Source of the DNA: Roseburia hominis
GTDB lineage: Bacteria > Bacillota > Clostridia > Lachnospirales > Lachnospiraceae
Length of the DNA: 64,000 nt
Assembly: GCA_040702975.1 (NCBI GenBank)
Contig: CP159990.1
Span: 992,001-1,056,000 of the forward strand
Direction: 5' to 3'
Under the pieces are notes generated by a model. It worked only from the letters and a program-made list of their open reading frames with translations. It searched no databases and was not told where the DNA came from. Positions 1-64,000 of this stretch are shown piece by piece; position 1 is the first letter of the stretch, and each line of letters opens with the position of its first letter. The translations under genes and the position numbers were made by a program.

Positions 1-1
1 A

Positions 2-1261
2 TTAACCGCATTACAGTATTCAGAATATATTCACAATTTGTTTATTGAGATGATGAAGGGCGTGAAGGTTGAAAAAATTCTGGATGAGCTGGAAAGACTC
101 ACAAATATTCAGACGGCCTTATACCAGTACCATGATGACAAGATTGTTTTCTCGTCGGGGTCAGAGGAACTGAAAGAGCAGATAGAGGTACTGGAAAAAA
201 AGGAGATGTCTCATGTGAATATAACAAGGGCATTTCCTTTTTTTGAACTTCGTCTGGGAAATACCATATTTGGAAGACTGCTTTTTCTCGAGGACAATCC
301 GGTATATGGAAGAGAAAAGAAAGAAAACAAAATTGTAATTGAACAGGCCGGAATGATTCTGATCTTGCTCATGCAAAGAGAGATAGCGGACAATAAAATA
401 AGGGCACAGTACAAGGACGAATTTGTGCAGGACTTGTTATATCAGAATATCAAATCGGAGGAGGAAATCCAGAACAGGGCAAAACTTTATAATTGGAATT
501 TCAGCAATGGCGGAATTGTTGTTATTGTAGATGTGGATGACTATAAGCTGATGTACCATAACAAAAATTATAATGTGGATATGAGCTGCGTGCAGGAGGA
601 GCAAAGGAAAATTATATTTGCGAGATCCAAAAGAGTGATGACAAAAAGATTTGACAAGGTAGTATATAACTACTTAAGTGATCAGATTATATTTATAATA
701 TCAGTAGAAAATTATAACAAAGAACAAGTTATCCGGCAAATAATAGAGGCAGGGGACGAAATCAGAAAAACCGTGGCAGAGGATACGGATTTTACGGTTA
801 CAATTGGAATCGGACGATATATGGGTAAGATTGTAGATGTGCATAAAAGCTATACCCAGGCCAAAAAGAGTGTTTTGATCGGGCGTGCGATTTACAAAAA
901 GGATAAAACGGTAGCCTTTGAGCAATTGGGCGTGTATAAATTGCTATGGGCGGTTATGAATACAGAAGAAGCAGTAGAACTGTATGATGAGTATATAGGG
1001 AAATTGGTGAAATACGACGAACAATTTCATACACAGTTGGTCCAGACAGTGGAGGCAATATCGAAATATGACTGGAACCTTATGAAAGCGGCAAAAGAAA
1101 GCTATATTCATTATAATACGATAAAATACAGGTTTTCTAAAATTTGTGAGATATTGGAGGTAAATCTGCGGTCAAAAGAGGAGCAAATTAATATGGATTT
1201 GAGCCTGAAATTGTATTATTTGAATGAGGAAAAATGTGAATATGTTAAAAGTATGAGCTGA
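2..1261 (+). CDS. PucR/CdaR-type transcriptional regulator, 5'-truncated by the window edge
   Basis: The reading frame stays open to base 2, so the true start lies upstream; the first internal ATG is at 50. The visible 419 codons end in a PucR-type helix-turn-helix at roughly the last 60 residues (helix with NLMKAAKE, then the YNTIKYRFSKI element typical of HTH_30), preceded by a GGDEF-like central region with IGIGRY and a Y-A-K-K-S helix. Family members are usually local activators of catabolic or transport genes that respond to a small ligand sensed by the N-terminal region. The next gene on the same strand is a drug/metabolite-type transporter 51 bases downstream, which is a plausible target. 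The ligand cannot be read from sequence. Confidence 0.8.
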   Translation, partial: LTALQYSEYIHNLFIEMMKGVKVEKILDELERLTNIQTALYQYHDDKIVFSSGSEELKEQIEVLEKKEMSHVNITRAFPFFELRLGNTIFGRLLFLEDNPVYGREKKENKIVIEQAGMILILLMQREIADNKIRAQYKDEFVQDLLYQNIKSEEEIQNRAKLYNWNFSNGGIVVIVDVDDYKLMYHNKNYNVDMSCVQEEQRKIIFARSKRVMTKRFDKVVYNYLSDQIIFIISVENYNKEQVIRQIIEAGDEIRKTVAEDTDFTVTIGIGRYMGKIVDVHKSYTQAKKSVLIGRAIYKKDKTVAFEQLGVYKLLWAVMNTEEAVELYDEYIGKLVKYDEQFHTQLVQTVEAISKYDWNLMKAAKESYIHYNTIKYRFSKICEILEVNLRSKEEQINMDLSLKLYYLNEEKCEYVKSMS

Positions 1262-1312
1262 TGATGGGGAAATAGCCGGAGAGATAACTTAGAAGAAAAG
1301 GAGATAGATAGC

Positions 1313-2195
1313 ATGGTTACGGGATTTATCTGCGTAGCGGGGACAGCGGTCATATTGGGGATTATGCCGACGATTCAGAAGCAGATTATGCTGAACGGCA
1401 TGCCGCTGAATAGTTTGATGTTTTTTACAAATCTGACAATTACCATTGTATGCCTTGATAAAGAAGCGTAGTCTGAAGGCATCGGTAAAGCAAGCGGCTC
1501 AGACGCTTCTTATGGGAGTATTTGGAATGCTCCTCACACCAGTACTGTTAAACAGCAGTTATTTGTATCTGCCGGTGGGAACGACAATTATGCTGAATTT
1601 TCTGTATCCGACGATTGTATGTGTGATCATGGGAACCCTGTTCAAGGCTGGCTTTACCAGACTCCAGCTTATAGCGGTTGCAGCTTCGATTCTGGGAATG
1701 GTATTTCTGACCGGAGGAGGCAGCAGGATGCCGGTCATTGGCGTAATTATGGCGATCGCGTCGGCCTTTACATATGGAATTTATTTGGTGGCCAATGAAA
1801 AAGGGCCCGCCAATGATTTATCGATCGAGGTGAAATTATTTTTTGTGTCTCTGCCGGCGACTGTTCTGTTTGCTGTGCTTACACCGGCAACAGGCACATT
1901 GGTTATTCCGGTGGGTCTGACAGAATGGGCGATGGTAATCGGAGGTTCCGGCCTCTTTACCGTATGCGGATATTTCCTTATGATGTTTGGAATCAGTAAA
2001 CTCGGGGCGTCTACGGCAGCATTCGTATCTATGTTGGAGCCAATCGTAAGTGTAGTATTTGGCACTATTTGGTTCAACGATCCGATAACAATCGGGATTG
2101 TGGCGGGAGGATGCCTTGTTATGGCAAGCATTCTGCTCATTACAATAGATGGGTATCAGAAAGGCAGGCAGGAGGGAAATGCTTTATGCTCTTAG
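1313..2195 (+). pseudogene. EamA/DMT-family transporter split by a frameshift
   Basis: An ATG at 1313 with an AAAGGAGA ribosome site opens a reading frame (MVTGFICVAGTAV...) with the first membrane helix and a stop at 1469-1471. The remaining eight or nine helices, ending ...DGYQKGRQEG, are read in the +1 frame from about 1446. Neither part is a full transporter; together they make about 290 residues, the normal DMT length, with two EamA repeats. The shift falls near 1447-1465, between the ITIVC and ALIKKRS segments. No slippery heptamer is evident there, so I favour a real inactivating indel or a sequencing error over programmed frameshifting. Substrate unknown. Confidence 0.75.
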
Positions 2196-2235
2196 GGAAA
2201 TGCTTGTAATCTAACCGAAAAAACTGTAAAGCGGA

Positions 2236-2275
2236 GGTGGCAAAAGGTCTGGGAACGACTTTTTGCCACCTTTTC
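2236..2275 (+). terminator. Intrinsic terminator after the EamA gene
   Basis: Perfect 10-bp stem GGTGGCAAAA / TTTTGCCACC with a 15-base loop, followed by TTTTCGGTT. It closes the rightward unit from the window start. The first dispersed palindromic repeat block abuts it. Confidence 0.75.
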
Positions 2276-2346
2276 GGTTGCCATGCATACCTGAAATAAG
2301 GTCCAGTGGACCTTGTTTCGGTGGTAGGCATATCTGAAATAAAGCC
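2276..2346. repeat. Dispersed palindromic repeat block 1
   Basis: One complete and one partial unit. The unit reads TTGCC, ATGCATACCTGA, then an inverted pair AATAAGGTCC / GGACCTTGTT, then TCGGT, and restarts as AGGCATATCTGA. The same unit, in either orientation, recurs at 4066-4216, 9571-9655, 45012-45095, 47078-47178 and 56180-56310. A half unit lies near 38905-38935. Confidence 0.75.
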
Positions 2347-2413
2347 TGTTAGAGATTATTTTGGCTCTTCAGACTGTTTTTACAGCCCCTTCTTTTTTGA
2401 TGCACTCGCCCGG

Positions 2414-3664
2414 CTATAGACGAAAGTTAAAGTCTGCATAAGCGGAGCAACCGTGTTCGTGAACGTCGAGTCCGTCGAGTTCTTCCTCTTTGGTCACGCG
2501 AAGTCCGACGGTCTTGTCGATTAAAGTGAATATAATAAATGCCATTACGAATACGAAGGCAGCAGTAGCGGCGACTCCGATGACCTGGGTGGTAAGTGCA
2601 TATTCTTTAGAGAAAACTCCGGTGAGGATCGTTCCGGTCGCACCGCAGACGCCGTGGACACTGATGGCGCCGACCGGGTCGTCGATTTTGGCTACCTTGT
2701 CGAAGAATTCTACAGAGAATACGATCAATACGCCAGCAATGAGTCCGATGATGATCGCGGAGGTGTTACTTACCGTGTCACATCCGGCAGTGATAGCCAC
2801 CAGACCTGCCAGGGAGCCGTTGAAGGTCATAGATACATCCGGTTTGCCGTAGCGTATCCAGGTGACGATGAGGGCTGCGAGGGTCGCGGTTGCGGCAGCC
2901 AGGTTTGTGGTCATGGCGATGTCGCCGAGGTTCGTGGCAGCGGCAGTTGTGGAGCCGCAGTTGAAACCGAACCAGCAGAACCAGAGAATGAATACGCCTA
3001 GTGCTGCGATAGAAAGGTTATGTCCCGGAATAGCGCGTACCTTGCCGTCCTTGCCATATTTGCCAATACGGGGACCGAGGATCTTCGCGCCGACTAATGC
3101 ACAGATACCGCCAACCATATGTACTGCAGTGGAGCCTGCAAAGTCGTGGAAATTCATCCGGGCGAGCCAGCCGCCGCCCCAGATCCAGTGTCCGGATACC
3201 GGGTAGATGAAAATGCTGATTGCGGCGCTATACAAAAGATAGGCGATGAATTTCGTCCGCTCTGCCATGGCGCCGGAAACGATCGTCGCTGAGGTGGCGC
3301 AGAATACGGTATGGAAAATGAGGAACACTCCGATGGGAAGCCCGTTGAACAGACCGTTAGCATCTGCGAGCTTCGTAGGGTCAAAAAAGCCCTGCGTACC
3401 TAAGATTCCATTCCAGTCCGTCCCGTGCATAATGGCAAATCCGAAGATGAAGAAGAACAGGCTGCCAAGTACAAAATCCATCATGTTTTTCATCAAAATG
3501 TTACCTGTATTTTTCGCTCTGGTGAAGCCTGCCTCACACATGGCAAAGCCTGCCTGCATGAAATATACCAGGATTGCTCCGACCAGGCACCATACGACAT
3601 TCAGGAGAAGTTCAGTTGCTGCTGTGGCGTCTATACCGCTCTCTATAAGTGCTGTTAATCCCAT
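2414..3664 (-). CDS. amt: Ammonium transporter
   Basis: 416 residues with about 11 membrane helices and clear Amt/MEP/Rh hallmarks: GFAMCEAGF near residue 40, the FHTVFCATSATIVSGAMAER block near 115-140, HMVGGICALVGA and the C-terminal histidine region SVHGVCGATGTIL. It imports ammonium/ammonia across the cytoplasmic membrane. The gene follows glnK by 39 bases on the same strand, the standard arrangement in which the PII trimer plugs the Amt pore when nitrogen is plentiful. Start ATG at 3664 has an AGGAGG-like site just upstream. Length and helix content are normal for the family. Confidence 0.95.
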   Translation of the reverse strand: MGLTALIESGIDATAATELLLNVVWCLVGAILVYFMQAGFAMCEAGFTRAKNTGNILMKNMMDFVLGSLFFFIFGFAIMHGTDWNGILGTQGFFDPTKLADANGLFNGLPIGVFLIFHTVFCATSATIVSGAMAERTKFIAYLLYSAAISIFIYPVSGHWIWGGGWLARMNFHDFAGSTAVHMVGGICALVGAKILGPRIGKYGKDGKVRAIPGHNLSIAALGVFILWFCWFGFNCGSTTAAATNLGDIAMTTNLAAATATLAALIVTWIRYGKPDVSMTFNGSLAGLVAITAGCDTVSNTSAIIIGLIAGVLIVFSVEFFDKVAKIDDPVGAISVHGVCGATGTILTGVFSKEYALTTQVIGVAATAAFVFVMAFIIFTLIDKTVGLRVTKEEELDGLDVHEHGCSAYADFNFRL

Positions 3665-3703
3665 AAGTAAATCCTCCTATTGATTATTGATTTTGAAAAC
3701 AGG

Positions 3704-4042
3704 TTACAATGCGGCCGGACCGCGCTCACCGGTACGAATGCGGACCGCGTCCTCCACTTCGTATACAAAGATCTTACCGTCGCCATACATGCCGGTCTGA
3801 ATCTCGTCTACGATTTTCCGGATCAGAGGCTCAGCCACCTCCGGCTCCACAACGGTCTCCACCTTTACCTTCGGCAAAAGGTTCACGTTGTATTCTGCGC
3901 CGCGGTAGATTTTCTTGTGCCCTTTCTGATTTCCATATCCCATGATATTGCTGATCATCACGCCATTGGCGTTTGATTCATCCAGAATGACCTTCAGGTC
4001 TTCCAGTTTCTCGGGCTGAATAATGATTTCCAGTTTCTTCAT
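3704..4042 (-). CDS. glnK: Nitrogen regulatory protein PII
   Basis: 112 residues, exactly PII size. I chose the ATG at 4042 because it has AAGGAGGGAG upstream and gives the standard MKKLEIII start; a longer frame begins inside the leader repeats and is not credible. The T-loop has GYGNQKGH and YRGAEY, the latter carrying the tyrosine uridylylated in enteric PII, and the C-terminal signature contains GDGKIFV and RIRTGERG. PII trimers sense ATP/ADP and 2-oxoglutarate and regulate Amt. Gene order glnK-amt suggests a common transcript from the promoter at 4272-4299 through a repeat-rich leader. Confidence 0.95.
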   Translation of the reverse strand: MKKLEIIIQPEKLEDLKVILDESNANGVMISNIMGYGNQKGHKKIYRGAEYNVNLLPKVKVETVVEPEVAEPLIRKIVDEIQTGMYGDGKIFVYEVEDAVRIRTGERGPAAL

Positions 4043-4065
4043 AATAAACTCCCTCCTTTTTGATG

Positions 4066-4216
4066 TTAGGTATGCCCTGCAGCCGGGAAAAAGGTCTATC
4101 ACATTTCCTTTTCGGTGTGCCAGGCAACCGGGATGAATGTCCACCGGACGTTCACTTAGGCGTGTTAGGCAACCGAGATGAACGTCCACCGGACGTTCAC
4201 TTAGGCATGCTTGGCA
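4066..4216. repeat. Dispersed palindromic repeat block 2 in the glnK leader
   Basis: Three successive units of about 42-45 bp: GTATGCC...GGCAACCGGGATGAA, then two good copies with arms AACGTCC / GGACGTT around an AC or ACC centre, separated by CACTTAGGC and GTTAGGCAACCGA. Compared with block 1, both arms have changed together (GG/CC to CG/CG), so pairing is preserved. Confidence 0.75.
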
Positions 4217-4218
4217 AC

Positions 4219-4252
4219 AAAAAAAGGACATTTTCCGGATTGGAAAACGCCC
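4219..4252 (-). terminator. Intrinsic terminator inside the glnK-amt leader (possible attenuator)
   Basis: Read leftward, an 11-bp stem (GGGCGTTTTCC / GGAAAATGTCC with two G-U pairs) and 5-base loop are followed by seven T. It lies between a good promoter (4272-4299) and glnK, so it would end transcription after about 48 nt unless read through. There is no leftward gene upstream whose end it could serve. Confidence 0.7.
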
Positions 4253-4271
4253 TTGTTTTTGGATAGTCCCT

Positions 4272-4299
4272 ATTATACTCGGCAGAAAACATTTGTCAA
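4272..4299 (-). promoter_or_regulatory. Sigma-A promoter for the glnK-amt unit
   Basis: Read leftward: TTGACA (4299-4294), 16-base spacer, TATAAT (4277-4272). Predicted start of transcription near 4265, giving a leader of about 220 nt before the glnK ATG. Confidence 0.8.
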
Positions 4300-4428
4300 A
4301 GAGATTTTTATAAAAATTTAATATTTTGTGAAGTGTGTCCTGTTTGGCTGTAAAATGAGAAAAAAGATTGTGGAAAATGTGGGACTGTCACAGAGTAATG
4401 CGGAAAACAAGAAAAAATGTAGCGACTG

Positions 4429-4457
4429 TTGACGGATAAAAAGTCATTTGTTACAAT
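4429..4457 (+). promoter_or_regulatory. Sigma-A promoter
   Basis: TTGACG, 17-base spacer, TACAAT. It precedes the HTH protein at 4558 and probably also serves dgt downstream. Apart from this, the repeat block, the terminator and the glnK promoter, I see nothing else in the 515-base gap between glnK and 4558. Confidence 0.7.
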
Positions 4458-4557
4458 AAAGGGTAGGGAAAAATATAGGTTTATGAAGCAATTATAAAGT
4501 TGCTAAATACCGATAAACACTAAGGAGCATAATGATTAACAAGGAGGAAGAGGTAAG

Positions 4558-5703
4558 ATGATAAGTCTCACGTTTGGGGAGCAGGTCAAAATCGTTTTGA
4601 GCAGAAAAGGTATGACTATTAAGGAATTGGCAGAGCAGATCGAAATGAAGACGGGAAAGAAGATGTCCCGTCAGAATCTGACGCAGAGACTGGGAAGGGA
4701 TAATTTTCAGGAGCAGGATATGCGTATGATCGCAGAGATTCTGGGCTGTTCCTTCCAGCTTAGCATTTTGGCAACGCAGGAAGCGGCTGAGAGGGCATCT
4801 GTTATCGAAGAGGTACTGCCGACTACGGGAGAGATCGGCAGACTGGAGGCGCGGAAAGAGCGGAAAGCGGCGCGTGCGGAAGCGAAGCGGAAGGAATTGG
4901 AAGAGCGGGATCTGACGGTCGGTGAGATCGTAGATCTGTTGCGGTCCACAGCGGAGGCTGTGGAGAATGAGGCTTCCGGAGCAGAGGAGCACGTCGAAGG
5001 AATGACTGAGATGCAAGGTGAGAGTGAGACGATCGCGGAAACGGAAGCGGTTTCTGCTAAGGAAGAAAATAGTAATGAGATGGCGAAGAACTCTGGGGCA
5101 GAAATAGAAGAAGAGACACTGGCAGAGCTGCCGGTAAGTGAGGAGATTGTCGAAGAGACCACAGGAAATGAAAATACAGCCGCAGCGGAAGCGGGTGAGA
5201 TGGCTGCAGGGGAAGAGATGCAGGAAGCAGCTTCGCAGATTGAGCCGGAGTATGAAGGGACTAAAGCTATGCCGGAAGAGGCAGCGGTAGAAGCACCGAC
5301 CGAAGAAGAGGAAGCGGCGGACTCACATGCGCAGGAGCAGATTGAGCAGCCGAAGCCGGAAGAGGCAGCGCCGACCGGAACGAAGGCACCCGAGAAAAAA
5401 GGCGGTTTCTGGTCAAGATGGGAGAAACCGAAAAAGAAGGAGGAGCATTCTGATTTCCAGCCGATCCGCCAGCGTGTGGACGAGGATGAGGACCGGGAGA
5501 AGGGTGATGTGAACCCGTATACCGGCCGGGAGTACCAGAGCAACAGTGTGCGTATGCATCCAAAGCGCATCGGATATGTGCAGGTATATGACCGGAAGGA
5601 GCATAAATGGACTGATATGACGGAATGGGCTTTCCTGGGATTTGAGGAGCGCAAGAAGGCTGCAATGGGCAAGGATTATGAGCCGCCGATCTATCTGGAT
5701 TAG
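4558..5703 (+). CDS. HTH-domain protein with long acidic low-complexity middle
   Basis: 381 residues. About 1-70 resemble a Cro/C1-type helix-turn-helix (GMTIKELAEQIE then SRQNLTQRLGR), followed by a basic stretch (ARKERKAARAEAKRKE). Residues about 125-280 are Glu/Ala-rich and probably disordered. The conserved-looking C-terminal 100 residues contain NPYTGREYQSNS, RIGYVQVYDR and KDYEPPIYLD. No membrane segment. Start ATG 4558 follows AAGGAGG. dgt starts 22 bases after the stop, so they are likely co-transcribed. I do not recognise a named family for the C-terminal part; a DNA-binding adaptor is a guess. The large opposite-strand frames here are shadows of the biased composition. Confidence 0.6.
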   Translation: MISLTFGEQVKIVLSRKGMTIKELAEQIEMKTGKKMSRQNLTQRLGRDNFQEQDMRMIAEILGCSFQLSILATQEAAERASVIEEVLPTTGEIGRLEARKERKAARAEAKRKELEERDLTVGEIVDLLRSTAEAVENEASGAEEHVEGMTEMQGESETIAETEAVSAKEENSNEMAKNSGAEIEEETLAELPVSEEIVEETTGNENTAAAEAGEMAAGEEMQEAASQIEPEYEGTKAMPEEAAVEAPTEEEEAADSHAQEQIEQPKPEEAAPTGTKAPEKKGGFWSRWEKPKKKEEHSDFQPIRQRVDEDEDREKGDVNPYTGREYQSNSVRMHPKRIGYVQVYDRKEHKWTDMTEWAFLGFEERKKAAMGKDYEPPIYLD

Positions 5704-5725
5704 GCAGGAGGAAATAAAATAGAAG

Positions 5726-7207
5726 ATGAAATGGGAACAGTTATTGTCACCTCAGCGGAGCCGCGGGGGAGTGGGGAACAGATATGCCAGGTCCACCGAC
5801 CTGCGAAGTGAGTTCGAAAAAGACTACCACCGTATTATAGGAAGTGCGTCTTTTCGGCGGCTGCAGGATAAGACGCAGGTATTTCCGCTGGACAAAAGTG
5901 ATTTTATCAGGACGAGGCTCACACATTCTCTGGAGGTTTCTTCTTTTGCAAAATCGCTTGGGCAGAATATCGGGGAAAATATATTGGCTTATAAAAAGGA
6001 CCCGGATTTTACGCCGCGCATGAAGGAAGACATCTGCAGTATCGTACAGTGTGCGGGGCTGATTCACGATATAGGGAATCCCCCGTTCGGACATTTCGGG
6101 GAAATGGCTATCCGGGAGTGGTTCGAGAGAAATCTGGACAAAATGATGTTTGGCGGGAAGCCGGTCTCGGAGGTCCTGACGGAGCAGATGAAGCAGGACC
6201 TGTATCATTTTGAAGGAAATGCGCAGGCGCTGCGTCTGGTGACGAAGCTGCATTATCTGGTGGACGAGCATGGTATGAATCTGACCTATGCTCTTCTGAA
6301 TACCATTATCAAATACCCGGTGGCATCTACGGAGGTGAATACCGCATCAGGGAACATTAAGGATAAAAAGCTGGGATATTATTATGCGGACCGGGAGATT
6401 TTTCAGGCCGTGCAGGAGGCTACGGGAACGAGGGGAAGAAGGCATCCTCTGACGTATATCCTGGAAGCTGCCGACGATATCGCGTATAAGACGGCGGATA
6501 TCGAGGACGCGTTCGTGAAGGGATTTCTTTCCTATCATCAGCTCTGCAGAGAACTGGGGGCTTTAGACGGCAGGTATACGGCGGGAGCCGTCGATGAACG
6601 TTCTGCGGCCGACTGCAGTGATTTGAGGGAACGAACGGGAAATGCATCATATCGGTTCGACGCGCTAGGGAAGCTGAATGAATTATATGAGCGCGGCGTG
6701 AAAAGAGGAGAGAAGTGTCCGGAAGAATATGCGGTCAAGAATTGGATCGTGCGGGTGCAGGGATTTTTGATCAGCTGTGCTACGTTCGGATTTACATCGC
6801 ATTATCGTGAGATCATGGAAGGAACGTATGGGCACGATCTGTTTTATGGGACTTTTGCAGAGAAACTCATGGATTTGCTTGGGGATATGGCGTATCGGAT
6901 CGTGTTTACGTCGGAGCAGATCTACAAAATGGAAGTGACGGAGTCAGTGATTCTTAATTTCCTGATGGATCAGTTCGCAGCGGCAGTTGTGAGGTATGAT
7001 AACCCAAAGGAGAAACCGGATACGCTGGACCGGCGATTGATTGCATTGATCTCAGATAATTATAAGAATGCCTATCATTTTCAAAGTGAAGGCAAAGACG
7101 AGGTGGAGAAGCTATATCTGCGGCTTTTGCTGATGACGGATTACATCTGTGGAATGACGGACAGCTATGCAAAGCGTCTGTATCAGGAATTGAATGCAGT
7201 GTTGTAA
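5726..7207 (+). CDS. dgt: Deoxyguanosinetriphosphate triphosphohydrolase-like protein
   Basis: 493 residues of the HD-domain dGTPase family, which splits dNTPs into deoxynucleoside and triphosphate. Signatures: FRRLQDKTQVFPL near residue 40, the histidine of RLTHSLEV, the metal-binding HD pair in GLIHDIGNPPFGHFGE, and the later aspartate in EAADDIAYKTADIEDA. Length is normal. ATG 5726 lies 14 bases after AGGAGG. Gram-positive members are usually housekeeping regulators of dNTP pools. Some dGTPases act against phage, but this copy sits in an ordinary neighbourhood, so I give no defence call. Confidence 0.9.
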   Translation: MKWEQLLSPQRSRGGVGNRYARSTDLRSEFEKDYHRIIGSASFRRLQDKTQVFPLDKSDFIRTRLTHSLEVSSFAKSLGQNIGENILAYKKDPDFTPRMKEDICSIVQCAGLIHDIGNPPFGHFGEMAIREWFERNLDKMMFGGKPVSEVLTEQMKQDLYHFEGNAQALRLVTKLHYLVDEHGMNLTYALLNTIIKYPVASTEVNTASGNIKDKKLGYYYADREIFQAVQEATGTRGRRHPLTYILEAADDIAYKTADIEDAFVKGFLSYHQLCRELGALDGRYTAGAVDERSAADCSDLRERTGNASYRFDALGKLNELYERGVKRGEKCPEEYAVKNWIVRVQGFLISCATFGFTSHYREIMEGTYGHDLFYGTFAEKLMDLLGDMAYRIVFTSEQIYKMEVTESVILNFLMDQFAAAVVRYDNPKEKPDTLDRRLIALISDNYKNAYHFQSEGKDEVEKLYLRLLLMTDYICGMTDSYAKRLYQELNAVL

Positions 7208-7274
7208 CAGAAGGAATGTTTCGGATAAAGGTTGAATAGTTTGTAATAGCGAAGAAAAGTGTAAAGGAGCGAAA

Positions 7275-8711
7275 ATGCAGGCTATGAAAAAATTTATCCG
7301 ATATTTATACGAATATCAAAATGGAAGAAGGGTGCTAAATGCCGGGTTCGTGAAAGCAGAGGAGTCCGGCAGTTCGGCAGTCCTTCAGATTTATGGGAAA
7401 GGATTTCCGACGGCGGGCAGGTCGATGGAAATTCTTCTTTTTTATCTCATGGGGGATCAGGTCGTGGGGATCTCTATGGGAACGGCCGAAAATGTGCGGC
7501 CGATGTTCGGATACCGTCTTACATATACCCCCGAAGATGTGGGTGGGGAGGAAATCTTTCAGGCGATTGAAGGGGTGATTATCTTAAGCTGTGCCTCCGG
7601 TATGGAGATGGAAAGAGAAAGGGGCAGCGAGAGGGCGTCGTTACCGGCAGGGCAAGGATGCCGCTGGTATGCCGCTTTGTGGAACGACGGGACGGCAGCA
7701 ATTGAGAAAATGATACGGCGGGAGGAAGTGCTGCGGCAGAAGGAGAACGATGCGAGAAGGGAAAGTGGGCCGGAGGAGAACGATGCGGGAAAGCAAAATG
7801 AACGGGAGAAGAACGGGGATGGAGTGCGAAATGAGCAGGGAGAGAATGGCGGAGGAATAAGAAAAGAATTGGAGGAGAACGGCGCGGGGCAAGAGGATGC
7901 GTTGGGGGAGAATGATGAGCGGATGCGAAGTGAGCAGGGGGAAAATGGCAGTGGAATAAGGAAAGAACTGGGGGAGAACGGTGCGGGAAAGCAAAATACA
8001 CGAGAAAAGAATGACGACGGAATGCGAAGTAAAACTGTGGAAAACGGTGGGAAAATAAGAAAAGAGCTGGAAAAGAGCAATGGGGCAATGGGAAACTCAC
8101 CGGAGGAGAACAGCAGAGAAATACAAAATGCGTCAGAAGAGAACGGTGTCAGAATGAGGGGTATATCGGGAGGAAGCAGTGCAAACAGAGAAGAGGCGCC
8201 AATAAGAAATAGTGGTGAAAATAGAAATATGACAAAGGAAACAGAGGTACGGGGAGAGGTACGAAGTGTGAGGGAAGAGAATAATAATGAACCGGTGGAA
8301 CCTCTCGGGGAGAAAGAAAATGCGCCAGAAGTTGAAAGCGAGGGACAAGAGGAAGGGACCGTACAGGCCAAAGCGGAAGAGGATACGCGGGGAGAAAGAG
8401 AAATCTATAAGATTACCCGCCGCGATCTTGCAAAACTGCCACGCCGGGAGTGGAAATTGGCAAATAATCATTTCCTGATGCATGGTTATCGGAATTACCA
8501 CTATCTTGTTTCTTTTAAGAAGGACGGTTATTGCTGGCTTGGCGTTCCGGGAATCTACCATCCCCGGGAACAGCAGGCAGCCTCCGCTTTTGGATTTGGA
8601 CAGTTCATGCGGCCGGACGGGCAGGAAAACATCTCAGGTGAAGGAGGAAAAAGTACAGGAGAGGAGTTTGGATATTGGTGTCGTGCTGTAGGTGCTTTGA
8701 TTCAGAATTAA
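7275..8711 (+). CDS. Uncharacterised protein with N- and C-terminal conserved parts joined by an 11-residue repeat array
   Basis: 478 residues. Residues 1-150 (FIRYLYEYQNGRR, VGFxK-type strand, a cysteine near 106) and the last 100 (ITRRDLAKLPRREWKLANNHFLMHGYRNYHYL ... GVPGIYHPREQQAASAFGFGQF ... GYWCRAV) look like one split domain; it resembles Lachnospiraceae proteins annotated as DUF6128, from memory only. Between them, residues 158-300 hold thirteen copies of an 11-residue unit beginning N-G/D, such as NGGGIRKELEE and NGSGIRKELGE. Three adjacent 33-residue blocks (169-201, 202-234, 235-267) are near copies, showing triplet duplication. No signal peptide or membrane helix. Function unknown. 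Confidence 0.6.
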   Translation: MQAMKKFIRYLYEYQNGRRVLNAGFVKAEESGSSAVLQIYGKGFPTAGRSMEILLFYLMGDQVVGISMGTAENVRPMFGYRLTYTPEDVGGEEIFQAIEGVIILSCASGMEMERERGSERASLPAGQGCRWYAALWNDGTAAIEKMIRREEVLRQKENDARRESGPEENDAGKQNEREKNGDGVRNEQGENGGGIRKELEENGAGQEDALGENDERMRSEQGENGSGIRKELGENGAGKQNTREKNDDGMRSKTVENGGKIRKELEKSNGAMGNSPEENSREIQNASEENGVRMRGISGGSSANREEAPIRNSGENRNMTKETEVRGEVRSVREENNNEPVEPLGEKENAPEVESEGQEEGTVQAKAEEDTRGEREIYKITRRDLAKLPRREWKLANNHFLMHGYRNYHYLVSFKKDGYCWLGVPGIYHPREQQAASAFGFGQFMRPDGQENISGEGGKSTGEEFGYWCRAVGALIQN

Positions 8712-8795
8712 GTGAAGAAGGGGTATTTGGAGTCATGACGAATCGAATGGAGTTAAGGGAATTAGGGTGGTTTGGGAATAAATTTCCCGGATATA

Positions 8796-8824
8796 TTGAC
8801 ATTTGCCCCAAAACAAGGTAAAGT
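8796..8824 (+). promoter_or_regulatory. Sigma-A promoter of the SRP RNA
   Basis: TTGACA, 17-base spacer, TAAAGT, placed so that transcription would start at about 8831, the first base of the RNA fold. Near-consensus strength fits a stable RNA gene. Confidence 0.85.
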
Positions 8825-8831
8825 AGAAAAC

Positions 8832-9091
8832 GTGCAGCCGGGGTGTTAGCGGTACCCTGTACCTACAATCCGCTACAGTAGGGGTGATGCTGTGCCGAGG
8901 GCATATTTTGTCAAAGCTGCCCCTGGTTCGCGGCGTTGATATCCGGGTCTTACGCGGCGGGAATCTGTGAACCGTGTCAGGTCGGGAACGAAGCAGCACT
9001 AAGCAGAAGCTCTCGGGTGCCGTAAGGTAGCCTGGGTTGAGTTTGCGGCCAGGGTAACGTTTGGGAGGGTCTGTTCGACGCACAGCGCACA
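8832..9091 (+). ncRNA. ffs: Signal recognition particle RNA, long Gram-positive type
   Basis: About 260 nt. The domain IV hairpin that binds Ffh is explicit: GTGTCAGGTCGGGAACGAAG followed by CAGCACTAAG, with a GGAA tetraloop and the asymmetric loop. The 5' part (GGGGTGTTAGCGGTACCCTG, GCTACAGTAGGGGTGATG) gives the Alu-domain helices 3 and 4, as in the Bacillus/Clostridium long form. The ends GTGC and GCAC can pair. The RNA scaffolds the co-translational targeting particle. Ends are set by the promoter and the terminal pairing and may be off by a few bases. Confidence 0.93.
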
Positions 9092-9113
9092 TAAAAAAAG
9101 GAGGAAGAGCAGA

Positions 9114-9536
9114 ATGTACGCAGAATTTGACGAAAGTTTGGTAACTGGTAACGAGATGATTGATGCGCAGCACAAAGAATTGATCGGAAAGATTAATGAA
9201 TTATTAAAAAGCTGCGAACTGAATTCTGGTAAGATGGCAGCCGTTCAGACTCTTGGATATCTGGCTGATTATACCGACTATCATTTCCAGGCAGAAGAGA
9301 AACTGCAGGAAGAGATCAAATATCCGGGACTTGCTGAGCATAAGCAAAAACATGAGGAACTTCGTAAGACTGTTGAGGAACTTCATAATATGCTGGAAGA
9401 GGAAGAAGGACCCAGCGAGGCATTCGTAGATCAGGTTCAGAAGAAGGTTGTTGAGTGGCTTTACAATCACATCAAAGGATTTGACCGCTCTGTCGCTGAG
9501 TATAAGAATATGACATTGAGCAGTGACAGACTGTAA
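9114..9536 (+). CDS. Bacteriohemerythrin
   Basis: 140 residues, one hemerythrin domain and nothing else. All diiron ligands are in place: H20, H57-x3-E61, H76-x3-H80 and H119-x4-D124. Such proteins bind O2 reversibly at a non-haem diiron site and in anaerobes are thought to buffer or sense oxygen. ATG 9114 follows AAAGGAGGAA. It starts 22 bases after the SRP RNA; no separate promoter is obvious, so it may be read through from ffs. A dispersed repeat block and a terminator follow. Confidence 0.92.
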   Translation: MYAEFDESLVTGNEMIDAQHKELIGKINELLKSCELNSGKMAAVQTLGYLADYTDYHFQAEEKLQEEIKYPGLAEHKQKHEELRKTVEELHNMLEEEEGPSEAFVDQVQKKVVEWLYNHIKGFDRSVAEYKNMTLSSDRL

Positions 9537-9570
9537 AGAATGGTTTTGGTAAATAATTTTATATTACCCC

Positions 9571-9655
9571 AATAAGGTCCACCGGATCTTATTTCAGGTA
9601 TGTATAGTAACCGAGATGAAGGTCTGTGGGACCTTCACTTAGGTATGTATGGCAA
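9571..9655. repeat. Dispersed palindromic repeat block 3
   Basis: Two units in the opposite orientation to block 1: AATAAGGTCC / GGATCTTATT then CAGGTATGTATAGTAACCGA, and GATGAAGGTC / GGACCTTCAC then TTAGGTATGTATGGC. It lies between the hemerythrin stop and the terminator. Confidence 0.75.
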
Positions 9656-9660
9656 TATAA

Positions 9661-9696
9661 AAGCTCCTGGTGTTTTTAGACATCAGGAGCTTTTTG
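9661..9696. terminator. Bidirectional terminator between the hemerythrin gene and tadA
   Basis: 12-bp stem AGCTCCTGGTGT / ACATCAGGAGCT (one G-T pair), with A/T runs on both sides. It overlaps the tadA stop codon, so both convergent transcripts can end here. Confidence 0.85.
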
Positions 9697-10180
9697 CTGC
9701 CTTTAATGCTTTTTGTTTCATACGCAATTCCCTGAAGAATTCTTTCATCATCAGTGAACATTCTTTTTCCAGAACGCCTGTGGTAAGCTCAGCCTGATGG
9801 TTGAATTTAGGTACCTGCAAAAGGTTGAAAATAGATCCGGCGCAACCGGCTTTCGGATTCATACACCCGACTACAACGCGTTTCATACGGGCCTGAATGA
9901 TGGCGCCGGAGCACATTTGGCAGGGCTCCAGAGTTACATATAGAGTACAGTCTTCCAGGCGCCAGTCACCGAGCCTTTTGCTGGCCTTTTTTATCGCAAT
10001 CAGTTCGGCGTGTGCGAGGGGATTGCCGTCAGTTGTGCGGCGGTTATAGCCACGTCCAATGATACGGCCCTCATGTACGATCACGCAGCCGATGGGGACC
10101 TCTTCGAGCTGCCACGCTTTATTCGCCTGCCTGATGGCTTCTTTCATGTATTTTTCGTCTTCGGTCAGCTTGGGACGCAT
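9683..10180 (-). CDS. tadA: tRNA-specific adenosine deaminase
   Basis: 165 residues. Deaminates A34 to inosine in the tRNA-Arg(ACG) anticodon; essential in most bacteria. The zinc site is complete: HAE (catalytic glutamate) in NPLAHAELIAI and PCQMC in VTLEPCQMCSGAII. The N-terminal EVPIGCVIVHEG and the GCMNPKAGCAGSI loop also match TadA rather than cytidine deaminase. Start ATG 10180 follows GCAGGAGGAAGACCC. The last codons form one arm of the shared terminator. Confidence 0.93.
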   Translation of the reverse strand: MRPKLTEDEKYMKEAIRQANKAWQLEEVPIGCVIVHEGRIIGRGYNRRTTDGNPLAHAELIAIKKASKRLGDWRLEDCTLYVTLEPCQMCSGAIIQARMKRVVVGCMNPKAGCAGSIFNLLQVPKFNHQAELTTGVLEKECSLMMKEFFRELRMKQKALKAAKSS

Positions 10181-10310
10181 GGGTCTTCCTCCTGCTAGTG
10201 GATTAAGGTAGTACAGCTAGTTGATTAAGGTGATACGGCAAAAAAAGGAACTGTACATCATTATACGGAAATAAGGAAGGAAAATCAATAAAAATGTGCT
10301 TGCTTTTTTG

Positions 10311-10341
10311 TAATACATGTATTAAAATATTTGTACTACAA
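10311..10341. promoter_or_regulatory. Palindromic operator candidates upstream of the ribbon-helix-helix gene
   Basis: Perfect 14-bp palindrome TAATACATGTATTA (10311-10324) followed 7 bases later by TTGTA-C-TACAA (10331-10341). They sit 26-56 bases before the start of a small DNA-binding protein, where an autoregulator would bind. Confidence 0.45.
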
Positions 10342-10366
10342 AAATGAAAGAAGAGGTGGATTAAAA

Positions 10367-10555
10367 TTGGGAAAAGTAGGAAGACCAAAAGGCGAGAATA
10401 ATAAAGACATCGTTTTTACACTGCGCATGGACAGCAGTATGCAGAGGAGATTGGAAGCATACTGCAAGAAGATGAATGTGGCGAAGTCGGAGGCCCTGAG
10501 GCAGGCGATTGAATTGCTGGTCAAGGGAGAGGAAGCAGAGAAGAAGGAACTATAA
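10367..10555 (+). CDS. Ribbon-helix-helix (CopG-like) DNA-binding protein
   Basis: 62 residues from a TTG at 10367, chosen for the AGAGGTGG site 7 bases upstream; an earlier TTG at 10331 lies in the operator region. After GKVGRPKGENN, the segment DIVFTLRMDSSMQRRLEAYCKKMNVAKSEALRQAIELL gives a beta strand and two helices of a MetJ/Arc-type fold. Such proteins act as dimers on short palindromes and often repress their own promoter. The radical SAM gene begins 2 bases after the stop, so the two are one unit and the small protein probably regulates it. Confidence 0.7.
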   Translation: MGKVGRPKGENNKDIVFTLRMDSSMQRRLEAYCKKMNVAKSEALRQAIELLVKGEEAEKKEL

Positions 10556-10557
10556 TT

Positions 10558-12327
10558 ATGAAAATACTATTAGCCGCTATTAACGCAAAATATATCCATT
10601 CCAATCTTGCCGTATACAGCCTAAGGGCTTATGCAAAAGAAAAATTGCCGGAAGAGGCGGATATCACGATAGATATTGCTGAATACACGATTAATCAGCA
10701 GACAGATGCGATTCTGCAGGATATTTACAAAAGCAGACCGGATATGCTCTGCTTATCATGTTACATCTGGAACATTACTTATGTGGAAGAGGTGGTAAGA
10801 GAGGTTCACAAAATATTACCTGATGCTATCATATGGCTGGGTGGTCCCGAGGTGTCGTATGACGCGTGCCAGACGCTTTTGCGCCTCCCGGAAGTGGACG
10901 GAGTCATGAAGGGGGAAGGAGAGGAGACGTTTCTGGAACTCATTTACTGTTATGCGGGTAGGGGGAACTCCCTGGAAGATATTGAGGGGATCACATGGAG
11001 AAAGAGGAGCAGCGACAGCTTCGCCGAAGCAGGTTCAGGCAGCGGCGAGGTGATCGAGAATCCATGGCGGCAGGTGATGGACCTGAGCGAAGTTCCGTTC
11101 ATATATGAAGATATGGATATCTTTAAGAATAAGATTATTTATTACGAGTCCAGCCGGGGCTGCCCGTTTTCCTGTAGCTATTGTTTGTCGTCAGTCGATA
11201 AGTGCCTGCGTTTTCGGAAGCTGGAGCTGGTGAAGAAGGAATTGCAGTTCTTCCTGGATCATCAGGTCCCGCAGGTGAAGTTTGTTGACAGAACCTTTAA
11301 TTGCAGGCATGACCATGCTATGGCAATCTGGTCCTATATATTAGAGCATGATAACGGAATCACGAATTTTCATTTTGAGATTTCGGCGGATTTGTTAAAG
11401 GAAGAAGAATTAGAGCTGATGCGGCATATGCGGCCGGGACTCATTCAGCTGGAGATCGGCGTGCAGTCTACGAATCCCGAGACCATAAGGGAGATCAGGA
11501 GGACGATGCGTTTTGAGGAAGTGGCGCGGATCGTGAGGAGGATCCATTCTTTCGGGAATATCCACCAGCATCTGGATTTGATCGCAGGGCTTCCCTATGA
11601 AGATTATGAGAGCTTCCGGAAATCTTTTGATGATGTCTATGCACTGGAGCCGGAACAGCTCGAGCTGGGATTTTTGAAGGTGCTGAAAGGTTCCTATATG
11701 GAGGAGCAGAAAGCAAACTATTCATTAATATATAAGAGTGCTCCGCCATACGAGGTGCTGGCCACGAGATGGCTGCCATATGCAGATACCCTGCGTTTGA
11801 AGGAGATTGAAGAGATGGTGGAAGTCTACTATAACAGCAGGCAGTTCTGTTATACGCTTCCCTGGCTGATTCGGAGATTTACGGGCCCATTCGCATTTTT
11901 TGAAGAACTGGCGAAGTTCTATGAGGTGAGGGAGCTGACGCAGGAGAGTCATGCCCGTGTGACCAGATATGGGATTCTGCTTGCATTTGCCGGGGAAAAG
12001 GATCCGGAGCATTTAGAGGAATACCGCCAACTGCTGACGTTGGATTTTTACCTGCGCGAGAATGCGAAAAATCGTCCGGCTTTTGCGGGGGAGGAGCGTG
12101 TCCATAAAGAACTGGCAAGGGAATTCTATGATAAAGAAGATATAGAAAGAAAATATTTATGGAACTATGATGAGTTTGATAAAAGAAAAATGCGTAAGAT
12201 GACGCATTTAGAAGCGTTTACAAATAATGTTCTGGGAGACATGAAGCCGGAAACGCTGGTGCTGCTGTTCGACTATAAAAACCGCAGCCCGTTAAATCAT
12301 CAGGCCGCGGTCTATATTGTCGGTTAA
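10558..12327 (+). CDS. B12-binding-domain radical SAM protein (DUF4080 type)
   Basis: 589 residues. Residues 1-135 form a cobalamin-binding-like Rossmann domain (AAINAKYIHSNLAVYSLR, WLGGPEVSYD), then a radical SAM core with the 4Fe-4S cluster cysteines C202, C206 and C209 in SSRGCPFSCSYCLSS, then a C-terminal region typical of DUF4080 (LWNYDEFDKRKMRKMTH). The core resembles the BchE/Elp3-like group, with EIGVQSTNPETIREI. It should make a 5'-deoxyadenosyl radical; the substrate is unknown. The canonical DxHxxG cobalamin motif is not visible, so B12 binding is inferred from the fold only. Confidence 0.82.
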   Translation: MKILLAAINAKYIHSNLAVYSLRAYAKEKLPEEADITIDIAEYTINQQTDAILQDIYKSRPDMLCLSCYIWNITYVEEVVREVHKILPDAIIWLGGPEVSYDACQTLLRLPEVDGVMKGEGEETFLELIYCYAGRGNSLEDIEGITWRKRSSDSFAEAGSGSGEVIENPWRQVMDLSEVPFIYEDMDIFKNKIIYYESSRGCPFSCSYCLSSVDKCLRFRKLELVKKELQFFLDHQVPQVKFVDRTFNCRHDHAMAIWSYILEHDNGITNFHFEISADLLKEEELELMRHMRPGLIQLEIGVQSTNPETIREIRRTMRFEEVARIVRRIHSFGNIHQHLDLIAGLPYEDYESFRKSFDDVYALEPEQLELGFLKVLKGSYMEEQKANYSLIYKSAPPYEVLATRWLPYADTLRLKEIEEMVEVYYNSRQFCYTLPWLIRRFTGPFAFFEELAKFYEVRELTQESHARVTRYGILLAFAGEKDPEHLEEYRQLLTLDFYLRENAKNRPAFAGEERVHKELAREFYDKEDIERKYLWNYDEFDKRKMRKMTHLEAFTNNVLGDMKPETLVLLFDYKNRSPLNHQAAVYIVG

Positions 12328-12368
12328 AGCAGGTCATGTCCCTGAAAAATTAAAAAAGTGCACATGGC

Positions 12369-13262
12369 TTATTCCGGCTGCAGGGGAAATGTGAGCGCTA
12401 ATTGCAGAAAAGCCGTCATCTCTTTTGTCACCCATTTGTCTTTATGATAGAAAATCTGCCGCCAAACCTGCAGATGGAAGTTATCTACATTCAGAAAGGC
12501 AAGCTCTCCTGCATCGACCTCGTGCTGTACGGTAAATGCGGGAAGGAATGAGACGCCAAGATTGTGCCGAAGCTGTTTGACTATAAATTCAGTGTTCCCG
12601 GTTTCCAGGAAAGGATGTAGTCCTTTTCCAATAGAGGCCAGATGCTGTTCCAGAAGAAAACGGTAGCTGGCATCTTTTTCAGTGGAAATAAAGGGCTGGC
12701 AGATTACGTCGTCAAGCTCAAGGTGTTCTTTTTCGGCAAGCTCGTTTGAAGAAGAGGAGACGAACATGACATCCTCGGGTTCTTCCAGAACTTTGATCCA
12801 CTTGTTGTCATACATGGGTTTGTCCAGCAAATATACGATATCAATTGTATTCTTATCCAGCATATTCAGGAGTGTTTCAGGCGAATCCGTAATAATGTTG
12901 ACATTTACCTGCGGATAGACCCGATGGTATTCCCGTAAGAGAGCGGGGAATATGGATGCGCAGATGGACTCTATAGTTCCGATACAGAGTCGTCCGTTTA
13001 AATGCTGGGCATCAGAAACTGCTTCCTTGGCGTGTGTGACATTATTCATGATCAGAACAGCATATTCATAAAAGACCATGCCCTGGTGGGTGAGGGTGAT
13101 CTGTTTGCCGATGCGGTCAAACAGATGGACGTTAAGTTCCGTCTCTAAATGCTTGATCTGGATGGTTACAGCTGCCTGAGTATAGCCGAGTTGTTCAGCA
13201 GCCTTGGAAAAACTTTGAAACTTTGCAACGTAAAGAAAAGTTTTAATCTCACGAAGTACCAT
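12369..13262 (-). CDS. LysR-family transcriptional regulator
   Basis: 297 residues. The N-terminal winged HTH is classical (FLYVAKFQSFSKAAEQLGYTQAAVTIQIKHLETEL), followed by a periplasmic-binding-like effector domain (LCIGTIESICASIFPALLREYHRVYPQVNVNI). It is divergent from the cysteine desulfidase operon with 275 bases between starts, the usual layout for a LysR regulator and its target, so it probably activates that operon in response to a thiol or peptide signal (inference). It meets the radical SAM gene tail to tail with 41 bases and no clear terminator between them. Confidence 0.88.
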   Translation of the reverse strand: MVLREIKTFLYVAKFQSFSKAAEQLGYTQAAVTIQIKHLETELNVHLFDRIGKQITLTHQGMVFYEYAVLIMNNVTHAKEAVSDAQHLNGRLCIGTIESICASIFPALLREYHRVYPQVNVNIITDSPETLLNMLDKNTIDIVYLLDKPMYDNKWIKVLEEPEDVMFVSSSSNELAEKEHLELDDVICQPFISTEKDASYRFLLEQHLASIGKGLHPFLETGNTEFIVKQLRHNLGVSFLPAFTVQHEVDAGELAFLNVDNFHLQVWRQIFYHKDKWVTKEMTAFLQLALTFPLQPE

Positions 13263-13342
13263 ACCTGCACCTTCTTTTAGTGAATTGTGGAAACTGCTGA
13301 TGAAAAATAGTCTCCTGTTGACGAGTTATATGACATTTAGCA

Positions 13343-13437
13343 GTGTAAAAAGTACATTTAAAGCAAGTCCTTTGTGTAAAACTTATAAAAAATTTTTAAT
13401 GATATTATAAAAACAATAAATTTTACACTAATATAAT
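13343..13437 (+). promoter_or_regulatory. Putative LysR sites and promoter of the desulfidase operon
   Basis: GTGTAAAA occurs at 13343-13350 and 13374-13381, and its inverse TTTTACAC at 13421-13428. An extended AT-rich dyad lies between. TATAAT at 13432-13437 is a good -10 without a recognisable -35, as expected of an activated promoter. It lies about 100 bases before the ATG at 13538. Confidence 0.5.
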
Positions 13438-13537
13438 CATATGATACACTTAAAACATATAGAAATCAAGAGGGATTTCAGAAAGTGAAGAATGCAGGAA
13501 TATATTGATCATCTTGCAATACAGAAGGAGAAAAAAG

Positions 13538-14827
13538 ATGGAAAAAAGCAATGTAAAGTATGGAGCGTACATTAATATTCTGAAGGAAGAGCTTGTACCG
13601 GCTATGGGGTGTACTGAGCCTATTGCACTTGCTTACGCATCAGCTAAGGCGCGCAATGTACTCGGGGAAATGCCGGACCGTGTTGTGATCGGGGCCAGTG
13701 GAAGTATTATCAAGAATGTAAAATCTGTAATCGTGCCGAATACGAACCATTTAAAAGGAATTCCGGCGGCAGCTACGGCAGGAATTATAGCAGGAGATCC
13801 GGACAAGGAATTAGAGGTAATCGCCAGTGTAACGGCAGAGCAGATTCATGCAATGAAGGAATTTCTGGAGAAAACGGAGATCGTAGTAGAACATATTGAC
13901 AATGGTATTACATTTGATATTATTGTTACGCTTTATAAAGGTGATTCGTATGCAAAGGTACGTATTGCAAATTATCACACGAATATTGTTCTGATAGAAA
14001 AGAATGGTGAGATTCTGAAAGAGATAGAGGTTGCCTCTGAGAGTGAGGAAGGCTTAACAGACAGAAGCCTGCTGAACATGAAGGATATTTTTGACTTTGC
14101 AGAGACTGTGGATGTAGAGGATATTAAAGAGATTCTGGAACGCCAGATGCAATATAATATGGCTATTGCAGAAGAGGGAATTCATGGAAATTATGGGGCC
14201 AATATCGGGGCGGTCCTTTTGGATATCGGGGGCAATAATCTGACAGTCAAGGCAAAAGCGATGGCGGCAGCCGGCTCTGATGCCAGAATGAATGGCTGTG
14301 AGCTTCCTGTGATCATTAATTCCGGTAGCGGCAATCAGGGAATTACGGCTTCCGTTCCGGTTATTGTATATGCAAAGGAAATAGGAGCATCAGAAGAAAA
14401 GATGCTGCGGGCGCTGGCCCTTTCCAATCTGACGGCAATCCATCAGAAAACGCCGATCGGCAGATTGTCTGCATATTGCGGAGCAGTGAGCGCAGGTGCA
14501 GGTGCAGGTGCGGGAATTGCATATTTATGCGGCGGCGGATATGAGGCGATCATTCACACGATAGTTAATGCCCTGGCGATCGTTTCGGGTATTGTTTGTG
14601 ATGGGGCGAAGGCGTCGTGTGCGGCGAAGATTGCTTCGGCAGTAGAGGCGGGAATCTTCGGTTATCAGATGTATACCCACGGACAGGAATTCGTAGGCGG
14701 AGACGGAATTGTGGCAAAAGATGTGGAAGCTTCTCTGCAAAATGTAGGTCGGCTCGGAAAGCAGGGAATGAAAGAAACAAATGAAGAGATTATCCGGATT
14801 ATGATTGGTGAGAATCACGTGTGTTAA
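13538..14827 (+). CDS. cyuA: L-cysteine desulfidase of the UPF0597/YhaM (CyuA) family
   Basis: 429 residues. These iron-sulfur enzymes convert L-cysteine to pyruvate, ammonia and sulfide; the family is related to the alpha subunit of Fe-S serine dehydratase. C25 lies in VPAMGCTEPIALAYA, the position of the conserved N-terminal cysteine in the archaeal desulfidase. Further cysteines occur in MNGCELP, SAYCGAV, AYLCGGG and VCDGAKASCAAK, the C-terminal cluster region. NSGSGNQGITASVPV is the family's glycine-rich loop. I start at ATG 13538 (AGAAGGAG upstream), not at an earlier ATG 11 codons before it. A serine-type specificity cannot be excluded. It heads an operon with a peptide-type ABC transporter. 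Confidence 0.8.
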   Translation: MEKSNVKYGAYINILKEELVPAMGCTEPIALAYASAKARNVLGEMPDRVVIGASGSIIKNVKSVIVPNTNHLKGIPAAATAGIIAGDPDKELEVIASVTAEQIHAMKEFLEKTEIVVEHIDNGITFDIIVTLYKGDSYAKVRIANYHTNIVLIEKNGEILKEIEVASESEEGLTDRSLLNMKDIFDFAETVDVEDIKEILERQMQYNMAIAEEGIHGNYGANIGAVLLDIGGNNLTVKAKAMAAAGSDARMNGCELPVIINSGSGNQGITASVPVIVYAKEIGASEEKMLRALALSNLTAIHQKTPIGRLSAYCGAVSAGAGAGAGIAYLCGGGYEAIIHTIVNALAIVSGIVCDGAKASCAAKIASAVEAGIFGYQMYTHGQEFVGGDGIVAKDVEASLQNVGRLGKQGMKETNEEIIRIMIGENHVC

Positions 14828-14833
14828 ACTGTC

Positions 14834-14954
14834 TGGACAATGCAGGCGGAAGGACTACCGGCTGCATTGTCCATGGCCGAATTGGTATATTCTTGTCAGG
14901 GGCGAGCTGACAAAAATATAAAGTTTCAGGGGATTTTAACTGGAGCGAATCCCC
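14834..14954 (+). other. Three tandem perfect stem-loops between cyuA and the transporter genes
   Basis: TGGACAATGCAG / CTGCATTGTCCA (12 bp, 14834-14873), TTGTCAG / CTGACAA (14893-14913) and GGGGATT / AATCCCC (14929-14954). None has a T-run, so they look like mRNA-stability or processing structures rather than terminators. Confidence 0.55.
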
Positions 14955-14986
14955 AAAAGACGCATTATCACAAAAGAGGTGAAGAG

Positions 14987-16399
14987 ATGAAAGGTAAAAA
15001 AATTAATGGTGCATTTGCAAAAATGTATCGCAGCTCACAGTACCGCATCTGGATGTGGCTCCTGGGCTTCTTCACAATGCTGGTAACGTATGTTGTCTAC
15101 AGATCTAAAAAGGGCAAGGATGCGTTTGCAGAAATGAAGGAAGCACTGCGAGGCCAGGAAGAGATGCAAAGCCTGAAGGAAAAGTTTTATCAGGATGCTT
15201 TGGTTCAGGTGAGAAAGAAGAACGAGTATTTTAAGAAAACAGTATCTGAAACCGAGGTGCAGAAGCAGGCAAAGGCTATCGCCGAGAAGAATTTTGAACA
15301 GCTTTTGCAGGACAAAGCCAAGGAAAAAGCGGAAATGCAGGGGATGCATGAAATTACGGTAGTTTCCTGTTATGCAGGGCTTATGGCGAATCCGGTATTT
15401 ATGATCGCGTCGTTTGTCTTGTCTTTCCCGATGTACATTTTGATGATACTGTATATGCGTCCCATTGCGAAGTACGTTACGGAACGATTATTCCTGATGA
15501 TTTTCGTTCTTTTCGGTGTAACATGGCTGGTATTTACGATTCTTTATATTGCACCGATGGATGCGGCGACGAACATTCTGGGACAAACTGCTACACAGGA
15601 ACAGATTGATACATTTAACCATGTATATGGGTTGGATCAGCCTTACCTTACGCAGCTGGTTAAAACCTTCAAGAACCTGATCACGTTTGATCTGGGCAAT
15701 GCATATCAGGGAAATGAACCGGTTATGGCTGCGATTATGGCAAAATTCCCGGTTACAATGCAGGTAACTTTTTCTTCTATGATAGTTGCCTTGCTCATTG
15801 CAGTTCCGGCGGGTATTATTTCAGCAATCAAGCCGTATTCTTCATTTGACTATATTGCAATGTTCATAGCACTTTTGGGATTGTCTATTCCGAACTTCTG
15901 GCTGGGACTTATGTTTATTCTCGAGTTCTCGATTAATTTGGGATGGCTGCCTGCCACCTTCCAGCCGGATCAGTTGGTGACGCTCATCTTACCGGCAATT
16001 GTCGTCGGCACCGGTATGTCGGCGTCGATAGCGCGAATGACCCGTTCATCCATGCTGGAGGTTAAGAATTCGGATTATATCTTAACTGCCCGTGCAAAGG
16101 GGCTTCCGGAAAAGAAAGTCGTTTTAAAGCATATTTTAGGGAACGCTTTGATCCCGATTATTACGACAGTCGGTATGTCTTTTGGCGGTTTGATGGGTGG
16201 AGCATCAGTAACAGAAAAAGTTTTCAATATTAACGGTATTGGTTCCTACATTGTAGACAAACAGTTTATACCGGATATTCCGGTTGTATTAGCGGGCGTG
16301 GTCTATATTTCCTTTGTGGTATCGCTGATGAACCTGTTAGTTGATATTTTATATGCGTTTATTGATCCGCGTATTAAATCAAAGATGAAGAATTACTAG
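14987..16399 (+). CDS. Dpp/Opp-type ABC transporter permease (DppB-like) with N-terminal extension
   Basis: 470 residues from ATG 14987 (AGAGGTGAAG upstream). Residues about 150-470 are an ordinary DppB permease: TQEQIDTFNHVYGLDQPYLTQ, six helices, and the EAA loop ARAKGLPEKKVVLKHILGNALIP. The first 150 residues are extra: a membrane helix (WMWLLGFFTMLVTYVVY), a charged helix predicted as coiled coil (EMKEALRGQEEMQSLKEKF... to AKEKAEMQ), and a second helix pair near 125-150. Standard DppB is about 310 residues. The next gene has its own extension, so the two may contact each other. Substrate not readable; the operon context suggests sulfur-containing peptides or cystine. Confidence 0.82.
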   Translation: MKGKKINGAFAKMYRSSQYRIWMWLLGFFTMLVTYVVYRSKKGKDAFAEMKEALRGQEEMQSLKEKFYQDALVQVRKKNEYFKKTVSETEVQKQAKAIAEKNFEQLLQDKAKEKAEMQGMHEITVVSCYAGLMANPVFMIASFVLSFPMYILMILYMRPIAKYVTERLFLMIFVLFGVTWLVFTILYIAPMDAATNILGQTATQEQIDTFNHVYGLDQPYLTQLVKTFKNLITFDLGNAYQGNEPVMAAIMAKFPVTMQVTFSSMIVALLIAVPAGIISAIKPYSSFDYIAMFIALLGLSIPNFWLGLMFILEFSINLGWLPATFQPDQLVTLILPAIVVGTGMSASIARMTRSSMLEVKNSDYILTARAKGLPEKKVVLKHILGNALIPIITTVGMSFGGLMGGASVTEKVFNINGIGSYIVDKQFIPDIPVVLAGVVYISFVVSLMNLLVDILYAFIDPRIKSKMKNY

Positions 16400-16418
16400 G
16401 AAAGGAGAGACGCTTAAG

Positions 16419-17960
16419 ATGGCTAAGAAAGAAATGACTAAGAATGAGAGCTTACATATTAAGAAAGTCAACAAAAGAAAATTAAGTGGCTCTCTGGAAT
16501 TTACGACATCAAGACTGGCGTCCCAGGTTACCGGTGTAGGAGTGCTGCTTCTTGCATTGTGGCAGGTTGTACTTCCGCTGATAAGAGGCAAAGAGATTTC
16601 TCCGGTTATGGGGATTGTCACAGCAGTTTTTGGTGTGGAGTTCATTTTGCAGTATATTATTGTAAAAAGAATTGAAAAAGAAGTGACGGGAGTAACGGGA
16701 GAAATAACAAATGCCACAAGAAAATTGGGAATTTTATTGATTCCATTTGTTGTGACAGGAAACTTCCTTTTATTCATCGCCGGAGCAATGCTGGTAAAAA
16801 AAGAAAAAAATCTGGAATACCAGCTTTCGGTGTACTCGCTGTTAGTAAATATTTTTGTTATCCTTGTTTCGCTTCTTAATTTGTTCAAGGATGCGCTGGT
16901 GGATACTTTCTGGCTTGGAATCGGATTCTATTCACTTTATGCAGTGTTAAACATTGTCATTATCTGGGCGGTGAACAAATATACCTTTGGTAAAAAGCCG
17001 GATAAGAAGTTTATGCCGTTTGCGATCGTCTGTCTTTTGGGAATTGCTTTAGGAAATGTGTTCTCATTTGTGCTTGGACTTATCACAATCGGAAAATATC
17101 GCAATAAGAACGAAGAGGTTAGTGTGGAGTGGATCGACGTTATCCAACGTTTGTTCAGAAACTACACTGCAGTCATAGGTATGTTTTTTGTAGTATTTTT
17201 CATTGGAATTTCAATCGGCTCTAATCTTACCTTTGATTATGATATTGCAATTTCCAACAACTTTGTGGCACGGCTTGCAGAGCCAAGTCTGATGTATCCC
17301 TTTGGCTGTGATGACTATGGCCGCTGTGTGTTTACCAGAATTGTATTTGGAGCAAGTATTTCCCTGATCATCGGTATGATTTCTACGATAGTTCCGATTA
17401 TTCTGGGCGGAATCTTAGGAGCGGTAGCCGGATTTTACGGTGGAAGAAGAGACAACGTGATCATGCGTGTTATGGACGTTCTTAACGCAGTGCCAAGTAT
17501 TTTGCTGGCAATTGCTATTATCGCAGCGTTCGGAGTCAGCACAGTGAACCTTATTTTGGCGCTGTCTATATCTGTGATTCCCAGTTATGCGAGAACAGTA
17601 CGTGCTCAGGTCATGGGAATTGCGAATCAGGAATTCGTTGAAGCGGCAAAGGCCTGCGGCGCGAAAAACGGTACGATCATATTTAAACACATTATCCCGA
17701 ACTCCCTGGCTCCGGTTATTGTACAGGCTACTATGGGTATCGGTTCAGCGGTTCTTTCCACCTCGTCCCTGTCTTATCTGGGAATCGGTGTTGAGGCGCA
17801 TGTGCCGGAATGGGGTAACGTATTAAAGGCTGGTTCCACCTTCCTTGAGACGAACCCATACATAGCTATTTTCCCGGGTCTCGCTATTATTATCATCGTA
17901 CTTGCATTCAACTTCTTCGGCGACGGTCTTCGCGATGCGCTTGATCCGAAGCTCAAATAG
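16419..17960 (+). CDS. Dpp/Opp-type ABC transporter permease (DppC-like) with large membrane N-terminal extension
   Basis: 513 residues against about 300 for normal DppC. The last 280 carry the family core: a FGCDDYGRCVFTRIVFGASISL segment (usually FGTDxxGRDxxSR), the EAA loop AKACGAKNGTIIFKHIIPNSLAPV, and GDGLRDALDPKLK at the end. Residues about 30-240 add roughly six further membrane helices, including repeats of a FxLGLITIGKYRNK type. ATG 16419 has GGAAAGGAGAG upstream. It lies 19 bases after the DppB-like gene. The typical FGTD is changed to FGCDD, placing a cysteine in the periplasmic segment; a second cysteine sits in GRCVF. Confidence 0.82.
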   Translation: MAKKEMTKNESLHIKKVNKRKLSGSLEFTTSRLASQVTGVGVLLLALWQVVLPLIRGKEISPVMGIVTAVFGVEFILQYIIVKRIEKEVTGVTGEITNATRKLGILLIPFVVTGNFLLFIAGAMLVKKEKNLEYQLSVYSLLVNIFVILVSLLNLFKDALVDTFWLGIGFYSLYAVLNIVIIWAVNKYTFGKKPDKKFMPFAIVCLLGIALGNVFSFVLGLITIGKYRNKNEEVSVEWIDVIQRLFRNYTAVIGMFFVVFFIGISIGSNLTFDYDIAISNNFVARLAEPSLMYPFGCDDYGRCVFTRIVFGASISLIIGMISTIVPIILGGILGAVAGFYGGRRDNVIMRVMDVLNAVPSILLAIAIIAAFGVSTVNLILALSISVIPSYARTVRAQVMGIANQEFVEAAKACGAKNGTIIFKHIIPNSLAPVIVQATMGIGSAVLSTSSLSYLGIGVEAHVPEWGNVLKAGSTFLETNPYIAIFPGLAIIIIVLAFNFFGDGLRDALDPKLK

Positions 17961-17976
17961 TGTGGGGAGGTAGAAA

Positions 17977-18954
17977 ATGGAAAAAAATACAGTTTTAAAA
18001 GTAAAAAACCTTCATGTTCATTATGTTACCAGTGATGCTGCGGCAAAAGCGGTAAATGGTATAGATTTTGAAGTGAAAGAGGGAGAAGCGCTGGGACTTG
18101 TAGGGGAAACAGGTGCAGGAAAGACTACGACGGCTCTCTCTATCATGCAGTTGATTCCGGATCCGCCCGGGATTATAGTCGACGGTGAGATTGATTTTGA
18201 AGGTAAGAATGTAATTTATAATACGGATAAAGAAAATCAGGCAATGCGTGGAAATGGTATTTCCATGATTTTCCAGGATCCCATGACTGCGCTTAACCCG
18301 GTCATGACGGTTGGAGATCAGCTTGCGGAGGTTGTTCTTACCCATGAGAAGATCTCAAAAGCTGAGGCTAAAAAACGAGTGATTGATTTGCTGGAAATTG
18401 TTGGCGTAAAAAGTGACCGTTACGATGATTACCCGCATCAGTTTTCAGGCGGACAGAAACAGCGTGTCGTGATTGCAATGAGTCTTCTCTGTAACCCGAG
18501 ACTGCTCATTGCCGACGAGCCTACAACAGCTTTGGATGTTACGATTCAGGCACAGGTGCTCGACATTATTAATAATCTGCGTGAACAGTATAAGATGGCT
18601 ATGATTCTGATCACTCATGATCTGGGCGTTGTAGCTGAGACCTGTGACAATGTAGCAATCATGTATGCGGGTCAGATCGTGGAAGCGGGAACTGTGCGCG
18701 ATGTGTATCTGCATCCGAAGCACCCGTATACAAGAGGACTGTTTGACTCTATCCCGAAACTGGATGATGATTCGACGGAACTGATTCCGATTGAAGGAGC
18801 AATCTCAAATGCGGCTGACCTGCCTACGGGATGTTATTTCCATCCGCGCTGCCGTTATTGCAAGGAGATCTGTAAGAAAAAACAGCCACCACAGCAGGGT
18901 GACAAGCACAAATTTATGTGTCATTTTGATTTATTTAGCGAGGAGGGAGAATAA
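17977..18954 (+). CDS. Dpp/Opp-type ABC transporter ATPase (DppD-like)
   Basis: 325 residues. Walker A is GETGAGKTT (a variant of GESGSGKS), Q-loop in IFQDPMTALNP, signature FSGGQKQRV, Walker B LLIADEPTTALD, and H-loop ITHDLG. The C-terminal oligopeptide-transporter extension has cysteines in GCYFHPRCRYCKEICKKK, which in related subunits bind a 4Fe-4S cluster. It forms the ATPase heterodimer with the next protein. The stop overlaps the next ATG by one base (TAATG), giving translational coupling. Confidence 0.92.
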   Translation: MEKNTVLKVKNLHVHYVTSDAAAKAVNGIDFEVKEGEALGLVGETGAGKTTTALSIMQLIPDPPGIIVDGEIDFEGKNVIYNTDKENQAMRGNGISMIFQDPMTALNPVMTVGDQLAEVVLTHEKISKAEAKKRVIDLLEIVGVKSDRYDDYPHQFSGGQKQRVVIAMSLLCNPRLLIADEPTTALDVTIQAQVLDIINNLREQYKMAMILITHDLGVVAETCDNVAIMYAGQIVEAGTVRDVYLHPKHPYTRGLFDSIPKLDDDSTELIPIEGAISNAADLPTGCYFHPRCRYCKEICKKKQPPQQGDKHKFMCHFDLFSEEGE

Positions 18955-19940
18955 TGGAAAATCAGGTTTTAATAGAGACCAGACGACTGAAAAAGTATTT
19001 CCCTGTTCCGGCGGGTTTCCTTCATGCTGTAGATGATGTCAATCTTACTATTAATAAAGGAGAGACTCTGGGAATCGTAGGTGAATCAGGGTGCGGTAAG
19101 AGTACGCTGGGACGTGTCATCCTTCGTCTTCATGAAGCAACCAGTGGAGATGTGTTGTATGATGGAATGGATATTAACAATTTTTCCGCAGACGAGATGC
19201 GTCATATGCGTCAGAATATGCAGATTATTTTCCAGGACCCTTATGCATCTTTGAATCCGCGTATGACGATCGGGCAGATTATTGAAGAACCGCTTAAGCT
19301 TCATAAGCTCTATAAGTTAGCGGAAGAAAGAAGAGCAAGAGTGGAAGAACTGATGAATCTGGTAGGGCTTCCGATGCGTTCCTATAATCAGTATCCTCAT
19401 GAATTTGACGGCGGCCGCCGCCAGAGAGTGGTTATTGCCCGTGCTCTTTCCATTAATCCGCAATTTATCGTCTGTGATGAGCCGGTATCTGCGCTGGATG
19501 TATCCGTGCAGGCACAGATCCTGAATCTTTTGATGGAACTTCAAAAGAAAATGGGGCTGACATATATGTTTATTTCACATGATCTGTCGGTGGTAAAACA
19601 TATTTCGACGAATATCGGGGTTATGTATTTGGGACAGTTGATTGAGAAAGCACCCAAAAATGATATATTCAATTCTCCGTTGCACCCGTATACAATCGCT
19701 TTGCTGTCGGCAATCCCGTCTACGAATGTTTTGGAAAAGAGTAAAAAGATCATTTTGAAGGGTGAAATTAATTCCCCAATCAATCCAAAGATAGGCTGTC
19801 GTTTTGCAACGCGCTGCCCGTTCGCAACAGAAAAATGTAAATCTGAGAATCCTCAGTTTGTGGAGGCTATGCCGGGACATTTTGTGGCATGCCACAGATG
19901 GAAGGAAGTAGCAGATGGCAGTCTTAGCTTTGATGTATAG
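18954..19940 (+). CDS. Dpp/Opp-type ABC transporter ATPase (DppF-like)
   Basis: 328 residues. Walker [11 protein letters not shown]-loop [12 protein letters not shown], Walker [14 protein letters not shown]-loop ISHDLS. The ABC signature reads FDGGRRQR where LSGGQ/FSGGQ is usual; the serine is replaced by aspartate and the glutamine by arginine. Similar FDGGRRQR forms occur in clostridial DppF proteins as far as I recall, so this alone need not impair ATP hydrolysis. The cysteine-rich C-terminal extension is present ([15 protein letters not shown]). It pairs with the preceding ATPase. Confidence 0.9.
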
Positions 19941-20042
19941 CAAGCGATATTCATTAAGGCTGTAACTTGTCAGAAGTAACTGATAGTACTGGTGAATTGC
20001 TCTTCGAGCTTCACATAAAAAAAGGAAAAGGAGAAAAAAAGG

Positions 20043-21854
20043 ATGAACAAGATGAAAAAGTTTACTGCTGTCGTGCTTGTTTTGGCAATGGTTTTGTCAC
20101 TGGCTGCATGCGGTAAGAAAACAAGCGGTGGTTCAGGAAAAAAGACTGAGACCACGGGTGAAACCATAAGATTGTTAGGTTATTCTTATTATGAATCAAC
20201 CATGAACATCTTACGTGACCAGTTGACGAAGGCCGGCTTTGAGGTTGAACTCAACATGCAGCCGGACTATTCAAGTATGGTAACTGTCCGTGATACCGGA
20301 GAGTGGGATCTCTGTATTTCAGGCTGGACGACTGTAACAGGTAACCCGGACTATGCTGCAAGGGACGTATATGCTTCTTATGGTCAGTATAATGCAGGCG
20401 GAATCAATGACCCGAAGGTTGATGAGCTGATTGACAAGGCATCTACCCAGACTCCGTCTGAGTATGCAGCTACCTACAAAGAACTGGAAGATTATGCAAT
20501 AATAGAGAACGTTTACTCTCTGCCGTTATATGCGCAGAAAGGTATCCGTGCCATCAACAACACAGTTGTGGATGAGAGCACCGTTCTCAACCCGCAGTCC
20601 CGTTCTGCATACTGGGAGAACTATTCTTATGTTGATGAATCCCAGAATGCTACGAGAACATTGATGCTTACACAGACAATGGGCGCATTGACCTCCTTAG
20701 ACCCGATTCAGGCTAATGATGGTTCAATCAACCAGCTTTCTGCTAACCTTAATGTTCGTATTGTCAACATGACGCCGGATGACCAGATTGTACCGGAAGG
20801 TTCACTTTCACGTAACATTGCAATCGGTGAAGGAAATAGTGCATTCTATTTTATCCTTCGTGATGATGTTTATTTCTCAAGAGTAGAGAATAAGCATGTT
20901 GTGGCTACTGATGTACGTGTTGGCGCAGAGGACGTAGAGTTCTCTCTGGAGAGAGCAGCAGACAAAGACAGTGTTGCAAGCCACAAGACCTACAACCTGC
21001 ATAACCATATGTCAGACGTTTCTATCGTGACAGATATTGAGGAACTGAAAAATATTAACGATGCTGATACAGGAAAACCGGTATTTGAGACCTTATCTAA
21101 AGATCTTCCGTCTGAAATCACTACACTGACGGCTGATAAGACACAGGTTGATAATGCAAACGGTGTATATCAGGTTGTTAAGATCTCTACAGAGAATCCG
21201 TTCCCGCAGGTACTTTATTACCTGGCTCACCAGTCAGCAGGTATCCTGAACAAGGAAGCTGTAACAGAAATGAACTCCAAGTTTGATGTTGCTACTTATG
21301 ACCCGACCAAGGATGTATGTTATGGCGACCCGGCTGCAATTAAAGCTGGAAACAATCATCTGTGGATGTCCGGTCCTTATGCGCTGGTATCTTATGACGA
21401 TTATCAGGTAACCTTTGAGAAGAACCCGGGCTACATGGCAGGAACAGAACACGAAGCAAAGATCAGCAATGTTGCAATCAAGTTCATTAAAGACGCAACT
21501 TCTGCAACTTCTGATTTCCGTGCAGGTGGTATTGATATCCTGGATTCCGTTGCAACCAATGATGTTGCTACACTTGAAGAAAACAAGGATTACACCGTAT
21601 ACAAGTATATCAGACATGCTACATCATACTGCGATTTCAATATGAAAGATGGCAATAAGTTTGAGAATCTTGACCTGAGAAAAGCGGTATACTATGCAAT
21701 TAATGAGGAAGAGTATATTGCTTATAACAACGAGCTTGTAGGACCGCTGTGCTCAACATTCTCTACACTGATTGACACAGGAAATACTCATGAATTCAGT
21801 CTTGAGAAGAGTGCAGAGCATCTTGCAGCATACCAGAAAAGCGCTGGTAAATAA
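20043..21854 (+). CDS. Circularly permuted family-5 (SBP_bac_5-like) substrate-binding lipoprotein
   Basis: 603 residues. Signal peptide with lipobox L20-A21-A22-C23, so it is anchored outside the membrane. The order of segments is swapped. Residues about 40-197 (GETIRLLGYSYYE, QLTKAGFEVEL, WDLCISGWTT, NDPKVDELIDKA, IIENVYSLPLY) correspond to the C-terminal third of a normal DppA-type protein. Residues about 204-603 (GALTSLDPIQ, FYFILRDDVYFS, NGVYQVV, NLDLRKAVYYAINEEEY, SAEHLAAYQK) correspond to the N-terminal two thirds. The end at AEHLAAYQKSAGK and the start at GETIRLL would join exactly where the second binding protein in this window reads AKEYLAQSNYN-GETLKLY. It is the receptor of the preceding transporter. 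Confidence 0.8.
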   Translation: MNKMKKFTAVVLVLAMVLSLAACGKKTSGGSGKKTETTGETIRLLGYSYYESTMNILRDQLTKAGFEVELNMQPDYSSMVTVRDTGEWDLCISGWTTVTGNPDYAARDVYASYGQYNAGGINDPKVDELIDKASTQTPSEYAATYKELEDYAIIENVYSLPLYAQKGIRAINNTVVDESTVLNPQSRSAYWENYSYVDESQNATRTLMLTQTMGALTSLDPIQANDGSINQLSANLNVRIVNMTPDDQIVPEGSLSRNIAIGEGNSAFYFILRDDVYFSRVENKHVVATDVRVGAEDVEFSLERAADKDSVASHKTYNLHNHMSDVSIVTDIEELKNINDADTGKPVFETLSKDLPSEITTLTADKTQVDNANGVYQVVKISTENPFPQVLYYLAHQSAGILNKEAVTEMNSKFDVATYDPTKDVCYGDPAAIKAGNNHLWMSGPYALVSYDDYQVTFEKNPGYMAGTEHEAKISNVAIKFIKDATSATSDFRAGGIDILDSVATNDVATLEENKDYTVYKYIRHATSYCDFNMKDGNKFENLDLRKAVYYAINEEEYIAYNNELVGPLCSTFSTLIDTGNTHEFSLEKSAEHLAAYQKSAGK

Positions 21855-21900
21855 TATAAGCGGATAAACAGGCATACACATTTAGAAGGGAATAGTAATT

Positions 21901-22176
21901 ATGAAGAAAGTGATAATGTTTTCAAATGTACATTGACCGGGCTGCCCACCAGTGAAAGAGGCTCTTTCCGAAGCAGGCATAAAGTTTGTCTATTTTGACA
22001 TTTCTTCAGGTATGCTGCCACTTAAAAAATTTCTTAAATATCGTGACGAAAGACCGGAATTTGCTCCGATCAAGGAAGCCGGAAGGGTTGGACTTCCCTG
22101 TATTGTCGTAGAAGATGATGAAAAGGGTGTACAAGTTCTTTTTGAACTTTCGGAGAATTTAGACGAACTGAAATAA
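21901..22176 (+). CDS. Glutaredoxin-like selenoprotein with in-frame UGA (Sec12)
   Basis: The frame starts at ATG 21901 (AGAAGGGA 10 bases upstream), meets TGA at 21934-21936 and continues to TAA at 22176: 91 residues if UGA is selenocysteine. The UGA lies at the first position of the redox motif: NVH-U-PGC, followed by PPVKEALSEAGIKF, FLKYRDERPEF and GLPCIVV, the cis-Pro region of a thioredoxin fold. A nonsense mutation exactly at the catalytic cysteine with the rest of the frame intact is unlikely. A hairpin with a GGC loop follows at the distance expected of a bacterial SECIS. A shorter product starting at GTG 21952 would lack the active site. It ends the desulfidase/transporter operon. 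Partner selABCD genes are not in this window. Confidence 0.8.
21954..21968 (+). promoter_or_regulatory. Candidate bacterial SECIS hairpin
   Basis: Six-bp stem GAAAGA / TCTTTC with a three-base loop GGC, about 24 nt downstream of the UGA at 21934-21936. This fits the known bSECIS model: a small loop with a G in its first two positions, 16-37 nt after the UGA. Lower pairing between GCTGC (21941-21945) and GCAGGC (21973-21978) could extend it. Confidence 0.6.
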
Positions 22177-22186
22177 AGGCGGAGAA

Positions 22187-22226
22187 GGGAACGCTTGCAG
22201 ACTTGCAGGTGTTCCTTTCTTTTTTC
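22187..22226 (+). terminator. Terminator of the desulfidase/transporter/selenoprotein operon
   Basis: Stem GGGAACGCTTGCA / TGCAGGTGTTCC with a short loop, then CTTTCTTTTTTC. It ends the transcript 11 bases after the selenoprotein stop codon, supporting membership of that gene in the operon. Confidence 0.8.
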
Positions 22227-22299
22227 AATCCTATATCTTGCAAAAACAGAGCAAAGAGTATAAAATGAAAGGAAATATGCGATTTGAGGTGAGCGTAAT

Positions 22300-22398
22300 A
22301 TGCTGAATGGAAAGAATAACAGGAGAATAGCGGCGATCATTATACTTGTAGTCGTAGTTGCAATGCTGGCTACAACGGTAATTCCATACATTTTATAA
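22300..22398 (+). CDS. 32-residue single-helix membrane protein
   Basis: ATG 22300 has GAGGTGAG upstream and encodes MLNGKNNRRIAAI, then an uninterrupted hydrophobic helix to the end (IILVVVVAMLATTVIPYIL). Positive charges before the helix suggest an N-in orientation. It is followed 20 bases later by the VanW gene. No family recognised. The clear ribosome site and clean helix make it more than a chance frame, but there is no functional evidence. Confidence 0.5.
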   Translation: MLNGKNNRRIAAIIILVVVVAMLATTVIPYIL

Positions 22399-22418
22399 TC
22401 GAAAAAGGGGAGTTACAC

Positions 22419-23945
22419 ATGCCAAAACAAAAAAGAAGGTCCCAGACACAGGGGAGAAAAAGGAAGAACAGAAAGAGAAGACGGATCGTTTATCTTTGCG
22501 GTGTCTATCTGACGTTTGCTCTGGTGGTGTTCGGGCTGATCTATATGGCATTATATAAGTATGTACATAAGGTAGATGAGAAGAAAATCTGCGACAATAT
22601 TTACATCGGCCCCGTGAAGGTGTCCGGCATGGACGCGGGGGAGGCCAAAAGCGCAATGGAACAGAAACTGGAAGAGTGGAAGAGCCTTAAGCTGACGATG
22701 GAAGTGGGGGATCAGACAGCGGAGGCGACGTTTGGTGAGCTTGGACTTTCCATGAAGGAAGTCGATAAGTTAGTAAAGGAAGCAGTTTCCTATGGAAAAG
22801 AAGGAAGCCTTCTTGAACGTTTTAAGGCCATACGCAGATTAAAAAAAGAAAAGAAACAGATCATACTCGCATTTTCTTTAGATAAAGAAGCGGCCTCTTC
22901 CGTGATCGACGAGAGGACGACGCCGCTGGAAAAGCGGGCCGTGAATGCGACCATTACCCACGATTCTTCCGGATTTCAGATCACGGAGGAGTCGGCGGGG
23001 CAGAGTGTGGATATCGAAAATGCGATTCAAAAGATAGAAAAGCATCTGAACGGCAAATGGAAATATACGGAGATCAAGATGAAACTCCCGGAGATTGAAG
23101 AGGAGCCCCATATCAAGAAATCGGATTTGGAGACGATTCAGGAGGAATTGGGTTCTTATCAGACGGAGGCCGGATATGGAAAGCGTGTCACGAACCTAAA
23201 AAGAGGGGCAGAACTTTTAAATGGCAGAGTTCTGATGCCGGGCGAAGAACTGTCGGTTTTGGATGCAACCATGCCCTACTCGGAGGAGAACGGGTATGTA
23301 GATGGCGGCGCCTATGAGAATGGCGAGGTCGTGCAAAGTATTGCCGGGGGGATCTGCCAGGTCTCGACAACCTTATATAACGCGGTACTCTATTCAGAGC
23401 TGGAGGTCACGGAGAGATCGGCACATTCGATCATTGTAAGCTATGTGGACCCGTCCCGCGACGCCGCAGTTGCCGAGGGCGTGAAGGATTTTAAGTTTAA
23501 GAATAACTACGACACTCCGATTCTGATCGAGGGCTATATAGATGGAAATAATATGCTTCGTTTCTATATATATGGAAAGGATACGCGGGACAAAGGGCAT
23601 TCCGTAGAATTCGAGAGTGAGACTTTGGAAAAGAAAGAATACACAAAGAAATATATCGAGGACAGTGAAAAAGAGCTTGGTTACATGGAAAGCGAGGGGA
23701 CTCCGATCAATGGAAGAACTGCGAGACTTTGGAAAGTGGTCTATGAAAACGGGGAGGAAGTCAGCCGCGATGTAATCAACAACAGCACCTATAATCCTAC
23801 CGAGATCAAGATCAGGGTAGGCACCTCCTCCGACAATACGGAGGCGTCAGAGCTTGTTAGAAATGCGATTAAATCGCAGGATGAGGGTCAGATTAAAGAA
23901 GCGATCAGTCAGGCAAGGACGATGAAAAAGAAAGCAGAGGAGTAA
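22419..23945 (+). CDS. VanW-family surface protein with G5-type C-terminus
   Basis: 508 residues. A basic cytoplasmic N-terminus, one membrane helix at about 25-50 (IVYLCGVYLTFALVVFGLIYMAL), then an extracellular part. This has a peptidoglycan-binding_4-like region (IGPVKVSGMDAGEAKSAMEQKL ... FGELGLSMKEVDKLV), a VanW domain (YGKRVTNLKRGAELLNG, GGAYENGEVVQSIAGGICQVSTTLYNAVL, ERSAHSIIVSYVDPSRDAAVA) and a C-terminal G5-like strand segment (SRDVINNSTYNPTEIKIRVG). VanW proteins accompany some vancomycin clusters but are widespread and of unknown activity; no van genes are here. ATG 22419 follows AAAAGGGGAG. Confidence 0.85.
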   Translation: MPKQKRRSQTQGRKRKNRKRRRIVYLCGVYLTFALVVFGLIYMALYKYVHKVDEKKICDNIYIGPVKVSGMDAGEAKSAMEQKLEEWKSLKLTMEVGDQTAEATFGELGLSMKEVDKLVKEAVSYGKEGSLLERFKAIRRLKKEKKQIILAFSLDKEAASSVIDERTTPLEKRAVNATITHDSSGFQITEESAGQSVDIENAIQKIEKHLNGKWKYTEIKMKLPEIEEEPHIKKSDLETIQEELGSYQTEAGYGKRVTNLKRGAELLNGRVLMPGEELSVLDATMPYSEENGYVDGGAYENGEVVQSIAGGICQVSTTLYNAVLYSELEVTERSAHSIIVSYVDPSRDAAVAEGVKDFKFKNNYDTPILIEGYIDGNNMLRFYIYGKDTRDKGHSVEFESETLEKKEYTKKYIEDSEKELGYMESEGTPINGRTARLWKVVYENGEEVSRDVINNSTYNPTEIKIRVGTSSDNTEASELVRNAIKSQDEGQIKEAISQARTMKKKAEE

Positions 23946-23956
23946 GGAGTGCAGAT

Positions 23957-25009
23957 ATGAATCTGGGAAATGTATCACAGACGGTATACCGCCGGTCTGT
24001 TCTCAAACAACTGCATAAAGAGTCGCAGGCCGTTCTGGTGCTGCCCGGACAGGAAGAGGAGTGTTGGGGAGTTATAAGCGGACCTGGAGAATCCGTCCTT
24101 GCAAGTGATGTCACCTGCTATGGCAACGAGAAGGATCTGTGCGTATTTGCCATGGCACAGGCGGCGAATAATCTCGCTTCCAGAGGAGCGCAGGTGAAAG
24201 GGTTTGCAATCTCGATCCTTTTGACGGACTATGCCCACGAATCCAGGCTGAAGGCCATGATGCAGTCGGCAAGGCAGGCAGCAGAACGGGAAGGGCTTGC
24301 AGTGATGAAAGCACATGCCCAGACGATGCCGCTTTTGCAGACAACCGTAGTGCAGGTGACGGCACTTGGGACGATTTCTACCGTATCTGCAGGAAAAGAT
24401 AAGAGTGCCGCGATCAGTGGAAAAGAGAGTGCAGGGCATGAGAGGCGCACAGACCTCATTTTAAGCAGAAATGCAGAGCCGGAGCAGGATCTTGTTATGA
24501 TAAAATGGGCCGGACTTGAGGGCACGCTGCGAATCAAGAGAGAGAAGGAAGAGGAATTAAGCGAAAGGTTTCCGGGCGCATTTTTGAATAAGCTGGAATC
24601 TTACATGGCGGAGTTGTTTTCTATCCGGGAAATGAAGGCTGCTGCGGCCACAGGCGTATCTGCCATGCATCAGATCACAGATGGCGGAGTGCTGGCGGCA
24701 CTCTGGAATCTGGCGGAAAGCGCCGGAATCGGCCTTTCAGTAGATTTACGGAAGATACCGATCCGTCAGGAGACGATCGAAGTGTGTGAACAGTTTCACC
24801 TCAACCCTTATCAGCTTACCAGTACGGGAAGTATCCTTGTGGTGACGCAAAAAGGGGAAGAGATGGCAGATGCGCTGAAACGGGAAGGTACCGCTGCGGC
24901 GGTGATTGGATATACAACGAGGGGACGGGAGAGAACGGTGCGAAGCGGCAGTGAGCTTCGGTATCTGGACAGACCGGCCCCGGATGAACTAACAAAGATT
25001 TTTGCATAA
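23957..25009 (+). CDS. AIR synthase-related (HypE/PurM-like) protein
   Basis: 350 residues with the PurM/HypE two-domain arrangement: an N-terminal ATP-binding half (ASDVTCYGNEKDLCVFAMAQAANNLASRGAQVKGFAISIL) and a C-terminal half with HQITDGGVLAALWNLAESAGIGLSVDL and LTSTGSILVV. The HypE C-terminal PRIC motif, which carries the thiocyanate, is absent, so it is not a hydrogenase maturation HypE. Stand-alone members are common in Clostridia and uncharacterised. It starts 11 bases after the VanW stop and is followed after 15 bases by an Lrp regulator, suggesting one transcript. Confidence 0.75.
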   Translation: MNLGNVSQTVYRRSVLKQLHKESQAVLVLPGQEEECWGVISGPGESVLASDVTCYGNEKDLCVFAMAQAANNLASRGAQVKGFAISILLTDYAHESRLKAMMQSARQAAEREGLAVMKAHAQTMPLLQTTVVQVTALGTISTVSAGKDKSAAISGKESAGHERRTDLILSRNAEPEQDLVMIKWAGLEGTLRIKREKEEELSERFPGAFLNKLESYMAELFSIREMKAAAATGVSAMHQITDGGVLAALWNLAESAGIGLSVDLRKIPIRQETIEVCEQFHLNPYQLTSTGSILVVTQKGEEMADALKREGTAAAVIGYTTRGRERTVRSGSELRYLDRPAPDELTKIFA

Positions 25010-25024
25010 TTTGGAGGTATAGAG

Positions 25025-25522
25025 ATGGAGAATAAAGAAACAAGACGTGCTATTTTGAATTACATTGAAAGGAATAGCAAGGCGAATTTGAGTGATCTGG
25101 CTATCATGATGGGCACGGATGAGGTGACGATTGCTAACGAGATTGCTGAGATGGAGAAAGAGAAGATCATATGTGGATATCATACATTGATCGATTGGGA
25201 TAAGGCAGGATCTGATATGATCACGGCGCTTATTGAGGTGCGTGTTACTCCACAGAGAGATAACGGTTTCGATAAGATTGCTGAGAGAATTTTCAATTTC
25301 CCGGAGGTGACCAGCGTATATCTGATTTCCGGGGCCTATGACTTTATGGTCATTTTGGAGGGCTATACTTTGAAGGGGGTATCTCAGTTCGTATCTGAGA
25401 AGCTGTCGCCGATTGATTCGATTTTGTCCACGGCGACCCATTTTATTCTTAAAAAATATAAAGATCATGGAACAATAATGGTACCGCAGAAAAAGGCAGA
25501 AAGGATGTTGGTGACGCCGTAA
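25025..25522 (+). CDS. Lrp/AsnC-family regulator
   Basis: 165 residues. An N-terminal HTH (ILNYIERNSKANLSDLAIMMGTDEVTIANEIAEME) is joined to an AsnC_trans_reg/RAM domain (MITALIEVRVTPQ, VTSVYLISGAYDFMVILEG). These regulators assemble into octamers or dimers and sense amino acids. Its stop overlaps the start of an aminotransferase by one base (TAATG), so it probably controls that gene in response to its amino acid substrate. ATG 25025 has TTGGAGG upstream. Confidence 0.88.
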   Translation: MENKETRRAILNYIERNSKANLSDLAIMMGTDEVTIANEIAEMEKEKIICGYHTLIDWDKAGSDMITALIEVRVTPQRDNGFDKIAERIFNFPEVTSVYLISGAYDFMVILEGYTLKGVSQFVSEKLSPIDSILSTATHFILKKYKDHGTIMVPQKKAERMLVTP

Positions 25523-26700
25523 TGAGAAATCCGTTATCAAAGAAAATTGTACAGTTGGAGCCTTCCGGTATCCGTAAATTTTTCGACGTGGCAAATGAGA
25601 TGAAGGATGCTATTTCCCTGGGCGTAGGCGAGCCGGACTTCGATACGCCATGGAGAATCCGTGAGGAAGGAATCTATTCTCTGGAGAGAGGAAGGACTTT
25701 TTATACAGCGAATTCCGGACTTCAGGAATTAAAAATCGAAATCTCAAAATATTTAAAGAATCACATTAACGTGCAGTACGATCCGGCGCATGAAGTGCTT
25801 ATTACCGTAGGGGGAAGCGAAGCCATTGACGCCATGTTCCGGGCGATGATCGATCCGGGCGATGAGGTGCTGATTCCGCAGCCGAGTTTCGTTTCCTATC
25901 TGCCGTGTGCCGTGATGGCGGACGGAGTTCCGGTCGTGATCGATATGAAGCAGGAAAATGATTTTAAGCTGACAGCAGAGGAGCTGGAGGCTGCAATCAC
26001 GCCGAAAAGCAAGATTTTGGTGATGCCGTTCCCGAACAACCCTACCGGTGCAATCATGACCAGGGAGGATTTGGAACCGATCGTGGATCTGGTGATAAAG
26101 CATGACCTCTATGTTCTTTCTGATGAGATTTACTCGGAACTTAGCTACATGGGCGATCATGTATCTATCGCAAGCTTCCCGGGAATGAAGGAGAGAACGA
26201 TCCTTGTCAATGGATTTTCCAAGGCATTTGCCATGACAGGCTGGAGACTTGGATATGCCTGCGGCCCGGCTGAGATCATAGAGCAGATGACAAAAGTGCA
26301 TCAATATGCGATCATGTGCGCGCCGACGAACAGCCAGTATGCTGCGATAGAGGGTCTGCGCAACTGCATGGGTGAAGTGAAGAAGATGCGGGAAGCATAT
26401 AACCAGAGAAGACGTTATCTGGTCCACGAATTTAAGCGTATGGGCCTAACATGTTTTGAGCCTTACGGTGCATTCTACATTTTCCCGTGCATCAAAGAAT
26501 TCGGCATGACATCAGAAGAATTCGCGAACCGCTTCTTGTTTGAAGAGAAGGTGGCGGTCGTTCCGGGATCTGCATTCGGGGCATGCGGAGAAGGATTCCT
26601 GCGGGTATCCTACGCGTACTCTTTGGAGGATCTGAAAGAGGCGCTGGGGCGTCTGGAGCATTTCATCAATAAGCTCAGGGAAGAGAAGAAATTCAAATAA
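25522..26700 (+). CDS. Class I/II pyridoxal-phosphate aminotransferase
   Basis: 392 residues of the aspartate aminotransferase fold type I. N-terminal SLGVGEPDFDTPWRI, the FPNNPTGAIM loop, YVLSDEIYSEL (Asp and Tyr at the cofactor), the catalytic lysine in NGFSKAFAMTGWRLGY, and GFLRVSYAYSLEDL with the substrate-binding arginine. Closest in style to the aspartate/aromatic/MtnE-type enzymes; the true amino acid cannot be told by eye. Translationally coupled to the Lrp regulator and closed by a terminator. Confidence 0.9.
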   Translation: MRNPLSKKIVQLEPSGIRKFFDVANEMKDAISLGVGEPDFDTPWRIREEGIYSLERGRTFYTANSGLQELKIEISKYLKNHINVQYDPAHEVLITVGGSEAIDAMFRAMIDPGDEVLIPQPSFVSYLPCAVMADGVPVVIDMKQENDFKLTAEELEAAITPKSKILVMPFPNNPTGAIMTREDLEPIVDLVIKHDLYVLSDEIYSELSYMGDHVSIASFPGMKERTILVNGFSKAFAMTGWRLGYACGPAEIIEQMTKVHQYAIMCAPTNSQYAAIEGLRNCMGEVKKMREAYNQRRRYLVHEFKRMGLTCFEPYGAFYIFPCIKEFGMTSEEFANRFLFEEKVAVVPGSAFGACGEGFLRVSYAYSLEDLKEALGRLEHFINKLREEKKFK

Positions 26701-26705
26701 GCTAT

Positions 26706-26742
26706 AAATGCCTGTTGGTGGTTGCTGACAGGCATTTCTTTA
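26706..26742 (+). terminator. Terminator after the aminotransferase
   Basis: Perfect 10-bp stem AAATGCCTGT / ACAGGCATTT with a 12-base loop, followed by CTTTAC. Confidence 0.8.
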
Positions 26743-26828
26743 CATTGCCGGTTGAAAGCACTGAGACCAGGCCGGCGAAGGCTCCTATTGGAGGAGTTGG
26801 CATCTAAAAAATGAAAGGACAGGGTAGT

Positions 26829-27326
26829 ATGTTAAACATTGTATTATTAGAGCCGGAGATTCCGTCAAATACGGGAAATATCGGAAGAACCTGCGTTGCT
26901 ACGGACACCAGACTGCATTTGATCGAGCCTTTGGGGTTCCGATTGAATGAGAAGAATTTAAAACGTGCCGGAATGGATTATTGGCAGGACCTGGATGTGA
27001 CCACTTACATTGATTATGAGGATTTTCTTGAGAAGAATCCGGGAGCAAAGATCTATATGGCGACCACAAAGTCCCCGAATCTCTATACGGATGTCAGATA
27101 TGAACCGGACTGCTATATTATGTTTGGGAAAGAGAGCGCGGGAATTCCGGAAGAAATTCTGATCCGTAATAAGGAAAATACGCTAAGAATACCTATGGCA
27201 GGAGAGATCCGGTCTCTGAACCTGGCAAATTCTGTGGCAATTGTACTTTATGAGGCCCTCCGGCAGAATGGATTTGCAGGCATGAATACGGAAGGGCATC
27301 TGCATCGCTTAAAGTGGCAGGAGTAG
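26829..27326 (+). CDS. trmL: tRNA (cytidine(34)-2'-O)-methyltransferase
   Basis: 165 residues of the SPOUT superfamily, which 2'-O-methylates the wobble base of tRNA-Leu. MLNIVLLEPEIPSNTGNIGRTC is the standard TrmL N-terminus, which is why I start at ATG 26829 (AAAGGACAGGG upstream) and not at the in-frame ATG 26811. The AdoMet knot contains MFGKESAGIPEEI, then RIPMAGEIRSLNLANSVAIVLYEALRQ. Length is normal. It stands alone between two terminated or promoter-led units. Confidence 0.92.
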   Translation: MLNIVLLEPEIPSNTGNIGRTCVATDTRLHLIEPLGFRLNEKNLKRAGMDYWQDLDVTTYIDYEDFLEKNPGAKIYMATTKSPNLYTDVRYEPDCYIMFGKESAGIPEEILIRNKENTLRIPMAGEIRSLNLANSVAIVLYEALRQNGFAGMNTEGHLHRLKWQE

Positions 27327-27426
27327 AGTGTGGTCTATCCTTTTTATAAATCACGTAAAATCAGGCGTTCTAAGAGGTGTCATTCTAAAAAATATATAAA
27401 ATAATTTGAGGATAAGAGGAATTTAC

Positions 27427-27455
27427 TAGACATACTGCTATAAAATGGATATAAT
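27427..27455 (+). promoter_or_regulatory. Sigma-A promoter of the ATP synthase operon
   Basis: TAGACA, 17-base spacer, TATAAT. A start near 27462 leaves no room for a ribosome site before ATG 27474, which supports ATG 27492 as the first start codon. Confidence 0.75.
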
Positions 27456-27491
27456 ATAGGCTAGAGAATTTTTATGAAACGGGGAACAGTC

Positions 27492-27764
27492 ATGGGATAT
27501 AAGAGAAGTGTATTTCGCAGTTTTGCATTAATATCACAATTAGGTATCAGTATACTGGCTCCCGTTTTATTGTGTACTATTCTCGGAAGTTGGCTGGAGG
27601 AGAGGGTCTCTTTTCCGGTCTTTATCCCACTTATCATCATGGGCGTTCTTGCCGGTGTACGCAACGCGTATGCACTCGCAAGGCATGCCAATGAAGATCC
27701 GGAAGACAAGAGAGAGCAGCAGACAGGCGGAAGGATGGATAAAAAGGATGGGAAAGACAGATAA
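27492..27764 (+). CDS. atpZ: AtpZ-like membrane protein at the head of the ATP synthase operon
   Basis: 90 residues with two membrane helices (FALISQLGISILAPVLLCTILGSWL and FIPLIIMGVLAGVRNAYALA) and a charged C-terminal tail. The SWLEE...FPVFIPLIIMGVLAG arrangement matches the AtpZ/AtpI accessory family, proposed to help assemble the c-ring and possibly handle Mg2+ or Ca2+. I prefer ATG 27492 with GGGGAACAG upstream; ATG 27474 would add six residues. It overlaps the next gene by 17 bases. Confidence 0.7.
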   Translation: MGYKRSVFRSFALISQLGISILAPVLLCTILGSWLEERVSFPVFIPLIIMGVLAGVRNAYALARHANEDPEDKREQQTGGRMDKKDGKDR

Positions 27765-28143
27765 TACAGTGCTCAAGGATATGATCATCATTATGATTCT
27801 ATATGGAATTGTTGCGCAGATTATTTGCCTTTTCATACCGGGAGATCATCTGAGGATGGCTTCGGGGCTCTGGATCGGAGTCGCGGCAGGAATCGGGATG
27901 GCAGTTCACATGAAGAACTCTCTGGATGAAGCGTTGCTGATGGGAGAAAAGGGTGCGCAGAAGTATATGCAGAAGTCGTATGCGGTGCGTTATATATCGG
28001 TGGTCGTTATATTTATGACGGTCTCCTATTTTAAACTCGCCAATGTGGTGACGTTACTTGTAGGAGTTATGGGATTAAAAGCATCGGCCTATCTTCAGCC
28101 GGTGATGCACAAAGTTTTTGAGAAGGTTAAAAAATCTAAGTAA
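27748..28143 (+). CDS. atpI: ATP synthase subunit I-like protein
   Basis: 131 residues with four predicted membrane helices: MIIIMILYGIVAQIICLFI, ASGLWIGVAAGIGMAVHM, YISVVVIFMTVSYF and VVTLLVGVMGLKASAYLQP. Size, topology and position before atpB identify it as the AtpI/UncI-type protein, a helper for c-ring assembly. Start MGKTDNTV at ATG 27748, inside the end of the preceding gene; ribosome site GGAAGGATGG. Sequence conservation in this family is low, so the call rests mainly on position and topology. Confidence 0.7.
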   Translation: MGKTDNTVLKDMIIIMILYGIVAQIICLFIPGDHLRMASGLWIGVAAGIGMAVHMKNSLDEALLMGEKGAQKYMQKSYAVRYISVVVIFMTVSYFKLANVVTLLVGVMGLKASAYLQPVMHKVFEKVKKSK

Positions 28144-28156
28144 AGGAGGTGGAGAT

Positions 28157-28873
28157 GTGGTAAATAGCTTAGGGATACTGGCGGCGAAAGAGCCGGATTT
28201 TCAAATTCACGGTCTCGTTAAGTTTCACTTGTTTGGACAAGAGTTATGGCTAACCACCACCCATGTCAGCATCTTGATCGTTGGTCTGCTGCTGCTGATA
28301 TTTGCGCTGGTTGTCCGGTCTAAGCTAAGTAATGCGGAAGGGAAGCCCGGGGCGCTTCAGAATGTTGCCGAGCTGATCGTGGAAATGCTGGACAACATGG
28401 TCAAAGGAAGCATGGGGAAGAACGGGATTCGTTTCCGGAATTACATCGGGGCATTGTTTATGTTTCTGATCATAGCCAATATATCGGGTCTTTTGGGACT
28501 TCGTCCGCCCACAGCGGACTATGGCGTGACCCTGCCGCTTGGTCTTATTACGTTTGTCTTGATTCAGTTCAACAACATCAGGTACAACAAGATAGAAGCA
28601 TTTACAGGCTTGTTCAAACCATTACCATTCTTGTTTCCGATCAACCTGATCGGTGAGATCGCAGCACCATTTTCAATCTCGCTGCGTTTGTTTGGTAATG
28701 TACTTTCCGGTACAGTTATCATGGGACTTCTGTATGGTCTTCTGTACAAGGTCGCATGGGCGTGGCCCGGATTTCTGCACATATACTTCGACCTGTTCTC
28801 AGGTTGTATCCAGGCGTATGTGTTCTGTATGCTGACGATGGTATATATCAATGATAAGATGCCGGAAGCATAG
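28157..28873 (+). CDS. atpB: ATP synthase Fo subunit a
   Basis: 238 residues from GTG 28157, chosen because AAAGGAGGTGG lies just before it; an in-frame upstream start would overlap atpI. The ion-channel helix has the essential arginine in PFSISLRLFGNVLSGTVIM. Other family blocks are NISGLLGLRPPTADYGVTLPL and the final helix ending MVYINDKMPEA. It forms the two half-channels that pass ions to the c-ring. Confidence 0.93.
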   Translation: MVNSLGILAAKEPDFQIHGLVKFHLFGQELWLTTTHVSILIVGLLLLIFALVVRSKLSNAEGKPGALQNVAELIVEMLDNMVKGSMGKNGIRFRNYIGALFMFLIIANISGLLGLRPPTADYGVTLPLGLITFVLIQFNNIRYNKIEAFTGLFKPLPFLFPINLIGEIAAPFSISLRLFGNVLSGTVIMGLLYGLLYKVAWAWPGFLHIYFDLFSGCIQAYVFCMLTMVYINDKMPEA

Positions 28874-28907
28874 CAAATGAAAATTGAATAGGAAGATTGA
28901 AAATTAG

Positions 28908-29192
<285 letters not shown>

Positions 29193-29311
29193 GAGTAAGA
29201 GGCGGTTTGCCGGAACTGTTCCACAGAACCTGCTGAGAAATCATGTGTTGTAGTGTGGTGGGAAACGAGGAACAGTTTGCCTTGAAAAAATGAGAGAAAG
29301 GAGGCAAGGAC

Positions 29312-29827
29312 TTGGAGCGTTTATTTAATTTGGATGCGCAGCTTCTGTTTGACGCATGTGTTATGGCTGTCAGTATGTTCGTCATGTTCACATTCCTTTC
29401 TTATCTGCTGTTCGAGCCGGTGAGAAAGATGCTGGAAGACCGTCGTCAGCGGATCGCTGATGAGCAGGAAACAGCAAAGCGTGAGAAAGAAGAAGCCATC
29501 ACCTATAAAGAAGAATATGAGCAGAAATTAAAAGAGATTGATAAAGAAGCTCAGGAAATCTTAAGTGAAGCCCGCAAGAAAGCAATGAAGAATGAGGCGC
29601 AGATCATCGCTGAGGCCAAGGAAGAGGCGGCACGCATTATTGCCCGCGCGAACTCTGAGATTGAACTGGAGAAGAAACGTGCTCTGGATGATATGAAACA
29701 GGAGATGATTTCCATCGCATCATTGATGGCCGGAAAGGTTGTCTCAGCCTCTATCGACACCAGTATACAGGATAGTCTGATTGACGAGACATTAAAAGAA
29801 ATGGGTGAGCAGACATGGCTAAGTTAG
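29312..29827 (+). CDS. atpF: ATP synthase Fo subunit b
   Basis: 171 residues: one N-terminal membrane helix (DACVMAVSMFVMFTFLSYLLF), then a long charged helix forming the peripheral stalk (RRQRIADEQETAKREKEEA ... EAARIIARANSEIELEKKRA). Start is TTG at 29312 with AAAGGAGG 7 bases upstream; no in-frame ATG precedes the helix. The 3' end overlaps atpH by 13 bases. The 119-base gap after atpE shows no structure of note. Confidence 0.92.
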   Translation: MERLFNLDAQLLFDACVMAVSMFVMFTFLSYLLFEPVRKMLEDRRQRIADEQETAKREKEEAITYKEEYEQKLKEIDKEAQEILSEARKKAMKNEAQIIAEAKEEAARIIARANSEIELEKKRALDDMKQEMISIASLMAGKVVSASIDTSIQDSLIDETLKEMGEQTWLS

Positions 29828-30360
29828 TATCAAAGGTATACGGCGACGCCCTGTACGAAGCTGCTCGTGAAGCCGGACGTATGGACGATATGTATGAGGA
29901 GGCAAAGGCACTTCTGAAGATTTTGGAAGAGAATCAGGGGCTTCAGAAGATGCTGGACAATCCGAAAGTCATACGTGAGGAGAAAGAGAGCGTCATCGAG
30001 ACTGTTTTTGGCGGCAGAATCTCAAATGAGATCGTGGAGCTGATGAAACTGATGATCGTCAAAGGGCGTTACAGCAGTATTGAAAGTGTATTAGAGTATT
30101 TTATCGGTCTGGTAAAAGAAGAAAAGAAGATAGGAATTGCAAGCGTTACGACAGCCGTAGAGCTGACGGACGTTCAGAAAAAAGCGATAGTTGCGCGGCT
30201 TTTGGAGACCACCCGTTATGAGTCGTTTGAGATGAACTATGGAGTAGATTCATCTCTAATTGGCGGTATGGTCATCCGTATTGGGGACAGGGTCCTGGAT
30301 TCCAGTATCCGGACGAAGCTGTACGAACTGTCAAAGGGCCTGAGGAAGATTCAGGTCTAG
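29815..30360 (+). CDS. atpH: ATP synthase F1 subunit delta
   Basis: 181 residues of the OSCP/delta family: N-terminal helical domain beginning LVSKVYGDALYEAAREAG, central NPKVIREEKESVIETVFGG, and the C-terminal GGMVIRIGDRVLDSSIRTKL motif that closes most delta subunits. It links the top of the alpha3beta3 head to the b stalk. Start overlaps the end of atpF, implying coupled translation. Confidence 0.92.
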   Translation: MAKLVSKVYGDALYEAAREAGRMDDMYEEAKALLKILEENQGLQKMLDNPKVIREEKESVIETVFGGRISNEIVELMKLMIVKGRYSSIESVLEYFIGLVKEEKKIGIASVTTAVELTDVQKKAIVARLLETTRYESFEMNYGVDSSLIGGMVIRIGDRVLDSSIRTKLYELSKGLRKIQV

Positions 30361-30367
30361 CGTTTAA

Positions 30368-31900
<1,533 letters not shown>

Positions 31901-31916
31901 GAAGAGGTGACAGATC

Positions 31917-34212
<2,296 letters not shown>

Positions 34213-34224
34213 GAGGGACGTCCT

Positions 34225-34623
34225 ATGGCAGATAAATTTAAACTTAGTATTATTTCTCCGGATAAGATGTTTCTTGATGGCGAGGCGGAATTCCTGGAAT
34301 TCACCAGCACTGAGGGTGAGATGGGTGTGTATGCAAAGCATATCCCGCTGACTACCATACTGGAGCCTTGCGTAATGAAGATTCATAGTGATGGAGAGGT
34401 CAAAAAAGCGGCGATTTTGGGAGGGTTTGTTGAGATCCTGAAAGACAAGATTACCGTTTTGGCAGAGGATGCACAGTGGCCCGGAGATATTGACGTGGCG
34501 CGTGCCAAGGCTGCAATGAAACGTGCGGAAGATCGGCTTACTGCAAGGCAGGAAGGGATTGATATGGTTCGCGCGGAGGCTGCACTTAAGAGGGCGATTG
34601 CCCGGATTGGGGCGGTTGAATAA
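34225..34623 (+). CDS. atpC: ATP synthase F1 subunit epsilon
   Basis: 132 residues: N-terminal beta sandwich (LSIISPDKMFLDGEAEFLEFTSTEGEMGVYAKHIPLTTIL, GGFVEILKDKITVLAEDA) and a C-terminal helical hairpin that can inhibit ATP hydrolysis. Last gene of the operon, 12 bases after atpD, followed by a terminator. Confidence 0.93.
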   Translation: MADKFKLSIISPDKMFLDGEAEFLEFTSTEGEMGVYAKHIPLTTILEPCVMKIHSDGEVKKAAILGGFVEILKDKITVLAEDAQWPGDIDVARAKAAMKRAEDRLTARQEGIDMVRAEAALKRAIARIGAVE

Positions 34624-34641
34624 AATATAGAGTAAAATGAA

Positions 34642-34676
34642 AAGGACGCTTCTTTTTTAGGGAGGCGTTCTTTTTT
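34642..34676 (+). terminator. Terminator of the ATP synthase operon
   Basis: Stem AGGACGCTTC / GAGGCGTTCT (with G-U pairs) and tail TTTTTT. Confidence 0.75.
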
Positions 34677-34815
34677 GGGGTTTTAGGAGACTGACGATTG
34701 GAAACTTCCCAAAGGATAAAAATGGGAGACTTGATGGGGAGGAAGATGGGAGTTTTTGACTGAAATGTTGTTGGAACTGGAGTATGTTTATTAGTGACAA
34801 GAATTAAAAATATGG

Positions 34816-34867
34816 TTGAAAATATAATAATTATGTTTTACAATATACTTAGTAATACAAAGTATAT
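34816..34867 (+). promoter_or_regulatory. Promoter with overlapping 25-bp operator palindrome
   Basis: TTGAAA (34816-34821), 17 bases, TACAAT (34839-34844). A dyad runs from 34843 to 34867: ATATACTT, A, GTA, A, TAC, A, AAGTATAT, with every arm base paired apart from two A/A positions. It covers the -10 end and transcription start, a repressor position. The PadR protein encoded in the same unit is the likely ligand. Confidence 0.65.
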
Positions 34868-34917
34868 GAAGTGTTTTGCTGATGACAAGTATTTGATGTT
34901 TTGGAGGTGTCGGGAGT

Positions 34918-35877
34918 ATGAAGGAGAAGCGAGGTTACTTGAAGTGGGTCAGCAGGGGATCGGTTTTGGTATGTTTGGGAACGATTGCCTTGATAGGAAT
35001 CTTCTGGAGGAGGATTCCTGAGAGAATACCTACGCATTATAACTGGGAAGGGGCTGTAGATTCCTGGGGAGATAAGACTTCGCTTATTCTTTTGGTTGTG
35101 GTGATGCTGTTTTTGTTGGGAATGATGAAGATTACGGAGTATTTTTTGAAAACGGGAGCGGAATCTAAGAGTACTTCGGAGAGTGAGAAGGAGCAGTATT
35201 CGGCAGTTTATCCGATGATTGTTTGGATGGACTTTTTGATGGAATTGATGTTTGCTTATATTTTGTTTTGTTCAGCGGCGGCGAGAACAGTGGGAAAATG
35301 GTTCTTGCTGGTCTGTGTAATTGGGATAAGTGTTCCGGTGGTTTATTATTTGATCATAAGGCGGCGAAGGGGTGACGCGGAGTGTGTAGACAGTGAGAAG
35401 GGGAAGATTACCAGAAAAGAATTAAGAGAGATCTATGCGCAGCAGGAGGCGCTAGAGAGTGGTGAGGTCTATCGGACGAAGATCGATTGGTGGCTGGGGT
35501 TGATTCTTGGGAGTGCACTTTTGCTGCCGTTTGGAATCTTGTTGGAGGTATTTATGGAGGAGGGAAGGATAGAGTGGGTGACGCTGTTCACTGGAATTCT
35601 GATAATTGTTATGTGCGTGCCTATGTTTTTTATCAGGTATACACTTTATGCGGACCATATTAAGATAGATGTCGTCATTTATGGAAAGGAGAGGATTCCT
35701 TATAAGGATATTACGGGAATAAAGTCAACGCATAATCCGCTCTCATCGGCGGCGATGTCGCTTGACCGGGTGCAGATTGATTATGTAAAGAATGGAAGGC
35801 ACGAGATGACGATGATTTCTCCTGTGAGGAAGAAGGAATTTATTCAGAAATTGGAGAAATATGCTGGATTAACTTAG
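34918..35877 (+). CDS. DUF1648-domain membrane protein with C-terminal PH-like region
   Basis: 319 residues. After a first membrane helix comes the DUF1648 signature (RIPERIPTHYNWEGAVDSWGDK), then about six more helices. The last 80 residues (YTLYADHIKIDVVIYGKERIPYKDITGIKSTHNP ... PVRKKEFIQKLEKY) look like a bacterial PH-like domain facing the cytoplasm. Relatives include SdpI-type immunity proteins that share DUF1648, but the SdpI core is not evident. It heads a unit with PadR and DUF1700-like genes. Function unknown; an envelope-stress or bacteriocin-immunity role is a guess. Confidence 0.65.
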   Translation: MKEKRGYLKWVSRGSVLVCLGTIALIGIFWRRIPERIPTHYNWEGAVDSWGDKTSLILLVVVMLFLLGMMKITEYFLKTGAESKSTSESEKEQYSAVYPMIVWMDFLMELMFAYILFCSAAARTVGKWFLLVCVIGISVPVVYYLIIRRRRGDAECVDSEKGKITRKELREIYAQQEALESGEVYRTKIDWWLGLILGSALLLPFGILLEVFMEEGRIEWVTLFTGILIIVMCVPMFFIRYTLYADHIKIDVVIYGKERIPYKDITGIKSTHNPLSSAAMSLDRVQIDYVKNGRHEMTMISPVRKKEFIQKLEKYAGLT

Positions 35878-35941
35878 AGTATTGGGGGAAGGTTTTTCAT
35901 TTTAACTGATCAGGCACTATAGTAGTTCGGGAAAGGGGTTG

Positions 35942-36298
35942 GTGGTCCTGCTGAGTGATAAATATGTAAGTCAGATGAAAAAAGGGGTTTTGGATATGCT
36001 GGTGCTAAAACTCCTTAGGTCGGAGGAAAAGTATGGTTACCAGATCATACAGGAACTAAGGGATTTAAGTGACGGCAGGTTTCTGCTGAAGGAGGGAACA
36101 CTGTACCCGATTTTGTATCGCCTTGAAGATGAAAAGATGGTCGAAAGCAAATGGAGCGAGGCGGAGGGAAAACGGGTCCCCAGAAAGTATTATGCAATTA
36201 CAGCGCTGGGACGTGATGCGCTGGGCGAGCTTTCGAAGCTGTGGCTGGAGATCAGCAGCAGTGTTTCGGCAATTATGGAGGAGAAGGAAAATGAGTAA
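35942..36298 (+). CDS. PadR-family transcriptional regulator
   Basis: About 118 residues. Winged-helix domain with SQMKKGVLDMLVLKLLRSEEKYGYQIIQELRD, LKEGTLYPILYRLEDEKMVES and KRVPRKYYAITALGRDAL, the standard PadR-like N-terminal domain with a short C-terminal helix (PadR subfamily 2). The start is uncertain: GTG 35942 or the TTG just before it, both close to AAAGGGG. The stop overlaps the next ATG, so the two are co-translated. PadR plus a DUF1700-like partner is a recurrent Firmicute pair. Confidence 0.85.
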   Translation: MVLLSDKYVSQMKKGVLDMLVLKLLRSEEKYGYQIIQELRDLSDGRFLLKEGTLYPILYRLEDEKMVESKWSEAEGKRVPRKYYAITALGRDALGELSKLWLEISSSVSAIMEEKENE

Positions 36299-36935
36299 GA
36301 AATATTTACGTAAATTGATGAAACAATTGCGGTGCTCAAGGCATAGACGGAAAGAAATCATAGGGCAGTTGGCACTGGAGCTGGAGGCAAGGGTGGAGCA
36401 GGGAGAGACAGAGGAAGCTGTTCTGGCGCAGATGGGTGCGCCGGGGGAGATTGCGAAAGAGTTCAATGCTACTTTTTCCATAGAAGAGAAACGGAAATAC
36501 AGGAGAGAAAAGTGGGGAAGGATAGCGGCTGTAATTGTAGGAATCCTTTTGATTCTGGGCATAGGTATTTACTGGGTCCTGCCTAAGACGTATGATATCG
36601 GGGAAAGTAAAATTTTCGATAAGGAAGCAGTGCGGCAGCAGCTTGAACAGGTGGTCTCATTCGTGGAGGAAGAAGACTATGAAGCGCTTAAAAACTGTTC
36701 TGATGAGCAGATGAAAGCATTTTTTAGTGGAAATGATCTAAAAGAGGCGAAGCAGTTATTTGGAGACGAATGGGGAGAACGGCAGGCGTTCGGGAATATG
36801 TATATCGCAGAAGTTCACCAGATGGGCGAGGCAAACGCGGTAGCACAGTTTAATACATCTTATGAAAATGTAAGTGTCACGTATACCCTGATTTTCGATG
36901 AGGATATGAGGCTGACAGGACTGTGGATGAAATAG
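36291..36935 (+). CDS. DUF1700-like membrane protein with DUF3887-like C-terminus
   Basis: 214 residues from ATG 36291 (GGAGGAGAAGG upstream), overlapping the PadR gene by 8 bases. Residues 1-70 are the cytoplasmic helical HAAS/DUF1700 type (LRKLMKQLRCSRHRRKEIIGQLALELEA ... MGAPGEIAKEF). One membrane helix follows (IAAVIVGILLILGIGIYWVL). The outer 110 residues (EALKNCSDEQMKAFFSGN ... NVSVTYTLIFDEDMRLTGLWMK) resemble the DUF3887 NTF2-like fold. The HAAS domain is known to interact with partner PadR regulators, so this may be a sensor that holds PadR (inference). Confidence 0.7.
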   Translation: MSKKYLRKLMKQLRCSRHRRKEIIGQLALELEARVEQGETEEAVLAQMGAPGEIAKEFNATFSIEEKRKYRREKWGRIAAVIVGILLILGIGIYWVLPKTYDIGESKIFDKEAVRQQLEQVVSFVEEEDYEALKNCSDEQMKAFFSGNDLKEAKQLFGDEWGERQAFGNMYIAEVHQMGEANAVAQFNTSYENVSVTYTLIFDEDMRLTGLWMK

Positions 36936-37021
36936 TTAGGGCTGAAAACAAAGTGTATAGTGGCAAGTATATGGAACGAAATATAGTGAACCGGAAACGG
37001 AGCAGAATAGTAACAGGAGGG

Positions 37022-37050
37022 TTGCATTGGAATAGAGGGATAAGTATAAT
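37022..37050 (+). promoter_or_regulatory. Sigma-A promoter
   Basis: TTGCAT, 17-base spacer, TATAAT, 31 bases before the ATG at 37082. Confidence 0.75.
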
Positions 37051-37081
37051 AGATTCATAGGAAATAACGGGAGGTGAGCTT

Positions 37082-38767
37082 ATGGCAAGAACGGTAGGAA
37101 TCGGGCATCAGGATTTTGAGACCTTGATCAGGAATCATTTGTTTTATATAGATAAGACCCATTTTATCAGGGAATGGTGGGAGAACGCGGACAGTGTTAC
37201 CCTGATTGCAAGGCCCAGGCGTTTTGGAAAGACTCTGAATATGAGTATGCTGGAACAGTTCTTTTCGGTACAGTATGCAGGACGGTCGGATTTGTTTGAA
37301 GGACTGGATATCTGGAAAGAAGAGAGGTACCGTAAGTTGCAGGGAACTTACCCTGTTATCACTATTTCGTTTGCGAGTGTAAAAGAGACCTCTTTTGTTC
37401 AGACGAGGAAACATATCTGCCAGATCATCACAGACTTATACCATAAGTTTGACTTCCTTTTGAAGGGAAATTTGCTGAGTGACAGTGAGAAGGCAGAGTA
37501 TTTGGAAGTGTGTGCCGAGATGGAGGATTTTGTACTTGCTTCCTCTCTGAAAAAATTGTCCAATTATTTGTGCCGTGCTTATGACCGGAAGGTTCTTATT
37601 TTCCTGGATGAGTATGATACGCCTATGCAGGAAGCCTATGTGAATGGATATTGGGAAGAGATGACGGGTTGTATCCGAAGTCTTTTTAATGCCACGTTTA
37701 AGAGCAATCCTTATATGGAACGGTCAGTGATGACAGGGGTTACAAGAGTCAGCAGAGAATCGGTGTTTTCAGACTTGAATAATTTGGAGGTGGTGACCAC
37801 AACCTCTGACAAGTATGAAGATAGCTTCGGATTTACTGAAGATGAAGTGTTTGCCGCATTGAAGGAATTCGGTATTTTGGATAAAAAAGATGAAGTCAAA
37901 GCCTGGTATGACGGATTTACATTTGGAGATGTGAAGGATATTTACAATCCATGGTCAGTAATCAATTATTTGGATAAGCAGAAAACAGGCGCCTATTGGG
38001 CGAATACCAGCAGTAATGCATTGGTGAGCAAGCTGATAAGAGAAGGCAGCCCTGATGTGAAAACAGATTTTGAAGAACTGCTTAAGGGAAGGAGTCTGGA
38101 TAAAGGTATTGACGAGCAGATTGTGTTCCGGGAGCTGTTAGATGATGAGAATGCAATATGGAGTTTCCTTCTTGCAAGCGGGTATTTGAAAGTAGATGAA
38201 CATGTAATCAACGAGCCCATGGGAAGAGAAGAGTATCGCCTTTCTATCACGAATAAAGAAGTGCGTATTATGTTTAGTAATATGGTGCGGCGTTGGTTTT
38301 CACGGGAAAGTTCGGGGTATAATGCCTTTATCCGGGCCATGCTGCGGCATGACTTAAAGTCCATGAACGGGTATATGAATCGGGTAGCGCTGGCGACGAT
38401 CAGCTATTTTGATACCGGAAAGAAACCGTCAGAGGCGTCTGAGCCGGAAAAATTCTATCATGGATTTGTACTGGGGTTGATGGTAGAACTGGCAGACCGG
38501 TATGTGATTACCTCTAACAGGGAAAGTGGATTTGGAAGATATGATATTATGTTGGAGCCGCTTGGGACAGACGACGCAATAATCATTGAGTTCAAGGTTT
38601 TTGATTCGAGTGAGGAGAATACCCTTGCAGATACGGTGAAAAATGCACTTCTGCAGATTGAGGAAGAAAAATATGAAGCTGCCCTGATTGCAAGAGGCAT
38701 TCCCAAAGAGAGAATACGAAAATATGGATTTGCTTTTGAGGGTAAGAAAGTGCTGATAGGGGAGTAG
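37082..38767 (+). CDS. AAA-ATPase_like / PDDEXK_9 nuclease-superfamily protein
   Basis: 561 residues. N-terminal P-loop domain with the family-specific Walker A ARPRRFGKTLNMSML near residue 45 and a Walker B-like KVLIFLDEYDTPMQEAY. The C-terminal domain is PD-(D/E)XK-like (GRYDIMLEP, then AIIIEFKVFD) followed by QIEEEKYEAALIARGIPKERIRKYGFAFEGKKVLI. These AAA-ATPase_like (PF09820) plus PDDEXK_9 (PF08011) proteins occur in many copies in gut Clostridia and Bacteroidetes; function unknown, suspected mobile or defence-related. Own promoter, GGGAGGTGAG ribosome site and terminator, so it is a single-gene unit. Confidence 0.85.
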   Translation: MARTVGIGHQDFETLIRNHLFYIDKTHFIREWWENADSVTLIARPRRFGKTLNMSMLEQFFSVQYAGRSDLFEGLDIWKEERYRKLQGTYPVITISFASVKETSFVQTRKHICQIITDLYHKFDFLLKGNLLSDSEKAEYLEVCAEMEDFVLASSLKKLSNYLCRAYDRKVLIFLDEYDTPMQEAYVNGYWEEMTGCIRSLFNATFKSNPYMERSVMTGVTRVSRESVFSDLNNLEVVTTTSDKYEDSFGFTEDEVFAALKEFGILDKKDEVKAWYDGFTFGDVKDIYNPWSVINYLDKQKTGAYWANTSSNALVSKLIREGSPDVKTDFEELLKGRSLDKGIDEQIVFRELLDDENAIWSFLLASGYLKVDEHVINEPMGREEYRLSITNKEVRIMFSNMVRRWFSRESSGYNAFIRAMLRHDLKSMNGYMNRVALATISYFDTGKKPSEASEPEKFYHGFVLGLMVELADRYVITSNRESGFGRYDIMLEPLGTDDAIIIEFKVFDSSEENTLADTVKNALLQIEEEKYEAALIARGIPKERIRKYGFAFEGKKVLIGE

Positions 38768-38851
38768 AAGCGTACAGAGAAAATAAGGGATGGTTGACAA
38801 ATAGGCTAAAAAACCAAATGATTAAGGTGGATACCACGTAAAGAAAATAGA

Positions 38852-38900
38852 AACGGCAGTTGGATGAAGTGAGATTCAAATCCATACTGCCGTTGTTTTA
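38852..38900. terminator. Bidirectional terminator
   Basis: Long stem AACGGCAGT-TGGAT / ATCCA-T-ACTGCCGTT with one bulged base and a 14-base loop. T-rich tails on both strands serve the converging genes at 37082 and 39014. A half unit of the dispersed repeat follows at about 38905-38935. Confidence 0.8.
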
Positions 38901-39013
38901 TTTCCAAGCATATCTAAGTGAACGTCGGTTAGTTCTTTGCCTCAGTATCCGGGAAAAGCGTTCTGCTTTTCACTGAAAAATGCAAACCACTCGTGTACAG
39001 GGCATATATTTTT

Positions 39014-41143
39014 TTACATCTGTCTTGCCGTAAAAATCGCCACAGACCGTGGGCGCATGACGAAGCTGCCGTCGATGCGGATCTCTTCATTCTCCGGGTA
39101 GCAGTAACGCCCCTGTCCATCGCCGTAGGTATTCACACTTAGAAACCAGAAATAACCACGTGCTTCCGGGAGGGTAATAGGTACGTCTTCCCAGTAGGAA
39201 TTGATGGCGACATAGACAATATCATCTTTCCCCTTCTTCCTGTCATATCCCGCGAAGCTGCTTGCGAAGAACCGGGTATCCCGGTCGATATTGGTGCGGC
39301 GGCCGTCTGCGCTGTGGGCGTGAATGGCGTCCATACCGCAGATCGCATCGGGCAGCTTCCGGCTGATGATGGGGTGACGGAAACGATAGTTTATCATGAA
39401 TTTGAAAAATTCAAAGAGGCTGCGGTTCTTTTCCAGCAGACTCCAATCCAGCCAGGAAATTTCATTGTCCTGACAGTAAGAGTTATTGTTTCCGAACTGC
39501 GTGTTTCCGAATTCGTCGCCCGCCAGGAACATAGGAGTTCCGCGGCTGGAGAGAAGCACGGCACAGGCGTTGCGGATCATGCGGTAGCGCAGCTTTAGCA
39601 CCTCAGGATCGTTGGTCTCGCCCTCGGCGCCACAGTTCCAACTACGGTTATCATTTGCACCATCAGTGTTATTCCAGCCATTGATCTCGTTATGCTTTTC
39701 ATTGTAAGAATAAAGATCGTATAGCGTAAATCCATCATGGCAGGTCAGGAAATTGACGCAGGAATTGTAGCCTGCATAATTGTTGTTATGCTCAGAAGTA
39801 TACCCGCCGTACAGATCTCCGGAACCGGCTACGCACCATGCGGCGTCAATGGCATTCCAGTTATCCCCTTTCAGGTAGCCTCTGATGGCATCACGGTATC
39901 TTCCGTTCCATTCCGCCCAGCGCAGATGTGCGGGAAAACGTCCTACCTGATACAGCCCACCGGCGTCCCAGGCCTCTGCGATCAGCTTTACGTTGCTGAG
40001 CAGCGGGTCATAGGCAAGCGCCTGTAAAAGCGGCGGATTATTGCTGGGGGATCCGTCCTGGTTACGCCCCAGGATACTGGCCAGATCGAAGCGGAATCCG
40101 TCGATCCGGTAATTGACCGTCCAGTAGCGCAGGCACTCCAGAATCATCTGCCTCACCACAGGGTGATTGCAATTCAGGGTATTTCCGCAGCCGCTGAAAT
40201 TATAGTAGTTTCCATCGGGCGTCAGCATATAGTAAATATTATTGTCCAGCCCCTTAAAGCTAAAAGAGGGGCCGAGCTCATTTCCTTCGGCAGTATGATT
40301 GAATACAACGTCCAGAATGACCTCTATTCCGTTGGAATGCAGGGCTTTGATCAGTTTTTTCAGTTCCGTACCCTCGTGATTATGCTCCGGCGAGGACGAA
40401 TAGCTGGTATTGGGAGCAAAGAAACAGACAGAATTATAGCCCCAGTATTCCAGCAGAGTCTTTCCATCCACCTCCCTCGCATTCATGGTCTCGTCGAACT
40501 CAAAAATCGGCATCAGTTCAACAGCATTGATCCCGAGTTCCTTTAAATAAGGGATTTTCTCCATCAATCCGGCGAAGGTGCCGGGATACGCCACGTTGGA
40601 GGTAGAGTGCCGGGTAAAACCTCTGACATGCAGTTCATAGATCACCAGATCCGCAAGCTCCCGTGTGGACTGCGGCATATCACCCCAGTCGAACACATCG
40701 TTCACGACCCGCGCATGGTAGGCTTTTTGATTACGTTTTCCCCAGATATGCTGGTCACTCAGAGCTTTCGCATAGGGGTCGAGCAAAATGTTGTTGCGGT
40801 TGAATAAAAGCCCTTTCTCCGGGTGATAAGGACCGTCTATCCGGTAAGCGTATTCAAATTCCCGGATATCCAGATTAAAGACGATCATGGAGTAGACGTC
40901 TCCGATCTTAAATTCCTCGGGAAATGGAAGTACGGCGTAGGGTTCTTCCTCTCCGGTGTGAAATAAAAGCAGCTCACAGGAGGTGCCGTTGTGGGTGGCG
41001 ATGGTAAAATTCACTCCGTTTTGGAGCGGCATGGCCCCGCTGATCCCAAATAGTCCGGGACGGACCGGAAAGCCCGCAATCTCGCCGGTGGGTTTGTCAA
41101 AAGCGGCATATTCTGTAATTGGTAAATGGTTATGAGGCTTCAT
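39014..41143 (-). CDS. glgX: Glycogen debranching enzyme GlgX/TreX-type (GH13)
   Basis: 709 residues from ATG 41143 (AAGGGAGAA upstream); a longer frame upstream lacks a ribosome site. N-terminal CBM48-like segment (FGISGAMPLQNGVNFTIATHNGTSCELLLF), then the GH13 barrel with conserved regions DVVFNHTAEGN, nucleophile in DGFRFDLASILGR, acid/base in LIAEAWDAGG, and FLTCHDGFTLYDL. It hydrolyses alpha-1,6 branches in glycogen-type polymers (isoamylase group). It stands alone here, without other glg genes. Confidence 0.93.
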   Translation of the reverse strand: MKPHNHLPITEYAAFDKPTGEIAGFPVRPGLFGISGAMPLQNGVNFTIATHNGTSCELLLFHTGEEEPYAVLPFPEEFKIGDVYSMIVFNLDIREFEYAYRIDGPYHPEKGLLFNRNNILLDPYAKALSDQHIWGKRNQKAYHARVVNDVFDWGDMPQSTRELADLVIYELHVRGFTRHSTSNVAYPGTFAGLMEKIPYLKELGINAVELMPIFEFDETMNAREVDGKTLLEYWGYNSVCFFAPNTSYSSSPEHNHEGTELKKLIKALHSNGIEVILDVVFNHTAEGNELGPSFSFKGLDNNIYYMLTPDGNYYNFSGCGNTLNCNHPVVRQMILECLRYWTVNYRIDGFRFDLASILGRNQDGSPSNNPPLLQALAYDPLLSNVKLIAEAWDAGGLYQVGRFPAHLRWAEWNGRYRDAIRGYLKGDNWNAIDAAWCVAGSGDLYGGYTSEHNNNYAGYNSCVNFLTCHDGFTLYDLYSYNEKHNEINGWNNTDGANDNRSWNCGAEGETNDPEVLKLRYRMIRNACAVLLSSRGTPMFLAGDEFGNTQFGNNNSYCQDNEISWLDWSLLEKNRSLFEFFKFMINYRFRHPIISRKLPDAICGMDAIHAHSADGRRTNIDRDTRFFASSFAGYDRKKGKDDIVYVAINSYWEDVPITLPEARGYFWFLSVNTYGDGQGRYCYPENEEIRIDGSFVMRPRSVAIFTARQM

Positions 41144-41345
41144 ATATCTATTCTCCCTTGGATTTTTGCGTTGTTTACCTGTGTAAAATAAAAGTGATAT
41201 TGTGCTTATTATACGGGTTTTGGAAGAGAGAGTCAAATTTTCAGCGGAATTTCTTGGTCAGGGGAGAAAGTACACAAAGGAAGAATGAATTTTTTAGGGG
41301 TATTTTCTTATGAAATAGTTGATAAAGCGAAAATGTTTGGAATAC

Positions 41346-41436
41346 AAATGCGAAATTCCAGAGAATAAAATGCGAGGCCTTGCGGGACGAAAATGCGAAA
41401 TCCCCCAGAATGATATTGCGAAATCAAGAGGAATGG
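41346..41436. repeat. Four tandem 22-23-bp direct repeats upstream of the FliB-like gene
   Basis: Units start at 41346, 41368, 41391 and 41414. Each has AAATGCGA or TATTGCGA at its left end, and three of four end in an AGAAT/GGAAT-like tail. The spacing, near two helical turns, would put the TGCGA elements on one face of the DNA. The rest of the 372-base gap between glgX and 41516 shows nothing recognisable beyond the ribosome site GAAAGGA. Confidence 0.5.
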
Positions 41437-41515
41437 TGTATGTTTACAATGGCAGGGGGTTGCCACAAAAGTAAGGAAATGGCTGTGGATTCCTACTGTA
41501 GAAAGGATAAAAAAG

Positions 41516-42643
41516 ATGCTATATACAATCCCAGATTACTATAAAGAGTTCCGGTGCATCGCCGGAGCGTGTGAGGATACCTGCTGCGCGGGGTGGCAGA
41601 TCGTGGTCGATGAGAAGTCGCTCAAAAAGTACAAAAAAGTCGAAGGGCCATTTGCCCGAAAACTCAGGCGAAGCGTCAACTGGAAAGAGGGAACCTTCCG
41701 GCAGGAAGAAAATCGAAGATGCGCATTCCTAAACGAAAAGAACCTGTGCGACCTGTATACGGCCTTGGGGAAGAAGAGCCTTTGCCGGACTTGCCGGTTG
41801 TATCCCAGGCATGTGGAGGAATTTGAAAATGTCCGGGAGATTACGCTGTCCCTGTCCTGCCCGGAGGCGGCGCGCCTCATTCTTGGGAAAACAGAGCCGG
41901 TGCATTTCTTAAGCTGCGAGAAGGAAGGGGAGGAAGAGTATGAGGATTTTGACCCGCTTCTTTATTCCGCGCTGGTTCAGACAAGGGAAGTGATGCTGGA
42001 AATCCTTCAGGACCGGACGAAAGCGACGAAAGCAATCCAGGTTCGCGGCGCGCTGGTGCTCGGGATCGCTCATGATCTTCAGTTCAGAATGAATAGAGGA
42101 ATGCTATTTTCTTATGAAGAGATCCTGGAGAAGTACCGCAAGCCGTCTGCCGCATTATTCGTGGAGGAAAGGTACGAAAACTGGAAACAGGATATGGGGA
42201 AATGTTATGACGATGCACAGACATTTTTCGCAAATTTATATGATTTGGAGATTTTGCGCCAGGAGTGGAAGGCAAATCTGGACGAGAGCGCCTATCTACT
42301 TTACGGAAAAGGCGCGGTCGAATATCAAAAATTGCAGGAGCATTTTCAAAGATGGCAGAAGAGACATTTCCCGGAATTGGACGTGATGAAGGAGCAGATT
42401 CTAGTCTATTTTATATTTACGTACCTATGTGGGGCGGTTTACGATGGCAATGTATATGCGAAAGTAAAAATGGCAGTCCTCTCTACCTTCCTGATCTGCG
42501 AGCTCTTGGCGGCAAGGTGGAGTAAGAATGGGGAAACACTGGAATTTGAGGATATTGTGGAAGTAGTGTATCGGTTTTCGCGGGAAATCGAACACTCGGA
42601 TCTAAATTTAGAGCGGATGGAACGGTGCCGTTTGCATTTGTAA
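41516..42643 (+). CDS. FliB-type (lysine-N-methylase) cysteine-cluster protein
   Basis: 375 residues. The N-terminal 120 carry a multi-cysteine block: FRCIAGACEDTCCAGWQIVVD, RRCAFLNEKNLCDLY, SLCRTCRLYPRH and LSCPEAARLIL. This pattern is shared by Salmonella FliB, which methylates flagellin lysines, and YkgJ-like Fe/Zn-cluster proteins. The rest is helical (IYFTYLCGAVYD-like segments, KMAVLSTFLICELLA). Many gut Firmicutes carry such genes without nearby flagellin, as here, so the substrate is uncertain. ATG 41516 has GAAAGGA upstream. Confidence 0.8.
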   Translation: MLYTIPDYYKEFRCIAGACEDTCCAGWQIVVDEKSLKKYKKVEGPFARKLRRSVNWKEGTFRQEENRRCAFLNEKNLCDLYTALGKKSLCRTCRLYPRHVEEFENVREITLSLSCPEAARLILGKTEPVHFLSCEKEGEEEYEDFDPLLYSALVQTREVMLEILQDRTKATKAIQVRGALVLGIAHDLQFRMNRGMLFSYEEILEKYRKPSAALFVEERYENWKQDMGKCYDDAQTFFANLYDLEILRQEWKANLDESAYLLYGKGAVEYQKLQEHFQRWQKRHFPELDVMKEQILVYFIFTYLCGAVYDGNVYAKVKMAVLSTFLICELLAARWSKNGETLEFEDIVEVVYRFSREIEHSDLNLERMERCRLHL

Positions 42644-42645
42644 AA

Positions 42646-42782
42646 GCATACCCAAAGGGCATTCCGTATGGCCATTCGGCCGTTTCACAAAGTATACCCA
42701 AGGGCATCCCGCATGGCCATTCGGCCGTTTTACAAGGTATACCCAAGGGCATCCCGCATGGCCATTCGGCAGTTTCATAAGG
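42646..42782. repeat. Three contiguous 45-46-bp repeats before topB
   Basis: Copies start at 42646, 42692 and 42737. Each contains GTATACCCAAGGGCATCCC, then GCATGGCCATTCGGCCGTTT and a CACAAA/TACAAG end. Copies 2 and 3 differ at only a few bases. The GGCC-ATTC-GGCC palindrome and the GCATACC opening suggest a diverged relative of the dispersed repeat family. Contiguous copies without spacers exclude a CRISPR array. Confidence 0.75.
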
Positions 42783-42801
42783 TTTAAAAAGGAGTAATAG
42801 T

Positions 42802-44991
42802 ATGAAATCATTGGTAATTGCAGAGAAGCCTTCCGTTGCGCGGGATATTGCACGGGTTCTAAAGTGCAATAAGAAATTAAACGGCGCATTGGAGGGGAAT
42901 ACCTACGTCGTGACCTGGGGCCTTGGTCATCTGGTAACGCTGGCTGACCCGGAGGACTACGACAAAAAATATAAGGAATGGAAGATGGAGCATCTCCCCA
43001 TGCTGCCAAAGCCTTTTAAGCTGGAGGTCATTAAACAGACCGGGAAGCAGTTCGCGGCAGTGAAGACGCAGATTCACCGAAATGACGTGGGGGAGATCAT
43101 CATAGCCACCGACGCCGGACGGGAAGGGGAGCTGGTAGCGAGGCTGATTCTGGAGAAAACGAATTGTAAAAAGCCGATCAAGCGTCTCTGGATTTCCTCC
43201 GTGACCGACAAGGCGATCCGGGAAGGGTTTGCCAATTTAAAGAGCGGGCATGAGTACGACGCACTCTATGATGCTGCCATGTGCCGTGCCGAGGCGGACT
43301 GGCTGGTCGGCATTAACGCCACCCGGGCTTTGACCTGCAAATACAACGCCCAGCTTTCCTGCGGGCGCGTGCAGACCCCGACGCTTGCCATGATCGCAAA
43401 AAGGGAAAAGCAGATCCGCGAATTTGTCCCCAAACCATATTTTGGGATAACGGCAAAAGGGGAGGGGATTACTCTTACATGGCAGGATCAGACGTCAAAA
43501 AGCTATCGCTCCTTTGATAAGGAACGAATGGAAACGATATTGTCCCGGTTAAGAGGGCAGCAAGGGACGGTGACGGATATCCGCCGCACGCCGAAAAAGA
43601 CGTATGCACCGCTTCTTTACGATCTGACGGAGCTGCAGCAAGATGCGAATAAACGATTCGGATTTTCTGCAAAGGAGACCCTTAACATCATGCAGAGATT
43701 GTATGAGAATCATAAGGTCCTCACCTATCCGCGAACGGATTCGCGGTATCTGAGCAGCGATATCGTGCCGACACTAAAGGACAGGCTGGAGGCCTGCGGC
43801 ACCGGGCCGTACCGGAAAATGGCAGGAGCAGCGGCGAAAAGGCAGCTTCCGGCAAAACCGGCTTTTGTGAATAACGCTAAGGTGTCCGACCATCATGCCA
43901 TCATTCCGACGGAGCAGTTTGTACAGTTGGATCATATGACGAATGAAGAACGCAAAATCTATGACCTGGTGGTACGGCGTTTTCTTTCCGTGTTCTTTCC
44001 GCCTTTTGAGTATGAACAGACGACACTGACGGTGGAGATTGGCGGGGAGTATTTTGTGGCGTCGGGTAGGATCGTGAAGCAGGCCGGGTGGAAAGAAGTC
44101 TATGAAAATATGACTTTGGACGACGACGAGGAAGAGGGCGATGAGGAAAAGAGCTTAAAGGGCCAGACATTACCTGAACTTGCAAAAGGGCAGCGTTTGA
44201 GCGGACTAAGACTTACGATGACGGAGGGAAAAACAAAGCCACCGGCTCCATTTAACGAGGCAACCTTGCTTTCTGCGATGGAAAATCCAGTCGCTTATAT
44301 GGAATCACACGATAAAAAGATGGCGCAGACTCTCGGGGAGACCGGAGGTTTGGGAACGGTCGCGACCCGGGCAGACATCATTGAAAAACTGTTCTCCGGT
44401 TTTCTTCTGGAAAAACGCGGCAAGGACATTTACCTGACTTCCAAGGCAAGACAGCTTTTGGGTCTGGTGCCGGAGGAATTAAAAAAGCCGGAGCTGACGG
44501 CCGACTGGGAGATGAAGCTGTCCCGCATTGCCAAAGGGAAGATGAAGCGCAGTGTATTTATGAAAGAGATCGAAGCGTATACCGGCGAAGTGCTGGAGGA
44601 GATCCGGTCCGGAGAAGGCTCCTTTAGGCATGACAACCTGACGAACACGAAATGCCCCCGCTGCGGAAAGCGTATGCTGGCGGTGAAAGGGAAGAATAGT
44701 GAACTGCTCGTCTGTCAGGACCGGGAATGCGGTTATCGTGAGACCGTGGCAAAGACGACCAACGCCAGATGCCCGGTATGTCACAAGAAAATGCAGCTTC
44801 GCGGCAAAGGGGACGGGCAGATCTTCGTCTGTTCCTGCGGGCATAAGGAGAAGCTGACAGCGTTCCAGGAGAGAAGGAAAAAAGAAGGGGCGGGCGTCAG
44901 CAAACGGGACGTACAGAATTATCTGAAAAAGCAGAAGGAAGAACCGGTAAATAATGCGTTTGCGGACGCATTTGCAAAATTGAAGCTGTAA
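42802..44991 (+). CDS. topB: DNA topoisomerase III
   Basis: 729 residues, type IA topoisomerase. TOPRIM domain with LVIAEKPSVARDIA and IIATDAGREGELVARLI, catalytic tyrosine in KVLTYPRTDSRYLS, and QLSCGRVQTPTLAM. Two C-terminal zinc-ribbon-like motifs follow (CPRCGKRM ... CQDRECGY and CPVCHKKM ... CSCGHKEK). It relaxes and decatenates single-stranded DNA junctions. ATG 42802 has AAAAGGAG upstream, immediately after the triple repeat. No conjugative genes surround it, so it is probably the chromosomal housekeeping copy. Confidence 0.94.
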   Translation: MKSLVIAEKPSVARDIARVLKCNKKLNGALEGNTYVVTWGLGHLVTLADPEDYDKKYKEWKMEHLPMLPKPFKLEVIKQTGKQFAAVKTQIHRNDVGEIIIATDAGREGELVARLILEKTNCKKPIKRLWISSVTDKAIREGFANLKSGHEYDALYDAAMCRAEADWLVGINATRALTCKYNAQLSCGRVQTPTLAMIAKREKQIREFVPKPYFGITAKGEGITLTWQDQTSKSYRSFDKERMETILSRLRGQQGTVTDIRRTPKKTYAPLLYDLTELQQDANKRFGFSAKETLNIMQRLYENHKVLTYPRTDSRYLSSDIVPTLKDRLEACGTGPYRKMAGAAAKRQLPAKPAFVNNAKVSDHHAIIPTEQFVQLDHMTNEERKIYDLVVRRFLSVFFPPFEYEQTTLTVEIGGEYFVASGRIVKQAGWKEVYENMTLDDDEEEGDEEKSLKGQTLPELAKGQRLSGLRLTMTEGKTKPPAPFNEATLLSAMENPVAYMESHDKKMAQTLGETGGLGTVATRADIIEKLFSGFLLEKRGKDIYLTSKARQLLGLVPEELKKPELTADWEMKLSRIAKGKMKRSVFMKEIEAYTGEVLEEIRSGEGSFRHDNLTNTKCPRCGKRMLAVKGKNSELLVCQDRECGYRETVAKTTNARCPVCHKKMQLRGKGDGQIFVCSCGHKEKLTAFQERRKKEGAGVSKRDVQNYLKKQKEEPVNNAFADAFAKLKL

Positions 44992-45011
44992 GAACAGGCA
45001 TGTCAGGGATT

Positions 45012-45095
45012 TTTGGTTGCCAGGCAAGCCTGAGTGGACGCCTATCCCGGTTGCCGGGCATACCTGAAATAAGGTCCAGCGGACCTTATTTCGCC
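45012..45095. repeat. Dispersed palindromic repeat block 4
   Basis: A degenerate unit (GGTTGCCAGGCAAGCCTGAGTGG...) and a canonical one: CGGTTGCC, GGGCATACCTGA, AATAAGGTCC / GGACCTTATT, TCG. The canonical unit matches block 1 at nearly every base. The remaining part of this 336-base gap holds the panG leader hairpin and no gene. Confidence 0.75.
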
Positions 45096-45302
45096 CCATG
45101 CCATGATGAATTTTTCACATGATAGATTTTTAAGATTGTCCCTATGATAAACGTGCAAAATGTGATAGAATAGTTTTCGGATAGTATTCCCAGGGAAACT
45201 ATACCGGGACAACACTTGTTTTCAAATCCTGACATATGCCATGGAACTTATATCGAGACAGAATGAGATTTCATTTCCCGGCCGCCTTGAGGCAGGAGAG
45301 GG

Positions 45303-45325
45303 TATCACCTGAAAGGAAGGTGATA
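45303..45325 (+). promoter_or_regulatory. Hairpin that sequesters the panG ribosome binding site
   Basis: Perfect 8-bp stem TATCACCT / AGGTGATA with loop GAAAGGA; the start codon is at 45328. The AGGTG of the right arm and the AAGGA of the loop are the only Shine-Dalgarno candidates, so folding would hide part of the site. Confidence 0.55.
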
Positions 45326-45327
45326 GG

Positions 45328-46179
45328 ATGAGAATAGGATTTGTGGGTGCAGGAAAAGTGGGCTTTACGCTGGGCAAGTATTTTATGGAACATCACGTGG
45401 ATGTATCCGGCTATTACAGCAAAAGTGAGTCCGCAGCCAGGCAGGCATCTGATTTTACACATACCAGGTATTATGAGACACTAGAAGATATTGCAGCGTC
45501 GAGTGATGCTCTCTTTTTGACGGTCCCGGACGGGGCCATAGAAGAGGTATGGAATTCTCTAAAACGATATTCTTTGACAGGCAAGTTGATTTGTCACACA
45601 AGCGGCGCTATGAGCTCCGCTGTATTTTCCGGGATCAGCCAGATGGGTGCGTTTGGCTATTCTATCCATCCTTTGTTTGCGGTGAGCAGCAAACAGAATT
45701 CTTATAAGGAAATTTCTCAGGCGTATTTTACAATCGAAGGAGACGAGGAGTATCTGGGCTTTTGGAAGTCCTTTTTCCAGGAACTGGGTAACCCGGTGCG
45801 GGTGATTGGGGCGGACGATAAGGTGCGCTACCACGGGGCCGCGGTCTTCGTCAGTAATCTGGTGACAGGGCTTTATGAGGCGGGCGTGTCTCTTTTGGAG
45901 TCCTGCGGCTTTGACAGGGAAAGCGGCGAGGCAGCCCTTGGACCGTTGTTTGTAAATAATGCGCAGAATGTGGCGGCAAAGGGGACGGCTGCGGCTCTTA
46001 CCGGACCGGTGGAAAGAGGCGACGTGTCAACCGTTACGAAACATCTGGAAGCATTTTCAGAGGAGGAGCGAGAGATTTACCTGCAGATTTCCAGAAAACT
46101 GCTTCAGATCGCAAGACGTAAAAATCCCGACAGGGACTATGGGGAATTAGCCCAAATACTGGAAAGGAGTGGAAAATAA
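45328..46179 (+). CDS. panG: Rossmann-like/DUF2520 protein, probable ketopantoate reductase PanG
   Basis: 283 residues. N-terminal NAD(P)-binding Rossmann motif [17 protein letters not shown], then [13 protein letters not shown] and [11 protein letters not shown], with a helical DUF2520 C-terminal domain ([24 protein letters not shown] ... [21 protein letters not shown]). The gene directly precedes panB, whose product makes ketopantoate. DUF2520-type PanG enzymes are known to replace PanE as ketopantoate reductase in some bacteria, and no panE is seen here. The biochemical call rests on context and family. Confidence 0.75.
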
Positions 46180-46180
46180 G

Positions 46181-47008
46181 ATGAAGAACACAGTTGCAAC
46201 TTTCAAAAAAGCAAAGCAGGAGGGAAAGAAGCTGTCCATGCTGACCGCTTATGATTATTCCACCGCATCTCTGATGGACGAAGCCGGAGTCAATGGAATC
46301 CTGGTAGGCGATTCATTGGGAAATGTTATTCTCGGCTATGAGGACACGATTTCTGTGACCATGGAGGATATGATCCATCACGGTGCCGCCGTGGCAAGAG
46401 GCGCGAAGAATGCGCTGGTGGTTGTGGATATGCCGTTCATGTCTTATCAGACTTCGGTTTACGATGCAGTGGTAAATGCAGGGCGCCTGATGAAGGAGGG
46501 CCGTGCAAATGCAGTAAAATTAGAAGGCGGCAGGGAAGTAGCCGCGCAGATAGGGGCCATCGTCGACGCCGGAATCCCGGTCATGGGACACCTGGGTCTT
46601 ACTCCGCAGTCTATCAATGCGTTCGGCGGATTCAAGGTACAAGGAAAAGACGAGGCGGCAGCGCAGAAGATTCTGGACGACGCAAGAGCGATCGCTGAGG
46701 CAGGCGCATTTGCCATTGTACTGGAATGTGTTCCAGCATCTCTGGCGCAGAAGGTCACGGAGGCGGTAGATGTTCCTACCATCGGAATCGGTGCAGGCGC
46801 AGGCTGCGACGGACAGATTCTGGTATATCAGGATATGCTGGGAATGTTCTCTGATTTTACGCCGAAATTTGTGAAGAGATATGCGGATATCGGAGCAGCG
46901 ATGAAAGAAGCGTTTAAGGCTTACATAGAGGAGGTCGGGGAAGGTACGTTCCCGACGGAGAAACAGAGTTATAGTATTGCAAATGAAGTGATCGAGAAAT
47001 TGTATTAA
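46181..47008 (+). CDS. panB: 3-methyl-2-oxobutanoate hydroxymethyltransferase
   Basis: 275 residues, standard PanB. It transfers hydroxymethyl from methylene-THF to 2-ketoisovalerate in pantothenate synthesis. Signatures: [42 protein letters not shown] (metal-binding aspartate), [37 protein letters not shown] and [24 protein letters not shown] start at ATG 46181, 11 bases after AAAGGAG; an in-frame GTG at 46169 overlaps panG. No panC or panD follows within the window. Confidence 0.95.
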
Positions 47009-47032
47009 TTCCAGAAAAGAGACGGAAAACGG

Positions 47033-47074
47033 GGCATGTATGTCTGGCACCGGGAAAGGGCGGGCATACATGCC
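47033..47074 (+). other. Stem-loop after panB
   Basis: Perfect 10-bp stem GGCATGTATG / CATACATGCC with a 24-base loop. Only TCGTT follows, so as a terminator it would be weak. Its GGCAT/ATGCC arms echo the end sequences of the adjacent repeat units. Confidence 0.5.
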
Positions 47075-47077
47075 TCG

Positions 47078-47178
47078 TTAGCATTGTCAGGCGTACCTGA
47101 ACGAAGGCCCGTTGGACATTCATCTCGGCTGCCAGGCAAACTTGAGAGAAGGTCCATTGGGTATTCATCTCGGTTCTG
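47078..47178. repeat. Dispersed palindromic repeat block 5
   Basis: Two degenerate units: TGTCAGGCGTACCTGA, ACGAAGGCCCGTTGGACATT, CATCTCGGCTGCC; then AGGCAAACTTGA, GAGAAGGTCCATTGGGTATT, CATCTCGGTT. Stems are partly decayed compared with blocks 1 and 4. Beyond this block, the gap to 47358 has only the tetR promoter. Confidence 0.65.
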
Positions 47179-47257
47179 TGCCCCTTATTTGAATTTTATT
47201 ATGGATCTGAAACATTTGGAAAATACTAAATATCGGGTAATGCGGTTATGGAATAAA

Positions 47258-47286
47258 TTGACATTAAAGAAATAATATATTAAAAT
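47258..47286 (+). promoter_or_regulatory. Sigma-A promoter of the TetR gene
   Basis: TTGACA, 17-base spacer, TAAAAT, 72 bases before ATG 47358. Confidence 0.75.
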
Positions 47287-47357
47287 TGATTGGAATGATA
47301 CAAGTCGGGAAACTTTCCGTAATCAGGCGGGCAGGGAGAACGGCAGAAGGAGAAAAT

Positions 47358-47978
47358 ATGCCTAAAAAAACTTTTTTTAATCTTTCCGAGTCTAAAAGGA
47401 ATCACATTATTGATGTTGCCATGGACGAGTTTGCAAAGGCTCCGTACCAGAATATCAGTATTAATCATCTGATTAAATGTATAGGGATTCCGACGGGAAG
47501 CTTTTATCAGTATTTTGAAGACAAAAAAGATCTGTATTTTTATATTGTTTCTTTCTATATGGACAATGAGCTGAGAGAGAGGACAGAAAAGAATCAGAAA
47601 TTCGATCCTATGGAACCGGAGGAAATTGAGAAGGCTGAGAAGGCCGACGCCATAGATTTGGAAAGTACGCAAAGAATGAAATATTATAAGGAAATTATGG
47701 TTGACAGTTTTAACATGGCACCAAAAGATATCAAGCGAGATTGGACCTTTGATAGGCTGATAGGCGGAAAATACATGGGGCTTTATGATTCCAGTTTTTT
47801 TGAGAACGAGCAATTAGATGAGCGCATCAAAGAAAATAAAGAGCTGATGATCGCGATTACGCTGGCTATGACCAATGTGATACACTGTTTTGGTGATAAC
47901 GATGTGAATAAAGAATGGGAACTCTATAAACTTTGTATCGGTATTTTCAAACAGGGGTTATTGGACTATAAGAGATAG
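47358..47978 (+). CDS. TetR/AcrR-family regulator
   Basis: 206 residues from ATG 47358 (AGAAGGAG upstream). N-terminal HTH: FNLSESKRNHIIDVAMDEFAKAPYQNISINHLIKCIGIPTGSFYQYFEDKKDLYFYIV. The ligand-binding domain is divergent. It precedes the second Dpp operon in the same direction; the palindrome GAATATATTC (near 48230) and the AT-rich promoter of that operon are possible targets. An upstream in-frame start at 47286 has no ribosome site. Confidence 0.85.
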   Translation: MPKKTFFNLSESKRNHIIDVAMDEFAKAPYQNISINHLIKCIGIPTGSFYQYFEDKKDLYFYIVSFYMDNELRERTEKNQKFDPMEPEEIEKAEKADAIDLESTQRMKYYKEIMVDSFNMAPKDIKRDWTFDRLIGGKYMGLYDSSFFENEQLDERIKENKELMIAITLAMTNVIHCFGDNDVNKEWELYKLCIGIFKQGLLDYKR

Positions 47979-47990
47979 TACGATTAAAAA

Positions 47991-48022
47991 GACAGGCAAT
48001 TCACTGAATTGTCTGTTTTTTT
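47991..48022 (+). terminator. Terminator of the TetR gene
   Basis: Imperfect stem GACAGGCAATTC / GAATTGTCTGT followed by TTTTTTTG. Confidence 0.75.
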
Positions 48023-48023
48023 G

Positions 48024-48195
48024 TTTCATAGGAATGTGCGTGGCATTTTCCTATGAAGTAAAACGCACTTCGTGCGATCGTGCACATTCTATTTTATTTC
48101 CATTAGCAACGAGCCAGGCAGCCATGCCTGCAGGGAGGTTTGGCGACTGCCGCGAGGGTATAAGTACTTTGGAGTCGAAATCTGTCGTGTAAAAA
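48024..48195. other. Structured intergenic segment of unknown nature
   Basis: Contains TTCATAGGAA / TTCCTATGAA and, overlapping its left arm, GGAATGTGC / GCACATTC with an inner CGCAC-TTC-GTGCG hairpin, so two alternative folds exist. Further right are CAGGC-AGCCAT-GCCTG and GGCGACTGCCGC. No reading frame of note. It sits between the tetR terminator and the dpp promoter; beyond it lies AT-rich promoter DNA. Confidence 0.45.
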
Positions 48196-48260
48196 TCTGG
48201 TGTATTTATAATAAAACACCAAAATATTGACGAATATATTCATAACTGTGTCTAAATATA

Positions 48261-48289
48261 TTGACAATTATAGTCTGTCATGATATTTT
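48261..48289 (+). promoter_or_regulatory. Probable promoter of the second Dpp operon
   Basis: TTGACA, 17-base spacer, TATTTT. The palindrome GAATATATTC lies about 30 bases upstream; the leader to ATG 48369 is about 70 bases with GAGGAGGAG as ribosome site. Confidence 0.6.
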
Positions 48290-48368
48290 ATAAAGAAGAT
48301 TATGAACTTATTCATATTTATGCGTGATCCATAGGTTGAAGGGTAAATTTGAATAGAGGAGGAGAAAA

Positions 48369-49295
48369 ATGGCTAAATACATAGTCAAACGTTTGTTGGT
48401 TGTCATACCGACATTGTTATTTATTGTTTTTGTTGTCTTTTTTATTTTGAACGTGACGCCTGGCGATCCCGGAAGAATTATGCTTGGACCGACAGCGACG
48501 CAGGAGCAGGTCGATATGTTAAATAAGTCTTTGGGCGTTGACCGGCCGCTTTTGGTTCGCTATGTAGATTATGTTTGGGATGCGCTTCACGGCGACTTCG
48601 GCACTTCTTATACGTTCAATGTACCGGTCACACAGGTACTGATGCCTAAGTTCCCTACCACATTGAAACTGGCGATCCTGTCTGTTATATTTTCGGCCCT
48701 GTTAGGGATACCCTTGGGAATTCTGTCTGCAGTGAAGAAGCATTCGATCGTCGATAATGGCCTGACGGTCCTGGCACTGTTCCTGGCTTCTGTTCCGGGA
48801 TTCTGGCTTGGACTTATGCTGATGCTGTTCTTATCCTTGCAACTAAAACTGCTTCCGAGCAGTGGAGTCGGCACATGGCAGCATTATATTATGCCGGTTA
48901 TGACTTTGGCGCTGCCAAGTGCGGCATTTATCAGCCGGCTCACCCGGACGACTATGCTTGACACGATGAATCAGGACTATATCCGGACTGCAAAGGGAAA
49001 AGGAGCCAGAGACAGACGCGTTATTTTCCTGCATGCTCTGCGTAACGCATTAATCCCGGTCATCACCCAGCTTGGTATGAACTTTGCCGGACTTCTGGGA
49101 GGTGCCATGATAACGGAAATCGTATTTGGACTTCCGGGCTTTGGAAATGCTATCGTAGCTGCGATCAAAGCGAAAGATGTTCCACTTACCATGTTTTCAG
49201 TGGTATTCCTGTCTACAACATTTATGGTGATTATGTTGGCTGTGGATTTGATCTATGCTTTCATAGATCCGAGAATAAAATCGCAATTTGAATAG
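48369..49295 (+). CDS. Dipeptide/oligopeptide ABC transporter permease (DppB-like)
   Basis: 308 residues, normal length, six helices. TPGDPGRIMLGPTATQEQVDMLNKSLGVDRP is the usual N-terminal extracellular stretch, and the EAA loop is AKGKGARDRRVIFLHALRNALIPV. It ends LIYAFIDPRIKSQFE as in most DppB. First gene of an operon of permeases, binding protein, two amidohydrolase-type proteins and two ATPases. Unlike the copy at 14987, it has no N-terminal extension. Confidence 0.93.
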   Translation: MAKYIVKRLLVVIPTLLFIVFVVFFILNVTPGDPGRIMLGPTATQEQVDMLNKSLGVDRPLLVRYVDYVWDALHGDFGTSYTFNVPVTQVLMPKFPTTLKLAILSVIFSALLGIPLGILSAVKKHSIVDNGLTVLALFLASVPGFWLGLMLMLFLSLQLKLLPSSGVGTWQHYIMPVMTLALPSAAFISRLTRTTMLDTMNQDYIRTAKGKGARDRRVIFLHALRNALIPVITQLGMNFAGLLGGAMITEIVFGLPGFGNAIVAAIKAKDVPLTMFSVVFLSTTFMVIMLAVDLIYAFIDPRIKSQFE

Positions 49296-49310
49296 TTGTG
49301 GGGTGATAGA

Positions 49311-50195
49311 ATGTTGGGTAAAAAGAAGAAAACAATCACAAATGTAGAGCCGAGTCAGTGGAAGGAAATGTGGAGGCTCTTCTGTAAAAATAAAGTATCC
49401 GTAGTAGCGCTTATCTTTTTGATTATTATTATTTTCTTTGCATTATTTGCGGACGTAATTATAGATTATCAATCTGTCATTACAACAAATCCGCAGGAAC
49501 GGCTTTTAGGACCAAGTATGCAGCACTGGTTTGGAACGGACCACATGGGACGTGATCTGTTCGGCAGGGTCATTCATGGGGCACGCTATTCCCTGATGTT
49601 TGGCGTTGTATGTACCTCCCTTAGTCTGTTCGGAGGATGTATTCTGGGAGCAACGGCAGCATATTTTGGCGGAAAGGTCGATACTTGGATCATGAGAGTG
49701 ATCGACGCGTTGATGTGCATTCCCTACATGCTTCTGGCTCTGAGTCTGGTGGCTGCGATGGGAAGTGGATTAAAGAGTATGACAATCGCGATCGTTGTGG
49801 CGAGTGTGCCGAGTTTTACACGAATGATCCGGTCCGTTGTGCTTACGGTTGTAAGACAGGATTATATTGAAGCGGCCAGATCCTGTGGAGTGAAGGACAG
49901 AGATATCATTCTTCATCATGTTCTGCCGAATGCAATAGGTCCGATCATTGTAAATGCCATGATGAATGTTGCAGGTCTGATCATGTCTGCAGCGGGCCTG
50001 AGTTTTATAGGTATGGGTATTCAGCCGCCCACGCCGGAGTGGGGCAATATGCTTAGTGAGGCCACGAGCTGGATGCGGCAAAGTCCGCACATGATCATAT
50101 TCCCGGGTCTGGCCATCGTTTTGACAGCGCTTTGCTTCAACCTTCTGGGCGATGGACTGACGGAGGCGTTAGATCCGCGTCAGGCGGAAAGATAA
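49311..50195 (+). CDS. Dipeptide/oligopeptide ABC transporter permease (DppC-like)
   Basis: 294 residues from ATG 49311 (GGGGTGATAG upstream). FGTDHMGRDLFGRVIHGARYSL is the family motif, the EAA loop is ARSCGVKDRDIILHHVLPNAIGP, and it ends GDGLTEALDPRQ. Partner of the DppB-like permease. Normal length, in contrast to the 513-residue form at 16419. Confidence 0.93.
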   Translation: MLGKKKKTITNVEPSQWKEMWRLFCKNKVSVVALIFLIIIIFFALFADVIIDYQSVITTNPQERLLGPSMQHWFGTDHMGRDLFGRVIHGARYSLMFGVVCTSLSLFGGCILGATAAYFGGKVDTWIMRVIDALMCIPYMLLALSLVAAMGSGLKSMTIAIVVASVPSFTRMIRSVVLTVVRQDYIEAARSCGVKDRDIILHHVLPNAIGPIIVNAMMNVAGLIMSAAGLSFIGMGIQPPTPEWGNMLSEATSWMRQSPHMIIFPGLAIVLTALCFNLLGDGLTEALDPRQAER

Positions 50196-50253
50196 GTTTC
50201 TATACAGAATAGTCTGTTTAGAATAAATTTTTATGAAAGGGAAGGAATGTACA

Positions 50254-51810
50254 ATGAAAATGAAAAAACTTGTCTCATTACTTTGTGTAACAGCTATGGT
50301 CTTAGGTTTAGCTGCCTGTGGAAGTAAGAGCGAAACCCCCTCGTCTGATGATCAGACAAAAACCGAAAAGAAAGAGAGCACAGGAGACAAAGACACACTG
50401 GTATTTATTTCACATATGACCAGTGAGACACTGGACCCGCTTACCACAGCTTCTGCTACCGGCGTGGATAAGAACGTAATGCATCAGATATTTAATTGTC
50501 TGCTGCAGTTTGACGACGAAGGAAAACCGATACCTTGTCTGGCTGAGAGCTGGGAAGATACCGACGACGGACACGCTGTTCTGTTCCATTTACGTGATGA
50601 TGTTAAGTTCCATGATGGAACTCCATTTAACGCAGATGCAGTAGTGTATACATTTGACAAACAGTTTGCCAATCCGTTGACTTCATATGTTACTACTTAT
50701 TACACGGCTTGTGAGAAGGTAGATGACTATACAGTTAAGATCACGAAAGCTACGCCTCATGTTGCGCTGCTTCCGATGATGGCAGAGAGTCCGTGGATTG
50801 TTTCTCCGACTGCTTATGAAAAGGGTGCCGATGAATTTGCTAAGAATCCAGTAGGTACCGGAGCATATAAATTTGAGTCTCAGGGTGCAGATCAGTATGT
50901 GCATTTGGTAGCGAATGAAGATTACTTTGAAGGAGCACCATACTTCAAGAAGGTAACAATCCGTACACCGATGGACAGTTCGACCGCTGTTGTGGCACTG
51001 CAGAACAATGAGGCAGATATTGCGATTAACGTTACACCGAACCAGCTTGCTCTGGTAGAAGAGGATCCGAATCTTGTAGCAGAAGTAAATACCGGCTGGT
51101 CAATCAAATACCTTAACTTCTATGCAGAACCGTTTACCAGCGATGAGAATTTAAGAAAAGCGGTATATTACGCAATCAACCGTGAAAATGCAGCGATGTT
51201 CAACAACGAACCGGAGACTATTCCGGCAACCACACTATATCCGCAGCGAGTTATGGGAGATTATGCTGATCTTCAGACCATCGACGGATATGATGTAGAC
51301 AAAGCAAAAGAGTATTTGGCGCAGTCCAATTACAACGGTGAGACCTTGAAACTGTATATCAGTGCAAATGAGGCTTCCATCGCACAGTCTGTACAGGGCG
51401 ATCTGCAGGCAATAGGAATTAATGTAGAGATCGTTCAGCTCGACACGAATGCATATTATGCAAAATTTACAGATGGAACCTGCCAGATGAGTATTCTGGA
51501 CTTTGGTACCGATCAGGTTAGTACAGAAGATATGCTGAACTTCTATGTTTCCAATGGATATTATGGAGAATTCGTAACAAAGACTCCGGAATACGATGAG
51601 CTTATGGCAAAGATTGATAGTGAGTACGATGCAGAAGCGCGTAAAGAACTGGTAAAACAAGCTTTGGAGATGCAGTATAGCTTCTACAATATGGTTCCGA
51701 TGTATGAGAGTTACTTTAACTTTGTTCATAGAGCGGAACTTACAGGCTTTAATCCGGTGAGTGGTGCGAACTACGTATACTACTTAGGAAAAGTGAAACC
51801 TGCAGAATAA
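50254..51810 (+). CDS. Family-5 extracellular solute-binding lipoprotein (DppA/OppA-like)
   Basis: 518 residues from ATG 50254. Lipobox L19-A20-A21-C22. Canonical SBP_bac_5 order: ETLDPLTTASATGVDKNVMHQIFNCLLQFD, HLRDDVKFHDGTPFNADAVVYTFD, NPVGTGAYKF, LRKAVYYAINRENAAMF, then AKEYLAQSNYNGETLKLYISAN, the GINVEIVQLD strand and a C-terminal YNMVPMYESY. It delivers a peptide-like ligand to the 48369/49311 permeases. It serves as the in-window reference showing that the binding protein at 20043 is permuted. Confidence 0.93.
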   Translation: MKMKKLVSLLCVTAMVLGLAACGSKSETPSSDDQTKTEKKESTGDKDTLVFISHMTSETLDPLTTASATGVDKNVMHQIFNCLLQFDDEGKPIPCLAESWEDTDDGHAVLFHLRDDVKFHDGTPFNADAVVYTFDKQFANPLTSYVTTYYTACEKVDDYTVKITKATPHVALLPMMAESPWIVSPTAYEKGADEFAKNPVGTGAYKFESQGADQYVHLVANEDYFEGAPYFKKVTIRTPMDSSTAVVALQNNEADIAINVTPNQLALVEEDPNLVAEVNTGWSIKYLNFYAEPFTSDENLRKAVYYAINRENAAMFNNEPETIPATTLYPQRVMGDYADLQTIDGYDVDKAKEYLAQSNYNGETLKLYISANEASIAQSVQGDLQAIGINVEIVQLDTNAYYAKFTDGTCQMSILDFGTDQVSTEDMLNFYVSNGYYGEFVTKTPEYDELMAKIDSEYDAEARKELVKQALEMQYSFYNMVPMYESYFNFVHRAELTGFNPVSGANYVYYLGKVKPAE

Positions 51811-51856
51811 TGATAAAATGAGAAAAACTCTCAAGAGCTAAAGGAGTGTAGTGAAT

Positions 51857-52993
51857 ATGTTGTTGATAAAGAATGGGAATCTTCATCTTCCGGGACAGAT
51901 TGTCCGCAAAGGTGATATTTTGGTGGAAGATGGATTCATTTCAAAAATAGGGAATGAGCTGGCGGTAGAGGGTATTCCTGTTTTGGATGCAGACGGAAAG
52001 GAAATTTTTCCAGGATTTATTCTTCCGGTGACCTCAGTGGGTCTGACGGATTATGCCAACCTGCGGCAGGGAGATTCCAATGAAATATCTTCCCCGTGCA
52101 ATCCGAAGCTGCATGTTCGCTATGCCCTTGACGGCAGAGAGGTACAGCTTCAGCGCTATTGGCTTAGCGGCATCACGAGTATTGGTGCCGCTCCGGCCGA
52201 TGGGCCCCTGCTGGCAGGGCAAATGGGAGTTTACCATGTGACCGGAATGACATCAGCACAGATGTGCGTATGTGATACGGTCGCTTTAAAGGGCAATTTT
52301 ACTTCAAATGTGAAGACAACATTTGGTCCGAAGAACATAGCCCCCATGACACGTATGGGAATGGCTTCCTGCTTAAGAGAGACGTTCAGAGCAGCAAAGG
52401 AATGGATGGAGAAAGAGGATGCGCCGCTTAACAGTGACTATGAAGTTCTGGCAAAAGTGTTAAAGAGAGAGATACCGCTTCTGATGAACGTGACAACCGT
52501 TGCGGATATCAGTGACGTATTGGCTCTGGCGAAAGAATTTCAGATCCGCGTCATACTTAATGGAGCTTACGAGGCTGACCGGGTGACTGAAATGATCGCA
52601 AATTCAGGCGCATCAGTGATCATGGGCGACCTGTTTGACGCCGGAGCGAGATTCTGGTATGGTACGGACGTAGATAAGATCCTTTCCTTGCGTGAACAGC
52701 TTCCGCTATGTATCGGCTGCTCTTCCGGAGGGGTAGGCCGGGAGAATCTTCTCTGGAATGCCTGCCGTCTGGTGCAGATGGGATATGAGCCGGCAGACGT
52801 TTTGGATCTGATGACGGTAAGAACCGCGGAAGTTCTGGGCGTGGATCATTTGATCGGCTCGATTAAAGAAGGACTTTTAGGTGATCTGGTAATTTATAAT
52901 GGAAATCCGTTAGAGAGCTGGGAGGCCGATGTGGCTGCAACCGTTGTTGCAGGAAATATCGTATACAATAAGAAAGGTGAAGCGGTATGTTAA
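51857..52993 (+). CDS. Amidohydrolase-fold protein lacking metal ligands (pseudoenzyme)
   Basis: 378 residues, clearly homologous along its length to the next protein. Start ATG 51857 is 10 bases after AAGGAG. The HxH of the amidohydrolase superfamily is gone: PGFVDAHTH in the partner is PGFILPVTS here (V58 and S60). The other ligands are also lost: the KIHCEQ histidine aligns with N211, the IEHAW histidine with G236, and the ISDSP aspartate with a serine near 289. The surrounding fold (MTRMGMASCLRETF, GCSSGGVGRENLLWNACRLVQMGYEPADVLDLMTVRTAEVLGV) is intact, so it is maintained, not decaying. Probably a structural or regulatory partner of the active enzyme, overlapping it by 7 bases. Confidence 0.8.
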   Translation: MLLIKNGNLHLPGQIVRKGDILVEDGFISKIGNELAVEGIPVLDADGKEIFPGFILPVTSVGLTDYANLRQGDSNEISSPCNPKLHVRYALDGREVQLQRYWLSGITSIGAAPADGPLLAGQMGVYHVTGMTSAQMCVCDTVALKGNFTSNVKTTFGPKNIAPMTRMGMASCLRETFRAAKEWMEKEDAPLNSDYEVLAKVLKREIPLLMNVTTVADISDVLALAKEFQIRVILNGAYEADRVTEMIANSGASVIMGDLFDAGARFWYGTDVDKILSLREQLPLCIGCSSGGVGRENLLWNACRLVQMGYEPADVLDLMTVRTAEVLGVDHLIGSIKEGLLGDLVIYNGNPLESWEADVAATVVAGNIVYNKKGEAVC

Positions 52994-54150
52994 TTCGAAA
53001 TGCGATGATATTGGATATGACGGGAACCGATCCTTATGTTGGTGACATATTGATAAAAGATGGAAAGATTGCTCAGATAGGGGCGCAGATTCAGGCTCCT
53101 GAGGAAAAAGAGGTTATTGAGGCCGATGGTCTGTGGGCCCTGCCGGGGTTCGTGGACGCTCATACACATCAGGGTGGTTTTGATATGATCGATCAAAACG
53201 GAATGGATCTGAACGAAATGACAGATCCTGTTACTCCGCAAGTGAGAGCGATAGACGGCTGTAATCCACTTGACAAGAATTTTCAGAGTGTTCCGGCAGC
53301 AGGGGTGACAACCTTGTGTATCACTCCGGGCAGCGGAAATGTGGTTTGTGGCCAGGCTTTTGTAGCAAAGAGCTATGGAAACGATATTCATGATATGGCT
53401 ATAAAAAATCCCTGTGCGGTGAAAGTTGCTTTGGGAATGAACCCGAAGGGAGTCTATGGGCCGAAAGGAAAATCACCCATGACCCGAATGGGAATTGCCG
53501 CAGAGTTAGATGGAGCTTTAAAGGCTGCGAGTGATTACCGCAGTAAAAAAGAAAAGGCGGTCAGTGAAGGAAAAGAACCGCCGGCATACAATGAGAAATG
53601 GGAAGCGATTCTTCCGGCTCTGGAAGGGAAGATTCCGTTAAAGATTCATTGTGAACAATTTGATATGTTGACAGCTATTGAAATGGCGAAGAAATATGGC
53701 TGTCGGCTGACCATTGAACATGCATGGTTAGCAAAAGATTTCTTAGATGAATTAGCTGAAAGTGGTGCTTGCATTAATTACGGACCTGTTGGGGTTCCGA
53801 CGGGATATGGAGAATTAACAGGCGCCGATTTAAGCGATGTAGCATTATTAGACCGTTTAGGGGTCAATGTTTCGATTATTTCAGATTCTCCGATCCTGTC
53901 AGAAGATATTCTGTTAGTGCAGGCGGGGGAAGCAGTGCGATGTGGTGTGACACCAGAACGTGCACTTAGAATGATTACGATTAATCCGGCAAAAGCCTTG
54001 GGCGTTGAAGACCGTGTGGGAAGCCTGGAAGTGGGAAAAGATGGAGACGTTGTTCTTTTTAACGCTTTCCCTGCGCGGGATGTTAAAGCCCAGTTAAGAT
54101 ATACGATTATTGAGGGACGGATCGTTTTTTCCTCCCTTGAAAGGAGTTAA
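52987..54150 (+). CDS. Metal-dependent amidohydrolase, predicted active
   Basis: 387 residues of the imidazolonepropionase/isoaspartyl-dipeptidase-like group. Ligands present: H59 and H61 in PGFVDAHTHQGG, H221 in PLKIHCEQ, H245 in LTIEHAW and D300 in ISDSPILS. C-terminal block GVTPERALRMITINPAKALGVEDRVGSLEVGKDGDVVLFN. It should hydrolyse an amide or cyclic amide bond in the cytoplasm. Its place between a peptide-binding protein and the Dpp ATPases suggests it processes the imported compound, but the substrate is not identifiable. Starts inside the end of its inactive paralogue. Confidence 0.87.
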   Translation: MLIRNAMILDMTGTDPYVGDILIKDGKIAQIGAQIQAPEEKEVIEADGLWALPGFVDAHTHQGGFDMIDQNGMDLNEMTDPVTPQVRAIDGCNPLDKNFQSVPAAGVTTLCITPGSGNVVCGQAFVAKSYGNDIHDMAIKNPCAVKVALGMNPKGVYGPKGKSPMTRMGIAAELDGALKAASDYRSKKEKAVSEGKEPPAYNEKWEAILPALEGKIPLKIHCEQFDMLTAIEMAKKYGCRLTIEHAWLAKDFLDELAESGACINYGPVGVPTGYGELTGADLSDVALLDRLGVNVSIISDSPILSEDILLVQAGEAVRCGVTPERALRMITINPAKALGVEDRVGSLEVGKDGDVVLFNAFPARDVKAQLRYTIIEGRIVFSSLERS

Positions 54151-54154
54151 GCTG

Positions 54155-55150
54155 ATGGTAGAGCAGGAAAAGAATACTCCGGTATTGTTACATATTGAAA
54201 ACTTAAAGACGGTTATCAGGAGCAGGAAGGATAAATTAGTTCCGGTAGATGGCGTCGATATCGAGATTCGGCAGAAAGAGACCGTGGGAATCGTTGGCGA
54301 ATCCGGGTGCGGAAAAAGTATGACGGCAATGTCCGTGATGGGGCTGCTTCCGAGTTCGGCTTACATTGAAGAAGGAAGAATCATGCTTAGGGATATGGAC
54401 CTTACAAAGTTAAGTCCAAAAGAACTGAGAAAGATTACCGGAGATAAAATTTCCATCATCTTTCAGGAGCCGATGACCAGTTTAAATCCTGTTGTGAAAG
54501 TGGGAAAACAGGTGCGTGAAGCCATTTTGCTGCATGAGAAGATCAGTAAAGAGGAAGCTACTAAGCGTGTGATCAATATTTTCCGCCAGGTCGGTATTCC
54601 GGAGCCGGAACGCCGCTATCACGCCTATCCGCATCAGCTTTCCGGCGGTCTGAGACAGCGGGTCATGATCGGTATGGCGATGGTATGTAATCCGGACCTG
54701 CTGATCGCTGACGAGCCGACTACGGCGCTTGACGTAACAATTGAAGCGCAGATTCTGCATCTGATGCGGCAATTGCAGAAAGACAAAGGGACTTCGATTT
54801 TGATGATCACGCATAACCTGGGAGTGGTAGCGGAGTTGTGCGATAAAGTATATGTAATGTATGCAGGGAAAGTGGTCGAGCATGCGGAGGTTTCCGAATT
54901 GTTCCGTAATCCTATGCACCCATATAGCCGGGGACTTTTAGGTGCTCTGCCGAAGATGGACAGCAATGAGCGTCTGGATAGTATTGAAGGTATGGTTCCG
55001 AGCTTAAAGGATATGCCGACCGGTTGTAGATTTGCTCCCAGATGTCCTATGGCAACTGAGCGCTGCCGAAATGAGGAGCCGCCTCTTAAAGATATGGGAA
55101 ATGGCCATGAGGTGCGTTGCTTTACGCCCTGCCATAAGGAGGGAAAATAA
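54155..55150 (+). CDS. Dipeptide/oligopeptide ABC transporter ATPase (DppD-like)
   Basis: 331 residues from ATG 54155 (GAAAGGAG upstream; the longer frame overlaps the amidohydrolase). Walker [12 protein letters not shown]-loop IFQEPMTSLNP, signature LSGGLRQRV, Walker B LLIADEPTTALD, H-loop ITHNLG, and the C-terminal cysteine-containing GCRFAPRCPMATERC. Forms the motor with the next protein. Confidence 0.94.
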   Translation: MVEQEKNTPVLLHIENLKTVIRSRKDKLVPVDGVDIEIRQKETVGIVGESGCGKSMTAMSVMGLLPSSAYIEEGRIMLRDMDLTKLSPKELRKITGDKISIIFQEPMTSLNPVVKVGKQVREAILLHEKISKEEATKRVINIFRQVGIPEPERRYHAYPHQLSGGLRQRVMIGMAMVCNPDLLIADEPTTALDVTIEAQILHLMRQLQKDKGTSILMITHNLGVVAELCDKVYVMYAGKVVEHAEVSELFRNPMHPYSRGLLGALPKMDSNERLDSIEGMVPSLKDMPTGCRFAPRCPMATERCRNEEPPLKDMGNGHEVRCFTPCHKEGK

Positions 55151-55153
55151 GCT

Positions 55154-56110
55154 ATGGATAAAGAAATCTTAATGCAGGCGAGAGGGATCGTCAAGGAATT
55201 CAAGACAAACGGAGGAATCGTTCATGCAGTCAGCGGTGTCGACCTGGATATCTATAATGGTGAGACCCTTGCCCTGGTAGGTGAATCCGGCTGTGGAAAA
55301 TCGACTTTGGGAAAGGTGCTGATGCGTCTGCTTCCGGCTACATCGGGAAGCATCACGTTCGACCATGAGGATCTCTCAGGCATGAATTCCAAGCAGCTCC
55401 GTGAGGCCCGCAAGAAGATGCAGCTGATTTTCCAGGATCCGTATGCCTCTTTGGACCCGCGAATGAATGTAGGGCAAATTATTTCCGAGCCGCTCCGTGC
55501 ATACAAAGTATATAAAAATAAGAATGAAGAAGAGGAAAGAGTCAGGGCCTTAATGGATAAGGTAGGAATTCGGTCTGAATTTTACAACCGTTATCCGCAT
55601 CAGTTCTCCGGCGGCCAGCGTCAGAGAGTGGGCATTGCAAGGGCACTTGCACTGAATCCGAAGTTGATTGTCTGCGATGAGCCTGTTTCTGCTTTGGATG
55701 TTTCGATTCAGGCACAGATTTTGAACCTTCTTCACGATCTGCAGAAAGAATTTGGCCTGACGTATTTGTTTATCAGCCATGACCTGAGTGTTGTACGTTA
55801 CATTTCCAGCAGGGTCTGCGTGATGTTCCTGGGAAAGGTCTGCGAGATCAGGGATACCGATGCGATTTATAGCAAACCGCTTCACCCCTATACCAAATTC
55901 CTGTTGGATTCAACACCGCAGCCGAATCCGGAACGGCGCAAGGAAGATAAAGAGCTGCTGACCGGGGAAATCCCAAGCCCGATCAATCCGCCCAGCGGCT
56001 GCAGGTTCCACCCGCGTTGTCCATATGCGCAGGATATTTGCAAACAGAAGGAGCCGGAACTGAAACCGTGTGACGGCGGTATGTGTGCCTGCCATTTTCC
56101 GCTTAAGTAA
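55154..56110 (+). CDS. Dipeptide/oligopeptide ABC transporter ATPase (DppF-like)
   Basis: 318 residues. Walker [14 protein letters not shown]-loop [12 protein letters not shown], signature FSGGQRQRV (canonical, unlike the FDGGRRQR of the gene at 18954), Walker [14 protein letters not shown]-loop ISHDLS, and GCRFHPRCPYAQDIC near the end. Last gene of the operon, three bases after DppD, followed by a strong terminator. Confidence 0.94.
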   Translation: MDKEILMQARGIVKEFKTNGGIVHAVSGVDLDIYNGETLALVGESGCGKSTLGKVLMRLLPATSGSITFDHEDLSGMNSKQLREARKKMQLIFQDPYASLDPRMNVGQIISEPLRAYKVYKNKNEEEERVRALMDKVGIRSEFYNRYPHQFSGGQRQRVGIARALALNPKLIVCDEPVSALDVSIQAQILNLLHDLQKEFGLTYLFISHDLSVVRYISSRVCVMFLGKVCEIRDTDAIYSKPLHPYTKFLLDSTPQPNPERRKEDKELLTGEIPSPINPPSGCRFHPRCPYAQDICKQKEPELKPCDGGMCACHFPLK

Positions 56111-56132
56111 ATATGGAATTGATGAGAATAAG

Positions 56133-56178
56133 ATCAGGGAAAAAGTTGATTTGAGACGGCTTTTTCCCTGATTTTTTG
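56133..56178 (+). terminator. Terminator of the second Dpp operon
   Basis: Perfect 13-bp stem ATCAGGGAAAAAG / CTTTTTCCCTGAT, then TTTTTTG. Confidence 0.88.
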
Positions 56179-56179
56179 T

Positions 56180-56310
56180 TGCCGTGCATAACCGGAATAA
56201 GGTCAGGCGGAGTCTCATCCCGGCTGCCGTGCATAACCAGGTGAAGGTCAGGCAGAGCTTCATCCCGGGTGCCATGCATATCTGGAATAAGGTTCAGTGG
56301 GGCCTAACGG
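56180..56310. repeat. Dispersed palindromic repeat block 6
   Basis: Three units in the block 1 orientation: TTGCCGTGCATAACCGGAAT, CTGCCGTGCATAACCAGGTG and GTGCCATGCATATCTGGAAT, with diverged arms such as TGAAG / CTTCA around GTCAGGCAGA in the second unit. The spacing is about 43 bp. The last 90 bases before 56402 hold only an AT-rich promoter-like stretch (TATATTATAG). Confidence 0.7.
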
Positions 56311-56401
56311 TGAAAAATATTTCAGCGAACAGGAATTTACTATACCTAAGGGCCATGGTATATTATAGTTAATAAACTGCGAAAAAGGAATTGGATGAAA
56401 G

Positions 56402-58375
56402 ATGTATTTGTTTTGTGAAGAAGTCGGAAAGCTGGCACGAATGACCGGCGAAGAAATTGTAGGTATCTTAAAGGAGAGGATTTCCAGTGATGAGAATTTA
56501 CAGGAAATTTATTACAAGAACAACTGTTACAATGAAAGTGAAGTAAATTCGTGGAAAAATTCAATCCCGGCGTTGCTGAACGTACTGAACCGGAATGGGT
56601 TTGGAGCTTTGCGGGCGGTGCTTGAGTATTCGCTTCCGTACATAGATGAACGGATGGATGTTGTGCTTCTTGGGAAAGGGCCGGATGGAAATATGGCGGT
56701 TGTCATTGTGGAGCTGAAGCAATGGAAGGAGATACTGACGGAAGGAGTTTGTGAAAAGACCTTTGTCCGTATTCCGGAAGACCCGGAGAACGAAAGGAAA
56801 CATCCATGTATGCAGCTGAATACCTATGAGACATTGCTGAAGCTATATCATAAAAAGGTCAGAGATAATGGAATTAAAGTGTATAGTCTGGCATATCTTC
56901 ACAATTTTGTGAATAAAGAACAGTTATTTTGTAATCAGTATGAACTCTTCAAAAAGACGTATGACAGACAGGTATTTGTAAAAGGTGCAGAAGCAGAGCT
57001 TATCGCTTATATAGAAAGATTTCTGACGAGGGATGGCATCGGTAATAAGTATCAGGAATTTTTAGAGGGTGAGTTTGAAAATCCAAAGGAGGTTTTTGAT
57101 AAAATAGGGAAACTTCTGAAGGGAGAAAGATGTATCACTTTATTAAAGGAGCAGCCGGAGATTAGTGCACAGATTACGAAAGAAATAAAACAGGCAGAAA
57201 TAACCGGTAATAAAGTGATCGCGTTGATTTCAGGCGCTCCGGGAACCGGGAAAAGTGTTCTGGGCTTATTCTTAATGAGCTTTTATTACAGAAATAACGG
57301 GAATAACGGAAGTGGAATTCTCTATTCGACTCCGAACAGGACGCTGAAGGAGGTACTGAATTTTAATATTTGGAATAAGGATACGGGAATATCAGGGCCG
57401 GGCGGCAATTCGATTCTGAATACTTACAATTTGAAAAATGGGAAAAAGCGGATTAATTTTCTGGTGATAGACGAAGCGCAGCGGCTGCAGAAGTTAGACA
57501 GTGAGTTGGAAAAATTGATTGACAAGACTAATATACTGATTATTTTACAGGATGACGACCAGATTGTCCGGATGAGTGAAGAGGGGACCCGGAACCATAT
57601 TACCTGTTGTATTAACAACTACAAAAAACGTGTGAACTCCCATATTGTTTTCAGGGATGACTTTTATTTGAAAACGAATTTAAGAAATGGAAGCGGTGCG
57701 GAATTTGAAAAGATCGTGAATCAGTATCTGTCGAATGAAAAAAGCACATTGGGTCTGTCTGCCGGCGTAAAAGGCTTTGAAGTCAGCGTAAAAGAAAATC
57801 TATCCGAAATTGAGGCAGAGCTGTCTGGCAAAAGCCAGAATTTTAGGTGCAAGTGGCTGGCACCGTTTTGCTGGAGCTGGAACAGAAATAATGAAGAAAG
57901 TCTGGATATCCATATTCCCGACCAGAATTTTCACCATCCATGGAATCCGCTCAGGAATCAGGCGGAATGGTATGCATACAGGGAGGAAAAGAACTTGAGA
58001 CAAGTCGGCTGTGTGTATACATGCCAGGGACTGGAATTTGACTATGTAGGGCTGATCGTCTGGGACGATCTGTACTGGGATCATGACAGATGGAGGGTTG
58101 ATCTCAATAAGATCAAAGACTATACTTTTATAAAAGAAATCGTTGAAAAGTATGGTGGAAAGCTGCAGAATGATTTTTCCGTGGCTTATGGAAACGTCAG
58201 GTATCGGGATATTAATGCTTTTTTGGAAGAACGTAATGCAGATTTTGATGAGATCATTACCCTCGTCAAAAATACATACAGGATTCTTTTCACAAGGGCG
58301 ACAAAGGGGATTTATATCTGGTTCAGGCGGCCGGAAGAAAAAGAGAAATTTTTGGAGCTTTTCCAATCAATATAG
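56402..58375 (+). CDS. PD-(D/E)XK-like nuclease fused to a DUF2075-type SF1 helicase/ATPase
   Basis: 657 residues. The N-terminal part has E75, D86 and E104-L105-K106 (IDERMDVVLL ... VIVELKQWKE), the E/D/ExK arrangement of PD-(D/E)XK nucleases. Helicase motifs follow: Walker A GAPGTGKS at 278-285, Walker B LVIDEAQRL, ILQDDDQIVRM (motif III-like), CQGLEFDYVGLIVWDDL (motif V-like) and YRILFTRATKGIYIW (motif VI). ATG 56402; AAGGA 12 bases upstream. Paralogue of the protein at 58753 with the same catalytic spacing. By eye AT-richer than the genes to its left. Likely acts on phage or other foreign nucleic acid (inference). Confidence 0.75.
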   Translation: MYLFCEEVGKLARMTGEEIVGILKERISSDENLQEIYYKNNCYNESEVNSWKNSIPALLNVLNRNGFGALRAVLEYSLPYIDERMDVVLLGKGPDGNMAVVIVELKQWKEILTEGVCEKTFVRIPEDPENERKHPCMQLNTYETLLKLYHKKVRDNGIKVYSLAYLHNFVNKEQLFCNQYELFKKTYDRQVFVKGAEAELIAYIERFLTRDGIGNKYQEFLEGEFENPKEVFDKIGKLLKGERCITLLKEQPEISAQITKEIKQAEITGNKVIALISGAPGTGKSVLGLFLMSFYYRNNGNNGSGILYSTPNRTLKEVLNFNIWNKDTGISGPGGNSILNTYNLKNGKKRINFLVIDEAQRLQKLDSELEKLIDKTNILIILQDDDQIVRMSEEGTRNHITCCINNYKKRVNSHIVFRDDFYLKTNLRNGSGAEFEKIVNQYLSNEKSTLGLSAGVKGFEVSVKENLSEIEAELSGKSQNFRCKWLAPFCWSWNRNNEESLDIHIPDQNFHHPWNPLRNQAEWYAYREEKNLRQVGCVYTCQGLEFDYVGLIVWDDLYWDHDRWRVDLNKIKDYTFIKEIVEKYGGKLQNDFSVAYGNVRYRDINAFLEERNADFDEIITLVKNTYRILFTRATKGIYIWFRRPEEKEKFLELFQSI

Positions 58376-58405
58376 TTTTTTGATTGCGAATGAACGGAGG
58401 AAATC

Positions 58406-58756
58406 ATGAAAAGTATTGAAGAATTGCAGGAAAAGATAACAGCATTTAGGGATGAGCGCAACTGGAAACAGTTTCACAATCCAAAGGATCTTGCTATCTC
58501 TATCTCATTAGAGGCAGCGGAATTGTTGGAAATCTTTCAATGGTCCGGTGCAGATTTAGAAGCAGCGGACAAGAAAGAAAAGATAGAAGAAGAGCTTGCC
58601 GATGTCATGATATACTGCGGCCTTATGGCAGATGCAGTCGGCCTTGACATAGACGAAATGATATTGAAAAAACTAAAAAGAAATAATGAAAAATATCCTG
58701 TAGATAAGGCATACGGAAGCAATGCCAAATATACAGAACTGGAGATGAAAAAATGA
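58406..58756 (+). CDS. MazG-like nucleotide pyrophosphohydrolase (RS21-C6/DCTPP1 type)
   Basis: 116 residues, single all-helical domain. FRDERNWKQFHNPKDLAISISLEAAELLEIFQW closely follows the pattern of dCTP pyrophosphatase DCTPP1 (human RDWEQFHQPRNL...), with the metal-binding ExxE in EAAELLE and ExxD in EEELADVMIY. It should hydrolyse a (deoxy)nucleoside triphosphate to monophosphate and pyrophosphate. It has a GGAGGAAATC ribosome site 31 bases after the first nuclease-helicase and overlaps the second by 4 bases, so all three are one operon. Confidence 0.85.
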   Translation: MKSIEELQEKITAFRDERNWKQFHNPKDLAISISLEAAELLEIFQWSGADLEAADKKEKIEEELADVMIYCGLMADAVGLDIDEMILKKLKRNNEKYPVDKAYGSNAKYTELEMKK

Positions 58757-60615
58757 TCTTATATCGAAGCAGCGCGGCAGAGTTCTGTGATGAAGTCGAA
58801 AGAAATCTTATAGTAGATCAGATCGAGGCAGCCTACGTAAAGGGTATGGGAAGACGTGCCGGAGATGGCGAAAGGCGTGCGTGGAATAACTCTATGAGAT
58901 TTATGGAAACAATCGTGAGAAAATCAGCTATTCCGGATGACTGTGGAATTCTGATCGAGTACAACATACCATCGACCAGTAAGCGAATAGACTTCGTGAT
59001 CACAGGACACGACAAAAATAATGCTTCAAATTTTCTGATCATAGAGTTGAAGCAATGGGAAACAGCTGAGGCTACAGAGAAAGAGGCTTTGGTCAGGACT
59101 TTTTTGCATAACGGCATAAGGGAAACAACGCATCCGGCATATCAGGCTTATTCATATAAAAAATATCTTTCGGATATGAACTCAGCCGTTTATGAAGGAG
59201 ATATCAAAGTGATATCGTGTGCATATTTGCATAATTATCAGAAGAAGGAACCGGAACCACTGCTGCAGGCGCAGTACAGGGAAATAGTAGAAGATACGCC
59301 GGTATTTTTCTCTTCAGATGTAGAAAAGTTAGAGGAGTTTATAGGCAGATATGTCAATAAAGGCCGGGGAATGGAGATCCTCTATGCAATCGAAAACGGA
59401 AAAACAGCACCATCTAAAAAATTTGTAGAATATGTGGCCGAAATCTTTGAGGGGAATCCTGTATATACGCTTCTGGATGAGCAGAAAATAGCATATTCCA
59501 ATATCGTGGATATCGCGCTCAAAGCACGCACGAAAACGGCCATTATCATTAATGGCGGACCTGGAACAGGAAAATCGGTCGTTGCAATGAATGCTTTTGT
59601 AACACTGTTGGAGAAAAGAGTAAATGTGAGATTTGTGGCGCCCAACGCCTCGTTTAGAGAAGGCATGGTAGATACTCTCGGTAAGAAATCTTCAGCAACA
59701 AAAAAGAGGCTCAAAGCCCTGTTTTCGGGTTCGGCCGGTTTTGTACACTCATATACAGATGAGTTTGACGTCCTTATCTGTGATGAAGCCCATAGGCTAA
59801 AGAAAAAAGGTGCATTTATGTATTCCGGTGAAAGCCAGGTGGAGGATCTTGTAAAGGCCGCAAAGGTGAGTGTTTTCTTTGTTGACGATAATCAGATGAT
59901 CCGGCCGGATGATGAAGGTTCTGTGGAAAGAATAAAAGAAGTTTGTGAAAAATATCATGCAGATATACAGATGGTGAAACTGAAAGCTCAGTTCAGATGT
60001 TCAGGGGCCGAAGGATATCTTAATTGGGTGGACCATACTCTGCAGATTGAGGACACCGCTAATTACGACGGGTGGGATGACGGAGCCTTCGATTTCAGGA
60101 TTTTTGATGACCCGAATCAGCTTTTACGTGAAATTAACCGGAAAAATGAGGAAGGTTTTAAGGCAAGAATGCTCGCGGGTTTTGCCTGGCCATGGACAGA
60201 TGCAAAGAGCGGAAACGACAATGCACAGAAGGAGGATGTGACCATCCCGGAGTGTAATTTCAGTATGCCATGGAACAGCCGAAAAGACCAGTATTCCTGG
60301 GCAACAGATGAGTCGAAAAGAAATCAGATCGGTTGTATTCATACATCTCAGGGTCTGGAGTTTGACTATGTCGGTGTCATTATAGGAAATGATCTTAAGT
60401 TTGACCCTGACCGAAGAGAGCTTTACGCCAGTTTTGAGGATTATCGTGATTCGGCGGGCAAAAAGGGGCTAAAGAACCAGCCGGACAAACTTACTGCATA
60501 TGTCAAAAACATATACAGAGTACTTATGTCACGGGGGATGAAAGGGTGTTACATATATTGCAGGGATAAAAACCTTGAAGCGTATTTTAGGGAACGTAGG
60601 AATGAGGGAGAATAA
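58753..60615 (+). CDS. Second PD-(D/E)XK-like nuclease / DUF2075-type helicase
   Basis: 620 residues. N-terminal E69, D80 and E98-L99-K100 (IEYNIPSTSKRIDFVI ... FLIIELKQWE) with the same spacing as its paralogue at 56402. Walker A GGPGTGKS at 268-275, Walker B LICDEAHRLKK, FFVDDNQMIRPDD, SQGLEFDYVGVIIGNDL and YRVLMSRGMKGCYIYC. The N-terminal 60 residues contain NNSMRFMETIV, matching SWKNSIPALLNVL in the first copy. Start ATG 58753 overlaps the pyrophosphatase stop (ATGA). The pair probably forms a heteromer or has diverged targets. Confidence 0.75.
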   Translation: MILYRSSAAEFCDEVERNLIVDQIEAAYVKGMGRRAGDGERRAWNNSMRFMETIVRKSAIPDDCGILIEYNIPSTSKRIDFVITGHDKNNASNFLIIELKQWETAEATEKEALVRTFLHNGIRETTHPAYQAYSYKKYLSDMNSAVYEGDIKVISCAYLHNYQKKEPEPLLQAQYREIVEDTPVFFSSDVEKLEEFIGRYVNKGRGMEILYAIENGKTAPSKKFVEYVAEIFEGNPVYTLLDEQKIAYSNIVDIALKARTKTAIIINGGPGTGKSVVAMNAFVTLLEKRVNVRFVAPNASFREGMVDTLGKKSSATKKRLKALFSGSAGFVHSYTDEFDVLICDEAHRLKKKGAFMYSGESQVEDLVKAAKVSVFFVDDNQMIRPDDEGSVERIKEVCEKYHADIQMVKLKAQFRCSGAEGYLNWVDHTLQIEDTANYDGWDDGAFDFRIFDDPNQLLREINRKNEEGFKARMLAGFAWPWTDAKSGNDNAQKEDVTIPECNFSMPWNSRKDQYSWATDESKRNQIGCIHTSQGLEFDYVGVIIGNDLKFDPDRRELYASFEDYRDSAGKKGLKNQPDKLTAYVKNIYRVLMSRGMKGCYIYCRDKNLEAYFRERRNEGE

Positions 60616-60806
60616 CGGGACTTTGAATATCTGCTGAAATCAATGGCATCCGAGCAAAAAAATGTAAAAATCGTAGCATGCCGACAGAGAAAAAATCTCA
60701 GTTTCACAGTGATACAAGGTGTCTATTATTTCGTTTGGATTTGGGTTAAGTAGATACTCCAAAACGGCAAAAATATATTCATAGTAAATGCATAAGATTG
60801 AGTTTA

Positions 60807-60834
60807 TTGCCGACAATGTGATATACTATATAAT
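60807..60834 (+). promoter_or_regulatory. Sigma-A promoter of the Fic gene
   Basis: TTGCCG, 16-base spacer, TATAAT, about 70 bases before the start at 60903. The preceding 190 bases of the gap show no gene or structure. Confidence 0.7.
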
Positions 60835-60902
60835 AGATTAGAGTAAATTCTGATATTGAAGGGGAACAAGAAGAAGTTGTTATGAATTGGGGAGGAAATC
60901 AG

Positions 60903-61793
60903 ATGCAATACTTTTCAGTTACTGAAATAGCAAAGAAATGGAATATTTCGGAACGCAGTGTGAGGAATTATTGTGCTCAGGGTCGTGTTCCAGGGGCTTC
61001 CCTTATCGGCAAGACCTGGAGTATTCCTGAAAATGCAGAAAAACCGGAGCGTTCTAATAAAAAGAAAGGGCGACCAGTCACATTATTGGACATTTTGCGG
61101 GAAGAAAAAGCCAGTAAGTATTCTGGCGGTATCTACCATAAGACGCAGATTGAGCTGACCTATAATTCCAATCATATCGAAGGTAGCCGACTAACTCACG
61201 ATCAGACCAGATATATTTTTGAAACAAATACAATCGGTGTGGAAAATGGAGTCCTCAACGTGGACGATGTGATTGAAACAGCAAATCATTTTCGTTGTAT
61301 TGACATGATTATTGATAACGCGAAAGCAGCGTTGACCGAAAAATTTATCAAAGAGCTTCATCTGATACTTAAGAATGGAACAAGTGATTCTAGAAAAGAG
61401 TGGTTTGCTGTAGGCGATTACAAGAAGATGCCGAATGAAGTCAGCGGTATGGAAACTGCACTTCCGGAAGAAGTTGCCGGCAAGATAAAAGCATTGCTGA
61501 CAGCGTACAATTCCAAAGAAGAAAAAAACCTGGAGGATCTTATGGAATTCCATGTGAAATTTGAGAAAATTCACCCGTTTCAGGACGGAAATGGCCGTGT
61601 CGGTAGATTGATTATGTTTAAGGAGTGTCTGAAATATAACATTGTTCCATTTATCATCGAAGATAACTTAAAGATGTTTTACTATCGTGGATTGAAAGAA
61701 TGGAATAATGAAAAGGGGTACCTGACGGATACTTGTTTGACAGCACAGGATAGATATAAGGCGTATTTGGATTATTTTAGAATTGCATATTAA
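60903..61793 (+). CDS. Fic-family protein with N-terminal HTH and class II inhibitory motif
   Basis: 296 residues from ATG 60903 (GGGGAGG 7 bases upstream; ATG 60882 is less well placed). Residues 1-50 are a MerR/excisionase-like HTH (FSVTEIAKKWNISERSVRNYCAQGRVPGASLIGKTWSIP). The Fic active site is complete, HPFQDGNGRVGR with H224, so AMP transfer from ATP to a target hydroxyl is expected. The autoinhibitory S-x3-E-G is present as S89-NHI-E93-G94, placed before the Fic core (class II). HTH-Fic proteins may regulate their own promoter. Target unknown. Confidence 0.88.
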   Translation: MQYFSVTEIAKKWNISERSVRNYCAQGRVPGASLIGKTWSIPENAEKPERSNKKKGRPVTLLDILREEKASKYSGGIYHKTQIELTYNSNHIEGSRLTHDQTRYIFETNTIGVENGVLNVDDVIETANHFRCIDMIIDNAKAALTEKFIKELHLILKNGTSDSRKEWFAVGDYKKMPNEVSGMETALPEEVAGKIKALLTAYNSKEEKNLEDLMEFHVKFEKIHPFQDGNGRVGRLIMFKECLKYNIVPFIIEDNLKMFYYRGLKEWNNEKGYLTDTCLTAQDRYKAYLDYFRIAY

Positions 61794-61833
61794 GAGGATT
61801 CTTATTAGTTCTTAGGAAATTGGAAGGGATAAA

Positions 61834-62367
61834 GTGAATTTAACAAGTATAAGCAGATTCATGAGCTTAATCCTACGTCATAAGCCGGAAACAATCGATA
61901 TCTGCATTGATGAACATGGCTGGGCCAAGGTTGATGAGCTTATTGCAGGAATTGCCAAGACTCATGAATTCAATATGGATATCTTGGAAGAAATTGTCCG
62001 AACGGATAACAAGCAGAGATATTCTTTTAATGAAGATAAGACTTTGATCCGAGCGAATCAGGGGCATTCTATTCCTGTTGATGTGGAATTGGACGAGGTT
62101 GAGCCACCGGCGGAATTGTGGCATGGAACCGGAGAAAAATATGTTGTATCGATTGACAGGCAGGGACTTATTCCTAAGAGTAGGTTGTATGTGCATCTAT
62201 CAAAGGATGAGGATACGGCGGTTCATGTTGGAAAGCGTCACGGTAAGCCTGTGATTTATATAGTCAAAGCCGGTGAAATGTATAAGGATGGTTACAAATT
62301 TTTCTTATCTAAGAATGGAGTATGGCTTACAAAAAAAGTTCCGGTTCAGTATTTGGTAAAGGAGTAA
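61834..62367 (+). CDS. kptA: RNA 2'-phosphotransferase
   Basis: 177 residues from GTG 61834 (GGAAGGGA upstream). KptA/Tpt1 family: SRFMSLILRHKPETIDICIDEHGWAKVDELI, LWHGTGEKYVVSIDRQGLIPKSRLYVHLS, and VHVGKRHGKPVIYIVKAGEMYKDGYKFFLSKNGVWLTKKVP. The family uses NAD+ to remove an internal RNA 2'-phosphate via an ADP-ribosylated intermediate. In bacteria, which have no yeast-type tRNA splicing, the physiological substrate is unknown. It lies 40 bases after the Fic gene. Confidence 0.93.
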   Translation: MNLTSISRFMSLILRHKPETIDICIDEHGWAKVDELIAGIAKTHEFNMDILEEIVRTDNKQRYSFNEDKTLIRANQGHSIPVDVELDEVEPPAELWHGTGEKYVVSIDRQGLIPKSRLYVHLSKDEDTAVHVGKRHGKPVIYIVKAGEMYKDGYKFFLSKNGVWLTKKVPVQYLVKE

Positions 62368-62550
62368 AGGTGTCCATCAGTGTATGGAATTTACTACAGC
62401 ACTATTGCACCATTTTGAAAGAGATATTTCGGAGTTTTACTTTGATAATTAACATTTTTTGATTATTCAAAGCACATTTCTGTGGTATTATGATTAAAGA
62501 ATTGTAGATGCTGAAGTTTTGGCTAAAATAAAGTAAAGGGGCGAAGTGTC

Positions 62551-62787
62551 ATGATAGATGAAACAATCAAAAACTCCAGAGAACTGGAATTTGCCGTGTT
62601 TTGTATTGAGAATGTTGCAACGAAGCTCGGCGTAGATGCGGAGCTGGTTTATCGTGCGTTCACAGAGAAAAGCGACATTTTAGGCAGTTATATAGTGCCG
62701 GAATATGAAGTTCTGCACACGCAGAGCCGGGAATATATTGTAAATGACCTCCTTGATGTGATGGAAGAAAGGGGGGTGAGGGTATGA
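62551..62787 (+). CDS. DUF3791-type protein
   Basis: 78 residues, helical and acidic: LEFAVFCIENVATKLGVDAELVYRAFTEKSDILGSYIVPEYEVLHTQSREYIVNDLLDVMEERG. It fits the DUF3791 family, which is repeatedly found beside DUF3990. ATG 62551 has AAGGGGCG upstream. It overlaps the DUF3990 gene by 4 bases. Its small size and coupling make it the candidate antitoxin or targeting partner. The 183-base gap before it has a run of AT-rich DNA but no distinct element. Confidence 0.75.
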   Translation: MIDETIKNSRELEFAVFCIENVATKLGVDAELVYRAFTEKSDILGSYIVPEYEVLHTQSREYIVNDLLDVMEERGVRV

Positions 62788-63254
62788 TCCTATATCATGG
62801 TTCCTATCTGGAAATCGCAGAGCCGGATCTGACACATTCCCGCCCTAATGTGGATTTTGGGCGTGGTTTTTATGCCACTCCCCTATATGAGCAAGCAGCG
62901 AAATGGTGCGGTAAATTCAAACGCAGAGGAAAAGACGGTATTATATCCCGCTACTTTTTTGATGAAAGCCAGGAAGCTGTTTTGAAAACTCTGAAATTTG
63001 ATTTTTATTCCGAGGAATGGCTGGATTTTATCCTGAACTGCCGCAGTGGGAAAGATACAACAGATTATGACCTTGTAGTTGGCGGTGTAGCTAACGATAA
63101 AGTGTTCAATACAGTTGAATTGTTTTTTGAAGGACTGATTGACAAGAAAGAAGCAATTAAACGCCTACGTTATGAAAAGCCGAACCTGCAAATCTGTTTC
63201 CGCACAGAGAAAGCACTGGAACTGCTGCATTTTGAAGGGAGTGAAATGGTATGA
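62784..63254 (+). CDS. DUF3990 protein, ADP-ribosyltransferase-like
   Basis: 156 residues. The start ILYHGSYLEIAEPDL, then NVDFGRGFYATPLYEQAAKWC and DYDLVVGGVANDKVFN are the DUF3990 core. The YHGS histidine and the FYAT tyrosine fit the H-Y pattern of diphtheria-toxin-like ADP-ribosyltransferases; the third acidic residue is not certain by eye. Flanked and overlapped (4 bases each side) by two DUF3791 proteins. Possible toxin of a toxin-antitoxin unit. Confidence 0.75.
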   Translation: MILYHGSYLEIAEPDLTHSRPNVDFGRGFYATPLYEQAAKWCGKFKRRGKDGIISRYFFDESQEAVLKTLKFDFYSEEWLDFILNCRSGKDTTDYDLVVGGVANDKVFNTVELFFEGLIDKKEAIKRLRYEKPNLQICFRTEKALELLHFEGSEMV

Positions 63255-63463
63255 AAGCTAATCCGATTTTGCTACAGAAAAAATATAGCCGAGTAATTGC
63301 GCGCTTTGCTGAATACCAGGGTATCTCATTGGATGCGGCGTTGGACTTTTTTTATCGCTCAGAGGTTTATCAGTTAATCCGAGATGGTGTTTCTGATATG
63401 CACTGTATGAGCGATGCGTATCTTGCGGAGGAATTGAAACAGGAATATCAGGCGAAACAATAG
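63251..63463 (+). CDS. Second DUF3791-type protein
   Basis: 70 residues: YSRVIARFAEYQGISLDAALDFFYRSEVYQLIRDGVSDMHCMSDAYLAEELKQEY. It has the SLDxALxFFY[RK]SxxYxLIRxGVSDMHCMSDxYLAEEL pattern common to DUF3791 partners. Start overlaps the DUF3990 stop. Its last codon and stop are followed, in the same frame, by the fragment of an acetyltransferase gene. Confidence 0.75.
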   Translation: MKANPILLQKKYSRVIARFAEYQGISLDAALDFFYRSEVYQLIRDGVSDMHCMSDAYLAEELKQEYQAKQ

Positions 63464-63658
63464 CCATATACGATTGTTGGCGGTGTTCCGGCAAGAGCAA
63501 TAAGGAAACGTTTTCCAGAAGAAACCATTTCTGCATTATTAGAAATTCAGTGGTGGAACTGGACTGAGGAAAAAATTGCAAGAAATATTAGTGCTATACA
63601 GAGCGGAAATATTGAACAGTTAAAACAATCCATGGAAATGGAGATGATGAGGCGATAA
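63464..63658 (+). pseudogene. 3' remnant of a CatB/Vat-type xenobiotic acetyltransferase
   Basis: From the codon after the DUF3791 stop, 64 codons encode PYTIVGGVPARAIRKRFPEE, then ISALLEIQWWNWTEEKIARNI and a short tail. This is the C-terminal end of the left-handed beta-helix acetyltransferases of the CatB/streptogramin group, which inactivate chloramphenicol or virginiamycin. There is no start codon with a ribosome site and the catalytic part is absent. It looks like a truncated gene left at the edge of the inserted cassette. Confidence 0.75.
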
Positions 63659-63664
63659 AAAATT

Positions 63665-63697
63665 GGCAGCCGCTGTATCGGCTGCCGGTTCTTCTTT
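63665..63697. terminator. Terminator between the remnant and the Crp-like gene
   Basis: Perfect 8-bp stem GGCAGCCG / CGGCTGCC with a 6-base loop; the rightward tail is GGTTCTTCTTTC and the leftward side begins with AATTTTTTATCGCC. More convincing leftward. Confidence 0.65.
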
Positions 63698-63711
63698 CAT
63701 GAAAACCATGT

Positions 63712-63999
63712 CTATTTTACATAGTAAGCGATTTCTTTTCCGGCCCGCTGGTATTGTTCCAGAGTAAATGTGACTTTGCCTTTATATGTATCCAGAAGGT
63801 GGTCGCCTTTTAATTTGGCGATGGTGCGGTTGATGGTCTTCACAGTCATCCCCAGCTCTTCCCGTATTTCCTCCCGTGTTTTGCGCAAAGTGACGGTCCC
63901 TGTTTTTTTGATGTGATGGGCATCGGCATATTTCAGCAGATAATCCAGAAACAGAAAATTAGGTGGATAGAACAATTTTGCACCTCTGTTATAAGAGGA
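63712..63999 (-). CDS. Crp/Fnr-family regulator, C-terminal part (cut by the window edge)
   Basis: The leftward frame is open to the end of the window, so the N-terminal cyclic-nucleotide-binding-like domain lies outside. Visible: FLFLDYLLKYADAHH, then a winged HTH (TLRKTREEIREELGMTVKTINRTIAKLKGDHLLDTYKGKVTFTLEQYQRA), typical of the Crp C-terminal HTH. An internal TTG at 63975 is not the likely start. Role unknown. Confidence 0.7.
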   Translation of the reverse strand, partial: SSYNRGAKLFYPPNFLFLDYLLKYADAHHIKKTGTVTLRKTREEIREELGMTVKTINRTIAKLKGDHLLDTYKGKVTFTLEQYQRAGKEIAYYVK

Positions 64000-64000
64000 G

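Follow-up and report, generated by a model that had tools for sequence, protein, structure and literature searches.

Glutaredoxins are listed among the bacterial selenoprotein families (PMC1794560), with selenocysteine (Sec) placed in a UxxC motif (PMC13188914), and the 2006 survey names Sec-containing forms in Geobacter, Alkaliphilus, and Moorella (PMC1794560). According to its structural report, glutaredoxin-1 of Clostridium oremlandii (cGrx1; PDB 7c10, 7c12, and 7c13) is natively a selenoprotein, with selenocysteine as catalytic residue and a U(or C)PXC motif; it was proposed as a reductant of MsrA, and the structural work used replacement of Sec by Cys (PMC7642778). A further kind is represented by the UXX-star proteins (NF041212, NF041114, NF041211, and NF047338), which are glutaredoxin-like and carry U at the same place as the protein described here.

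The gene considered below lies at 21901-22176 of the window, that is, of the whole 64,000-nucleotide stretch of DNA that was analyzed. Judging from comparison with its relatives, it very probably encodes a small oxidoreductase of the glutaredoxin fold in which the catalytic residue is selenocysteine. Like cGrx1, the product would be a Sec glutaredoxin with the U(or C)PXC motif.

Gene Structure and Active Site

The features of the locus are the following.

21884..21890, + strand: AGAAGGG, a possible ribosome-binding site before ATG 21901, read from the sequence
21901..22176, + strand: coding frame of the predicted Sec-containing glutaredoxin-like protein, 91 residues and TAA (ATG 21901; Pfam PF00462 match)
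21934..21936, + strand: TGA, predicted Sec12, first residue of UPGC (TGA in 22 genes, Cys codon in 46 others)
21943..21945, + strand: TGC, Cys15, last residue of UxxC, putative resolving cysteine (unchanged across the 9 Sec sequences in alignment A5)
21952..22176, + strand: GTG-started ORF of 74 aa without the active site, all that a plain ORF listing gives
21954..21968, + strand: SECIS-like hairpin GAAAGA-GGC-TCTTTC (motif in 22/22 TGA forms, fixed codons, pair counts)
22096..22098, + strand: Pro66 of G-x-P, probably the cis-proline of the thioredoxin fold (alignment and fold model)
22174..22176, + strand: TAA, stop codon of the glutaredoxin-like frame
22181..22222, + strand: long hairpin with a T-rich 3' arm, directly after the stop codon (folding energy)

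As the first-pass annotation described, the frame opened by ATG 21901 is interrupted only by TGA 21934-21936. With this TGA written as U, the translation of 21901-22176 is MKKVIMFSNVHUPGCPPVKEALSEAGIKFVYFDISSGMLPLKKFLKYRDERPEFAPIKEAGRVGLPCIVVEDDEKGVQVLFELSENLDELK. The only in-frame TGA of the 91-residue frame falls at the first cysteine of the glutaredoxin CxxC, here U-P-G-C, and this placement was confirmed by an alignment in which homologs carry Cys at residue 12, opposite the TGA of the window. Because UGA, the Sec codon, is normally read as a stop, plain gene prediction loses the active site; a plain ORF listing indeed yields only 21952-22176, in agreement with the earlier expectation that gene callers would start at GTG 21952. 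The label "unannotatable" given to the gene was too strong, since glutaredoxins that are selenoproteins already form a recognized class, and other glutaredoxin-like selenoproteins have NCBIfam models.

The existence of the GTG ORF invites a different account: either UGA is read through or reassigned (e.g., to Trp) independently of SelB, or the ribosome initiates at GTG 21952, giving a 74-aa protein without the active site. TGA is also the rarest stop in the window, ending 3 of the 45 ORFs of at least 200 aa, and two of these three TGA-ended ORFs look like spurious antisense frames. This account is nevertheless very improbable: the aligned residue is Cys in relatives lacking the TGA, UxxC and the residues preceding the TGA are conserved, and, as described below, the genome has the Sec machinery and the gene a motif restricted to TGA forms.

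Family Assignment

The predicted Sec-containing protein passes the Pfam Glutaredoxin model PF00462 (28.5 bits, cut-off 22.9), and all nine members of alignment A5 match the model at an E-value of 0.01 or better. Both hallmarks of glutaredoxins, the C/UxxC motif and G-x-P, are present, and G64 and P66 are invariant among 24 aligned sequences. The AlphaFold model built from these 24 sequences (mean pLDDT 85.7) has the order strand-helix-strand-helix-helix-strand-strand-helix. The top solved relative by profile is cGrx1 (7c10, 2.4e-11), which also ranks first in the Foldseek structure search (E-value 3.4e-3, TM 0.59/0.69), a search that gave no match at an E-value of 0.001 or below.

The likeness to cGrx1 has limits. 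The profile match is split into positions 2-46 and a weak part at 55-87 (13.9 bits), leaving out the conserved segment after LKxFL; compared with cGrx1, the subfamily of the window has a conserved LKxFLKxRD insert and a further helix. Taking as the mark of a cGrx1-type protein the same domain without the LKxFLKxRD insert, a feature of our own choosing, we find that the profile match breaks at the insert. At the site of the SECIS-coded VKEALSE of the window protein, cGrx1 has VKEFLSE.

NCBIfam scans covered the window protein and 20 of its 21 Sec relatives (all but L083, which is nearly identical to L082), and none of the models was over its cut-off on these 21 of the 22 Sec forms. The best match of the window protein and its relatives, the YruB family TIGR02196, is still below its cut-off of 88.55, with 28.5 bits for the window protein and at most 55.0 among the relatives. 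NF041114 (Uxx-star family 1) gave 14.2 bits for the window protein against a cut-off of 72. The UXX-star family 1 motif is UxxT (PMC13188914), whereas the window protein has UxxC.

These weak Uxx-star and YruB matches are common in the group, and they bear on the role of the Sec residue. PMC13188914 suggests that Sec in UXX-star proteins may be a metal ligand; by analogy, the window protein could be a selenoprotein in which Sec serves to bind a metal or a different ligand and does not act as a disulfide reductant, and the insert that separates the group from cGrx1 is compatible with such a role. We consider this unlikely, though a reading to be taken seriously. The scores with NF041212 (Uxx-star) are far below its cut-off of 66 bits, 23.2 for the window protein and at most 36.4 in the 20 relatives; all nine Sec proteins of A5 retain the second Cys of UxxC; and cGrx1, the nearest solved relative, forms a disulfide across the motif (PMC7642778). 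The best reading of the window protein is therefore an insert-bearing Sec-glutaredoxin whose nearest solved structure is cGrx1. Glutaredoxins with selenium are already known as a kind, of which the group of the window looks like an unlabeled branch; among the titles and abstract openings covered by our literature search, none named an insert-bearing Sec-glutaredoxin subfamily, which may be described already.

The SECIS-Like Hairpin in the Window

The letters GAAAGA-GGC-TCTTTC are present at 21954-21968 as first described. The arms, 21954-21959 and 21963-21968, form 6 bp around the loop GGC at 21960-21962, with G first. The stem begins 17 nt and the loop 23 nt after the TGA, so that the distance of about 24 nt initially given suits the loop but not the stem. 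The bacterial SECIS limits stated in PMC13188914 are a loop of 3-9 nt, an upper stem of 4-16 bp, a G in the first two loop positions, a spacing of 16-37 nt from UGA, and a minimum free energy of at most -7.5 kcal/mol. The hairpin is within these limits for loop size, stem length, loop G, and spacing, and to this extent the proposed fit to the bacterial SECIS model stands; the energy limit is reached by the 47-nt fold that includes the flanking lower helix (-10.4 kcal/mol, z +0.81) but not by the isolated 23-nt hairpin (-3.7 kcal/mol, z -0.24). With such unremarkable z values, folding energy was rejected as evidence for a SECIS element. No SECIS family appeared when 21850-22250 was scanned with Rfam; the three matches listed, all far below the gathering score, included mir-6 on the terminator-like hairpin.

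Within the window, both strands and any frame considered, 46 of 2347 TGA triplets are followed in the 16-37 nt range by a 6-bp hairpin with a G-first loop of 3 nt, and a run of 79 or more open codons comes after 87 of 2347. The product, with independence assumed, gives about 1-2 expected joint cases per 64 kb. Hence frame and hairpin alone, within the window, are near chance, and since the hairpin is also weak, the case rests on comparison and conservation. The features that exceed chance are the match of the TGA to Cys in the alignment, the sel genes, and conservation in 21 relatives.

Distribution of TGA and Cys Forms

Matches were found in 12 of 61 relatives; within the genus they occurred in 6 of 8 genomes, within the family in 51 of 299, and within the class in 102 of 391. 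At class level many are weak, and these may represent other glutaredoxins. The matched region contained a TGA in 4/61 relatives, 3/8 genomes of the genus, and 2/299 of the family, and, with strong matches only, in 14/391 of the class, the genome of the window being counted in each. Nine weak class-level TGA matches stand outside the final set (G387, G413, G440, G462, G484, G490, G657, and two in G536) and may be other glutaredoxin-like selenoproteins. A scan of named genomes gave nine loci, eight with the TGA form, all in metagenome assemblies labeled Coprococcus, Lachnospiraceae, Defluviitaleaceae, Clostridia, Eubacteriales, or Oscillospiraceae, and one with the Cys form, in a Thermoplasmata archaeon. 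After removal of duplicates, 22 distinct TGA genes remained, that of the window plus 21 relatives, each of which comes from Clostridia or a clostridial assembly. The 46 Cys forms compared with them are those caught by the same script, which misses some Cys loci (e.g., L005, L034, L041, L052, L055, L070, and L103); L012 is truncated.

This distribution bears on the simplest objection, a broken gene or sequencing error, in which a nonsense mutation in a Cys glutaredoxin is not decoded. One change is enough to put a TGA into a short frame, and frame and hairpin alone are, as noted, near chance in 64 kb. Conservation speaks strongly against it, the same TGA recurring in 21 relatives with frames open on both sides and the motif being fixed at the nucleotide level, and we regard this explanation as extremely improbable.

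The motif GARRGAGNNYCTTTC follows the TGA at a distance of exactly 17 nt (base 21, counting from the TGA) in 22/22 TGA genes and is at that place in 0/46 Cys-coding relatives processed by the same script. Inspection by eye of L005, L034, and L070, Cys loci outside the 46, revealed no hairpin motif. Some hairpin of at least 6 bp occurs within the searched range in 12 of the 46 Cys forms, and one of the 46 (L038) has 6 bp at the same place as the Sec hairpin, with the loop AAT. In two assemblies a Cys copy is directly followed by a Sec copy (L066, 3001-3710, and L068, 365-1060); in both tandem pairs the Sec copy has the hairpin motif and the Cys copy lacks it. A search of the genome of the window for TGA-N(10-24)-GAAAGAGGYTCTTTC returned the glutaredoxin gene 21901-22176 as the only match; the strict motif thus flags no further selenoprotein in this genome.

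Both sequence and pairing of the hairpin are conserved. A 3-nt loop closed by 6-9 pairs is formed in 21 of the 22 TGA forms; L079 has an A-C mismatch at the loop-closing place and forms a 5-nt loop, AGTTC. In the TGA forms, pairing in register holds in 91.5% of cells, versus 40.9-68.8% when the arms are slid, and the covariation score was reached by 1 of 500 shuffles. Four pairs never vary, and G-U is seen at one pair in two sequences. The six inner pairs hardly vary, so the outermost pair is the sole one with changes in both arms (nine cells); the number of pairs changed on both sides was no better than shuffled (500/500 shuffles). The two outer pairs are missing in 6/22 and 8/22 TGA forms, including the hairpin of the window. 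In nine Sec genes, codons 18-22, which lie in the hairpin, are identical in 162/162 same-residue comparisons, versus 574/1268 elsewhere in codons 1-72, which argues that the RNA itself is under selection.

Selenocysteine Machinery

The search for sel genes proposed in the first-pass annotation found selA, selB, selD, and tRNA-Sec. In the genome of the window (one contig, 4,257,935 bases) selD, selA, and selB stand side by side at about 76-80 kb, all over cut-off (selA 619.8, selB 375.2, and selD 390.1 bits), and tRNA-Sec with anticodon TCA is at 901998-902091 (64 bits, cut-off 47). SelD of this genome (L023, about 79.5-80.4 kb) is itself encoded with one in-frame TGA; downstream, CCCAGGTTCTGGG folds into a hairpin different from the glutaredoxin one but has AGGTTCT in common with the glutaredoxin hairpins from several relatives.

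Over two scans, tRNA-Sec is over cut-off in 19 of the 22 TGA genomes (8/9 and 11/13); those without it, G001, G545, and G601, are all drafts. selA is over cut-off in 7/9 TGA genomes (G001 and G047 being the exceptions), in 8/14 Cys-only genomes, and in 2/2 congeners without a match. Among Cys-only genomes, tRNA-Sec was found in 0/6 chosen for having no selA over cut-off and in 4/8 of a second set. Since the Sec trait is common in the group, Cys-only genomes included, co-occurrence alone is weak evidence.

From the codon, the conserved RNA element, the machinery genes, and the family match, all of them observed, we infer SelB-dependent insertion of Sec. The ribosome would meet UGA at codon 12; the hairpin 17 nt downstream would recruit SelB with Sec-tRNA(Sec), and Sec would be inserted in place of termination. 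Judging from the UxxC motif, the glutaredoxin family match, and the solved relative cGrx1, Sec12 would act as the nucleophile and Cys15 as the resolving residue, and a disulfide or another oxidized substrate would be reduced.

Genomic Neighborhood

One further feature adjoins the gene on the upstream side.

20043..21854, + strand: solute-binding protein, oligopeptide-type ABC transporter gene set, 46 nt upstream (PF00496, 135 bits)

An operon with this gene was considered and rejected: in two congeners a solute-binding-protein look-alike lies near the gene on the opposite strand (with an intervening ORF in one, by eye), and six other named loci have different neighbors (by eye, from ORF lists). 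The neighbors thus vary among named loci, and no partner is indicated. Downstream, the hairpin at 22181-22222 (-27.9 kcal/mol, z -5.75, with 0 of 200 shuffles as good) is likely an intrinsic terminator; it is absent among the sites listed by a consensus scan.

Two other observations were made nearby. A 32-aa hydrophobic peptide frame at 22300-22398, before a VanW/G5-domain gene, has a weak match to the stressosome protein Prli42 (16.8 bits, cut-off 27.5). About 1.8 kb downstream, 23957-25009 encodes an AIR synthase-related protein (AIRS_C, 57.5 bits) that resembles HypE (65.6 bits, cut-off 251.6) and, weakly, SelD (27 bits, cut-off 125); the selD over cut-off sits elsewhere in the genome.

Evolution of Sec and Cys Forms

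The phylogenetic tree was built for 67 proteins with 90 columns kept (L058 was dropped; the midpoint root serves for drawing only). All 22 Sec forms fall into a clade of 28 proteins (support 96/93), which also holds six Cys forms from about four lineages. One Cys form within the Sec clade (L007, 1492-1791) has lost the second cysteine and has CPDN, not CxxC. The tree needs at least five Sec/Cys changes, of which well-supported branches force at least four. By our count, one gain and four losses of Sec cost the same as four gains and one loss. As the motif is common to all Sec lineages, one gain is favored, that is, a single origin of Sec followed by repeated reversion to Cys; the alignment is short, so the history of reversions is only a suggestion.

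The hairpin motif is absent from all six nested Cys forms. In one of them, L081, the sequence GAAAGAGTTGCTTAC is two bases away from GAAAGAGTTTCTTTC and has the look of a decayed hairpin. No tRNA-Sec scores over cut-off in the genome of L081 (G577), whereas one does in the genomes of two other nested Cys forms, G705 (L086) and G511 (L091). Remnant SECIS-like structures after a Sec-to-Cys change are described for other families in the 2006 survey (PMC1794560). We would give about even chances to the full scenario of a distinct clostridial subfamily of Sec-glutaredoxins with a single origin of Sec, a SECIS element fixed in both sequence and structure, and approximately four reversions to Cys, each without the hairpin motif and one (L081) with a remnant of it.

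In the table of the same survey, the glutaredoxin row reads 3, -, 3, -, which from the totals we take as three Cys-to-Sec changes and no Sec-to-Cys change (PMC1794560). On this reading the direction given there for glutaredoxins is Cys to Sec, whereas for the subfamily of the window the tree suggests Sec-to-Cys reversions. If true, the single-origin reading is the reverse of the direction reported for glutaredoxins.

In summary, an unlabeled group is added to the clostridial selenoproteins, one that a plain ORF listing recovers only in truncated form. With 22 Sec and 46 Cys forms and tandem copies in two assemblies, it provides a clean natural experiment in which the codon and the hairpin go together. 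This makes testable whether clostridial SelB reads the sequence of the stem or the loop, and what benefit Sec has over Cys in one small enzyme.
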